A DNA stretch of 39,286 bases, from positions 1 through 39,286 of IMG/VR virus record IMGVR_UViG_3300043427_002842. One strand, written 5' to 3'. The position numbers and the translations under genes were made by a program. Positions 1-39,286 of this stretch are shown here, one piece after another. Position 1 is the first letter of the stretch. Each line of letters opens with the position of its first letter. Source of the stretch: a virus. The notes under the pieces are model-generated. The model searched no databases, was not told the DNA's origin, and saw only the letters and a list, made by a program, of their open reading frames with translations.

Positions 1-224
1 GCGCTGTAGCCGATCTGGGCGGCAGTCTCGACGGCTAGTTCTTTGGCGGTCTTTGGGGTGGACTTGAGGATGGCTTCCGGCTTGGGCGCTGGGGATAGTT
101 CTGGGGTAGGCGAGGGGATTGGCTTGGCGGGTTCTGTGGCCGGCTTATCTGTCGGCTTGGCGTCCGGTTGACTGATGGGTTGGCTGAGGGTTGACTTTGC
201 GGCGGATAGGATGTGCTTGATCAT
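1..224 (-). CDS. 5' part of a junction-spanning 115-aa protein (continues at 39286-39163)
   Basis: An ATG at 224-222 opens a frame with no stop down to base 1. It gives 74 codons plus two bases: a short start (MIKHILSAAKSTL), then a proline-, lysine- and threonine-rich linker, then AKELAVETAAQIGYS. If base 1 is joined to base 39286 the two spare bases complete an alanine codon and the frame continues as ALMQKACDRFLAKRGLYNPG to a TGA at 39163-39165, for 115 aa in total. Function is not recognised; the tail is basic and compact and the N-terminal half is probably disordered. There is no clear Shine-Dalgarno sequence before the ATG, only an A/T-rich stretch. Confidence 0.6.
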   Translation of the reverse strand, partial: MIKHILSAAKSTLSQPISQPDAKPTDKPATEPAKPIPSPTPELSPAPKPEAILKSTPKTAKELAVETAAQIGYS

Positions 225-233
225 AAAGTGTTT

Positions 234-389
234 TTATAAAAAATTTCGCGAGGCGCTATCGGTGGGGGGTATTAGAGAAATTGATAACGACAGACCCCCT
301 CCTCCCCTCCATAACCGAACCCAATAACTCTCATGTGCAGCGGCTCTACTCTGTTGTCGCATTAACGACTTGGTCGGTTTGCGGCTCAT
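234..389 (-). CDS. Possible 51-aa basic protein
   Basis: An ATG overlaps the stop of the upstream HTH gene as ATGA and opens 51 codons (MSRKPTKSLMRQQSRAAAHE...) ending in TAA at 234-236. The coupling is the same as at most junctions in this operon. The composition (arginine- and glycine-rich, then a hydrophobic SLSISLI) is not convincing, and the region could instead be a 160-bp regulatory gap in front of the gene starting at 224. It contains a run of pyrimidines on the plus strand but no promoter I can defend. Confidence 0.3.
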   Translation of the reverse strand: MSRKPTKSLMRQQSRAAAHESYWVRLWRGGGGLSLSISLIPPTDSASRNFL

Positions 390-988
390 CTCTCACTTTC
401 CTCTGTAGGGCCAGTCTCAATCTCAATAGCAGCAGCCGGCAGTGCAGCGGCCTTTTGCGTCCCGGGCGCTTCAGGGCTGACCGGTTCAAACGGCACATCG
501 ATGACGTTCGCGCTCCTCAAGCCGCTCACAAAGTCCTGCCAAGCATCGGCCGCCGGAGCCATCACATGCTCAACTCGCTGCGTGGCTCCACCGGACAGCA
601 GCTCTGACTTCTCGGTAGCGATAGCGGACATCACGGTCAGCGCGTGGTCTTTCATATCTGGCAGCCGCTCAAAAAGTTCCGCGGTGCCAACCGCTGCTAG
701 AGTCTTCCAATTGTTCGCCGCAATTGTCCGCGCCTTCTCGAGCAGCTCGGGCCGGTTGCGCACTAAGGCGATGATCGTGTGGTAGCTGGTATTGAACGCC
801 CGGGCGATCTGAGTGACAGGCACGCCGGCAACGTGGGCGGCCATGATCTTCTGGGCCTTGCTCTCGGGCACTTCCATGCCCGTGGAGCCTTGCACCTTGA
901 CGATCTCCCTGCCGTCTTCGCCCTCAACGATCTCAACCTTCTTGTTCGTTGCTTTGCGTGGTTTGGATTTGGTCCGCGGTCTTGCCAT
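386..988 (-). CDS. HTH-domain protein, candidate small terminase or phage regulator (200 aa)
   Basis: The basic N-terminus (MARPRTKSKPRK) is followed by a short beta-rich stretch and a homeodomain-like helix-turn-helix at about residues 43-75, with AGVPVTQIARAFNTSYHTII as the core. A helical segment (about 90-130) contains EKSELLSGGATQRVEHV. The tail is acidic and proline-rich. An N-terminal HTH followed by helices is common in small terminase subunits, and no better candidate for that role is seen elsewhere, but it lies far from the large terminase gene along the operon. It could equally be a transcription regulator. The start lies 2 bp after the stop of the preceding gene. Confidence 0.8.
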   Translation of the reverse strand: MARPRTKSKPRKATNKKVEIVEGEDGREIVKVQGSTGMEVPESKAQKIMAAHVAGVPVTQIARAFNTSYHTIIALVRNRPELLEKARTIAANNWKTLAAVGTAELFERLPDMKDHALTVMSAIATEKSELLSGGATQRVEHVMAPAADAWQDFVSGLRSANVIDVPFEPVSPEAPGTQKAAALPAAAIEIETGPTEESER

Positions 989-990
989 AG

Positions 991-1374
991 TCAGTCAATA
1001 AAAACGCCACTGCGGGGCAAATCGTGAAATGCCCTCTCTGTAGAAATCTCCCTTAGTTGGCGGGTCGCATTCCGCATCACACGCTGGGCATCAGCCTTGG
1101 AGCCGATCACCTTGAAGATGACCAGATGCCCGCCACAAATGGCCCAGGCGCAGCGCGTCAGCTTCAGCCCGGAGCGCAGGTATTTGGACGCCGCACCGAT
1201 GCGCGACTGGATGCGCCACTCGTTGTGGGCGACCGGCCAGGCGCAGAGAAGATCACCCGCTGCCGCGGTTCGGCTGCGCACGGCGGGGCGCGTGCCTTTC
1301 CTTCCGCTCAAACTTGGATTGCTGCGGAGCCTCTGGACACTCACGGCTTGTCCGATTGTTCGCTTGCGAGTCAC
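991..1374 (-). CDS. Hypothetical protein, 127 aa
   Basis: I choose the GTG at 1372-1374 because it overlaps the preceding stop as GTGA, the coupling used throughout this operon. The N-terminus is basic and arginine-rich; residues from about 45 on look like a folded domain (LLCAWPVAHNEWRIQSRIG, then GLKLTRCAWAICGGHLVIFK). I recognise no family. The hydrophobic strand-like segment CAWAICGGHLVIFKVI may be a beta hairpin. It sits between two HTH proteins of the early block. Confidence 0.6.
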   Translation of the reverse strand: MTRKRTIGQAVSVQRLRSNPSLSGRKGTRPAVRSRTAAAGDLLCAWPVAHNEWRIQSRIGAASKYLRSGLKLTRCAWAICGGHLVIFKVIGSKADAQRVMRNATRQLREISTERAFHDLPRSGVFID

Positions 1375-1580
1375 GCCAACGAATAAGACGCGAACCGCTT
1401 GCCATTCCGCTGCATGATGCGCGAAGTGATTCGGTGGCCGGCGTCTCGCAGATCGGCGATGCGTGCAGCGAGGCGCATGCACTTGAACCGGCTCATGGCC
1501 GAGACCGGGGTGATGCTGTTGCCGCGCTTGAGGTAACTGAGGATGCGTGTGCTTTGGGCTTTGGTGTGGGTTGTCTTCAT
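1371..1580 (-). CDS. Small helix-turn-helix protein (HTH_39-like), 69 aa
   Basis: The protein looks like the small phage winged HTH domain (PF14090-type): STRILSYLKRGNSITPVSAM, then an LAARIADLRDAGHRI recognition segment and a C-terminal wing ending NGKRFASYSLA. Such proteins are usually DNA-binding and of unknown specific role. The ATG overlaps the previous stop (ATGA), and its own stop overlaps the GTG of the next gene. Confidence 0.8.
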   Translation of the reverse strand: MKTTHTKAQSTRILSYLKRGNSITPVSAMSRFKCMRLAARIADLRDAGHRITSRIMQRNGKRFASYSLA

Positions 1581-1738
1581 GGGTTGGTTGTGGGTTTGCT
1601 AAAGATGCGCCGGCAGACCTCGAGAAGGGCCGCGGCGGGAATGCATGGGCTTTCGCCGTGATAGGCGCGCACGCCGGTCTTCTCGTTGTCCCGCGCGGCG
1701 AGCCATTGCGTGACGAGGTCGATGTCGTGGGTGGTCAT
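1577..1738 (-). CDS. Hypothetical protein, 53 aa
   Basis: An ATG at 1736-1738 overlaps the methyltransferase stop as ATGA, and the stop overlaps the ATG of the HTH gene in the same way. The product begins MTTHDIDLVTQWLAARDNEK and contains SPCIPAAALLEVCRRIF. It is a small helical protein with two cysteines and no recognised family. The double coupling is the main evidence that it is real. Confidence 0.6.
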   Translation of the reverse strand: MTTHDIDLVTQWLAARDNEKTGVRAYHGESPCIPAAALLEVCRRIFSKPTTNP

Positions 1739-3234
1739 GGTGCTTCCTCCATCAGCTCGCCAACGAGAACTCGGAAAGCTCGCTCTGCGGTGGCTGGCAC
1801 AACTCCATTGCCGAGGAGTCGCAGCTCATCGGTGCGATTGTCTGTGGAGACGTGCAGGACGGCATCGTCCAGCCGATGGGTAAGCCCATCAGCGTCTCGA
1901 CCCAGCGAGGGTTGAGTTTGCCGGTCGCCCTCGCTTCTACCTCCACATTCAGTTGCTTGTATTGAACTATGGTTGGATCTCGATGGCCGCTCTTGTGGTC
2001 TTTCGCTTGCGGCGTTGCCCACGTGGCTTGCTCGTTTAGATTTCTCACGCCATGTCCCTTGGCTCGCATCACCGCAATCTGCTCCGGTGTCTTCGGGCCT
2101 TGGGCATCGTGGGCTTGGGGCGTTGCCCAATTCTCGACCATCTCCACTTGCTGATTGATCGTCTGCGATTGCAGCACCAATTTGCCGCTCGGGGTTAGCC
2201 GATACGCTCGCTGCCCAGGCATCGCTGGAGCTCCTTCCTTGGTGAATAGCGTCTCGACCTTCGCTCCTGCCTCGTTGGCCTGCGGGGTTCGCCAACTCGC
2301 TTGATAAACCGGCGAATGAACCGCCTCCCGCAAGTTGCTCAACGCCTTGCGATTCTTCCTGCCGCCGCGCGTCTTGTTCGTCTCCGCAAATTCCTCCACC
2401 GGACGCACTGGCAGCGTGTCCATGGTTTGCGGCGTTGGCCACGACAACTCTTGGCGGCTCCCATGCGAACTGCTGCTCGCCGGGCCGGCTTGGCCATGGA
2501 GTTGCACCGCAATGGTCAGCGGTGTCCCGCAGCCGTTGCCGTTGTATCCCTTGGCCTTCATCGCCTCCTTGCGCTTGAGCCATGTCTCTGGCGACTCGCC
2601 ATCCTGCGAGACTTGAGCGTTCGGCGTCGGCCAAGATTGCATCGCCGCCATCGTTCCAAGCGGAATCGAATTGCGATGTTCCTGCGATTTGCCAACCGAG
2701 TTCTTCGACTCGTTGACGCTGATCGTAGGCCAAGATGAAGATCCTCTTCCTCTGGTGAGGCGCGCCGCATTCACTCGCGCTCGCCACGCACCACGTCGTT
2801 CGGTAACCCATTCCTGCCAAGTCTTGCAGCACGTCGGGAAGCCCAAGGCTGATATGTCCCTCGACGTTTTCAGCGAAACAGACACTTGGTCGCATTGCAG
2901 CAATTCCGGCTGCGATAAACGGCCAGAGGTGTCTTGAGTCCTCGGCGCCGAGTCGCTTGCCGGCGGCTGAAAACGGCTGGCATGGATATCCAAAAGAGAG
3001 GATGTCCACGCGGCCGTGAAACTCGGACCATGGGAAGGTTTTAAGATCCGTCCAGATAGGAGCTGAGTCCAAGAGTCCCGCTTCCATTTTAGAGACCAAG
3101 TTCGCGCAGGCGAAACTTTCGATCTCACTAAAAGCGATTGTGCGCAGACTTGGGATTGCTCGTTTAAGTCCGAGATCAATGCCTCCGTATCCGGCACAAA
3201 GGGAGACGTGTGTAATTGCTTTGGCAGTATCCAC
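1735..3234 (-). CDS. DNA (cytosine-5) methyltransferase, 499 aa
   Basis: This enzyme transfers a methyl group from S-adenosylmethionine to C5 of cytosine in DNA. Motif I (SLCAGYGGIDLGL) is at residues 11-23, motif IV GYPCQPFS has catalytic C85, motif VI is ENVEG (122-126), motif VIII is QRKRIF (161-166), and a motif X-like LLGNGVVPATAERAF lies near the C-terminus. Between VIII and X is a long repetitive stretch of LADA/VANA/LANP/VGNA units where the target-recognition region should lie. I choose the GTG at 3232-3234: it has GGAGA upstream and leaves a short N-terminus before motif I, whereas upstream codons give an arginine-rich extension overlapping the previous gene. The likely role is self-protection of phage DNA against host restriction. 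No partner restriction enzyme is seen. Confidence 0.92.
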   Translation of the reverse strand: MDTAKAITHVSLCAGYGGIDLGLKRAIPSLRTIAFSEIESFACANLVSKMEAGLLDSAPIWTDLKTFPWSEFHGRVDILSFGYPCQPFSAAGKRLGAEDSRHLWPFIAAGIAAMRPSVCFAENVEGHISLGLPDVLQDLAGMGYRTTWCVASASECGAPHQRKRIFILAYDQRQRVEELGWQIAGTSQFDSAWNDGGDAILADAERSSLAGWRVARDMAQAQGGDEGQGIQRQRLRDTADHCGATPWPSRPGEQQFAWEPPRVVVANAANHGHAASASGGGICGDEQDARRQEESQGVEQLAGGGSFAGLSSELANPAGQRGRSEGRDAIHQGRSSSDAWAASVSANPERQIGAAIADDQSASGDGRELGNAPSPRCPRPEDTGADCGDASQGTWREKSKRASHVGNAASERPQERPSRSNHSSIQATECGGRSEGDRQTQPSLGRDADGLTHRLDDAVLHVSTDNRTDELRLLGNGVVPATAERAFRVLVGELMEEAP

Positions 3235-3236
3235 AT
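1752..3236 (-). CDS. Overlapping same-strand frame with WPTP repeats (494 codons), possibly a second product
   Basis: A second open frame starts at an ATG only 2 bases from the methyltransferase GTG and stays open for almost its whole length. It carries six W-[PRA]-T repeats (SSWPTISVN, SWPTPNAQ, SWPTPQTM, SWRTPQAN, NWATPQAH, TWATPQAK) and ends with LNPRWVETLMGLPIGWT. Both features resemble proteins I know from phage methyltransferase loci. Each W-T unit is the same DNA as an L-A-D/N unit in the methyltransferase frame. It may be a genuine overlapping gene, a product whose real start lies further inside, or the shadow of repetitive DNA. Confidence 0.35.
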   Translation of the reverse strand: MWILPKQLHTSPFVPDTEALISDLNEQSQVCAQSLLVRSKVSPARTWSLKWKRDSWTQLLSGRILKPSHGPSFTAAWTSSLLDIHASRFQPPASDSAPRTQDTSGRLSQPELLQCDQVSVSLKTSRDISALGFPTCCKTWQEWVTERRGAWRARVNAARLTRGRGSSSWPTISVNESKNSVGKSQEHRNSIPLGTMAAMQSWPTPNAQVSQDGESPETWLKRKEAMKAKGYNGNGCGTPLTIAVQLHGQAGPASSSSHGSRQELSWPTPQTMDTLPVRPVEEFAETNKTRGGRKNRKALSNLREAVHSPVYQASWRTPQANEAGAKVETLFTKEGAPAMPGQRAYRLTPSGKLVLQSQTINQQVEMVENWATPQAHDAQGPKTPEQIAVMRAKGHGVRNLNEQATWATPQAKDHKSGHRDPTIVQYKQLNVEVEARATGKLNPRWVETLMGLPIGWTMPSCTSPQTIAPMSCDSSAMELCQPPQSELSEFSLAS

Positions 3237-3247
3237 TGCTGTCTCCG

Positions 3248-3466
3248 TTAGCAGTTCCCCCAGTGATGCCCGCAGATTGTGTCCGCCTCGTAGTCCAAGC
3301 GCTTATCCGCTTCCCACTCGGCATCTTCCTCCGGCGTGCGATGCGCGTAGGGATCATGCGGCACGCCGTAAGCCTTGCTGCAGTCCTCCGCGTCACGCGC
3401 CTCGATGTCCGCCTCGCGGCCCTCATCGCAGCAACGGTCGTCTGGGTCTCCGAGTTCGTAGCTCAT
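3248..3466 (-). CDS. Hypothetical acidic protein, 72 aa
   Basis: The product, MSYELGDPDDRCCDEGREAD..., is very acidic, with four cysteines and a C-terminal CGHHWGNC. A C/H-rich end could bind metal, but no full zinc-finger spacing is seen. The ATG at 3464-3466 overlaps the preceding stop as ATGA, which rules out the longer arginine-rich N-terminus. It ends 13 bp before the methyltransferase start, in the operon. Confidence 0.65.
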   Translation of the reverse strand: MSYELGDPDDRCCDEGREADIEARDAEDCSKAYGVPHDPYAHRTPEEDAEWEADKRLDYEADTICGHHWGNC

Positions 3467-3690
3467 GGAAACACCTCCGCTGCCTGCATGACGTGCGCCT
3501 CCACGATCCGGCGCAGGTCGTGGTACAATTCCTCCCAGCGCTTGGCGGAAGCCTCCCAGCGCTCGGCTGCAAGGTGCCAAGTGTCGCGCTCTTGCTTCAG
3601 CTCCTGCTGCGTCTTGGCTAGTGACTCAGCGAAGGCCGCGATGGAGCGCCGCTCTATTTTTAGCTGCTCAATCTTCTCGGCGTCGCTCAT
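3463..3690 (-). CDS. Coiled-coil protein, 75 aa
   Basis: The protein is almost entirely charged helix (MSDAEKIEQLKIERRS..., KTQQELKQERDTW..., KRWEELYHDLRRIV) with heptad-like spacing, so a coiled coil is likely. There is no recognised family. The ATG overlaps the stop of the 113-aa gene as ATGA. Small coiled-coil proteins of this kind are frequent in early phage operons. Confidence 0.7.
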   Translation of the reverse strand: MSDAEKIEQLKIERRSIAAFAESLAKTQQELKQERDTWHLAAERWEASAKRWEELYHDLRRIVEAHVMQAAEVFP

Positions 3691-4028
3691 TGCTCACCTC
3701 CGAGTTGATAGCTGCGCTTGTCCCAGTCCTTCTTGGCCTTGCAATACGCCCACAGCGCCTGGTGCATCTCGGCGTTGGCCGCATCGATGGCTTTGCCGTT
3801 GGTCAGCGTGGCAATGTCCGGGTAAGAGCCGGCGAGGAGTTCGCACAGGCGCCTAGCCTCATTGCGCTCCTTGATGAGTTTGAGCATCGGCGACTGAAGC
3901 TGCGGCAGCGCTTCCGCAATGCTCGCGGCAATGACGCCGGCGACTTCCACTGAGCCGAGGCATTCAGCATCTCCGCATTCGCAGAGCGCCGCCTTGTCGT
4001 AGGGTTGGTCGATATTGAGATCGATCAT
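3687..4028 (-). CDS. Hypothetical protein, 113 aa
   Basis: I choose the ATG at 4026-4028 because it overlaps the stop of the 45-aa membrane gene as ATGA; the upstream extension is arginine/histidine junk-like. The N-terminus carries CECGDAEC, a possible half metal site, followed by helices (GVIAASIAEALPQLQ, MLKLIKERNEARRLCELL, AEMHQALWAYCKAKKDW). Helical segments with KERNEARR are common in small phage proteins of unknown function. Confidence 0.7.
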   Translation of the reverse strand: MIDLNIDQPYDKAALCECGDAECLGSVEVAGVIAASIAEALPQLQSPMLKLIKERNEARRLCELLAGSYPDIATLTNGKAIDAANAEMHQALWAYCKAKKDWDKRSYQLGGEQ

Positions 4029-4162
4029 CGCGCGCCTCCGATCTTGTTGATGAATTGCAGGGCGGCGAACGTGCCGATGGTGATGACGATCACGGCCGTG
4101 AAGGTCGGATCGGTGAGATAGCTCAATACTTCGAGCAGGGTGGGTGTGTGTTGTGGTGTCAT
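4025..4162 (-). CDS. Small single-pass membrane protein, 45 aa
   Basis: The reading frame is MTPQHTPTLLEVLSYLTDPT, then FTAVIVITIGTFAALQFI, then NKIGGAR. The central 18 residues form one clear transmembrane segment followed by a positively charged end. The stop overlaps the next ATG (ATGA). Its place just after the excisionase-like gene suggests an early or lysogeny-linked role, but no function can be assigned. No ribosome binding site is seen. Confidence 0.6.
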   Translation of the reverse strand: MTPQHTPTLLEVLSYLTDPTFTAVIVITIGTFAALQFINKIGGAR

Positions 4163-4176
4163 AAGAAAGGCAAACC

Positions 4177-4192
4177 TTGGCATTACTTGGCA
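4177..4192. repeat. Two TTGGCA units spaced 10 bp
   Basis: TTGGCA at 4177 and again at 4187, start to start exactly 10 bp. They lie at the junction between the HTH gene and the 45-aa membrane gene, overlapping the end of the HTH coding region. They are part of the repeat family also seen at 4384-4494, 4818-4853, 6008-6023 and 38662-38687. Confidence 0.6.
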
Positions 4193-4377
4193 ACGTGGTT
4201 AAAAGTTCGCTGCGCCATGAATTTCTCGACCGCTTGGCGCGAGATGCGCGTGCCCTTATGCGGGCCGATGTTGAAAGCCGGAAGCTCTCCGCTCTTGATC
4301 CACGCGCGCACGGCGCGTTCGCCAACGCCCATTCCGCGGGCAACTTGTTTCACAGTCAGTGCAAGGTGGGCATGCAT
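4183..4377 (-). CDS. Excisionase-like/MerR-type HTH protein (HTH_17-like), 64 aa
   Basis: The product is MHAHLALTVKQVARGMGVGE, then RAVRAWIKSGELPAFNIGPH, then KGTRISRQAVEKFMAQRTF. This is the usual small winged-helix pattern: L-T-x-x-x-V-A as the first helix, RAVRAWIKSGELPAF as recognition helix and turn, and a wing with a conserved arginine. The family includes phage excisionases and small regulators. I choose the ATG at 4375-4377 because the upstream ATG at 4416 would translate the operator repeats. It is transcribed divergently from the 85-aa ribbon-helix-helix-like gene, the arrangement of a phage switch, and is the first gene of the long leftward operon. Confidence 0.75.
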   Translation of the reverse strand: MHAHLALTVKQVARGMGVGERAVRAWIKSGELPAFNIGPHKGTRISRQAVEKFMAQRTFNHVAK

Positions 4378-4383
4378 TACTGG

Positions 4384-4494
4384 GCCAAAGAATGCCAAAG
4401 ACTGCCAATAGCGCAAGAATTTTTTTTGGCATTCTTTGGCATGGGGTGAAAACCCTATTTGACATCCCTTGGCATCCGTTGGAGTCTATTGGCA
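4384..4494. promoter_or_regulatory. Divergent operator with nine TTGGCA-type units in 10-bp phase
   Basis: Between the divergent HTH and ribbon-helix-helix-like genes, GCCAAA/GCCAAT units read on the minus strand start at 4384, 4394 and 4404. TTGGCA units on the plus strand start at 4426 and 4436, and a further run starts at 4459 (TTGACA), 4469, 4479 (TTGGAG) and 4489. Within each run the spacing is exactly 10 bp. Sixteen bases at 4384-4399 and 4425-4440 are a perfect inverted repeat. The TTGACA unit is also a consensus -35 box for rightward transcription, though no good -10 follows. This looks like a cooperative operator controlling both directions. Confidence 0.7.
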
Positions 4495-4507
4495 CACGCC
4501 AGCACCT

Positions 4508-4765
4508 ATGAGCACCCAGAAAGCCAGATATAAGGAGGACACCCGCAAGGGCGTCTTCGCCAACCTCAGCACCGACCTGCATGACCGCATGCACCGGCGG
4601 GCCGCAGCCGCAGATCATAAGGCTGCCAAGTATGTCGCCGTGGCGCTGGAGTTTTACATGGACCTCGAAGACGCCTTCGGAGGCCCATTGACCGAGCAGT
4701 TCCGGGCGATGATCCTGCGCAATGTCGGCGGCATGGCCGACAAGATGGAAAAGGCGCTCAAGTAA
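4508..4765 (+). CDS. Ribbon-helix-helix-like DNA-binding protein, candidate phage repressor, 85 aa
   Basis: I choose the ATG at 4508 because upstream codons translate the operator. After a charged N-terminus (MSTQKARYKEDTRK) comes a strand (GVFANLS) and two helices (TDLHDRMHRRAAAADHK, AAKYVAVALEFYMDLEDAFG). This beta-alpha-alpha order resembles MetJ/Arc-type proteins, although the match is by pattern only. A C-terminal helix follows (GPLTEQFRAMILRNVGGM). Proteins of this fold often bind tandem operator repeats cooperatively, and the 10-bp array lies directly upstream. I infer it is the switch repressor or an autoregulated DNA-binding protein; an unrelated small helical protein is possible. 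No Shine-Dalgarno is seen. Confidence 0.6.
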   Translation: MSTQKARYKEDTRKGVFANLSTDLHDRMHRRAAAADHKAAKYVAVALEFYMDLEDAFGGPLTEQFRAMILRNVGGMADKMEKALK

Positions 4766-4809
4766 CCCGCTCGCCAACAGGCACTAACAACACGATGAAA
4801 AATAACACG

Positions 4810-4837
4810 TTGACAATGCCAACAGACGCTAAAGAAT
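4810..4837 (+). promoter_or_regulatory. Candidate promoter for the lipoprotein gene
   Basis: A consensus -35 TTGACA at 4810-4815 is followed after 16 bp by AAGAAT (4832-4837, four of six matches to TATAAT). Predicted transcription would begin about 4844, almost on the ATG at 4846, so the message may be leaderless. The -10 box and start lie inside the 10-bp repeat run starting at 4818, so a repeat-binding protein should block it. Confidence 0.45.
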
Positions 4838-4853
4838 GCCATCAAATGCCAAC
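4818..4853. repeat. Four-unit 10-bp phased repeat over the promoter
   Basis: GCCAAC at 4818, GCTAAA at 4828 (degenerate), GCCATC at 4838 and GCCAAC at 4848 are exactly 10 bp apart. They are the minus-strand orientation of the TTGGCA unit and cover the candidate -10 box and the start codon at 4846. Confidence 0.6.
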
Positions 4854-5427
4854 ACACACCACACGCATTACGGCACGCACGCTGTCTTTAATCGGCTTTG
4901 CCGCCAGCCAGTGGGCATCGGAGCGCCTTAACGGCAGCCGCCACAAGCGCCGCTACCGCGAGCTGATCACTGCGGGGCTTGTCCTGCATGAGTCCGGCGA
5001 GCTATATGCTTCCGCGCCAAAGATGCGCCGCGCGCTCGCCACCATCGCCAAGCACGCCGCTCCCTTGGCCTTGGTGGTGCTGCTCGCCGGCTGCGCCACA
5101 GATCCGGTGCCCGACCGCTACCGCACCGCGGAGCCCGTCGTCAGCATCGAGGTCGCCACACTGCCACCCGGCGCGCTCGTTTACCTTAACGCCGAATACA
5201 TGGGCACCTCGCCGGTCACAATCAAGCTGGTCGCCGACCAGTTTGGTAAATGGAAGCAAGACTCCATCATTCGCGCCGTGGTGCCGCACGACAGCGTTGC
5301 GTTCGAGGAAATGGTCTACCCGAGCGGCTACCGAGTGCCGTCCCGCGTCCTGCTGCGCGTGCCAGGGTATACGCACTGGTACAGCGCCACCCAGCCCAAG
5401 CCGCCGCAGCCCTTCGCCGTCAACTAA
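4846..5427 (+). CDS. PEGA-like lipoprotein, possible lysogenic-conversion or exclusion factor (193 aa; or 134 aa from 5023)
   Basis: The frame contains an excellent lipoprotein signal, MRRALATIAKHAAPLALVVL followed by LAGC, beginning at an in-frame ATG at 5023. After the cysteine a short linker leads to VSIEVATLPPGALVYLNAEY, the P-x-G-A-x-V-Y-L-N pattern of PEGA-type beta domains found in surface proteins. From 4846 the protein has 59 extra residues before the signal (MPTHTTRITARTLSLIGFAA...), unusual for an exported lipoprotein, so two products or a gene fusion are possible. An upstream ATG at 4795 would translate the repeats. It sits between the repressor candidate and att, where prophage-expressed surface genes are typical. 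I infer a role at the envelope of the lysogen. Confidence 0.7.
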   Translation: MPTHTTRITARTLSLIGFAASQWASERLNGSRHKRRYRELITAGLVLHESGELYASAPKMRRALATIAKHAAPLALVVLLAGCATDPVPDRYRTAEPVVSIEVATLPPGALVYLNAEYMGTSPVTIKLVADQFGKWKQDSIIRAVVPHDSVAFEEMVYPSGYRVPSRVLLRVPGYTHWYSATQPKPPQPFAVN

Positions 5428-5648
5428 TGAAGCACGACTACCTGCTCACCGGCACCTTCCCATGGGGCGGCCTGCGCCTCGCCGGTCGCGTCTTCGACTC
5501 GCCGGAGCTGTTCTCGATGATGCGGCGCCAGTGCCTTAGCGACAACTGCGTGCGGCATGCTTGCGCGGACCTAGATGTCCTGCCATTCGCCGAGGAGGTT
5601 GCGGCGATTGAGGAGCACATTCTCCGCAGGGAAGCTGCGTATTGCTGA
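5427..5648 (+). CDS. Hypothetical protein, 73 aa
   Basis: The ATG at 5427-5429 overlaps the TAA of the lipoprotein gene as TAATG, so the two are translated together. The product starts MKHDYLLTGTFPWGGLRLAG and has several cysteines (RRQCLSDNCVRHAC) and an acidic helical end (EEVAAIEEHILRREAAYC). There is no export signal. Family not recognised. Coupling to the lipoprotein suggests a shared function in the lysogen. Confidence 0.65.
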   Translation: MKHDYLLTGTFPWGGLRLAGRVFDSPELFSMMRRQCLSDNCVRHACADLDVLPFAEEVAAIEEHILRREAAYC

Positions 5649-5652
5649 ACGC

Positions 5653-5684
5653 AAAACGGCCGCAAGCATCTTTGCCTGCGGCCG
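5653..5684 (-). terminator. Rho-independent terminator of the 42-aa gene
   Basis: On the minus strand a 12-bp stem (CGGCCGCAGGCA / TGCTTGCGGCCG, one G-U pair, loop AAGA) is followed by TTTT at 5656-5653. The same hairpin may also stop rightward transcription from the lipoprotein operon, though without a U-run and with one A-C mismatch. It lies 6 bp after the stop codon at 5691. Confidence 0.75.
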
Positions 5685-5690
5685 CTGAGA

Positions 5691-5819
5691 CTACGCCGGC
5701 TTCAAACCTAGCCACGCGAGCAGGACCGTGATCCAGCTCGAGTTGCTCTGCCCGCCGACAAATCCCACTGCTCCGTAAGGGCCGTAAACAATGCCCATGG
5801 GTGATGTGTCGTAACGCAT
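5691..5819 (-). CDS. 42-aa protein of an autonomous moron-like cassette
   Basis: The reading frame is MRYDTSPMGIVYGPYGAVGF, then VGGQSNSSWITVLLAWLGLK, then PA. It is rich in glycine and hydrophobic residues, with a possible membrane-associated C-terminal stretch SWITVLLAWLGL. It has an AAAGGAGGTG ribosome binding site 7 bp from the ATG, a TATAAT box immediately upstream, and a strong terminator just downstream. That is a complete expression unit opposite in direction to its neighbours and next to att. Such morons are typically expressed from the prophage. I know no homologue, so its function is open. Confidence 0.65.
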   Translation of the reverse strand: MRYDTSPMGIVYGPYGAVGFVGGQSNSSWITVLLAWLGLKPA

Positions 5820-5824
5820 CGCGC

Positions 5825-5853
5825 CACCTCCTTTCCGCCTTCTATTATACCAG
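5825..5853 (-). promoter_or_regulatory. Strong promoter and ribosome binding site of the 42-aa gene
   Basis: On the minus strand TGGTATAAT (5844-5852) is a consensus extended -10 element. No good -35 box lies 16-18 bp upstream, but extended -10 promoters need little of it. Predicted transcription starts about 5837. AAAGGAGGTG at 5825-5834 is a near-perfect Shine-Dalgarno sequence 7 bp from the ATG at 5819. Most other genes here lack so good an RBS. Confidence 0.75.
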
Positions 5854-5924
5854 AAAGAGCGGAAAAGTTGTAGTTACAATGCTGACACACTATCCGGCAC
5901 GACAGCCGGAAACCCGCATAGCGA

Positions 5925-5980
5925 CAGGGGTAGAGCAAAGATTAGAAATCCGCTGCTCTATCCCCTGAGCTACGGGAGCA
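5925..5980 (-). other. Candidate attP: 5' half of a tRNA-Arg(UCU) gene plus inverted repeat
   Basis: On the minus strand, 5979 to 5940 reads as the 5' half of a tRNA: GCTCCCG acceptor strand, TA, D-stem GCTC/GAGC around AGGGGATA, anticodon stem GCGGA and loop TTTCTAA with anticodon TCT. The 3' half is missing: the stem continues TCTTT instead of TCCGC and no acceptor complement follows. CAGGGGTAGAGCA (5925-5937) is the inverted copy of TGCTCTATCCCCTG (5954-5967) with one extra base. With the integrase next door, this is best read as the site matching a host tRNA gene. The exact crossover core cannot be set here. Confidence 0.6.
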
Positions 5981-6007
5981 AAGTTTGTTTTAGTCTGTTA
6001 TTGTGGT

Positions 6008-6023
6008 GCCAACAGATGCCAAC
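6008..6023. repeat. Two GCCAAC units spaced 10 bp, upstream of the integrase
   Basis: GCCAACAGAT is repeated exactly in tandem at 6008-6017 and 6018-6027, with a weaker GTTGAT at 6028. This is the minus orientation of the TTGGCA family, between the half tRNA and the integrase arm repeats. Confidence 0.55.
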
Positions 6024-6039
6024 AGATGTTGATTGATCT

Positions 6040-6108
6040 GCCACAGTCTGCCACATTGACTGCCACACTCGTGCCACAGTCCAGCCACAGTCGTCTTGAC
6101 TGTGGCAC
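6040..6108. repeat. Five GCCACA repeats, candidate integrase arm sites
   Basis: GCCACA starts at 6040, 6050, 6062, 6073 and 6084, spacing 10-12 bp, usually followed by GT or TT. An inverted TGTGGCAC is at 6101-6108. They lie between the candidate att core and the integrase start. This is the position and style of arm-type binding sites of tyrosine integrases, and binding here could also repress the integrase gene. Confidence 0.55.
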
Positions 6109-6130
6109 GCGCGGATGCGATCTGTCCGCC

Positions 6131-7246
6131 ATGGATATCAAGATCACCACACGCGGACTCACCGGAACTATTCATCTCATCCCCGAGTCGCCGTATTACC
6201 GGCTGAGGTTTTATCACCCGGAGAAACGGCGCCGCCAGCGCATCAGCCTCGCCACCTCCGACCTGCCGACCGCCAAGGCCAAGGCCAAAGCCATCCTCGA
6301 GCGCACCGCGGACGAGGGCATTGCCGCGCTGCGAGACTTCTCCCGGCGCGACACCAGCTCCACGGTTGGCAAGGCTTGTGACCATTACTTGGCGACCAGC
6401 ACAGTGGCTTTTCGCAGGGACAATGTGAATTGCCTCTACCGCGTGATCAAGGCTGCCCTGCAGACCGATGACGGCCAGAAGGTCCGCGACCTTGCGCTCT
6501 CCCGCCTTAACCGCGCCTTGGTCGCCGCCTACTTGAAGAACGCCAAGGTGAAGACCAGCACGCAGAAGTCCTGCCTCGCCAGCGCCCGGGCGATCTTCGC
6601 GCGGCAGAACGACTGGGAGGGCTTCGATGGCCTGCCAGACATGGGCGAGTTCCGCGACGCCTGCACCCGCACCGGGCTGCGCGTCCACTTGGACGCCTTC
6701 CAGCCATTGCCCGCGGAGACCTTGGAGGAGATCGACAAGGCAACCAAGGTCACAGGCGGCGGCATCCGGCGGGCATGGATCTTGGCGCGCTACCTCGGAC
6801 TGCGTCCCAGCGAGATCGCCGGCTTCCGCAAGGGCTGGATTGAGAGGCGAGGGGAACAGCACTTCCTGTGCGTGCGGCAGCGCCCCTCGGAAGACTTTGC
6901 GCTGAAGACCGGCAGCCGCGGCGAGCGCGACATCGGCATCCCGCCAGACATGGCCGCCGAGCTGCTTGCCTGCGATGACTACGGCATCCCTGGAGGAACG
7001 CCATACACTCGCTACAACTGGCTCATGCGAGTCTTCAACGCCTTCCTCCGCGGCTACATGCCAGACCGCGAGCAGCTCCTCTACACGCTGCGCAAGCAGG
7101 CCGGCAGCGATTGGCTGGTGGCCACCGGGAAGATTAGCCTGGTGTCGAAACTGCTAGGCCATACCAGCGCGGCCGTGACGCTGCGGCACTATGCGACTTA
7201 TGAGTCGAGCGTGACGCTGCCAGAGGGAATCTTTGGGACAAAATGA
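6131..7246 (+). CDS. int: Tyrosine recombinase (phage integrase), 371 aa
   Basis: It catalyses site-specific integration and excision of the phage. The N-terminal arm-binding part (1-75) is basic, the core-binding helices span about 76-170, and the catalytic domain follows. Catalytic residues visible are R225 (LGLRPSEIAG), K259 (FALKTGSRGE), R321 in YTLRK, H344 (LLGHTS) and the nucleophile Y354 (RHYATY). The first box-II histidine of the usual HxxR is a tyrosine (Y318). I choose the ATG at 6131; the earlier ATG at 6026 would translate the arm repeats. It is convergent with the giant gene. Confidence 0.93.
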   Translation: MDIKITTRGLTGTIHLIPESPYYRLRFYHPEKRRRQRISLATSDLPTAKAKAKAILERTADEGIAALRDFSRRDTSSTVGKACDHYLATSTVAFRRDNVNCLYRVIKAALQTDDGQKVRDLALSRLNRALVAAYLKNAKVKTSTQKSCLASARAIFARQNDWEGFDGLPDMGEFRDACTRTGLRVHLDAFQPLPAETLEEIDKATKVTGGGIRRAWILARYLGLRPSEIAGFRKGWIERRGEQHFLCVRQRPSEDFALKTGSRGERDIGIPPDMAAELLACDDYGIPGGTPYTRYNWLMRVFNAFLRGYMPDREQLLYTLRKQAGSDWLVATGKISLVSKLLGHTSAAVTLRHYATYESSVTLPEGIFGTK

Positions 7247-7270
7247 AAGGGCCAGCCGTAGCTGACCCTT
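7247..7270. terminator. Hairpin between convergent integrase and giant gene
   Basis: AAGGGCCAGC and GCTGACCCTT form a 10-bp stem with one mismatched pair around a CGTA loop, directly after the integrase stop at 7246 and 28 bp from the stop of the giant gene. A smaller TCCGG/CCGGA hairpin lies nearby. A shared bidirectional terminator is likely, although neither side has a clean T-run. Confidence 0.55.
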
Positions 7271-7297
7271 AGTCTCCTTCCGGGCGTGCCGGATGAG

Positions 7298-10200
7298 CTA
7301 TTGTATTCCGAGGTTGCGCAATTCCGCGGGCGAAAGAGAAAGCAGCTCAGTGTTGGCGTCTAGGAAGCCGCGGCTAATCCGAACTCCTCCTCCAACATCT
7401 CCTTGACTCCCTGCACCTGCGCCAGCGTCACCTTGTCCGGCCCGCCGCTTTCCTCGACCGACAGATCCAGCAGCCGATTTACGACGGCTTCTTGTGTCGG
7501 CGACAACTTGTCCAGGGTTTCCCCGAACACCTTGTCCACCTTGCTCAATAATTTCTCGTAGGCTTTTTGTTCTGAGTTCATCGTTTCCTCTCCATTTCAT
7601 TAGGGTGATTTCTGGCAGGCCAGTGCTTTCATCCCACCCAATAGATTTCCAGTATTTCTTTAGGTCTGCAAGTTCCAACTTGCTGTAAAAGGACGGGTCA
7701 AACGGGATGCTTCCAGTAGGTTCAAAGCCGTATGACGCATAAAGTTTTGGCAGCATGCCCTTCGGATATTTTTCCGACTTCACCGCAAAGCAATCGAGCG
7801 CCGTGACGCCTAGCTGCAGCGCCTTAATAACCACCGCGTCCGCCATTCCGCCCGTCTTGCGTTCGTTGTTAAGCACCAGCGACAGCGTCTTCTCGTTGGG
7901 CCCGAATCCAAAGGCCGCGGGGTCTTGTCCGTAGGCGGAAGCGGGATCGCCCTGCTTAATGCCGAAAAACACCTGAGCGTCAGCGAGCTGGTATATCGAC
8001 ATCGCACCGGCCTCAAGTTTTTCCTGCAGCCCCTTTAGTGTGTAGCGATCAAGGGCCAGCTTCGCCGGCGATGCGTTGAGTGCGTCGATAAATGCCGCCG
8101 GTGATACACCGCCAGCCTTTACGGTTTGCTTGGATGACCTCCACTTGTCGTCCTTGGCGATGTCAATTAGCTGCGCATGCCGCGGCGAGCGGAACGACTT
8201 GTATGGCGTGCCAGGAATGCGCGATGCGATGGCGTCGGTAATCTCTTGCACTGGCTTGGCCAGATCAAAAGCGCGACGATCTCCAAGCTCTGGCTTACCA
8301 TCGGCTCGGCGCTGCGCGTAGAAGTCGTCGAAAATTGAGCTAATGTTGATCGGCCTCGCAAACCGTCCGATTACTCGACCGCGCAAGCCATACTGATACG
8401 AAGGATGCTTAAGCGTTCCCTGCTCGCCCAGCTTCACTGCGGGAGCGCCTGGCGTCAGCTCAATGGCTAACACCACATCGCCGATGCGTAGTCCGTCGTA
8501 TTGGTCTGAGCGCACCTCATCCAAAATGCGCTGCACGTTAGGCGCCCCGAGATCCTGCGATTTTTTCGACTCAAGGATTTCAGCAATACGCGCGCGGCTC
8601 TTAGTGCCCTGGAACGGCAGCTTGTTGACGTATTCCATAATGCTCGGCGATTCGATGCCGGGAAAGTCTTCAATTTCCTTGCGGATAGAGTTGTCGAGAG
8701 CGGCCAAATTTTCCGGCGTGATACGACCGTCGCGGGCATACGCTGCATTTGTTGCGATCACCGCGGTCGCCGTCTCAGTGTTGCTGACATGCGCGTTCTT
8801 ATCCATTGCGGCGATGAGCATGATAGCCCCCTCGTTGGCGCGCCGCGCCTTGATGGCCGAAACGCCAGCACCTTGGTTCGACCACACGTTTGTTTCCTTG
8901 CCGACCTTCTCAGCCTGCAGCAAGGGCCACTCGGGGCCGCCGTGCGTCTCAACCGGAACAGCAATCTCGCTTGAGTCGATGCCGCGGTAAATCTTGCCGG
9001 CGCTTGTTAGATCTGCGAACGCCGCGAATACCTTGCGTCCCTTAAGATCTTTCAGCGTAATGACAGGAGCGTCTTGCAGTTCTCGCCATACAGTTCCGCC
9101 CTCATCGCTGACGACGCTGTCAGGCATGAATTGCGCCTGCGCCCGATACATGCCTTCATGCGTTGTCTCAATACCCTTCGACTTATCCCACAGCCAGTGG
9201 TGCATGACGTGCGACCAGACTTCTGGGCTAATATTTGCCCCGCCCGGAACCTCGTCCCGCAAAGCGTTGATCCGTTGGTCAATGCGCCGGAACATCTCTT
9301 GGCTAACGCGCCGGTCGCTTATTGACTCCTTGACGCTGCGCGCCAGCGTTGCCTTGCGCGTGTTTAGCTTGCCGATGTCGGCCTTGCCGGTCAGCCAGAA
9401 GTTGATCTCGACCGCATCAATGGTCGGCACGTCGCCGATGCCGAGCAGGTGCGCGATGAATCCCTTCTTGCCCGTCTTGATGCCGCGGAGCCGCTGCACT
9501 GCATCCATTACCTTGCCGGTGTCCGCGCGGCTGGCGTTTAAGTCGGCCAGCACCTTGTCCATCGTGCGAATGTTGTCGGGATTGAACGCGCCGAGGTTGT
9601 TGAAGCGGTCATCGCCGTATGCTTTACGAATGGCGACCAGCTCCTTCCAGTCGTCTGGGCTAAAGCGGCCGGCCTCAAAGTTGTCTAGAGCCTTCTGGCC
9701 GGCGTCGGTGCCAAGCCAATACGCTGCGGCTTCCTCGGGGCGGATGGCCGCGCGTCCCTTTTTGTCCGCCGTTGTAAAGTCCTTTGATGGACGAAACCGG
9801 ACGCCATCCTTGGCCACGTTGTTGGCGATGACCTCAACGGCCCGGGCGCCAGAACCCTGCGAGGCAATGGTCATGGCGTAAGCCTTCATCACATCGCGAC
9901 GAGTGATCTGGCCGTTGGCGAGCTTCTGCCGCTGGTCGGTGATGAATTGCGCGACTGGGCGAAGATACTCAGGGAATCCTCCGACAACTTCCGCGGCGAC
10001 TTTTGTTGGGATAAATTGCGAACGCTTTAATTGGTCGAGAGTTTCGGCGGCGCCTGAGCGAGCCTCAGCATCCGGCATCGCCTGCCCGCGGGTTCCGCCT
10101 GTTGCCACATCTGGCATCCCCTGAGCCTCCCGCGGAATCTGCTGTGGCATGCGGTTGTTGTTGATCTTGTCGTAGTCGAAGAAGTAGCCGGTGCGGCCGC

Positions 10201-13200
10201 TCGGCTGGGCATCGTTGAGCCGGTCGATGCGCCAAGTGCGGATGCTGCCCTTGGGATTCAGCTCGGCGTAGAGCGGGTTGGCGGCGCGCTGGACGGCCGT
10301 TCCGGTGCCGATGAGTCCGTTGAGCGTGTCGCGCTTCTGCTGTCCGATGGTCGCCTCTCCGGGCATGCCGTTGCGGTGGTTGGCGAGGTAGGTCTTGAGG
10401 TCGGCCTCCACCTGCTTCATGTCGTTGTTGAAGATGCCTAGCTCGCCCTTGTTGATCGCCTTCATAGCAGACGAGCGGAAGGCGTTGAGGTCGAGCGAGG
10501 CGGCGAGCAGGTGGTTCTGCTTGGTCACCTGCCAGCCGAACGGCACGGTCTCCCGCTGGATAGCGCGCACGGCGCCCATGTTGGTGATGCGGTAGCGTCC
10601 GCTCGATCCGGTGCCGATGGCGTTGTAGTCGATGTTCCAGCTTTCGCCCTCGGCGCGGCTGGCTTCCATACCCCGGGCAAACTGGCGGACGTGCTGCGGG
10701 AATTGCGTGAAGAGGTCAAACTGCGGCGGTAGCACCGGCCCGCCGATGACTTCGCGACCGTTGACCTTGCGCTTGCCGAACTCGGTCGAGTTGACCGGCA
10801 CGAACTTCTTCGCATCGTACAGCGTCTTGATCTGCGCCGCGCGGTTGGCCTCGGCGGCATTGATGATCGGCTGCGGCTTGTAAGCGTAGGTGCCGTCCGG
10901 CTTTTGGAACAGGAAGTCATTCTCCAACACGCCACGGCCCTCGTCCCTTAGTTTGACATGCGTGCTGCGCGCCAAGTCCTCCGGGCGGCTGCTGCGCGCC
11001 AGCTCTACGCCGCGGGGCGTTGCACTGCCAGCCTCCTCGAGGCCGGTCAAAAATTGATCGTAGGCGCGGACGTATTCCTTCACGCGCTTCTGCATGATGC
11101 GGTCTTGGAAGAGCGGGTTGTCGCGGAAGAGGACAGACGGATTGTCCAACATCTTGCCGGTGCCGCTGTCCAAGCGCACACCCATCATCTCCAGCACGCG
11201 CCCGCCGGTAGCCAGCATGGACTCGGCGAGGCGAGGGAAGGCGGCATCGCGGCGGATGGCGCGGAAGTCAATGGCCGGCGCCTCGCTGGCAAATGTCTCG
11301 GCGATGATCTCGTCGCGCGCCCAGTCCAGGGCGTCCTCGCCGCGCTCAATGCTGCGCTGCGACAGCTCCTCGTATCGCTCGTTGATCAACCTCTCGCGCT
11401 CGGCTGGCTCGAGCTTGCGCGCCTTGGAGATGTCCGCCGCTGACTTGTTGCCGCTCTCAAAGTCGCGGAACTCTTGCTCCGTGAGCACTTGGGGCAGCTC
11501 GCCGGTTGTGCCGTTGTTGATGTCCGCGTCAACCAAGCGCCCGACATACTCGCGTCCGCGGGCGGTCACGCCGTCCGGTCCATATTGCTGGTTGACCAAG
11601 TTGCGCAGGTCGTTGCGCGGCTGCCCATCAAGGACGTTGCTCGTCAGGATGGCATGGCCAATCTCATGCGGAGCAATGGCGTCCACGCCGCCGGCCGACT
11701 TGCGGGCGTCAAGATTAATAAAGACTCGGGCGCGTCCGTTGGCGTCCTTCTCGAGGAACAGTCCCGCGGCCAGCTCGCCGCCGGTCGCCGACACATCCTT
11801 GTTCATTCGGTATTCGTCCGCCTTGAGGGGAACGAAATCTACCTTGCCAGCCAGCACGCCTTGCATGGCCGCCATGCGGTCCAGTGAGGCGTGAGGCAGC
11901 GCAGAAAACGCATCCACATTACCGCCCACCGCATATACGTCAGCCATCATGCGGGCGATGTCCGCGTCAGCTTCCGTAGCTCCGCGGCGGGCCACACTGC
12001 CAGCGACTCCGGCCACACCGCCCAGGGCCATGATGCCGCCAAGCACCTCACCGGCGCGCTCGGCATCCGGTTGCAATGCAGCGAAGGGTGCTCCGGTAAT
12101 TCCAGCCGCCACCGCCCCGCTCGTCACATCGTCAGCTAGGCGAGCCGCCGTGGTCACGCCAGCGCGGTCGGCAAAGCGCGCCACACGGCGCAGCGCCTCT
12201 GGGTTGCCAGCATCCTGCGCCACACGCTTGAGCGTGCTGTCGGTGCCGTCAACGTAGCCTGTAAAGTATTTCCGGTAGCGCTCGGGGATCGCCGTCATGC
12301 GCGCCAAGTCCGCCGCTGCTTCCGCTCGCGCCGTGCCGATGCCGCCTACGCCCGCCTCGCGGATAATGGTCGCCGCACCGCCCGCCGCCGCGCCAGTCTT
12401 GCGGATGATCGCGCCGCCGTAACGCAGCCCAGGCAGCACGCTGCCGATGGCCGTGACCGCCGCAGTCACATTGCCGCCGCCGCCCGCCGCGTCCGCATAG
12501 ACTGCCGCACCGGCCGCACCGGCACCCAGCGCTGCCTGCTGTTTTGCGGTCAGCCCGGTGATGTCCTGCACGCGGCTGCTGATGCCAAACTCCACCCGCT
12601 CGGCGAGGTCTGCCGTGGCATCCGCTGCACGCTGCACGCCTCGAAGTGGGGCGCCGGCGAGTGTTGCCGTGCGGCGCAGCACGCGCAGCTTGCTCAACGC
12701 GCCCGCGCCTACCGGAAGCAGATTAACCGGATCGACAACCATGGAGCCGATCATCGACAGCGTCTCTGCAGGCTGCTCGTCGGTAATCTGGTAAGCCTCC
12801 TTGGTCGCCGCCGGCGCGCTCACCTTGCTGGCGCCGATCTGAAAGTCTGTGACTCCCGCGAACTCCTGCTCTAGCGCCTTCTCCCGCTGGTAGCGCTCGT
12901 AAGCCTTGTCGAAATCCTCTTCCTCCTCCACCGGCGTTGGCTCCATCGCATCCGCCTCGCTGGCCGCCGCGGCAATAATGTTCGCGTCCCGCAGCTCATC
13001 GCCGGTCAGTTTGCCTTCCTGCTCGAGGCGCTTGGCCAATGCCTGCTGCTTCAGTCCGCGGCGCTTCGCCCAAGTTGCCGCGTCATTGGCTTTGTTGCCG
13101 ACCCAGTCGAAGAGCTGCACCATGTTGATGCCAGCCTTGCGGACGATCTCCGCGCCGGTCTGGATGTTGCGCTGCGCTTGGTTGATCGGATCGGTCACGC

Positions 13201-13648
13201 CGCCGATTAGCGCGTCAGTGATTTCGGTCGCCGCCTGCGGCAGCATACCAATCATGGCTGCGGCACCTTGGCCCACGCCATCGATGAAGCGTCCGACCTC
13301 GTTGTTCTCCTCCTTGCGTCGCGTGTGAAATTGCCGAAACTCTTCCTTCGGCATGATGTAGTCCACGCGGCGGTAGGCTTCCTCTTCAAGCTGGTTCAGC
13401 TCGTAATCGGTAAGCATATCAGGCTCTTCAGGCGCTTCGGGAGGCAGGGCAATGCCTCGCTCTTGGGCGAACGGTGTGGATGCCAGAATTGGCAGCGCAT
13501 CAAGCTGCTGGTCGGTGAATCCCTGCGCCGGAGCAGGGGATGCGGCAAGGCGATCCACCAGCCCGGTGGTGATCTCCGGCTGTCCTTGCTGCGCTTCCAG
13601 CTCGGCGAGCTGCTCGTCGGTTAATCCGTCTAGCGAACTTGGTACCAT
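7298..13648 (-). CDS. Giant multidomain ejection/polyvalent-type protein, 2,116 aa
   Basis: This protein fills 16% of the genome at the end of the virion operon, the place of internal ejection proteins in podoviruses. After a helical start there are alanine/glycine-rich hydrophobic stretches at about 375-430 (GAGAAGAAVYADAAGGGG) and near 550 that could enter a membrane. H661-E662-I-G-H665 (APHEIGHAIL) with a later DEIIAETFA resembles a gluzincin metallopeptidase and its third ligand. The middle third is like other large phage polyvalent proteins (GIGDVPTIDAVEINFWLTG). Near the C-terminus a compact segment (DAVVIKALQLGVTALDCFAV, YASYGFEPTG) is reminiscent of an acetyltransferase-like fold. The last 90 residues are Gly/Arg-rich. 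I infer injection with DNA and a protease role. The start overlaps the previous gene by 19 bp. Confidence 0.85.
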   Translation of the reverse strand: MVPSSLDGLTDEQLAELEAQQGQPEITTGLVDRLAASPAPAQGFTDQQLDALPILASTPFAQERGIALPPEAPEEPDMLTDYELNQLEEEAYRRVDYIMPKEEFRQFHTRRKEENNEVGRFIDGVGQGAAAMIGMLPQAATEITDALIGGVTDPINQAQRNIQTGAEIVRKAGINMVQLFDWVGNKANDAATWAKRRGLKQQALAKRLEQEGKLTGDELRDANIIAAAASEADAMEPTPVEEEEDFDKAYERYQREKALEQEFAGVTDFQIGASKVSAPAATKEAYQITDEQPAETLSMIGSMVVDPVNLLPVGAGALSKLRVLRRTATLAGAPLRGVQRAADATADLAERVEFGISSRVQDITGLTAKQQAALGAGAAGAAVYADAAGGGGNVTAAVTAIGSVLPGLRYGGAIIRKTGAAAGGAATIIREAGVGGIGTARAEAAADLARMTAIPERYRKYFTGYVDGTDSTLKRVAQDAGNPEALRRVARFADRAGVTTAARLADDVTSGAVAAGITGAPFAALQPDAERAGEVLGGIMALGGVAGVAGSVARRGATEADADIARMMADVYAVGGNVDAFSALPHASLDRMAAMQGVLAGKVDFVPLKADEYRMNKDVSATGGELAAGLFLEKDANGRARVFINLDARKSAGGVDAIAPHEIGHAILTSNVLDGQPRNDLRNLVNQQYGPDGVTARGREYVGRLVDADINNGTTGELPQVLTEQEFRDFESGNKSAADISKARKLEPAERERLINERYEELSQRSIERGEDALDWARDEIIAETFASEAPAIDFRAIRRDAAFPRLAESMLATGGRVLEMMGVRLDSGTGKMLDNPSVLFRDNPLFQDRIMQKRVKEYVRAYDQFLTGLEEAGSATPRGVELARSSRPEDLARSTHVKLRDEGRGVLENDFLFQKPDGTYAYKPQPIINAAEANRAAQIKTLYDAKKFVPVNSTEFGKRKVNGREVIGGPVLPPQFDLFTQFPQHVRQFARGMEASRAEGESWNIDYNAIGTGSSGRYRITNMGAVRAIQRETVPFGWQVTKQNHLLAASLDLNAFRSSAMKAINKGELGIFNNDMKQVEADLKTYLANHRNGMPGEATIGQQKRDTLNGLIGTGTAVQRAANPLYAELNPKGSIRTWRIDRLNDAQPSGRTGYFFDYDKINNNRMPQQIPREAQGMPDVATGGTRGQAMPDAEARSGAAETLDQLKRSQFIPTKVAAEVVGGFPEYLRPVAQFITDQRQKLANGQITRRDVMKAYAMTIASQGSGARAVEVIANNVAKDGVRFRPSKDFTTADKKGRAAIRPEEAAAYWLGTDAGQKALDNFEAGRFSPDDWKELVAIRKAYGDDRFNNLGAFNPDNIRTMDKVLADLNASRADTGKVMDAVQRLRGIKTGKKGFIAHLLGIGDVPTIDAVEINFWLTGKADIGKLNTRKATLARSVKESISDRRVSQEMFRRIDQRINALRDEVPGGANISPEVWSHVMHHWLWDKSKGIETTHEGMYRAQAQFMPDSVVSDEGGTVWRELQDAPVITLKDLKGRKVFAAFADLTSAGKIYRGIDSSEIAVPVETHGGPEWPLLQAEKVGKETNVWSNQGAGVSAIKARRANEGAIMLIAAMDKNAHVSNTETATAVIATNAAYARDGRITPENLAALDNSIRKEIEDFPGIESPSIMEYVNKLPFQGTKSRARIAEILESKKSQDLGAPNVQRILDEVRSDQYDGLRIGDVVLAIELTPGAPAVKLGEQGTLKHPSYQYGLRGRVIGRFARPINISSIFDDFYAQRRADGKPELGDRRAFDLAKPVQEITDAIASRIPGTPYKSFRSPRHAQLIDIAKDDKWRSSKQTVKAGGVSPAAFIDALNASPAKLALDRYTLKGLQEKLEAGAMSIYQLADAQVFFGIKQGDPASAYGQDPAAFGFGPNEKTLSLVLNNERKTGGMADAVVIKALQLGVTALDCFAVKSEKYPKGMLPKLYASYGFEPTGSIPFDPSFYSKLELADLKKYWKSIGWDESTGLPEITLMKWRGNDELRTKSLREIIEQGGQGVRGNPGQVVADTRSRRKSAAGSVGRGKRRAGQGDAGAGAGSQGDVGGGVRISRGFLDANTELLSLSPAELRNLGIQ
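7360..7581 (-). CDS. Nested out-of-frame gene, 73 aa
   Basis: The gene lies wholly inside the 3' end of the giant gene, same strand, another frame. The product MNSEQKAYEKLLSKVDKVFG... is a normal-looking charged helical protein (KLSPTQEAVVNRLLDLS, KVTLAQVQGVKEMLEEEFGL). GAGAGG lies about 7 bp before the ATG. In the same stretch the giant frame turns into low-complexity Gly/Arg (RSRRKSAAGSVGRGKRRAG), suggesting the small frame is the selected one there and the giant protein reads over it. Function unknown. Confidence 0.6.
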   Translation of the reverse strand: MNSEQKAYEKLLSKVDKVFGETLDKLSPTQEAVVNRLLDLSVEESGGPDKVTLAQVQGVKEMLEEEFGLAAAS

Positions 13649-14556
13649 CTTCCGTCAGCTCCTTTTTCGTAGGTTGTTCCTGCTACTGTTTTACGCTGAC
13701 GCGGGGCCGCGCTTTGGGCGGCCGGCGTTGATGGGGAATCTTGGGGTTGGATCTTGGCGTTGGCGCGCTCCTTGGCGGAACGCACGATCGATTGAAACTC
13801 ATTGACGCCCTGCAGGAATGCCTCCTCGCTTTGCCGCGGGTTCATCCGCGCCATCGCCTCGGTCGCCTTGCGGCCTTCCACCTCGGTGATCTGACCGCCG
13901 CCCTTGAGTGTTTCAAACGCCTGTAAGAATTGCTGTCCGCCGATCTGGTCAAGCAGCACTTGGAAGTCCGCCGGCGCCGTGCCCGGAACCTTCGGCAAGA
14001 TGCTGCTCTTGCCCGTGGCGTATTGCCGCCCAGGATGCGTCTTGGTCTTTTCCAGCAGGTCATCCATGTAGGACGCCGTCTCAAAGGTCTTGCGCATCGC
14101 CTTCATGCGGTTTTCCTCCAGCACATCCGCCTCAGTCTTCAGCTTGCGCGTCTGCTCTTGCCGCACTGGATCGGCCTGCATCATAGCCGCCCTGCGATCC
14201 ATTTCCGCCCGAGCTTCTTGCTGCTTGATCACAAACTGCGCCGCACCTTCCGGCGTGAACTGCACGCCGCGCTTCATCGCCTTGAGCAATTCCTGCTGCT
14301 CGACCGGCAACGCATCAAAGTCCTCACGGGTCTGCACGTTGAGCTTGGTAAAGTCAAAGCCCACGCCCGTTTCCGGCAACGGTTCCGCGGCGACATCGTT
14401 GTAGACATCGTCCGGCGTCCCGTAGTCGTAATCCATCCCGCTCACGCCGTTCATCTCGTCCATGGCATCAAGCGGCACGGCTTCCTCGCCGGGTTCTAGG
14501 GCAGGGAGATCCGGCTCAACCGGCGGCGGTAGTTGGTTGTTTCGGCGTGGAGGCAT
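13630..14556 (-). CDS. Putative internal virion/ejection protein, 308 aa
   Basis: The N-terminus is acidic and proline-rich (PPPVEPDLPALEPGEEAVPL), followed by long charged helices (EQQELLKAMKRGVQFTPEGA, EMDRRAAMMQADPVRQEQTR) and a C-terminal GTTYEKGADGRWYQVR. I recognise no family; its place between the 161-aa protein and the giant protein suggests an ejection-machinery component or its scaffold. The start follows the stop of the upstream gene as TAATATG. Confidence 0.7.
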   Translation of the reverse strand: MPPRRNNQLPPPVEPDLPALEPGEEAVPLDAMDEMNGVSGMDYDYGTPDDVYNDVAAEPLPETGVGFDFTKLNVQTREDFDALPVEQQELLKAMKRGVQFTPEGAAQFVIKQQEARAEMDRRAAMMQADPVRQEQTRKLKTEADVLEENRMKAMRKTFETASYMDDLLEKTKTHPGRQYATGKSSILPKVPGTAPADFQVLLDQIGGQQFLQAFETLKGGGQITEVEGRKATEAMARMNPRQSEEAFLQGVNEFQSIVRSAKERANAKIQPQDSPSTPAAQSAAPRQRKTVAGTTYEKGADGRWYQVR

Positions 14557-14557
14557 A

Positions 14558-15043
14558 TTAGGGGATAACGTCAGGATTGATGTTGGAGGGCATCGTGGTC
14601 ACACGGCCTTGGCCTGCGGCGACCTGAGCCTGAGCGGTTACCGCGGCGCGTTGTGCAGGCATCCGTGCCGTCAGCCCTTGCTGCGCGGTGCGCGTCTGGT
14701 TGTTCATGCCAGCAATACCCAGTTGCGAAATCGCCCCGAGGTTGTCGAGGATGCTCATTGAGGCCAGCCGGCGTGTGCGCGGGTCCATACCCTCGAGGGC
14801 GCTGGAGATCTTTTTCATGCCGGGATACATCTGTCCGATGGCGTTGATGGCATCGAAAGCCGAGTCCGCCTGGGCGTTGGCCTGACTGACGTTGCCGACC
14901 ATTCCGCCGATGGACGCCAGCGCCCCGCCAATATCCTGGCCCATTTGTCCCATCGTCTGGGCGTTGGTTTGCGCGGCGCCCATCATGCCTGTGGCGATGA
15001 TGCGTCCGCTTTGATCTGATTCTTGGGGTGCATAGCTAAACAT
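14558..15043 (-). CDS. Putative virion protein, 161 aa
   Basis: It is rich in methionine, glutamine, alanine and glycine (MMGAAQTNAQTMGQMGQDIG, GALASIGGMVGNVSQANAQA), a composition shared with the 284-aa protein upstream and typical of small ejection proteins that insert in membranes. GAAGGAG lies about 9 bp before the ATG, one of the good ribosome binding sites in the operon. No enzyme motif is present. Confidence 0.7.
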   Translation of the reverse strand: MFSYAPQESDQSGRIIATGMMGAAQTNAQTMGQMGQDIGGALASIGGMVGNVSQANAQADSAFDAINAIGQMYPGMKKISSALEGMDPRTRRLASMSILDNLGAISQLGIAGMNNQTRTAQQGLTARMPAQRAAVTAQAQVAAGQGRVTTMPSNINPDVIP

Positions 15044-15067
15044 AGTTTTGTTCTCCTTCGTTGTTGA

Positions 15068-15877
15068 TTAAGCTGCTTCGGCCCGCAGGTAGCTGGGGCG
15101 TTCTTTTTGTGACCACCGGAGTTGATCGCTCACATTGCTGACCAGTTGGCCAAGCCGTGGGCACAGCACCTCGGCGGGTCCGTCCTTGGCCATGCACGCC
15201 GTGCAGGCGGTCACATAGTCAGGGTTGTCACCTTTGTCCTCCCGCTCCTGCCATGACTCGCCAACCTTCTCGTAGCGGCCATGGTGGATGGGCAAATTGT
15301 TCTCCTCGATGTAGCGCCACACGTCCTCGTCGGTGAAGAGGCGGATGGGGAAGACGAGGCTGGCGCTGTCCAGATTGCGCGCCACGTCGGTGCGGATCGT
15401 GATGCCGCCGTAGACCGCATCCGTATCGCTCGCCTTGTGGCCATGGAACATCGCATCCCACGGCCAATTGAACGTGCCGGTCGGCCGCTGGTAGATGTCC
15501 GCAAGTCCGCAGACAAAGTCCTCGCCGTCCTTCGGGGCGCGGATGCCGGTCGGCAGCATATTGTAGCGGGCGCCGATCTGGTAGTATCCGGCGATCTCCA
15601 CCTCGCCACCGCCGTCCTGCACCATCGTGGCCGAGGGCGGGAAATCGTAGACGCGCAGTCCGTAGTGCTGGATCACCGCATCGGCGAACCGATACTTGTG
15701 CGGCTGCCAAGGCTCGCGGTGGAAGACAACCGGCAGGTCATCGCGGTGACGCCGCACCAAGTCCAGCACCACCATGCTATCCTTGCCAAACGAGCAAGCG
15801 ATACACGGATTGCCAAACTCGGCGAGCGACTGCTCGATGAGCCGGTGAGCGTAGGAGACTTTGTCTTCGTAGGTCAT
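15068..15877 (-). CDS. PAPS-reductase/adenine-nucleotide alpha-hydrolase family protein, 269 aa
   Basis: This is a PP-loop enzyme: S29-F-G-K-D-S34 (ACSFGKDSMVVLDL) replaces the common SGGKDS signature. Conserved family parts follow (LPVVFHREPW, FPIRLFTDEDVWRYIEENNL), and the C-terminal cysteines are C225, C228 and C239. PAPS reductases use one redox cysteine; the C-x2-C pair plus a third cysteine could instead hold an Fe-S cluster or zinc as in related phage and DNA-modification proteins. Substrate cannot be told from sequence. It is placed oddly, coupled by TAATG to the 284-aa virion protein and followed by virion genes. Confidence 0.88.
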   Translation of the reverse strand: MTYEDKVSYAHRLIEQSLAEFGNPCIACSFGKDSMVVLDLVRRHRDDLPVVFHREPWQPHKYRFADAVIQHYGLRVYDFPPSATMVQDGGGEVEIAGYYQIGARYNMLPTGIRAPKDGEDFVCGLADIYQRPTGTFNWPWDAMFHGHKASDTDAVYGGITIRTDVARNLDSASLVFPIRLFTDEDVWRYIEENNLPIHHGRYEKVGESWQEREDKGDNPDYVTACTACMAKDGPAEVLCPRLGQLVSNVSDQLRWSQKERPSYLRAEAA

Positions 15878-16731
15878 TAGAAAGAGGCGCCCGCGATAGC
15901 CATGCCCGCGCCGGAAGCGATGCCGCCGCCGATCCCGCCAAACATCCCCATCATGCCCGCGTTCTGCTGGGCACCAGCTTGCATAGACGCCGCCTGCATC
16001 GCAGCATTATTGTTGAGGATAGCGTTGCGGTTGCTCGCAGCCATATTCGTGTTGAAGGTCTCGACGCCAGCGCCCATGCGCAGCGAGTTGCCAAAGATCC
16101 CGCTCACCTGCTGTGTCGTATTGCCCAGTGTGCCCAGTCCAAGCTGAAACGCTGGCCCGATAGCCTGACGGTAGGGGTCCATGTCCATGTAGGCGCCAGC
16201 CAGTCCGACACGTCGTTCGCGGCGGGCCAAATCCATTGTGTTCACGCCAGCCGCAAAGCCACGTCGCGCATCTAGCCGCTGCTGGCCATAAGCATCACGG
16301 TTAAGAATCTCCGCCGCGCTGCTGCCCATCGAGGTGCCAAGGCCGCGAGCAGCAAACGCCGCGCGTGCCGACTGCGAGGCTTCGCGCATCTGCTCCGGTG
16401 AGAGCGAGCGACCGAGGGCGAGTTCAGACTCCGCATCCCGCTGAAGCTGCGCCTCAATGGCGTTCGGTGCGGACGCCGCTTGCAGCTCCTCGCCGATGAC
16501 GCCGCGCGTGCGCTGGAGGTATTCGTTGTCGAGCCTACCAGCGAGCTGGTCGGCGGTGCCGAACTGCATGCGGATGTATTCTGGATACAACCGCTTGATC
16601 GCCGCTTCTTCCTCGCGGGTTTGCGCTTGCGCCACGCGAATGCTCGCGGCGGCCATTTTATCGTAATCAATCGGCGCCGGTGCGGCTGGCACTGGTTGCG
16701 GCGCTGGTGCTGACGGTCTTCCTCCACCCAT
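15877..16731 (-). CDS. Putative internal virion protein, 284 aa
   Basis: The N-terminus is proline/alanine-rich, then charged helices (REEEAAIKRLYPEYIRMQFG) follow. The C-terminal 60 residues are methionine/alanine/asparagine repeats ending in a glycine-rich hydrophobic segment (GMMGMFGGIGGGIASGAGMA). Such C-termini are characteristic of small ejection proteins that form a channel across the cell envelope. GGAGG lies about 8 bp before the ATG. Confidence 0.75.
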   Translation of the reverse strand: MGGGRPSAPAPQPVPAAPAPIDYDKMAAASIRVAQAQTREEEAAIKRLYPEYIRMQFGTADQLAGRLDNEYLQRTRGVIGEELQAASAPNAIEAQLQRDAESELALGRSLSPEQMREASQSARAAFAARGLGTSMGSSAAEILNRDAYGQQRLDARRGFAAGVNTMDLARRERRVGLAGAYMDMDPYRQAIGPAFQLGLGTLGNTTQQVSGIFGNSLRMGAGVETFNTNMAASNRNAILNNNAAMQAASMQAGAQQNAGMMGMFGGIGGGIASGAGMAIAGASF

Positions 16732-16732
16732 A

Positions 16733-17080
16733 TTATTGTCCTCCTACTTTCTTAGTTAGTTGTTCCCACGAATAGACTCGCGGCTCAAAGCTGCCCCTGC
16801 GGCACCATGCCGCGTATTGCTGCGGGCGTGTCGCCACGCGCATAAACTCCCGCACAGGGTTTGCGCGGCCAGCAGCAGCAGCCAAAGTGACGAACCAACA
16901 ATTCGGCTCGCCGCTTTCAAAGGCTTGATCCTCCGCGTTCCACCGCAACTCGCTGGCCAGCAGAAAGACTTCCGGTGTGGCGTGGACTAAGCCCGCCGAC
17001 AAATGCTCGCCGACAAGCTCCCAGAAGTCTTGCGTGCTGTGGTTGTCCCACCAGTGTTTTGCCTTTTGCCATGGGGTCAT
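16733..17080 (-). CDS. Hypothetical virion-operon protein, 115 aa
   Basis: The product is tryptophan-rich and compact (MTPWQKAKHWWDNHSTQDFW, PNCWFVTLAAAAGRANPVRE, YAAWCRRGSFEPRVYSWEQL). It starts at TAATG overlapping the fibre gene stop, and its own end (GTAGGAGGACAATAA) supplies the ribosome binding site of the next gene. No known family; its place between tail fibre and ejection genes points to a tail or assembly role. Confidence 0.7.
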   Translation of the reverse strand: MTPWQKAKHWWDNHSTQDFWELVGEHLSAGLVHATPEVFLLASELRWNAEDQAFESGEPNCWFVTLAAAAGRANPVREFMRVATRPQQYAAWCRRGSFEPRVYSWEQLTKKVGGQ

Positions 17081-17751
17081 TAGCTGGCTTTGATTTCTGT
17101 CAGCTTCATCCAGCTAATAAGAGTCCCGCCAAACAAAGCCCCTCCTGTCCCTGATCCATTGATATAAAAGCCACTACCTCCAGACGCATAGCCACCTCGC
17201 AACCTGTATGTGGTTGCAGATGTTGTTGCGGGCGAGTCGTAAAACGCAACGTGGCACTGTCCTCCGTATCCAGACTGAAACGAATGGATCGCCGTTCCGA
17301 TAGCGTTTGCAGATGACCCGCGAAAGAGTGCAAAGATAATGGTTCCGGCGTTAGCCTGCGTTCCGGTAATCGTGGCCTCTACCAAGACTTTATTTGTCGC
17401 TGAAGACGGAGTGATGGACGCCGTTAGAATCTCTTCGCCTTCGCCGCTTTGAGGAACCGTGTTGTCATAAGGAACAACATTTGCCAAAGACTGGACGCTG
17501 GACTTACTTGAAACAACGGTTTGCAAAGAAACGCCGTTTTGCATCTTTGCCGCAACAACCGCGCCATCCGCAATCCTTGTAATCGGCAGTGTTCCTGTTG
17601 TGACCTTGGCCGCGTCAATGCCGCTCGCCAGTTTGGCGTTGGTCACTTCGCCATCTGCCAGCACAACAGTCGGCGAACCGGTTGAGTTGAGTTTCGCGGG
17701 GGTGACAGTTTCGCCACTGACCCAATTATATCCTGCTGTAACTGTTGCCAT
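17080..17751 (-). CDS. Putative tail fibre / adhesin protein, 223 aa
   Basis: The N-terminal 80 residues have the repetitive strand-and-turn pattern of fibre shafts (SGETVTPAKLNSTGSPTVVL, VTNAKLASGIDAAKVTTGTL, ITRIADGAVVAAKMQNG). The rest looks like a beta-sandwich tip (LVEATITGTQANAGTIIFAL, TYRLRGGYASGGSGFYINGS). AAGGAG lies about 9 bp before the ATG. Likely a receptor-contacting or fibre-tip component. Confidence 0.75.
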   Translation of the reverse strand: MATVTAGYNWVSGETVTPAKLNSTGSPTVVLADGEVTNAKLASGIDAAKVTTGTLPITRIADGAVVAAKMQNGVSLQTVVSSKSSVQSLANVVPYDNTVPQSGEGEEILTASITPSSATNKVLVEATITGTQANAGTIIFALFRGSSANAIGTAIHSFQSGYGGQCHVAFYDSPATTSATTYRLRGGYASGGSGFYINGSGTGGALFGGTLISWMKLTEIKAS

Positions 17752-17770
17752 TGATTGTTCTCCTTAATTG

Positions 17771-19759
17771 TTAAGCTGCGTTCCTTGTCTCTGTCTGTGG
17801 CAGGCTTGCTGCGACCGCCTCAACGCTGACATTGCGGATCTCCGGCCGGTTGGCCGTGGTGATAAATTCAAGCTCACAGTAGTGCGCCTTGGTCCGAATG
17901 GGCTGCTTGAGCGTGTAGTCTTCGGCAAGGCCGGACGTGTTGGTCTGCCCCGGCACCAGCGTGATCTCGGCGTCGGGATTGACCATGTGCGCCTTCACGC
18001 TGATGGAGCCAGTGTCTGGCAGCACAACGTCAGACAGTGAGCGAACGAAGCGCTTGGTGTGCATGCTGCCGAATCCGTAGCGGCGCGTCTTGATCCTGCC
18101 CCGCACCGGCGCCTCAAAGCCCGCGCCCACCGCGCTGTCCATCGGATCATCGCCCGCCTCCTGCTCGTCCAGAAGCAGCAGCTTGCCCGCACGGTTGACC
18201 GCATAGACGCGGCGCTCTGCGCCATACGCGGACACGATAAGGTCATCGAGGGAGGCGCCGTAGGTGTCCTTGCTTTCCCACTGCTGGTTGAGCGCCGAGT
18301 AAATTAGCAGCGTGTTGTTGCCCTCTGCCGCTTGCCCTTCCACTATCGCGCCGTCAACAGGCGCCGAGAGGAAGTAGCGGTTGTTCAAGTAGAGGCCGAC
18401 CGCGCCGTCCGCCAACTCGTAGTTGAGGTTTTCCAACTGGTCGGCAATCGGGTCTGAGAGAGGCAGCGTGTTACCCTGCAACTTGAGATCAAGCTGCGTG
18501 TCGAGGCGGTGAACACCATTGTCAGCCAAAAAGTAGACGAAGTTGCCTGCCGTCTGGATGCTGCGGCGTGCCACGCATCCGACCTCGTTGCTCAAGAGCA
18601 CAAGGCTTGTCACCGGAGTGTCGATCTCAAAGGCAGAGCCATCGGTGCTTGGGATCTGGTTAATCTCCGCCAGCCAGATCGAATTGCGCATGAAGATCAG
18701 CACCGATCCCTCGCGCCATGGGTGGATGGCTACAATGTAGTCGTTGCTGCCTTGGTTGGCGCGGAAACTCTGCCAGAACGGGTCGTAGGTGTTGGCGTTT
18801 AAGTAGTCCGACACCGCAACCGTGTCGCGGCCGTCCGGTATCCACATGCGGTTGGTGATGTAGGCGCCAAAGCCAACCGAGCGCATGGTGCGATAGGTCG
18901 GTCCTTCGGCGGGAACGCCACCGGCAGATTTCACGAAGGCGCTGGCGACTCCGTCCCAGTAGAGAGGCGGCTTTGTGCGGCGCACCGTGCGGCCGGTGGC
19001 CGTAGCGTCTGACGCCGTGCCGCTCGGCACTGTGATCGTGAAAGAGTTCGTGGCGACCGTGGCGATGTCGTATTCGTGGCCCGAGAAGGCGGCGACCGTA
19101 GACCCTTCGATGCGCACGCGCTGACCGACCGAGTATCCGTGTGCCGTGCTGTTTACTGTCGCGGTGGTTCCTGCCACAGAAATGCCGCCGCCTGTCACCG
19201 ACTTCTCCTCAAATCCCTGAACGCCGATGGATGCCGAGCGCAGAAGATAGAGCCGGTCAAAAGCCTGTATCATCGAGACCTCGTCGGCCACTTCGATGGT
19301 CTCGCCGGAAGGATAGGTCAGGGTTGCGGGGAAAGAAGCGCCTTGGATCGGGTTGCCCAAGTGGTCGGTGATGATGTTGCCGTCTTGATCCCGCAAGTAG
19401 GCTTGTGACGGATCTTGGTAGACATACGCCTCGCTCGCACCAGCCAGCACGATGCACTCCTCGCTGTTGGTCTGAGACGGCGAGCGGTAGGCGCATCCCG
19501 CGAAGATTCCTCCCGCGTAGCTTTCGCGCACCACCGGCGCAGGGTCCAACAAGAAGGGCACCGTCAGCGGCGAATTGGAAGGAAGGATGTCATCGGCCAA
19601 GCGCTTCACTCCCTTGCGCGTCTTGGCCGTCCCACGGTCGAGGCGCATATTCTCCGAGAGCTGCAACACGCCTGCCGGCAACGACACCGGATTCATCCGG
19701 CTGGCAAAGCCGATGAAACCTGCGTCTCCGTCGCGTGCGGTTGGAGATTGGAGGGGCAT
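17771..19759 (-). CDS. Tail tube protein B-like (gp12-type) / stabilisation protein, 662 aa
   Basis: The protein begins MPLQSPTARDGDAGFIGFAS and soon has LPAGVLQLSENMRLDRGTAK, the typical start of large podovirus tail proteins in which inner beta domains receive constant loops. The rest is beta-rich with propeller-like repeats (YIVAIHPWREGSVLIFMRNS, KDTYGASLDDLIVSAYGAER) as in T7 gp12-type nozzle proteins. It is coupled by TAATG to the 122-aa protein upstream. I infer the tail tip/nozzle ring. Confidence 0.8.
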   Translation of the reverse strand: MPLQSPTARDGDAGFIGFASRMNPVSLPAGVLQLSENMRLDRGTAKTRKGVKRLADDILPSNSPLTVPFLLDPAPVVRESYAGGIFAGCAYRSPSQTNSEECIVLAGASEAYVYQDPSQAYLRDQDGNIITDHLGNPIQGASFPATLTYPSGETIEVADEVSMIQAFDRLYLLRSASIGVQGFEEKSVTGGGISVAGTTATVNSTAHGYSVGQRVRIEGSTVAAFSGHEYDIATVATNSFTITVPSGTASDATATGRTVRRTKPPLYWDGVASAFVKSAGGVPAEGPTYRTMRSVGFGAYITNRMWIPDGRDTVAVSDYLNANTYDPFWQSFRANQGSNDYIVAIHPWREGSVLIFMRNSIWLAEINQIPSTDGSAFEIDTPVTSLVLLSNEVGCVARRSIQTAGNFVYFLADNGVHRLDTQLDLKLQGNTLPLSDPIADQLENLNYELADGAVGLYLNNRYFLSAPVDGAIVEGQAAEGNNTLLIYSALNQQWESKDTYGASLDDLIVSAYGAERRVYAVNRAGKLLLLDEQEAGDDPMDSAVGAGFEAPVRGRIKTRRYGFGSMHTKRFVRSLSDVVLPDTGSISVKAHMVNPDAEITLVPGQTNTSGLAEDYTLKQPIRTKAHYCELEFITTANRPEIRNVSVEAVAASLPQTETRNAA

Positions 19760-20127
19760 TATTCGTACGTGCTATTTTGCGCAAATATTGTCACCGTATA
19801 CTCACACTCTGCTCCACTTCGATTTTCAATGTAAAGTGTTCCAGAATTCACAGACACCGCTGTTTGCCCATCGGCTCCGGTTGAGCCAGACAGCACTCCT
19901 GTTGCGCCAACTGTATTGGCGGCTCCGAATTGCTTTACTATTGACGAATTTCTATACCAAAATCCGCCATGACCGTCCACGCTGGTGGTCGCTATTAACA
20001 AATGCCCGCACGCGCCTTTAGGAACGAATGAGTAAACATCATCGTCGTCAATGGTTACGACAAATGAATAGAATCCTTGAGCCTTTACAGGATCGACAAA
20101 CGATGGTGAGTTTAACGCGGTGCTCAT
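19759..20127 (-). CDS. Small tail-spike-associated beta protein, 122 aa
   Basis: The product is beta-rich (FYSFVVTIDDDDVYSFVPKG, GTLYIENRSGAECEYTVTIF) and overlaps the stop of the tail spike gene by 4 bp. It lies in the AT-rich island with the spike, so the two probably moved together. It may be a spike cap, receptor-binding or chaperone-like partner; no family is recognised. Confidence 0.65.
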   Translation of the reverse strand: MSTALNSPSFVDPVKAQGFYSFVVTIDDDDVYSFVPKGACGHLLIATTSVDGHGGFWYRNSSIVKQFGAANTVGATGVLSGSTGADGQTAVSVNSGTLYIENRSGAECEYTVTIFAQNSTYE

Positions 20128-21869
20128 AGGGATGCGCTCCCGTAGTTGGCGTTGCCGCTTATCGTTGTTGTCGATAAGGGATTAACCGCAGATTCATTGG
20201 TGTTGCTCATAAATGTATTGTCACTTATAGTTGTATTTCTGTTGGTATCTAGAATGTTTAGCGGTCGACCTGTTCTAGAAATAGTGTTTCCGCGAACGAC
20301 CATTCCGGTTGTATTGCCTAAGCGAATTGCCGGAATGGAAGCCCCATCGATGATATTGTTTGATATGGCACCGCTTAATGCGCCGTTAAGCACAATGACC
20401 CCAGTGGATGAAGAGCCAGAATAATCAGAAATGTGATTGGACGAGCAAACAAAACCATAACTTACCGAGGACGTGCTTGCGGTGATGCTAATAGAGCCTG
20501 TGCGCCTCAGAATATTGCCGCTAATAACAATATTAGAATGCACGTTTGTGTTTGAGTCATCCGCTATAGCCACGTCGCCTCCTGAAATATGGTTATTCAT
20601 GACAGCTATATTATTATACACTCCAGACAGATATATTCCGACATCATTGCCAGAAACAATATTATTACTTATGCACACATTAAACGTGCGCGGATTGATG
20701 CCGTGCTTACATCCAGAAACATGGTTGCCCGTTATATTAACAAGCTCGCAGTCAATATGAGTAGAAATGCCGGCATGCGAGGCCGTGTATCCTAAGCCAG
20801 AAAGATCACCGTAATTGCCGGTTACAACATTGTTAGCTATATTGACGAAACGGCTAACCCCATAATATGCAAATGTAGCATTAGTAGATAAATGCGACGA
20901 GACAATTCCATGCCGCGCTTTAGTAATAACATTGTTGACAATATTACCGAACGAGCTTGAGCTAAAAATAACTCCATAGCTGACATTTGTGTTTGTGTCA
21001 AGATTGTCGAAATATAGTTCATTGCCGGAAATAGTAAAATTGTAGCATCCAACGACCTCTAAAGCCCGGGCGTCGATTTGCCGAAACACACAGTTTTTGA
21101 TCGCCACGTTTTTGCCAAAGAAAATTCTGAGTCCGTAATCGCCTGCGGTAGACGCTGGCCGCCCGCCTCCAATAAATGTCATTCCTTCAATGGTAACATT
21201 TTCTACCGGCGCGATCTTTCTTACGCGGGCTGTATTAGCGACGGAGTAGCCAAGAGGCTCCATAACTGCAGTATCCAAAACAAGTGATGAAGCATTGACT
21301 TTTGTGACAATGTTCAGTTGACCGCTTTTGACGTTTATTGACGTATCAGGAAAAGAGCCTTCATTGTCCATCGACAGTTCAATAAGGTCGCCCTCTGAAA
21401 AGCCAGTTGTGCTGCTAAGCGCAACGACATTGGTTTCAAAAGCGGCATCTGATGCCAATGACTGCGGCGCGGCGGCTGATCCTCTAAAAACAAACAATCC
21501 TTGATCCACGGTGTTAAGCCGCGATGCGCGATATGAAAAATCTATTGTTGCATTTGGTGATCCAATGAGTCGCGTGTTTGAGTATCCGACAAGCGGACTG
21601 TCGCACCTTATGACTTCTCCATTAAAGCGCAGCGTGCCTCCACCACTTGCGTTAATGGCGTCCAATGCGGCTTGAACCTTGGCGGACTCGTCAGAACCAT
21701 CGCCAACAACTCCAAAATCTCGGATGTTCAGCGTTTTGTTTATCGCATTCAACCCCTTGGCCAGCTCGGCGCCGGTGGCGCGTTTGGTAATGCCGCCTTG
21801 CTGGATGATTAGCTCGTCGGCGGCGTTGACGGTTGTGGCGTCGGTGAGTTGGGGAATTGTTTTGGCCAT
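20124..21869 (-). CDS. Right-handed beta-helix tail spike, 581 aa
   Basis: Residues 1-45 (PQLTDATTVNAADELIIQQG) match the short virion-anchoring start of spikes. Then RDFGVVGDGSDESAKVQAAL marks a pectate-lyase-like beta-helix domain, followed by many coils with asparagine ladders and short strands (NIVNNVITKARHGIVSSH, ISNNIVSGNDVGIYLSGV). Proteins of this type bind and often cleave surface polysaccharides. Catalytic acids cannot be picked. Base composition is visibly richer in A+T than neighbouring genes except near the anchor. Confidence 0.85.
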   Translation of the reverse strand: MAKTIPQLTDATTVNAADELIIQQGGITKRATGAELAKGLNAINKTLNIRDFGVVGDGSDESAKVQAALDAINASGGGTLRFNGEVIRCDSPLVGYSNTRLIGSPNATIDFSYRASRLNTVDQGLFVFRGSAAAPQSLASDAAFETNVVALSSTTGFSEGDLIELSMDNEGSFPDTSINVKSGQLNIVTKVNASSLVLDTAVMEPLGYSVANTARVRKIAPVENVTIEGMTFIGGGRPASTAGDYGLRIFFGKNVAIKNCVFRQIDARALEVVGCYNFTISGNELYFDNLDTNTNVSYGVIFSSSSFGNIVNNVITKARHGIVSSHLSTNATFAYYGVSRFVNIANNVVTGNYGDLSGLGYTASHAGISTHIDCELVNITGNHVSGCKHGINPRTFNVCISNNIVSGNDVGIYLSGVYNNIAVMNNHISGGDVAIADDSNTNVHSNIVISGNILRRTGSISITASTSSVSYGFVCSSNHISDYSGSSSTGVIVLNGALSGAISNNIIDGASIPAIRLGNTTGMVVRGNTISRTGRPLNILDTNRNTTISDNTFMSNTNESAVNPLSTTTISGNANYGSASL

Positions 21870-21905
21870 AAGAGGAAGTGAGGAGTGAGGGTGAAAGTGA
21901 AAGGG

Positions 21906-22469
21906 TTAGGAGATGTCTTTGCGGGGATGGGTCAGGACGTAGCTGACGGTTTTGGCGTTGTTGCGCTTCATCTCAGACTCGACGAGGGAGATGAAGGCGG
22001 GCCACTGGGCGGGCGGCAGGGTCTGGCATCCTTCGCTGTTGGTGCGGGTGATTCCGCCGCGATGGATGTTGATGCCGAAGAAGCCGGTCTCCTCCTTGCC
22101 GCCGTCGCGCTGGACGGTGACTGCATCGCCTTGGACCAGAGCTTTGTAAGGGTTGCCGCTCCGAATGCCGTGCTTACCCAGCTTGTAGCGGTAGACACCT
22201 GACTTGAGCGATGCGTAGCCTTTTCCGATCTTTGGGTTGATGCCGTATCGGGCCGGATCGACGTTGGCGTTGAAGGCAACGTGCGCGTTGGGCGAGACAA
22301 GGATGATGGCATCGTCGTAGATTCCGCGATCCTGCTTGCCCTTGGCGCCCATGCTGTCGCGGTAGTAGCCACGAATGCCGACCAAGCACACTGGATCGCT
22401 GACGTTGGCAGCCTTGAGCTGCTTCAGCGTCTCGTTGCGCTTTTGTTGTGGTCGGCTTTTGGGGATCAC
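21906..22469 (-). CDS. L,D-transpeptidase-like (YkuD-type) lysis protein, 187 aa
   Basis: The C-terminal part has H136 in FGINIHRGG and a catalytic-type S145-E-G-C148 (TNSEGCQTLPPAQW), the His...Ser-x-Gly-Cys arrangement of L,D-transpeptidase folds. The N-terminus is basic. No lysozyme, amidase or other endolysin is recognisable in the genome and this gene follows two small membrane proteins and a lipoprotein, so it is the best endolysin candidate. Whether it cuts or remodels peptidoglycan is inference. It starts with GTG, overlapping the previous stop as GTGA. Confidence 0.75.
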   Translation of the reverse strand: MIPKSRPQQKRNETLKQLKAANVSDPVCLVGIRGYYRDSMGAKGKQDRGIYDDAIILVSPNAHVAFNANVDPARYGINPKIGKGYASLKSGVYRYKLGKHGIRSGNPYKALVQGDAVTVQRDGGKEETGFFGINIHRGGITRTNSEGCQTLPPAQWPAFISLVESEMKRNNAKTVSYVLTHPRKDIS

Positions 22470-22621
22470 TTGGTCGGCTCTTTGACAGTCTTTGCGTCGA
22501 ACGTGACGGTGGCCTGCTGCTTCAGGAAGTCATAGCCGATGGTCACGCAGCCAGCCGCAGCGACAGCCCAGCTCACGGCGAGGATCGCAACTGCAATGGC
22601 TTTTGTGACGCGGGCGGGCAT
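22466..22621 (-). CDS. Small lipoprotein, possible Rz1-like spanin, 51 aa
   Basis: From the ATG at 22619-22621 the product has MPARVTKAIAVAILAVSWAV then AAAGC, a signal with a lipobox-like cysteine at 25, and a short mature part (VTIGYDFLKQQATVTFDAKT...). Its place between holin-like and endolysin-like genes fits an outer-membrane spanin, but no Rz partner is obvious. It may be a general phage lipoprotein. Confidence 0.65.
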   Translation of the reverse strand: MPARVTKAIAVAILAVSWAVAAAGCVTIGYDFLKQQATVTFDAKTVKEPTK

Positions 22622-22625
22622 GGAG

Positions 22626-22799
22626 TCAGAGGCGGGCGTTGTTGTCTTTGGCCATGACCAATCCCCAACCGGCGAGCAGGCTCGCGGCGATGAGGCCGAG
22701 GTCGGGCACGCTGCCGTTGGCCAAGAACTCGCGGCCAGCGGTCGAGAGCGATGCGATGATTGTGAGGATTCCGAGGAGGGTTGTTTTGTAGTTACGCAT
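22626..22799 (-). CDS. Holin-like membrane protein, 57 aa
   Basis: The product has two hydrophobic helices, LLGILTIIASLSTAG and LGLIAASLLAGWGLVM, separated by REFLANGSVPD, and starts MRNYKTT. The pattern is one I know from small phage holin-like proteins encoded near endolysins. Its stop lies 4 bp before the ATG of the lipoprotein gene. Confidence 0.7.
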   Translation of the reverse strand: MRNYKTTLLGILTIIASLSTAGREFLANGSVPDLGLIAASLLAGWGLVMAKDNNARL

Positions 22800-22800
22800 A

Positions 22801-23010
22801 TTATTTTTGCTTCTGTTTCTTTCTCAGGTCGTGAAGGACCGAAATTAGGGTGACGATGCCGACCGCGAGGCCGACACATAGACCGGCGACTCGCAGGGTT
22901 GTTTCTAGGTGAGGGAGCATTGAGAAGACGCTTGAGCCGATGCTAGTAACCGTTCCAAGCACACCCTTCTCGGTGGTGCTCATGTTATGATGAAAATACG
23001 ACAGGCTCAT
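22801..23010 (-). CDS. Membrane protein, second holin candidate, 69 aa (or 60 aa from an internal start)
   Basis: One hydrophobic helix (VAGLCVGLAVGIVTLISVL) precedes a very basic end (HDLRKKQKQK). GAGGAG lies 7 bp before the ATG at 23010, so that start is chosen; an in-frame Met at position 10 (STTEKGVLG) could give a second form, recalling holin/antiholin dual starts. A weaker amphipathic segment lies earlier. It sits first in the lysis block. Confidence 0.65.
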   Translation of the reverse strand: MSLSYFHHNMSTTEKGVLGTVTSIGSSVFSMLPHLETTLRVAGLCVGLAVGIVTLISVLHDLRKKQKQK

Positions 23011-23030
23011 CGCGCGGCTCCTCAGATGCG

Positions 23031-23288
23031 TTACTTCAAGTAGGCAAGCACGGCACCGGCGTGCAGCTTGATCTCGGTGAAGCTGCCTTCGATGGCGGTG
23101 CCGACCGGAAACGCATAGGCGCTGGCGCCGGTGGTGTTCGCCACGTTGGTCTGGTTGCCTGCGAGCGTGTGGAACTTGGTCGCGGCGTCGAGGCTTTCGA
23201 CAACGCTGAATGTTCCGGTGACGGCCGTGGTGTCGGAGATGAGGCGGACGCCGTTGGCTTTGTTCGTTGTTCTGACGTTAGGGTTCAT
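23031..23288 (-). CDS. Small virion protein, 85 aa
   Basis: The product is beta-rich with Thr, Ala and Asn (RLISDTTAVTGTFSVVESLD, SAYAFPVGTAIEGSFTEIKL). It starts 5 bp after the tail tube gene and looks like small head-fibre or capsid-decorating proteins by composition only. No assigned function. Confidence 0.6.
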   Translation of the reverse strand: MNPNVRTTNKANGVRLISDTTAVTGTFSVVESLDAATKFHTLAGNQTNVANTTGASAYAFPVGTAIEGSFTEIKLHAGAVLAYLK

Positions 23289-23292
23289 AGGA

Positions 23293-23910
23293 TTAGTATT
23301 GGTTGACGCGGGCGGTCCACATGGAGGGTTGGCTCTGCTGAAAGTAATATTTGTCGCGCTGGCTAATCAGCTCGGACTCGGCGAGCTGTTCCATGGCGAG
23401 TGCTTTGTCGAGCTGGCCGTCTTCGGTCAAAAGATCCGAGGTCAGGAGGTAGCCGACTGCTTTTGCGATGACGGCGGGCACGGTGGCGGTGAGGTTGCTT
23501 GCTGAGTATTCTGTCGGGCGGATGCGGTAGTTGACCCAGACGCTAGTCGGCAGGTCGGTGTCTTCGGGGAAGCGAATGGCATCTCCGAGGAGCGTAAAGC
23601 CAATGGCGCGGGGAGCGGCGTGGGTTGCAGGGTTGTCTCTTAGGACGCCAAAGACCTCGCCCATGGCGGTCTGGCCGCTCTGCTCGTAGTCGATGTAATA
23701 GCCGTTCGTAGCATCGCCCTGCACGGTGCGGCTTTCGACGCGCATTAGTTCCGGCCAATCCGCCCATTCCCAGCAGTCGGCGATGCGTTCGTTGGCGGCG
23801 GCGACCATCATGGTCTTGGCGCCGGATGGGATGTTAGAAATATCCGAGCCGTCGTTGCCTGCGCGTTGCCATGCGCGGAGCAATATAGATTGTAAAGTTA
23901 CAGTCCTCAT
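23293..23910 (-). CDS. Tail tube protein A-like (gp11-type adaptor), 205 aa
   Basis: The start MRTVTLQSILLRAWQRAGND plus MMVAAANERIADCWEWADWP is like gp11-type adaptor proteins that join the portal to the tail nozzle. An ERIADCWEWADWPEL core and later VNYRIRPTEYSASNLTATVP fit this family. It lies before the gp12-like gene in transcription order. The 32-aa gene upstream overlaps it (ATGA). Confidence 0.75.
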   Translation of the reverse strand: MRTVTLQSILLRAWQRAGNDGSDISNIPSGAKTMMVAAANERIADCWEWADWPELMRVESRTVQGDATNGYYIDYEQSGQTAMGEVFGVLRDNPATHAAPRAIGFTLLGDAIRFPEDTDLPTSVWVNYRIRPTEYSASNLTATVPAVIAKAVGYLLTSDLLTEDGQLDKALAMEQLAESELISQRDKYYFQQSQPSMWTARVNQY

Positions 23911-24005
23911 TGGGTGTTTAAGTCAGCCACAGCCTCCCCACTCGCCTCCGCAAAGCTCGCCTGCGGCTGGCCGAAAGACTCCGCTGGTGCGGGTGTGGGA
24001 TTCAT
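23907..24005 (-). CDS. Micro-gene, 32 aa
   Basis: The product is MNPTPAPAESFGQPQASFAE then ASGEAVADLNTQ. It starts as TAATG on the stop of the 96-aa gene and ends as ATGA on the start of the tail adaptor, so both ends are coupled. It is proline-rich then helical. It may be a real peptide or a translational bridge between genes. Confidence 0.5.
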   Translation of the reverse strand: MNPTPAPAESFGQPQASFAEASGEAVADLNTQ

Positions 24006-24295
24006 TATTCTTGCCCTCCTATCGGCAGCACAGACGCAAGCAGCGCAGCTTCGTAGTCGGCTTGCGTAATTTCGGTGGCCGCGCCGCTGGCGAGCAGCCC
24101 TTCAACGGCGCTCTTAAACGGCTCCATCTCGCAATGGACGGTTCTAATGGAGATTAGCACTTTTCCATCGGCGTCCTTTGGAGCAGATGCCAGCGGCTCG
24201 ATGCTGGTTTCTGTTTCGGAAAATCCCCATGCGGCATCCACGGCAAGGCGAGTCTGCTCGTAGGCATTTGCTTCTACTGTAAAATATCGGTTCAT
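24005..24295 (-). CDS. Hypothetical virion-operon protein, 96 aa
   Basis: I start at the ATG at 24293-24295, which overlaps the stop of the LamG gene as TAATG. The product has an N-terminal MNRYFTVEANAYEQTRLAVD and central SIEPLASAPKDADGKVLISI; small alpha/beta proteins of this type accompany fibre genes. No family assigned. Confidence 0.65.
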   Translation of the reverse strand: MNRYFTVEANAYEQTRLAVDAAWGFSETETSIEPLASAPKDADGKVLISIRTVHCEMEPFKSAVEGLLASGAATEITQADYEAALLASVLPIGGQE

Positions 24296-25086
24296 TAGGT
24301 GCGCCATTTACTCATTAAGTATGCTTCGACTAGCGCCCTGTTGGCGTCGCTGATGCTCTCGCTATAAATGATTAACTCGTAGAAAAAGCCCGACCACACA
24401 AAATTAGAATAATCGGCGAGCGACAGCCCGCTCCATGTGTTAAGCGTCAGATTGCGGATACAGGTCGTGACAACGCCGTTGCTGAAGGTGTGGAAGCGAA
24501 CAAATTGAGCACTTGGAACCCAGTCATAATCAGATGTAGCAACGCCATTGATGAAATATCGAAAATTATTGCCAGCACTTTGGCTTCCACCGCCAGCCGC
24601 CGTGTGAATATAGCCGAAATAATTGGTTGAATCGTCTTCTTTGAACGGAATTTTGTTTGAAACGCTTGAGCTGATTACATGAAAAATGGTGCAAGCGGAT
24701 GGCAGTGTGGCGACAAAGGCCAAGCCGTCATTGGTTCCGTCAAATTCAATGCCGCTGCGCCCGACTCGATGACCCGTTCTTAGCAATGGGCGATTGTTGG
24801 CCGTGGCCTGCACCAAGTGTCTGCCGTTTCCGCTTTTGTCTTCCCATCGCCCGACGGCCCCGCCGTTGGTGGTGGCAGACCCGCCGCTATTGGAGTCAAA
24901 AATAGTTGCGCCATCATTAGCGTCAAAGTGGGCAAAAAGATTTGTTGTGTAAGGTAACGATGCGGTGCTGACGGGCCACACGCCGCCATTGCGCCGCAAA
25001 GCAACGGCTTGCAGCGAGTGCATCCCGCTGGACTGACCGAGCCTTGCAGCTTGATATTTGCCAAGTATGTTAGCGTTTTCGATCAT
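24295..25086 (-). CDS. Concanavalin/LamG-like lectin domain protein, 263 aa
   Basis: A jelly-roll pattern is visible: AHFDANDGATIFDSNSGGSA, then VGRWEDKSGNGRHLVQATAN, then GIEFDGTNDGLAFV, and near the end FFYELIIYSESISDANRALV. That is the usual order in LamG/ConA-like domains (D-x-S-G-N-x-R/H and F-D-G-x-x-D). Likely a carbohydrate-binding virion protein. It ends in a typical S-D-A-N-R-x-x-V-E-x-Y-L helix. Confidence 0.8.
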   Translation of the reverse strand: MIENANILGKYQAARLGQSSGMHSLQAVALRRNGGVWPVSTASLPYTTNLFAHFDANDGATIFDSNSGGSATTNGGAVGRWEDKSGNGRHLVQATANNRPLLRTGHRVGRSGIEFDGTNDGLAFVATLPSACTIFHVISSSVSNKIPFKEDDSTNYFGYIHTAAGGGSQSAGNNFRYFINGVATSDYDWVPSAQFVRFHTFSNGVVTTCIRNLTLNTWSGLSLADYSNFVWSGFFYELIIYSESISDANRALVEAYLMSKWRT

Positions 25087-25089
25087 GCG

Positions 25090-25467
25090 TTAGCTGATCT
25101 CCTCGTAGCTGACCACCACTTCAAGGTCACTGGCGACTGCCGCCATTGCGCCGAGCGACGAATCCTCGCGCAGATAGAGCGGAGCGTCTTTGCTGACCAC
25201 GACAACCGTGGCATCAGCGGGGACGCTGACGGTGGAGGCGATTCTGAAGGCCGTGCCGCCGATGTCGTCTTGCGTGTAGTAGGATACGGTCACATCGCAG
25301 GCGTTGGTGCCGTCCACATTGGCGACATAGACCGAGTTGACCTTCATCAGTTTGCCCGATGAGGCGGCGTTGTTGAGGATCGCCGTGGCGTTAGTTGTGG
25401 ATAGCGCGGTGCCTGCGGTGTAGCCCGTGATGTTTTTGGTGGCGTCGTTGATGTTGGGAGTTGCCAT
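25090..25467 (-). CDS. Small virion protein, 125 aa
   Basis: The beta-rich protein (MKVNSVYVANVDGTNACDVT, FRIASTVSVPADATVVVVSK) resembles small phage structural proteins near fibres, with a disordered N-terminus (TPNINDATKNITGYTAGTAL). An AAAGGA motif precedes the ATG. It is separated by 3 bp from the lectin gene. Function unknown. Confidence 0.7.
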   Translation of the reverse strand: MATPNINDATKNITGYTAGTALSTTNATAILNNAASSGKLMKVNSVYVANVDGTNACDVTVSYYTQDDIGGTAFRIASTVSVPADATVVVVSKDAPLYLREDSSLGAMAAVASDLEVVVSYEEIS

Positions 25468-25485
25468 AGTTTTATTCCTTTCACA

Positions 25486-26550
25486 TTAGTTGAGGACGAA
25501 GCCGACCGCGATGGACTGCATGATGGAAGAGCCACCTCCGCCCGTAGCCGAAAGCTCCCCCGCCGACAGCGAAAGGCCCGAGCCGATTTGGATTTCCTCG
25601 ATGGCACCTGTGCTGGCTGTCGTGCGCCCTAAAATTCTTGCGGTGGATTGGGTGAGGCCCGATGTGGTGATGGCTCCACTGACCGCCGAAGCGGCAACGC
25701 TTCCCGTCCAAGCGGTGTTTTGAACCGTTGTATCATCGAAAACAATACCGTCACCCAGAATTTGGGTTCCGTCTGCGGATGCTCCATCAGTCGCTACAAA
25801 ACGGTCAAATGTAAGCTGATCTCCAGCGCCAGACCATTGTGTTCCCCCGCTGCCGTTTGAAATTAAAACACTGCTGGCAGCAACACCAGTCGCAGCCAAG
25901 TCATCAGCCTCTATTGGATCGCTTCCCCCTGCGGCGTGACTTGCGGCGTGTGCGTTCGGGTCGCGGTCATCCGAAAGCCGCGCATCATTCCCCTCGCAAA
26001 AGCTCCCTGCCGCCGTGCCGAAAGAACCCGCCTCGACTACGCCGTTGGTGCCTGTTTTGAGCGGGAGGTTGGCGGTGGTGCCGATGGCTCCCGCGTTGGT
26101 TAGGTTGCCGTGGGTGTGGGAGGTTGGCGTCCGAGAGTCGCCTGCGTCGTCCAGCGTGATGTTTTTGTTTGGGACGGTGATTACGCGGGTTTGGTTTGCG
26201 CCGACTTGGGCGTCTACGTTGAACTTTACGTTTTTCGTGGAGTCCACGTCTCCGTAGAGAGTGAACTGCGCATCGCTGAACACATCCGGCATGGTGCCAG
26301 CGTAGGTGTAGTCAGCGTCCCTGCTGCTGCCGCCGGTGGCTGTGCGAATATAAATGCCCGCCTGCTTGCGGCTCACCGGCCAGACGCCGCTGGCCTCGCG
26401 CACAAGCCATGCGGTGTTGAGAGCGGCCGAGCCGTCTAGCGGAAGGTCCGCATAGGTCGCTACCTCGCCGTCGATGTAGGACGCACCACCGCCGCCGCCC
26501 GATCCTTTTTGATCGAACGTGCCGCTGAAGGGGTTAAACGTCCAAGGCAT
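25486..26550 (-). CDS. Putative tail fibre protein, 354 aa
   Basis: The start MPWTFNPFSGTFDQKGSGGG GG linker is followed by a mainly beta, repetitive body (SHTHGNLTNAGAIGTTANLP, RLSDDRDPNAHAASHAAGGS, ATGVAASSVLISNGSGGTQW). The SHTHGN and SHAAGGSDPI motifs are common in tail fibre shafts. It ends SSIMQSIAVGFVLN. Its order (fibre, small beta protein, lectin) suggests an adhesin set. Confidence 0.75.
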   Translation of the reverse strand: MPWTFNPFSGTFDQKGSGGGGGASYIDGEVATYADLPLDGSAALNTAWLVREASGVWPVSRKQAGIYIRTATGGSSRDADYTYAGTMPDVFSDAQFTLYGDVDSTKNVKFNVDAQVGANQTRVITVPNKNITLDDAGDSRTPTSHTHGNLTNAGAIGTTANLPLKTGTNGVVEAGSFGTAAGSFCEGNDARLSDDRDPNAHAASHAAGGSDPIEADDLAATGVAASSVLISNGSGGTQWSGAGDQLTFDRFVATDGASADGTQILGDGIVFDDTTVQNTAWTGSVAASAVSGAITTSGLTQSTARILGRTTASTGAIEEIQIGSGLSLSAGELSATGGGGSSIMQSIAVGFVLN

Positions 26551-26558
26551 GGTAAAAG

Positions 26559-26582
26559 AGACTAAAAGACTAAGAGACTAAG
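26559..26582. repeat. Three 8-bp tandem units AGACTAAR
   Basis: AGACTAAA, AGACTAAG, AGACTAAG in direct tandem, spanning the stop of the 72-aa gene and the 5' leader of the fibre gene. No known function; a slippage product is likely. Confidence 0.7.
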
Positions 26583-26796
26583 AGCGGGTGACGGCAGCGA
26601 GGTCCGCGTCGTTGGTCGTTGGCGGATTGGTCGTGTAGGAGAAGGTCAGCGTGGCGACTGTTTGGCCTCCGCTGCCGCCTTCTTTGTAGGTGACAGTCTG
26701 GATGTTGTTGGTGCTGCCGTAGTAGCTGATCGAGAGATAGTCGTGCTGCGGAATATTTAATCCGGCGACGTTGCGGACGTTAATGTTAGGATGCAC
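26578..26796 (-). CDS. Small virion protein, 72 aa
   Basis: The beta-rich sequence (GLNIPQHDYLSISYYGSTNN, IQTVTYKEGGSGGQTVATLT) resembles a small protein that often accompanies phage fibre genes. It lies between portal and fibre genes. Not otherwise characterised. Confidence 0.7.
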   Translation of the reverse strand: MHPNINVRNVAGLNIPQHDYLSISYYGSTNNIQTVTYKEGGSGGQTVATLTFSYTTNPPTTNDADLAAVTRS

Positions 26797-26823
26797 GGGA
26801 TAAACTTTCTAATTTCGCTATAA

Positions 26824-28920
26824 TTAAGCGGCGGGTTGGGCGGCCATGCCGAGCTGCTGGTCTTGCGCCATCTTTTGCAGCGCGGGCTGGGCGCCGGTGC
26901 GGCCGATGACGGCGTTTTGTTGCTGTTGCAATTGAAATTGGAAGGCTTGTGCTCTCGCGTCGATCATGCTGCGGAAGATTTCGTCCTGCTGATACCGCTG
27001 CTGAACCGCCGGATTGCTCTGGATGATTTGCTGCAAGGTTTGCAGTCTTACCTGCGCGTTTTGTCCGCCTTCTTTGAGCGGCGGCTCGGTGCCTGCGGCG
27101 ATTTTGGCGAAGGCGCCTTGCTCGTCTTCTTGCTCGGCGGCGGTGGCGGCGCCGATGTCTTGCACCAAGATGTCGGCGAGGTTTTGGTCGAGGGCCGCCA
27201 TCATGTAGCGGATCAAATTTGCTCGGTCCAAAACTCCGAAAGAATCCAGGGGCACTAGGGTGTTTGCGACGAACGTAAGTTTGGCCTCGAGGGCGGCTGC
27301 GTCGAGCGTGCGGGCATCGAAATCCGCTACCACGTCAAACTGACCGCGGATGTCGGCGGCGCCTTCGGTCATGGCGACCGGGTTGCCGGTGATGCGGGCG
27401 ACCTCTTCCGGCGTCATGTATTGCTGGGCGAGCTGCATGATCTGGGAGACGACCAGCTTCATGTCGAGGAGCCACGAATCGACCAGCTCCTGCATGTGGA
27501 GCATGGAGATGTTGGGGTTGACCGTGTCGGTCATGCGGCCGAAGTAGCGGTCCACATCGGCGCGGGTGGCCATCTCGACCTCAATGCTGCCCTGGCCGAA
27601 TGGCGGCGGGGCCATCCAAGAGATTTCACCTGGGCGGCGCTCGGGGATTTGCACGCCGGGGCCGAGGACAAGGTCAAATTTTCCGCGCGCGGCCGGGGTT
27701 TTAAGCGGAGGAATGATGCTGAGACTGGTGGCATCAACCCGCGCATCGCGCTGGATCTTGCACTCTTCCTGCGCGGTCTGGGTGATCTCGGGGATGCCGC
27801 GCGCCTCCAGTAGCGGGCGGGTGTTGCGCTCGCGGGGCAATTCAACGAAGGGATACAAGCCGTGGTCATACGGCATCAGCTCATGGATGGCCGGCTTGTC
27901 AGTGATGTTGTAGCTGAGGACGGTGCGGGTGACCTTGGTGGCGTTGGTGCGCGGGTCGTGCTCCTTTTTGTAGACGTGCCAGACTTCGATGAGGTCGCGG
28001 AGCTGCTCGAAGAGGAAGTTGTCGCTGCGGTGGATGTTGAGGTGGATGCGCTTCAGCTCGCCCTTGTGCTTCACGGCGCGCTCGACCCATTCGCTGTCCC
28101 AGCCTTCCAGCGTGGCGCGCTCGCGGAGTTCAAATTCGCTGAGGAGTTCCCGGCGGGCGACAAAGGGGGCGCGCTGGATGCTGTCGGTCTGGATGGGGAA
28201 GATGATGTCTTCCCAAGGCTCGAGGCTGCGGACGACCGGCTTGCTGGAGAAAATGTAGGGCTGCTCCCATTCGACTTCGCCCTTTTCGCGGAACTGGCGG
28301 ACTTTGGCGGTGGTGCCCAGCTCGGGGATGATTTCGCCCATCAACTGCGCAGCGAGTTCTTCTTGCTCTGGGTCGAGGATAACCTCAAGGAGGGCTTGCA
28401 GGTTGGGGTCTTGGCTTTCCTGCAGCATCATCATGGCCTCTTCCATGGTGAACGTCTTGATCTCGACGCGGGTCTGCTGCTCCCAATCGATGGCCATGAT
28501 GGCGAGGCCATAGGTCTCGCGGGTCTCGGCGGCGAGGCGGACTTCGCGCCGGAGGTCATCAAGGCAATGGCCCATGAGCCACTTGAGGACGGTGTCGATG
28601 GCGTTCTTTTTGGCCACGTCCATGGACTCGACGGGCTGCACTTGGATGCGGGCCTTGAAGAAGGCGTTGACCAAGGCGATGACACGCTCGCGAATCAGCG
28701 ATTCGGAAAGAAAAACCCGGGTGTCGGCCGCATTCTCAAAGGGGAAGATTTTCTTGCCGTAGGCGCTCTGGTGCTTGCGGCCGTCGTCGGTCTGCCCCGG
28801 CCAGATGCAGTAGCGGGTGTTGAAGTTTTTGACCTTGCGCTGCTGATACTGGGAGCCGTCAGCGTCAGCCTGGTCGATGTCGCCGATGATCTTGGTGAGG
28901 TCTTCTCGTTTAAGAGTCAT
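26824..28920 (-). CDS. Portal protein, 698 aa
   Basis: It forms the dodecameric ring through which DNA is packaged and ejected. The start chosen is the ATG at 28918-28920, overlapping the preceding stop as ATGA (MTLKREDLTKIIGDIDQADA). Diagnostic parts are the early GKKIFPFENAADTRVFLSES segment, the amphipathic helices that follow, the central acidic region and the glutamine-rich end (QAFQFQLQQQQNAVIGRTGA), all usual for portals of short-tailed phages. It is placed after the capsid gene, contrary to the usual order. Confidence 0.88.
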   Translation of the reverse strand: MTLKREDLTKIIGDIDQADADGSQYQQRKVKNFNTRYCIWPGQTDDGRKHQSAYGKKIFPFENAADTRVFLSESLIRERVIALVNAFFKARIQVQPVESMDVAKKNAIDTVLKWLMGHCLDDLRREVRLAAETRETYGLAIMAIDWEQQTRVEIKTFTMEEAMMMLQESQDPNLQALLEVILDPEQEELAAQLMGEIIPELGTTAKVRQFREKGEVEWEQPYIFSSKPVVRSLEPWEDIIFPIQTDSIQRAPFVARRELLSEFELRERATLEGWDSEWVERAVKHKGELKRIHLNIHRSDNFLFEQLRDLIEVWHVYKKEHDPRTNATKVTRTVLSYNITDKPAIHELMPYDHGLYPFVELPRERNTRPLLEARGIPEITQTAQEECKIQRDARVDATSLSIIPPLKTPAARGKFDLVLGPGVQIPERRPGEISWMAPPPFGQGSIEVEMATRADVDRYFGRMTDTVNPNISMLHMQELVDSWLLDMKLVVSQIMQLAQQYMTPEEVARITGNPVAMTEGAADIRGQFDVVADFDARTLDAAALEAKLTFVANTLVPLDSFGVLDRANLIRYMMAALDQNLADILVQDIGAATAAEQEDEQGAFAKIAAGTEPPLKEGGQNAQVRLQTLQQIIQSNPAVQQRYQQDEIFRSMIDARAQAFQFQLQQQQNAVIGRTGAQPALQKMAQDQQLGMAAQPAA

Positions 28921-29255
28921 GGGACGAGGATGGAGGGATTGCGTGGAGTGTAGTTGACCGCGCACTGCGGGTTTTTCTTGAGGAACCAAGAGCGGAACGA
29001 TTTGTCGCCCCAGCAGTCGCGGCCAAGATGCTGTTGCCACGCGAAATAAGCATCGGCCGGCACGTCCATGACATGCTGGCCGAGACCATCGACGGTGCAG
29101 TGCTCGATCTGGTCGTTGAGCTGCTTGGCGCGGGTGGATTGGATGCCGGCCATGACTTGCTGGGCGTGCCAGCCGGTCTTCAGCTCATCCCGGACGAGCT
29201 GGGCCAGCTCGCCATCCATGTCGGCGACCAGATCGCCGAAGATTTGATCTGACAT
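28917..29255 (-). CDS. Hypothetical head-module protein, 112 aa
   Basis: The N-terminal half is helical and acidic (GDLVADMDGELAQLVRDELK), the second half compact and aromatic (YFAWQQHLGRDCWGDKSFRS, WFLKKNPQCAVNYTPRNPSI). Coupled to the portal by ATGA and preceded by a hairpin. Likely head assembly; no family known to me. Confidence 0.7.
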   Translation of the reverse strand: MSDQIFGDLVADMDGELAQLVRDELKTGWHAQQVMAGIQSTRAKQLNDQIEHCTVDGLGQHVMDVPADAYFAWQQHLGRDCWGDKSFRSWFLKKNPQCAVNYTPRNPSILVP

Positions 29256-29266
29256 CCTAACTGCGA

Positions 29267-29284
29267 CGGCTCCCGAAGGAGCCG
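29267..29284 (-). terminator. UUCG-capped hairpin between decoration-like and portal-side genes
   Basis: On the minus strand CGGCTCC-TTCG-GGAGCCG forms a perfect 7-bp GC-rich stem with the very stable UUCG tetraloop. There is no T-run after it, so it is more likely an attenuator, RNA-stabilising 3' end or processing point than a full terminator. It separates the highly needed capsid and decoration mRNA from portal expression. Confidence 0.6.
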
Positions 29285-29300
29285 CCGTGTGTTAAGACGC

Positions 29301-29750
29301 TTAGAGGTCGCTCAGTTTGGCGACGCCCAGGTAAACGTGAAGTTCACCGGTGTCGATGTTGCTGAGGCTTTTGGCCGTCATCGACTCAACCAAGAGTTCG
29401 ACCGCGTTGGCCGCCGTGTAAACGAACGGAACGGAGGCGGGAGCAGCGGCGGCGAAAAGGACTTCGGTGCCGTTCTCGTTGACCTGCGTGGCGGCGACGT
29501 ATTCGTCGTCGTCGGAGCTGTCACCGAGCTGAACCTTGGTGTCGTTGAGGGCGCTGTCGCTGGCATCCTTGAAGGGCGTGACCAGTTTCCAGGCGGCCGT
29601 GGTGACCACATCGCCGGCTTCGAGGGCCAGAAGCGAGAGCGTCTGGTCGGTGTCGGCGGTGGACTCGGTGAGGTCGCTGTGCGTGATGATCGCCTTGTGG
29701 GTAAACCCGGTGGCGCTCTTCGTGTTGGCTGGGAGTTCAAAAACAGTCAT
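29301..29750 (-). CDS. Head decoration-like protein, 149 aa
   Basis: Beta-rich protein (AIITHSDLTESTADTDQTLS, ELHVYLGVAKLSDL) located directly after the capsid gene, with TAGGAG about 7 bp before its ATG. Position, size and composition fit a capsid decoration (cement) protein, but this is inferred from context. Confidence 0.7.
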   Translation of the reverse strand: MTVFELPANTKSATGFTHKAIITHSDLTESTADTDQTLSLLALEAGDVVTTAAWKLVTPFKDASDSALNDTKVQLGDSSDDDEYVAATQVNENGTEVLFAAAAPASVPFVYTAANAVELLVESMTAKSLSNIDTGELHVYLGVAKLSDL

Positions 29751-29781
29751 AATTTTCTCCTAATTAGTAGTTCTGGGTTGA

Positions 29782-30801
29782 TTAAGCTGTTGCGTTGAAC
29801 TTCGCCATGGCCTTGGGCGACATGACGGCGAGGGAGACGATGGCGTCCACCAAACCGCGAGGTCCACCACCTTGGTCTTCCAGCTCTTGGAAGCGCGGGC
29901 GGCGTCCGTAGCGGAGCATGAGGTGGTCGGGCGACATGACGTAGCCGCGGGCGTATTTCTCGGCGTCGGTGCTGGCGTTAGCGGCCAGGAACAAGGACGT
30001 GACGATCTCAACGGTGCTGAAGTCGCCTTCGTAGAAGGAGATGTTCGACACCAGTTTGTCGGAGCCAGCGGCTTGCGCGGTCTGACGGAGGTTGAACACG
30101 TTCGAGGTGCTGTTCACCGTGAAGCGCGTGAAGTTGGTGATGGCCTTCTTGAGACTCGGGCCAGCAACCAAGATCAGGCGGTCCTGCGAACCAGTCTGCT
30201 CGTAGATGCTCTGCAAGACGTTCTGCAGGTTGCTCTCGGTGAGCGCGGTGGTCGCGGTGTTGGTGATCGACGCGGACGGTGTGCGCTGGGAAGCGGGCAC
30301 CGGGAGGTCGGTCTGCGCGCTGGAAGAAATCCAGGAGCCGAGGCCGCGGGTTTTGTAGGCCACGCTGCCGGAACCTTCAACGGATTCGTTGTCGGAGCTG
30401 ATGGTTGCCTCGATATCCCTTTTTAGTTCCGTCAAGGCCTTTGCCGTCGAACGCGCAAATTCTTTTTTGCGGCCGATTGCGGCGACATCGGCGAGGTTCG
30501 CCTGAAAGTCGCTGACGCGGACGGTGCGGCGCATCTTCTGGGCGCGGGCGCTCAGGAGGACACGGTTGGCGGTGGCATCCGAGAACTCGGACACGTCGGC
30601 GGAATCGACAACGCCGTCCGTGGAGGGCGAGTTGTAGGAATCGGCGAGGTAGGAGTAGACGGAGGGATTGGTGATGTCGGCGCCAGTTTTGGCGACCGAG
30701 CTGGAGATGGGGGTGTTCTTCGCATCAACAACGGTCAACACGTCGAGGAGATCCTCGCGGTTGCCAACTGCTGGGAAGAGAGTTCCTGCGGGAGCTGACA
30801 T
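29782..30801 (-). CDS. Major capsid protein, SU10/DUF5309-type, 339 aa
   Basis: Family features are the N-terminal NTPISSSVAKTGADITNPSV, the central LLSARAQKMRRTVRVSDFQA and AAIGRKKEFARSTAKALTEL followed by KRDIEATISSDNE, and the C-terminal YVMSPDHLMLRYGRRPRFQE. These resemble the DUF5309 capsid family of SU10-type podoviruses. It follows the scaffold gene. No separate head protease is seen nearby. No Shine-Dalgarno; the leader is A/T-rich. Confidence 0.88.
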   Translation of the reverse strand: MSAPAGTLFPAVGNREDLLDVLTVVDAKNTPISSSVAKTGADITNPSVYSYLADSYNSPSTDGVVDSADVSEFSDATANRVLLSARAQKMRRTVRVSDFQANLADVAAIGRKKEFARSTAKALTELKRDIEATISSDNESVEGSGSVAYKTRGLGSWISSSAQTDLPVPASQRTPSASITNTATTALTESNLQNVLQSIYEQTGSQDRLILVAGPSLKKAITNFTRFTVNSTSNVFNLRQTAQAAGSDKLVSNISFYEGDFSTVEIVTSLFLAANASTDAEKYARGYVMSPDHLMLRYGRRPRFQELEDQGGGPRGLVDAIVSLAVMSPKAMAKFNATA

Positions 30802-30832
30802 GATATTTAGAGTTTTCTAAGTTTTGTTGGGT

Positions 30833-31858
30833 TTATCCGAACAGCGCTTCGCTCATAAAATCGGCAACGTCATCAAGACGACCCGAGGCGAGCATTCTGT
30901 CGCGCGTCACTTTGGACGCGCCTTTGGTCGAAGTTTTCGGCGCGCTGATCGGCTTTACAGGTGTGGGCGTTTTACTTGTTGCTTTCGCGGACGAGACTTT
31001 GCCGGCGGCCTTGCTCTTGGCTTGGTCGGCGGCTTGTTTGGCCATGAGGGTCTGCTCTCCGTAGAGGGCCAGACCGACCCAGTATTCGGCTTGCGGGAGC
31101 TTCAGAAGCTCCGGCGCCTGCTTGACTGTGGCTTGGAACGCCGTGTGCATCGGCGTGCCTTTTTTGAAGATATCGGGGAAGAGGTTCTTCGCTGCCTCGA
31201 CGGCCGGTTGACGCTGGGCGAGCCATTGCTGGCGTGCCGGGGCGTGGATGGTTAGAACATCGTCGGCTTTGAGGAGGTAGTCTTTGACTTGGTCGCTATC
31301 AACGTAGACCTCGCTGCCGTCCGGTCGTTTGACCGTGGCGCCGTCGCTGTTTTTTAAGGCCCAGCGGCGGACTTCCTGCGCGGACTTGATTTTGGCGTCC
31401 AGCGCTTCGGAGGTGTCTACATCGGCCAGCGGGTTCTCCGCGGTCGGTTGCAGCACGGGGCGCGCAGCTTCGTTGACCTGGGCTTCCAGCTCTTGCAGGC
31501 GTTTCTGCGCCTCTTCGTATTGTGACTTAACGGCGGCGGCTTCTTCAGCGGCTGCGCGCTTTTGCGCGGTCAGTTTATCAATCCTTTTTTGGATCTTGTC
31601 TTGGCTGATTGGCTTTTCGTCCTCTTCGCCGGCCTCGTCTTCGTCCTCGGAGCTTTCGCTCGTCGCTTCCTCGTTATCTTCGGAGGTCTCCTCGGATTGC
31701 TCCGCGGATTCCTCGTTCGTCTCGTCTTGTGAAAGATCACCGGATTCATCATCCAGTTTCGCTTCCTCGCTTTTCGCCGGTTGCCCGGTCAGCTCTTCAA
31801 GAGCCAGCGAGAGTATATCGTCCTTACCTGCAGCCGGAGCTGCTTTCCCTTCGTCCAT
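30833..31858 (-). CDS. Scaffolding protein, 341 aa
   Basis: Residues 30-90 are almost all acidic or serine (SEEAKLDDESGDLSQDETNE, EDEDEAGEEDEKPISQDKIQ), then a coiled coil (RIDKLTAQKRAAAEEAAAVK), and a basic linker (SAKATSKTPTPVKPISAPKT) near the C-terminus. The order acidic/coiled-coil/basic end directly before the capsid gene is typical of phage scaffolds. GGAGG lies 8 bp before the ATG. Confidence 0.83.
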   Translation of the reverse strand: MDEGKAAPAAGKDDILSLALEELTGQPAKSEEAKLDDESGDLSQDETNEESAEQSEETSEDNEEATSESSEDEDEAGEEDEKPISQDKIQKRIDKLTAQKRAAAEEAAAVKSQYEEAQKRLQELEAQVNEAARPVLQPTAENPLADVDTSEALDAKIKSAQEVRRWALKNSDGATVKRPDGSEVYVDSDQVKDYLLKADDVLTIHAPARQQWLAQRQPAVEAAKNLFPDIFKKGTPMHTAFQATVKQAPELLKLPQAEYWVGLALYGEQTLMAKQAADQAKSKAAGKVSSAKATSKTPTPVKPISAPKTSTKGASKVTRDRMLASGRLDDVADFMSEALFG

Positions 31859-31950
31859 GGATCAAACCTCCAAGTAGTGCCAGAGCGGGCGGCGCTCAGT
31901 CCGATCAAACCGATGTGCCATGAGGGCACGACTCCACTTTGATACTAATA

Positions 31951-31979
31951 AGTATAGCGGCTGCTGTACAAAAGTCCAG
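31951..31979 (-). promoter_or_regulatory. Candidate promoter for scaffold-capsid expression
   Basis: In the 128-bp gap before the scaffold gene the minus strand has TATACT (31951-31956, five of six -10 matches) 17 bp after CTGGAC (31974-31979, poor -35). This is one of the few clear gaps in the leftward operon. A small hairpin (GTGCC/GGCAC) lies in the leader. A late promoter is plausible but not proven. Confidence 0.4.
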
Positions 31980-31986
31980 CACTATT

Positions 31987-32271
31987 TTATTCCAGCTTCG
32001 ATGACTCTACGCGGCGTTGCTCCAATGCGTCCCACAGCTCGAGGAGGGCGTTGAGTTGTCCGCTGGCGTGGGCGAGCCAACCGGGTTCTTTGGCGGTCGC
32101 CATTGTTGAGACGAGTAGGGAGGTGTCGGCGATGCGGTCTTGGATTTCGGTCATCACGGCGATGAAGGCCGGCGGCGCCTGCTCGCGGCTGAAGGCGAGG
32201 GCACCCTTGGGTTCGTAGTTGTCGTTGGGCCGGTAGAGATCGGCCGGGATGGCTTTGGTTTTTGTGAACAT
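31987..32271 (-). CDS. Hypothetical protein, 94 aa
   Basis: From the ATG at 32269-32271 the product is MFTKTKAIPADLYRPNDNYE, then helices (PAFIAVMTEIQDRIADTSLL, GWLAHASGQLNALLELWDAL). Upstream codons are arginine-rich and rejected. It lies between the zinc-finger gene and the scaffold; a role in packaging or head assembly is possible. No family recognised. Confidence 0.7.
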   Translation of the reverse strand: MFTKTKAIPADLYRPNDNYEPKGALAFSREQAPPAFIAVMTEIQDRIADTSLLVSTMATAKEPGWLAHASGQLNALLELWDALEQRRVESSKLE

Positions 32272-32275
32272 AAGA

Positions 32276-32482
32276 TTAGACCCAGAACGGATACATGACT
32301 TTGTTGGCGGAAATGACGTGCGGGCCGCACTCATGGCAGACCGGCCCGAGCATCTCGTCCACGCCATGGATGTCCTCAATACCAAGCTGCTTGGCACAGA
32401 CGCCACAGCGCGGCGGCTCTTTGCTGCGGCCACGCCAAGGGCGAACGCGCGGAGGCGGCGGGACAATGCCGGATGGAGCCAT
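32276..32482 (-). CDS. Small zinc-ribbon-like protein, 68 aa
   Basis: C-G-V-C and C-H-E-C (PPRCGVCAKQLG, MLGPVCHECGPHV) give a C-x2-C ... C-x2-C metal-binding set. The N-terminus is proline/arginine-rich. Its ATG overlaps the terminase stop as TGATG. It could be a packaging accessory or nuclease cofactor, by position only. Confidence 0.75.
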   Translation of the reverse strand: MAPSGIVPPPPRVRPWRGRSKEPPRCGVCAKQLGIEDIHGVDEMLGPVCHECGPHVISANKVMYPFWV

Positions 32483-34155
32483 CAGTAGCTTCCTCCCTCG
32501 GTGCAGCGCAGGATGTCGCCCTCGACATTGATGGCGTCCGAAAGGCAAACGTATCTCAGGAGGTCGATGAAGTCCTTGGTCGCGCCTTTTTTGCCGTCCG
32601 CCGCAGTGTAAGTCTGCAGCGCATAGATGACGTTTTTGCAGTTCTCCGAGATGTAGAGCTTCGGCTGGTTGCGCGCGTCCACCGGCTTCTCGGGGTTGTA
32701 TGACAGGGCATCGTTGATCATCGACACACCCTCATCGATGCTGTCGCCCGGGGTTGCCGTGAAGTTCATGTCCAAGTCGGCCATCTCGTCGATCAAGGTG
32801 GTCGGCGACTCCTTGCCGAGCGTGCGCGCGTGGCCGTAGCGGCTGTCCATCCACCTTTCAAAGATTTCCTCGCCGCCTTCGACGCGCAGGATTTCGTCGC
32901 GGTAGCGCTCAAGGCCGAAGCCGAAGTCCTGCTGCGCGGGTCCGGGCTTGCCGTCGAGCTTTTTGCCATCGGGCAGTGCCCATTCGCCAGCGTAGCCCAC
33001 GCCTTCGATGTATGACGTTTGGTCGGGCCATTCGCGGTAGACGATGATGCGGCCAGCGGTGTCGTGAACGGTCCAGATCATCGCCCAGTTCTTGCCGGAC
33101 GCCGGATCGACCCAGTGATACCGCGTGCCCTGCGGGACATCGCTGTGGCGGATGACGTGGACCTTTGGATTGAACAGCGGGAACCGGCCGCTGATGGCTT
33201 TGGTTGGGACGCCGTAGGCGCGGCACAAAATCTTTTCCTTAGTCTCGTTCTTTAGCTCCTGCCGCATGCGCGTCCAGCCTGCCCAGGGATTTGACTGCGT
33301 GTGGAAGTAAAGGATCGGGCGGCCCTTGGGATTGATCTGCTCAATGGGCACCTTCTCGTAGCCGGCGACTTCGCCGCGGTCGTTCTTGAACGGCAGCAGC
33401 TCGGCGTCCGTATCGGTGACGGTCTTGGCACCGCTCAAGTAGTCGGCAACGGTCGGCGACCAGCCTTGCACTGGGGTGAAGGTGACGGCCAACTTGCCGT
33501 TTCTGTCTACGAGGCGAAATCGCAACGTCTCTAAAACATCAAGAGGCACCAATTCGTCTGCGTGGCAGAAATCGACCTCTCCACCTTCAATTGTGCTCGG
33601 ATCTTGCGCGTAATTACGAAACACGCAGATGCTTTGGTTCGGCGCGACAAATTTTCCCTCGGTGAAGCCGCCTTTGACGCTGTAGGTGATGTTGGTGACC
33701 TGACCCTTGCGCGCATTCCTCCACTCGGGAGGCATATATTTCCAAATGCGGGGCTGTTGCAGCTCGATGGAGTTCGGCGCCGTAGTTTGAAAGCACCAGA
33801 CGACCGCTCCGGGCTTGGAATACATGGTCTTGATGACCTCCTTGGCCGCCCACTCGGTCTTTCCGCTGCGGTTTCCGCCCATGACGAGGATTTCGCGGTG
33901 TTTTTCCAGCAATTCGGACGCGCGCTTCCAGACCGGCGGGATGTAGCCATAGCGAAACGGGTCTGATGCCTCGCGGGCGATCATCTCTTCGCGCGTTTTG
34001 AGATATAGCCAGCCGTTTTCAGCTCCCAGCTTGTCCAGCAGATCGTAATCTAGCTGCATGACCGGGTGCGGCGTGGGCTTGAAGCGTGTCTGGTGCTCGT
34101 TCACGAAGTAGATCGGGCGCCGGCCGGTGCGTTTGCGCAGCGCCAGCTTCCCCAA
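32482..34155 (-). CDS. terL: Terminase large subunit, about 557 aa
   Basis: It is the ATP-driven packaging motor and nuclease. Walker A is VMGGNRSGKTEW (residues 93-100 for GGNRSGKT), Walker B is VDFCHADEL (D200-E201), with ATPase-coupling SYSVKGGFTEG-like parts between. The nuclease domain has DPASGKNWAMIW, RWMDSRYG and TKDFIDLLRY. The start is uncertain: TTG at 34155 (LGKLALRKRTGRRPIYF), GTG at 34104 or ATG at 34059. The upstream gene ends at 34164, so longer starts are rejected. Confidence 0.9.
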   Translation of the reverse strand: MGKLALRKRTGRRPIYFVNEHQTRFKPTPHPVMQLDYDLLDKLGAENGWLYLKTREEMIAREASDPFRYGYIPPVWKRASELLEKHREILVMGGNRSGKTEWAAKEVIKTMYSKPGAVVWCFQTTAPNSIELQQPRIWKYMPPEWRNARKGQVTNITYSVKGGFTEGKFVAPNQSICVFRNYAQDPSTIEGGEVDFCHADELVPLDVLETLRFRLVDRNGKLAVTFTPVQGWSPTVADYLSGAKTVTDTDAELLPFKNDRGEVAGYEKVPIEQINPKGRPILYFHTQSNPWAGWTRMRQELKNETKEKILCRAYGVPTKAISGRFPLFNPKVHVIRHSDVPQGTRYHWVDPASGKNWAMIWTVHDTAGRIIVYREWPDQTSYIEGVGYAGEWALPDGKKLDGKPGPAQQDFGFGLERYRDEILRVEGGEEIFERWMDSRYGHARTLGKESPTTLIDEMADLDMNFTATPGDSIDEGVSMINDALSYNPEKPVDARNQPKLYISENCKNVIYALQTYTAADGKKGATKDFIDLLRYVCLSDAINVEGDILRCTEGGSY

Positions 34156-34163
34156 GCCGTTGG

Positions 34164-34373
34164 TTAAACCGGCGCGGCGCCCAAAATGTCCAAAGTCGGA
34201 TTCTCCGCGGCAGCGAGCTGGTCGATGCGCGCGGTCAGCCACCGGCCGCTGTCTTCGCGGCACACAGTGACGTAGTCGTTTTCAAGGCCGCCCTGCGCGA
34301 CAACGTAGAGGACGCGGCAGGTGCCGATGCCGTCTACCTCGACGCGGAAGTTTTGGGGTGGCCAAGAGATCAT
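34164..34373 (-). CDS. Hypothetical protein, 69 aa
   Basis: The product MISWPPQNFRVEVDGIGTCR then VLYVVAQGGLENDYVTVCRE is a small beta-rich fold with RWLTARIDQLAAAENP at the end. The ATG at 34371-34373 overlaps the previous stop as ATGA. Too short and too unlike small terminase subunits to be one. Function unknown. Confidence 0.65.
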   Translation of the reverse strand: MISWPPQNFRVEVDGIGTCRVLYVVAQGGLENDYVTVCREDSGRWLTARIDQLAAAENPTLDILGAAPV

Positions 34374-34495
34374 TGGAAAATAGTGACGGCGCCCCACTCG
34401 TCTCGCGCGGTGAGGCTGGGCATCCCCGGAATGTCCGCGCGGCCACACCACATGAACCGCGACGAGAACCCGCTTGAGCCGTCAGATAAAGTCAT
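34370..34495 (-). CDS. Micro-gene, 41 aa
   Basis: The product is MTLSDGSSGFSSRFMWCGRA then DIPGMPSLTARDEWGAVTIF Q. Both ends overlap neighbours as ATGA. It has no hydrophobic segment. The coupling on both sides is the evidence that it is translated. Confidence 0.55.
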   Translation of the reverse strand: MTLSDGSSGFSSRFMWCGRADIPGMPSLTARDEWGAVTIFQ

Positions 34496-34647
34496 TTTGC
34501 TTGCTTGCGCTTGCGCATCTCGGCGCACAAAGCGTCTGCCTTCTTCTTTGCCGCGGCGGCGACAAGTTTGCTGCGCTGCGTTTTTAGCAGCGTGATGGTC
34601 TTGTCGATCTCGGCAATTTCCGGTGTCATAATATCGTATTTACTCAT
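34492..34647 (-). CDS. Micro-gene, basic coiled protein, 51 aa (or 45 aa)
   Basis: The product MSKYDIMTPEIAEIDKTITL then LKTQRSKLVAAAAKKKADAL is a basic amphipathic helix. Two in-frame starts, 34647 and 34629, are possible; the first overlaps the upstream membrane gene by 8 bp. The end overlaps the next ATG. Confidence 0.6.
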   Translation of the reverse strand: MSKYDIMTPEIAEIDKTITLLKTQRSKLVAAAAKKKADALCAEMRKRKQAK

Positions 34648-34795
34648 AAATCGTGACGCGCCAGAGGCCGATTTGCGCGATGCTGTAGCCGAGCCAGATC
34701 AAGCCGTGCCAGTAGCGGTGCTGGATGAGGCCGAGGTCGATGGCAACGGCGAAGTAGATGAAGCCGACCAAGGCGATGAGGGCGCCGGAGGTCAT
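34640..34795 (-). CDS. Small membrane protein, 51 aa
   Basis: One strong hydrophobic helix (GALIALVGFIYFAVAIDLGL) and a second weaker one (GLIWLGYSIAQIGLW) with a short polar turn (IQHRYWH). The ATG overlaps the previous stop as ATGA. Membrane protein in an early-late transition block, function unknown. Confidence 0.6.
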   Translation of the reverse strand: MTSGALIALVGFIYFAVAIDLGLIQHRYWHGLIWLGYSIAQIGLWRVTIYE

Positions 34796-34947
34796 CGGCG
34801 GGCTTTGGCGGTCTTCGCTGAGGCGCGGAAGGCTTTGGCGGTGGGCGCGCCGGCGGAACCGGGCTTGCGCATGCGTTCACCGCTTCCGGCGGCGATGCGG
34901 GCTTTTTTAGCGTGAATGTTTGCGTACAGTCCTGCGGTTTTTTTCAT
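34792..34947 (-). CDS. Small basic phage protein, 51 aa (MKKTAGLYANIH family)
   Basis: The sequence MKKTAGLYANIHAKKARIAA then GSGERMRKPGSAGAPTAKAF is a conserved type seen in many phages and always short and basic. The conserved core is G-L-Y-A-N-I-H-A-K and M-R-K-P-G. Possibly nucleic-acid or capsid binding; no function assigned. The ATG and stop both couple to neighbours. Confidence 0.75.
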   Translation of the reverse strand: MKKTAGLYANIHAKKARIAAGSGERMRKPGSAGAPTAKAFRASAKTAKARR

Positions 34948-35294
34948 GGCTTGTTCTTTTTGATGGCTTCTCGGAAAAGGTATTGGATCAAGTAAGCGCC
35001 GGTCTCCTCGTCGCTGCTGGTGATGTGCTTTAGAAAATCCTGCACAACGTGATACAACTCATGGACGAGCGAGCCGGTGTCCGCGGCGTCTTCGATCCAA
35101 ACGACCGCTTGGCTGCCCAAGCACATCGCCCAGGCGGCGTCTGAGTCGTCGGGCTGGTTGTCGGGGTCTTTGGGGTCGAGCTGGAGGATGTTCGCACACC
35201 GCCGGATCGCCGATAATTGCGGGGTTCCGCAATAGAACTCCACGACCAGACCAAAGGTCTGCTCTCGGACGACGAACCGGCGGGTGCGTTTCAT
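34944..35294 (-). CDS. Small HELYH putative metalloprotein, 116 aa
   Basis: Residues 76-90 contain LVHELYHVVQDFLKH: H78-E79-x-x-H82, the zinc-binding HExxH pattern, followed by E97-E98 in DEETGAYLIQYL as a possible third ligand. It is much shorter than usual peptidases, so it may be a minimal zincin or a non-catalytic fold. Located between the exonuclease and the small basic gene, it starts 1 bp after the exonuclease stop. Confidence 0.7.
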   Translation of the reverse strand: MKRTRRFVVREQTFGLVVEFYCGTPQLSAIRRCANILQLDPKDPDNQPDDSDAAWAMCLGSQAVVWIEDAADTGSLVHELYHVVQDFLKHITSSDEETGAYLIQYLFREAIKKNKP

Positions 35295-36071
35295 TTAGGC
35301 GGCTTTTTTGAGGCGCAGGTTCGCGTAGTGGAGCGCGAGGCGAGCCTTGAAGTTTTCCCACAGCGGCTCCGCGGAGAAGATCCAGGACACCTCAAAGTCA
35401 TCCGGTGACTCTTTGCCGATGCGGACGATGCCGCGGCGTTGGACTTTCATGTCCGGGCGGTTCTCGTTCCAGAGTTGCTCGTAGCCGGCCAACTGGATCT
35501 TGTGCGCTGGGACGATGGCTTTGCTGGTCTTCCAATCCAACAAGACAATCTTGCCGTCGCGGTCGCGCGCGGGGGCGTCGATAGTGCCGCCGAAGAGGAA
35601 CTCTTCGGAGACGAGCTGAACTTCTGGCTCAATGACGGTGAAGCCCTCGCTGTCCCACCAGCGGCGGAAGTTGTTGTAGGCGATGGTGGCCTTCTCAACG
35701 TCTGCCGGGGAGAACTCTGAGAGGTCGGGTTCGTGGTTGTGCAGGAAGCACTCGATCATAAAATGCGCCACGGTGCCGATGTCGGCGGCCTTGTCGCGCA
35801 CCTTGCGGTAATCCTGACCGTCCATGCCGAGCTTCCATGCCCAATGAATGAGGCCGCTGCTGTCCTCGCCGATCTTGGCGATGGTTGAGGCGCCGGGAAC
35901 GTCGGTGCCGTCTTTCAGCGGATACTTTTGGTGGGCGCGGGTTTTCTCAAGGCGGACGATTTTGCGTCCGTCCTCGGTGAAGCGATCCGGCTCGGCGGGC
36001 TTGGCGGCCTTGGCCGAAGGGGAGCGGCGTTTTGCCGCCCCCCTTTTGACTGTGGTGTTTTTGGCTGGCAT
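35295..36071 (-). CDS. PD-(D/E)XK exonuclease (RecB/Cas4-like), 258 aa
   Basis: After a basic linker, the nuclease fold runs from about residue 90: GTVAHFMIECFL (motif H), EFLFGGTIDAPARD (D), KIVLLDWKTSKA (D-x-K). This order H...D...D-W-K is that of RecB-like nucleases used for DNA-end processing and recombination. Partner of the ssDNA-binding protein next to it. The ATG at 36069-36071 is chosen, 5 bp after the previous stop. Confidence 0.85.
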   Translation of the reverse strand: MPAKNTTVKRGAAKRRSPSAKAAKPAEPDRFTEDGRKIVRLEKTRAHQKYPLKDGTDVPGASTIAKIGEDSSGLIHWAWKLGMDGQDYRKVRDKAADIGTVAHFMIECFLHNHEPDLSEFSPADVEKATIAYNNFRRWWDSEGFTVIEPEVQLVSEEFLFGGTIDAPARDRDGKIVLLDWKTSKAIVPAHKIQLAGYEQLWNENRPDMKVQRRGIVRIGKESPDDFEVSWIFSAEPLWENFKARLALHYANLRLKKAA

Positions 36072-36076
36072 GAGGG

Positions 36077-36649
36077 TTACCAAGTGACTTCTTTGTTGTC
36101 GGTTCCGGTTTTCAGCGTTTCGGAATCGGAGACATCTTCAAAGTCGATGTCTGCGGAAGATCCGCCGCCAAATGTGACGAGGTCTTTGACTTGCACCTTG
36201 ATCGGCTGAAGCTGAACGCCGAAGCCAGCCGACGCATTGTAGTAATGCGGGCGGAACATGATGCGGATGATGCTGTCTTTTCCGATGTTGGCGGTGATCG
36301 GCTTTTTGTCCATGTCCGTCAGCTCGGGCTGGCGACTGGTGCCATCTGGCCAAGCGTCGGCGACCTTGAAGTTGAACTTGGTGACGCCGTCGTTCTCGAG
36401 CCACGGGAAGGCGGCCTTCTGCGCTTTCTTGCCGACCTCCTCGCACCATGCCTTGTATTCGGATGCGTACGATTTTTCGATTGCCGCGATGACACCTTCG
36501 GCGTCGTTGTTGGTGACGTACAGCTCGGCGCGATACGCCGCCCTCTTGTCGCCCTCAAACATCTTGGGAGCGTTGACGTAGACCCATCCAGCTTTGCCAA
36601 ACGGAGTAGCGAGCGTGACGGTCTTGTATTTCGGTTGCTTTATTTTCAT
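36077..36649 (-). CDS. Single-stranded DNA-binding protein, gp2.5/DUF2815-like, 190 aa
   Basis: Features are KTVTLATPFGKAGWVYVNAP at the start, GKKAQKAAFPWLENDGVTKF in the middle, then ITANIGKDSIIRIMFRPHYY and GVQLQPIKVQVKDLVTFGGG, and an acidic tail (SADIDFEDVSDSE). An OB-fold with an acidic C-terminus is the design of T7 gp2.5-type proteins that recruit replication partners. It lies directly before the exonuclease gene. Confidence 0.82.
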   Translation of the reverse strand: MKIKQPKYKTVTLATPFGKAGWVYVNAPKMFEGDKRAAYRAELYVTNNDAEGVIAAIEKSYASEYKAWCEEVGKKAQKAAFPWLENDGVTKFNFKVADAWPDGTSRQPELTDMDKKPITANIGKDSIIRIMFRPHYYNASAGFGVQLQPIKVQVKDLVTFGGGSSADIDFEDVSDSETLKTGTDNKEVTW

Positions 36650-36653
36650 GTGG

Positions 36654-37004
36654 TTATTTGGGTTTTTGTGTTACTACTAAAAAATCGGAGCGGCGAAGGA
36701 TGGTGAGGAAATCCTGCGCGCGCAGCGTGATAAACCACTCCTCGCCGTTGCGCTTGTGGGCAACGACCGGGAAGAGCTTGGCCTTGGCGTCGCGGATGGC
36801 TTGGGCCATCCATTCGCGGATTTTCACGACCTGGCAGAACTTCACCTCAAAGTGGAAGTCGGGGAGGCACGGGCAGACAACATCGGGCGAGTCGCCAAGG
36901 CCGCTGAACTGCTGGCCGCGGCGGATACCGGAGTCGCCGAAGGCTTCGCGCAGCTCGTCGCGCCACATGCGCTCTCCGCGGGCGCCTTTTGCACGGCTAT
37001 TCAT
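36654..37004 (-). CDS. Small PD-(D/E)XK nuclease, Holliday-junction-resolvase-like, 116 aa
   Basis: The pattern E10 (GARGERMWRDELREAFG), then GDSPDVVCP with D, then FHFEVKFCQ with E-x-K is that of small resolvase-like nucleases. It overlaps the helicase stop by 8 bp and precedes the ssDNA-binding gene. It would resolve branched replication or recombination intermediates. Confidence 0.78.
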   Translation of the reverse strand: MNSRAKGARGERMWRDELREAFGDSGIRRGQQFSGLGDSPDVVCPCLPDFHFEVKFCQVVKIREWMAQAIRDAKAKLFPVVAHKRNGEEWFITLRAQDFLTILRRSDFLVVTQKPK

Positions 37005-38391
37005 TGATGGCCTCCATGAGTTTCGGCGAGACGGGGAATAGGTCGCCGGCCTTTTCCTGTCCCCACGGCACGTCCGGCTCGTCTGTGAATCGGTCGCTGA
37101 CGGTGTCGAATCGGGTATACGGCGGATGCCACATAAGCGGGATGACTCCGGTGCGGCCGGCGCGGTGCTTGGCTACGGTCCACTCGGCTTCGTGGCTGTC
37201 CTGCGGGTTGCTTTCCGTTTCGTAGTAGCTCTTGCGGTAGAGCAGCGTGACGATGTCGGCGTCCGCCTCGATCTGGCCAGAGTCGCGGAGATCGGCCATC
37301 TTGGGGCGGTTGTCGCCGCGCTCTTCGGCCTTTCGGTTCAACTGGGCGGCGGCAAGCACCGGAACCTTCAGCTCCATAGCCATGCTCTTGAGGCCGCGGG
37401 AGACGAAGCCGACCTCATTCTCGCGTGACTGCGCGTTCTTCGCGGAGAGAAGCTGCAGGTAGTCAACGAGGACGACTTTCACGCCGTGCTTTTTGACGGC
37501 GCGGCGCGCACGCGCGCGGACATCCATGATGGAAAGACCGCCCTGGTCATCGATGAAGAGCGGCTGGCCGGCGAGACGCATGTGCTCATGCTCAAGGCGG
37601 CGCATCTCGTCGTGCTCAATGTCGCCGAGTTTGAGGCGGGTGCTGTCGAAGGATGCCCGCGCGCAAATGATGCGCTGGATCAGCTCCAGCTTCAGCATTT
37701 CAAGGGAGAACAGCAGCACCGGAATGCCGCGGGCAACAAGTCGGTCAGCGATGTTGACGAGCAAGGCGCTCTTACCCATGGCAGGACGAGCGGCGACCAA
37801 AACGAACTGACCTTCGCGCAGTCCGCCGGTCCAGAGGTCGAAGGTCTTGTAGCCGGTGACGATGCCACGGGGCTTGCCGCGCTCGGCCACGCTGCGGTGC
37901 AACTCGGCGAGGGCGCCGTGCATCATCGCGCTGGCGGGCTGGATGGTGTCGGACTTGCCGGCGAGGTCGATGTCGAGAACCGCAGTGCCGGCGGTGGCGA
38001 GCGCTTCGTCGGCATCTTGGGTGGTGTCCATGGCGGCGGCTTTCATCCGGTCGGCGGCGGTGATAATCTTCCGGCGGGCCGCGTAGTCGCGCAGGATGCC
38101 AAGCTGGTAGTCGATGTTGCGGGTGAGCGCGGCGCCGATCATCTCGGTGACGGCGCCGGGACCGCCGACTTTGACGAGTTCCTTGCGCGCTTCCAGTAGG
38201 CGGGTGACCTGGATGAGATCCGGTGTGCCGCCATCGACGACAATCTCGCTGATCGCGCTGAAGACGGTCTTGTGGTCGGGGCGGAAAAAGTATTCGTCGG
38301 TCAGCTCGGGAAGTTCGGCGAGGAGGTCGCCGTGGTTCATCAGCGCGCCGAGGACGTAGGCTTCGGTCTTTGCGTCGTGTGGTGTGATCAT
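36997..38391 (-). CDS. dnaB: DnaB-type replicative helicase, 464 aa
   Basis: The N-terminal domain (1-110, TEAYVLGALMNHGDLLAELP) is DnaB-like. The RecA core has Walker A ARPAMGKS (201-208), Walker B VVLVDYLQLL (D311), and conserved QLNRKAEERGDNRPKMADLR before SGQIEADADIV. It unwinds DNA at the replication fork. No phage DNA polymerase or primase is visible, so these must be host supplied. The start follows a TAA by one base (TAATATG). Confidence 0.93.
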   Translation of the reverse strand: MITPHDAKTEAYVLGALMNHGDLLAELPELTDEYFFRPDHKTVFSAISEIVVDGGTPDLIQVTRLLEARKELVKVGGPGAVTEMIGAALTRNIDYQLGILRDYAARRKIITAADRMKAAAMDTTQDADEALATAGTAVLDIDLAGKSDTIQPASAMMHGALAELHRSVAERGKPRGIVTGYKTFDLWTGGLREGQFVLVAARPAMGKSALLVNIADRLVARGIPVLLFSLEMLKLELIQRIICARASFDSTRLKLGDIEHDEMRRLEHEHMRLAGQPLFIDDQGGLSIMDVRARARRAVKKHGVKVVLVDYLQLLSAKNAQSRENEVGFVSRGLKSMAMELKVPVLAAAQLNRKAEERGDNRPKMADLRDSGQIEADADIVTLLYRKSYYETESNPQDSHEAEWTVAKHRAGRTGVIPLMWHPPYTRFDTVSDRFTDEPDVPWGQEKAGDLFPVSPKLMEAINE

Positions 38392-38392
38392 A

Positions 38393-38488
38393 TTAGGCGG
38401 CGCCTCCGTCGTCAGTGTTTTCGATGATCACTATGACAATGATTGTTGCCAGAATGACGAACAGGTAAGTGAGCAGCAGCGCGTTCAT
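38393..38488 (-). CDS. Possible 31-aa membrane micro-gene
   Basis: The frame reads MNALLLTYLFVILATIIVIV then IIENTDDGGAA, one transmembrane segment with an acidic end. It overlaps the last 77 bases of the 71-aa gene in another frame and its TAA precedes the helicase ATG by one base. Overlap makes it uncertain, but a perfect membrane segment is unlikely by chance in a GC-rich coding frame. Confidence 0.4.
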   Translation of the reverse strand: MNALLLTYLFVILATIIVIVIIENTDDGGAA

Positions 38489-38627
38489 TTTCCGCTTTCC
38501 TCCGGGCGAGACGCGCGCGACGGCGCTCCCAGCGGTCGCAGGCTGCGTCTACGAGGCGAAATGTTTCTTCGAGCCATGGTGTGATGTGGTGTTCGGGTGG
38601 TGGCGGTGGTTGGTGTTCAGTGGCCAT
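38412..38627 (-). CDS. Hypothetical protein, 71 aa
   Basis: A proline/histidine N-terminus (MATEHQPPPPPEHHITPWLE) is followed by a basic helix (DRWERRRARLARRKAENERA). The end (HSGNNHCHSDHRKH) is histidine-rich, perhaps only because a second frame overlaps it. It is the first gene after the 10-bp repeat array at 38662. Confidence 0.6.
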   Translation of the reverse strand: MATEHQPPPPPEHHITPWLEETFRLVDAACDRWERRRARLARRKAENERAAAHLPVRHSGNNHCHSDHRKH

Positions 38628-38661
38628 GACGTGGTGCGGCTTTCTGTCGTGGCGTGATCTG

Positions 38662-38687
38662 TAGGCAAATGTTGGCGTATGTTGGCA
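38662..38687. promoter_or_regulatory. Three TTGGCA-type units, 10-bp phase, upstream of the 71-aa gene and helicase
   Basis: TAGGCA (38662), TTGGCG (38672) and TTGGCA (38682) are exactly 10 bp apart, in the 66-bp gap between the zinc-ribbon gene and the 71-aa gene. It is the same unit and spacing as at the lysogeny switch, so the replication genes are probably under the same regulator. No strong promoter box is clear here (TTGATT is near). Confidence 0.6.
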
Positions 38688-38693
38688 TTGGAA

Positions 38694-38954
38694 TCAAGGG
38701 TTTTTTGGGAGGATGGGCCATTTTTTTAGGTGCTTGTAGTCCCGCGGTTCGGTCACCGAGGTCTCTTGGTCGCAAATTCCGCAGACGCCTTGGTGCCATG
38801 TGGAGATGTGGTCGGCTGGCATGCCGCGGCCGTAAGCCTCACCGCACGGGCGGCAGATCCACGCAGGGTAGGGCGGCGAGAAGATGTCCTCGTAGTTGCG
38901 CCGGTAGCGGTCGCCATTGACCGGCCGTGGGCTGTCACCCTTGCCGGCGCTCAT
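38694..38954 (-). CDS. Zinc-ribbon-like protein, 86 aa
   Basis: The protein contains PAWICRPCGEAYGR and GVCGICDQETSV, giving two C-x2-C knuckles with a histidine-rich link (HISTWH). It resembles a common phage zinc-ribbon family of unknown function. It overlaps the previous gene by ATGA and ends just before the 10-bp repeat array. Confidence 0.8.
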   Translation of the reverse strand: MSAGKGDSPRPVNGDRYRRNYEDIFSPPYPAWICRPCGEAYGRGMPADHISTWHQGVCGICDQETSVTEPRDYKHLKKWPILPKNP

Positions 38955-39166
38955 AGCGGCTGGTCTGCCATGAGCAGGGCTTCGTGTTTCTCGTTGGCGA
39001 CATCTTCGGACAGCGCGGCGCAGCGCATCAGGGCGCGCTTTAGCCGGTTGTTGCGCTTGATCAGCTCGCGAACCTGCGCCTCAAGAGCGAGTTCGTTGTA
39101 GGCGCCGAAAGCGGGGCCAAAGCCGACTTCTCCGACAACTAGGTCGGGACACATCATGCTGCTCAC
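38951..39166 (-). CDS. Hypothetical protein, 71 aa
   Basis: It starts at GTG (39164-39166), overlapping the stop of the junction gene as GTGA. Product: MSSMMCPDLVVGEVGFGPAF then a coiled coil (ALEAQVRELIKRNNRLKRAL). The shared GTGA with a gene that crosses the window ends supports the circular reading. Confidence 0.7.
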   Translation of the reverse strand: MSSMMCPDLVVGEVGFGPAFGAYNELALEAQVRELIKRNNRLKRALMRCAALSEDVANEKHEALLMADQPL

Positions 39167-39286
39167 GCTGCGGCCCTCCGTTGTTGTCCAATGGCCATGC
39201 GGCCGAAGAGCCATTCCGAGCGGCGGAACCCGGGGTTGTACAGTCCGCGCTTGGCAAGGAATCTGTCGCACGCCTTCTGCATGAGC
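39163..39286 (-). CDS. 3' part of the junction-spanning 115-aa protein (begins at 224)
   Basis: Continuing from base 1, the frame enters at 39286 and reads ALMQKACDRFLAKRGLYNPG, FRRSEWLFGRMAIGQQRRAAA, then TGA at 39163-39165. The frame is kept exactly (two bases at the left end plus one at the right end make one codon). The C-terminal part is compact, with tryptophan and arginine, as expected for a real folded end. Confidence 0.6.
   Translation of the reverse strand, partial: LMQKACDRFLAKRGLYNPGFRRSEWLFGRMAIGQQRRAAA

Follow-up and report, generated by a model that had tools for sequence, protein, structure and literature searches.

Genes and operator arrays of the early region

The window, that is, the entire stretch of 39,286 nucleotides of IMG/VR virus record IMGVR_UViG_3300043427_002842, carries two small genes pointing away from each other, a leftward gene for a 64-aa protein of the HTH type and a rightward gene for an 85-aa protein, the latter followed by a cassette gene and, further on, by an attP core (about 5940-5985) and then a tyrosine integrase gene. 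Toward the opposite end of the window, a gene for a 71-aa protein is followed by a gene for DnaB helicase. Short arrays of 10-bp units, here designated R1 to R5, are placed at these genes as follows.

4163-4192, minus strand: R2 operator array, upstream of a small leftward gene past the HTH gene; class-matched units are present there in relatives
4183-4377, minus strand: gene for the 64-aa HTH_17 protein, excisionase-like (HTH1; Pfam HTH_17, E 5.9e-13; PHROG excisionase)
4383-4412, plus strand: R1-left operator array, three units, before the leftward HTH promoter; a class-matched unit is kept in relatives
4384-4440, no strand assigned: perfect 16-bp inverted repeat, formed by two facing array blocks, the second of which is found in class A relatives only
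4422-4441, minus strand: R1-middle operator array, two units, from the matrix scan; class A only
4455-4494, minus strand: R1-right operator array, within the promoter of the 85-aa gene; TTGACA at 4459-4464
4508-4765, plus strand: gene for the 85-aa protein, a small DNA-binding protein of putative ribbon-helix-helix (RHH) type and the proposed array binder by operator co-variation; class A, strand motif RKGVFANLS
4817-4856, plus strand: R3 operator array, behind TTGACA at 4810-4815 and before the variable cassette gene; in relatives, flanks conserved and units class-matched
4846-5427, plus strand: cassette gene under R3, for a PEGA-domain lipoprotein (Pfam PEGA, E 1.1e-4); start ATG proposed at 4846
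6007-6026, plus strand: R4 array, two perfect units, between the attP core and the Int arm-like sites
38658-38687, minus strand: R5 array, three units, behind TTGATT at 38697-38692, upstream of the 71-aa gene and DnaB helicase

To the left of these features, a C5-cytosine methyltransferase gene (1735-3426, minus strand) is almost wholly overlapped by another long open frame of that strand (1752-3236, minus). Such an overlap is also found in a distant relative, L024 (5795-7450 and 5802-7433), and this second frame has a match of its own, to PHROG 1008, DNA methyltransferase (E 1e-19 and 7e-21).

Detection and architecture of the arrays

Exact TTGGCA pairs at a 10-bp lag occur four times in the window, versus 0 to 0.035 expected from Markov shuffles of order 1-3, and, with one mismatch allowed, 11 times versus 2.2-3.5 expected, the highest of 200 shuffles reaching 9, while the word TTGGCA is encountered 41 times versus 25 expected. 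The whole window was scanned with a 10-bp position weight matrix built from relatives alone, with the window excluded, and this matrix recovers R2, all three blocks of R1, R3, R4 and R5 at the coordinates listed above, with no further array above the 95% level of the shuffled maximum in the window. R4 presents the top two-unit score of the window (31.4), and R5 a three-unit score of 37.5, its units being class-matched in relatives; R2, taken alone, scores over the median level of the shuffles and below their 95% level.

A first-pass annotation of this DNA, made from the letters alone, had proposed a TTGGCA family phased at 10 bp at five places, and all five are recovered by the relatives-trained matrix; the comparison with shuffled sequence that it called for is borne out by the counts given above. 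TTGGCA itself stands as the core of the unit but not as the whole of it, which, by the matrix from relatives, is 10 bp long, with the consensus TGCCAACAGA (reverse, TCTGTTGGCA), repeated head-to-tail. Likewise, the nine units counted at 4384-4494 do belong to an array, but one made of three blocks in two orientations with no common register, the count having taken in degenerate units (GGCCAA, TTGGAG and TTGACA, the latter doubling as a -35 hexamer). The 16-bp inverted repeat described there is exact (4384-4399 / 4425-4440; GCCAAAGAATGCCAAA), and the array on the helicase side is present as described, save for its extent and strand, which had to be corrected to those listed for R5.

At R1-right, R3 and R5, TTGACA-like hexamers are overlapped by the arrays or stand immediately before them, and repression by occlusion is therefore the natural reading. 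The -10 elements at the array promoters are weak, and a promoter scan of the region returned one sigma-70-like site, not above chance.

Behind R3 lies a variable cassette: in relatives, this promoter-operator is followed by many small genes unrelated to one another. A role of the arrays in surface conversion, as was suggested from the lipoprotein of this phage, is unproven, the gene behind R3 being such a cassette, here that of a PEGA-domain lipoprotein.

Operator classes among the relatives

The relatives considered were about 55 metagenomic IMG/VR contigs encoding the 85-aa protein or its homologues, plus contigs reached through the HTH genes. The array positions recur among these, with R1 on both sides, R2 past the HTH gene, R3 behind the 85-aa gene and R5 at the helicase, arrays being located at matching control points in about 50 IMG/VR relatives. 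The earlier proposal of one operator family at early control points, with one-turn spacing, gains support from this comparison. The 10-bp lag is prominent at nearly every site in relatives and dominant at the promoter sites of classes A, B, and D, and at R1-right both TTGACA and class-matched units are kept across all classes.

The unit itself differs by class: classes A-C have TGCC(N)A, class D has GGACA/TGTCC, class E TGTCCATA and class F TGTCCGCA. A putative strand motif at the N-terminus of the 85-aa protein differs likewise: RKGVFANLS and RSVFANIS go with the TGCCNA units, RSVHANL with GGACA, RATVTLTP with TGTCCATA, and VTVSLLP with TGTCCGCA. The best reading of these pairings is that at least four operator specificities are represented in the family (classes A-C, D, E, and F), class E consisting of a single genome. 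Since class D is one clade, other genes co-vary with this class too.

The promoter and helicase operators follow the 85-aa protein

As to the protein that the operators follow, two HTH genes, HTH1 and HTH2 (27-30% identical), alternate beside the 85-aa gene. Phages of class A or B keep their class-typical promoter arrays with either HTH1 or HTH2, the units of R1, R2, R3, and R5 being unaltered when HTH1 is replaced by HTH2. The opposite exchange is presented by an HTH2 genome with a class E 85-aa protein, which possesses TGTCCATA arrays at R3 and R5; the cassette and 71-aa genes of this class E phage resemble those of class B phages, yet its R3 and R5 arrays are new. At R5 of L112 (class B) and L113 (class D), the flanks and the neighboring gene are near-identical, and the units are in each case class-matched. 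L212, in which the C-terminal third of the 85-aa protein is swapped and the N-terminus is of class B, keeps class B arrays.

In partial Mantel comparisons, the operator words correlate with the 85-aa distance given HTH at r = 0.83 (p = 0.001), versus r = 0.21 with HTH given the 85-aa protein, and for R5 alone the values are 0.40 for the 85-aa protein versus 0.10 for HTH. Models built solely from R1 and R3 sites assign the class of R5, several kilobases away, correctly in 36/36 genomes of classes A-C, D, and F, class E, which has no model of its own and scores nearest D, being excluded from the count.

Overall, it is with the 85-aa protein, rather than with the 64-aa HTH protein, that the unit of the promoter and helicase arrays changes, the separation of the two resting on the A/B and E genomes. 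Both proteins had been named as candidate binders from the letters alone; the candidacy of the 85-aa protein persists, while natural swaps remove the 64-aa HTH protein for the promoter and helicase arrays, and as a binder of all the arrays the latter is rejected for R1, R2, R3, and R5 by the HTH1/HTH2 swap.

Fold and homologues of the 85-aa protein

The 85-aa protein of the window has no match in Pfam, PHROG or PDB. Its class F homologue, L242, matches Pfam HicB PF05534, which we take to be an RHH domain, over residues 7-46 (E 5.7e-5; 23.4 bits versus a cut-off of 21). L242 shares 74% identity with L241, and L241 shares 60% with the class E protein, itself 44-45% identical, over 54-80 residues, to the proteins of classes B and D (single comparisons, E 2e-16 and 7e-22), and the window protein is tied to L242 through pairwise and multiple alignment. 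Because of the HicB match of L242 and this chain of homology, the 85-aa protein is called RHH-type, and its placement with the ribbon-helix-helix (MetJ/Arc) proteins via a homologue has good but indirect support, in line with the RHH-like reading offered at first pass.

AlphaFold models of the 85-aa protein (pLDDT 58 and 63) show two helices past residue 20 and no strand, and two fold searches with these low-confidence models gave no informative match. A home-made RHH profile did not separate most members of the family from shuffles, and profile comparison with host RHH_1 proteins gave a p of about 0.02 for class E and of 0.08-0.11 for class F. The protein possesses an extra conserved C-terminal third (FGGPxTEQ...); in one relative, L212 (2568-2828, minus strand), this third past FGGP is unlike that of all other homologues, and the N-terminal half is of class B. 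Named phage records contain no match to either the 85-aa protein or the integrase, and the bacterial genomes searched for the 85-aa protein contain none, the 388 Verrucomicrobiota genomes giving two doubtful weak matches.

The attachment site and the host

A 36-bp pattern of the attP core is found in 12 bacterial contigs, 11 of them labelled Verrucomicrobiota, and falls within a tRNA-Arg(TCT) gene in all ten contigs scanned; from this, the host is most likely a member of the Verrucomicrobiota. The one-turn repeats of R4 adjoin attP in the window, and relatives have 10-bp arrays there as well. The TGCCACA repeats at 6038-6108, between attP and int, have an irregular spacing of 10-12 bp and are probably integrase arm sites, as in relatives this word varies along with the N-terminus of the integrase; the irregular spacing and this dependence on the integrase N-terminus rule them out as members of the same family as the arrays.

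In HTH1-like phages (classes A, B, D, and F), the R4 units resemble the units of the phage's own 85-aa class. In HTH2 phages, R4 is a different 10-bp array, TTGCATCTGG-like, that is alike in classes A, B, and C and with several integrase types, and differs from the promoter arrays of the same genomes. As the att array of HTH2 phages is independent of the 85-aa class, one protein governing integration too is no general rule. The single regulator proposed earlier is supported for the promoter and helicase arrays, and integration is the more complicated case, as HTH2 phages differ at att whatever their 85-aa class. R4 admits two readings: the 85-aa protein may bind it in HTH1-like phages only, or an excisionase may read it, HTH1 sharing the unit.

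Many relatives (L145-L170) possess integrases of other types, whose genes point toward the 85-aa gene and not away from it. Relatives that combine such integrases with HTH2 have the second kind of 10-bp array, TTGCATCTGG-like, beside att.

Proposed role of the arrays and alternative explanations

The arrays are, in our assessment, probably operators of the 85-aa protein, a small regulator of the RHH type in a temperate phage of Verrucomicrobiota. Dimers would occupy these 10-bp units, which follow one another head-to-tail at every turn of the helix, so that neighboring proteins would line up on the same face of the DNA and could touch. The arrays span the divergent early promoters, with the HTH/excisionase-like gene to the left and the 85-aa gene itself to the right, and also cover the promoters of the next cassette gene and of the DnaB-helicase operon, and in HTH1-like phages an array of matching units adjoins attP as well. 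With arrays covering those promoters, the most likely action of the 85-aa protein is joint repression of early expression and of replication, presumably by promoter occlusion. Specificity would be set by the N-terminal half of the protein, all the promoter operators shifting together. Along the same line, the 85-aa protein would bind the arrays physically and act as a repressor, with a part in lysogeny or immunity. Autoregulation, along with control of the excisionase-like, cassette, and helicase genes, would fit an early-lytic or an immunity repressor. A more specific version is tentative, its chances falling a little short of even: the 85-aa protein may be the immunity repressor of widespread temperate Verrucomicrobiota phages, coating the one-turn arrays of all early operons, and heteroimmunity classes would arise via a few residues of the N-terminal strand.

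Of the other explanations, binding of all the arrays by the 64-aa HTH protein, as a recombination directionality factor that also regulates early transcription in the manner of Apl (186) or Cox (P2), would account for the att-proximal array tracking the HTH type, and it agrees with the HTH_17 and excisionase matches of this protein, whose best solved relative is 4j2n Gp37 (E 8e-4), presumably the Xis of Pukovnik. Proteins of the Apl/Cox type do bind one-turn repeats at both att and early promoters (PMC7498355). We nevertheless consider this improbable, as R1, R2, R3, and R5 do not respond to the exchange of HTH1 for HTH2, as HTH2 genomes carry at att a 10-bp array unlike that at their promoters, and as the operators change when HTH2 is retained and the 85-aa protein is changed (class E). 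A division of the arrays between two proteins, the promoters going to the 85-aa protein and R4 to the HTH1 excisionase, which might also compete at R1, their recognition being identical or overlapping as for lambda CI and Cro, is compatible with the 85-aa protein being the regulator and is a real, if lesser, possibility. It would explain why R4 is of the 85-aa type in HTH1-like phages (A, B, D, and F) and different in HTH2 phages; however, it requires that, in every class, the HTH protein has evolved in step with the 85-aa protein, and the pattern is accounted for as well if the 85-aa protein itself occupies R4 in HTH1-like phages.

Two further explanations are built on other known functions of RHH proteins. 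Partition proteins of this type bind short repeats near their own promoter, so that the arrays could be partition or segregation sites, with a ParR/ParG-like protein on iterons and the phage kept as a plasmid; but the 85-aa gene has no ATPase gene for a neighbor, the phage possesses a tyrosine integrase and an attP that matches tRNA-Arg, and the arrays are distributed over several separate promoters, including that of the helicase operon, which makes this very unlikely. That the 85-aa protein is a HicB/FitA-like antitoxin autoregulating a toxin-antitoxin operon, the remaining arrays being incidental, agrees with a weak FitA-like and a clear HicB domain match, but is hardly credible given that distant arrays change in step with the 85-aa protein; the gene beside the 85-aa gene differs between phages, so that there is no constant toxin partner.

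With the 85-aa protein as the regulator, the arrays provide a candidate master switch, together with a complete site list, for phages of a poorly studied bacterial phylum. The natural protein/operator swaps constitute a data set on joint specificity change of a small DNA-binding protein and its unlinked sites, usable to predict mutual exclusion among these phages, and, if the immunity-repressor reading is true, they would represent a natural series of re-targeted RHH repressors. A literature search of incomplete coverage returned neither a paper on lysogeny under an RHH immunity repressor nor one on repressors of Verrucomicrobia phages.

Comparison with known systems

Several known systems share some of these traits. 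The RHH regulators of the CopG/omega/ParR type bind repeats side by side and regulate their own synthesis, as the 85-aa protein would do here, and the latter is like these, and like the C-terminal domain of HicB (PF05534), in its putative RHH fold, as assigned by homology. Unlike these, its context is not plasmid copy-control, partition or toxin-antitoxin, and it possesses the extra C-terminal third (FGGPxTEQ...). Arc and Mnt of phage P22 are small RHH repressors that act on their own and neighboring promoters, each through one local operator, in the ImmI region. The likeness here is that of a small RHH-type protein of a temperate phage at its own and neighboring promoters, where it would act as a repressor, and the difference is that one protein is linked to head-to-tail arrays at several early operons.

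In the case of Apl and Cox, one small early protein links recombination to transcription. Apl of coliphage 186 is an HTH excisionase, with one-turn repeats at att and at pR-pL (PMC7498355). The arrays described here are like the Apl (186) and Cox (P2-like) sites in being head-to-tail, one turn apart, and located both between early promoters and at attP. Unlike Apl and Cox, which are HTH excisionases, the promoter arrays here follow an RHH-type protein, the excisionase-like HTH gene being separate, and arrays are also found at the helicase operon and the cassette gene.

Cluster A mycobacteriophages (L5, Bxb1) possess dispersed repressor sites that diverge along with the repressor (PMC6550527; PMC9283540). 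The sites of L5 are single, 13 bp long and mostly outside promoters, and the repressor is monomeric and two-domain (PMC6550527). The trait of one site family at several separated early operons is also seen here, for R1, R2, R3, and R5, in both the window and the relatives, and, as with the Cluster A repressors, one phage protein appears to be matched to many dispersed asymmetric sites, with joint divergence into specificities. Unlike in L5, the sites here lie within promoters as tandem 10-bp units, and a small protein of the RHH type is proposed to read them.
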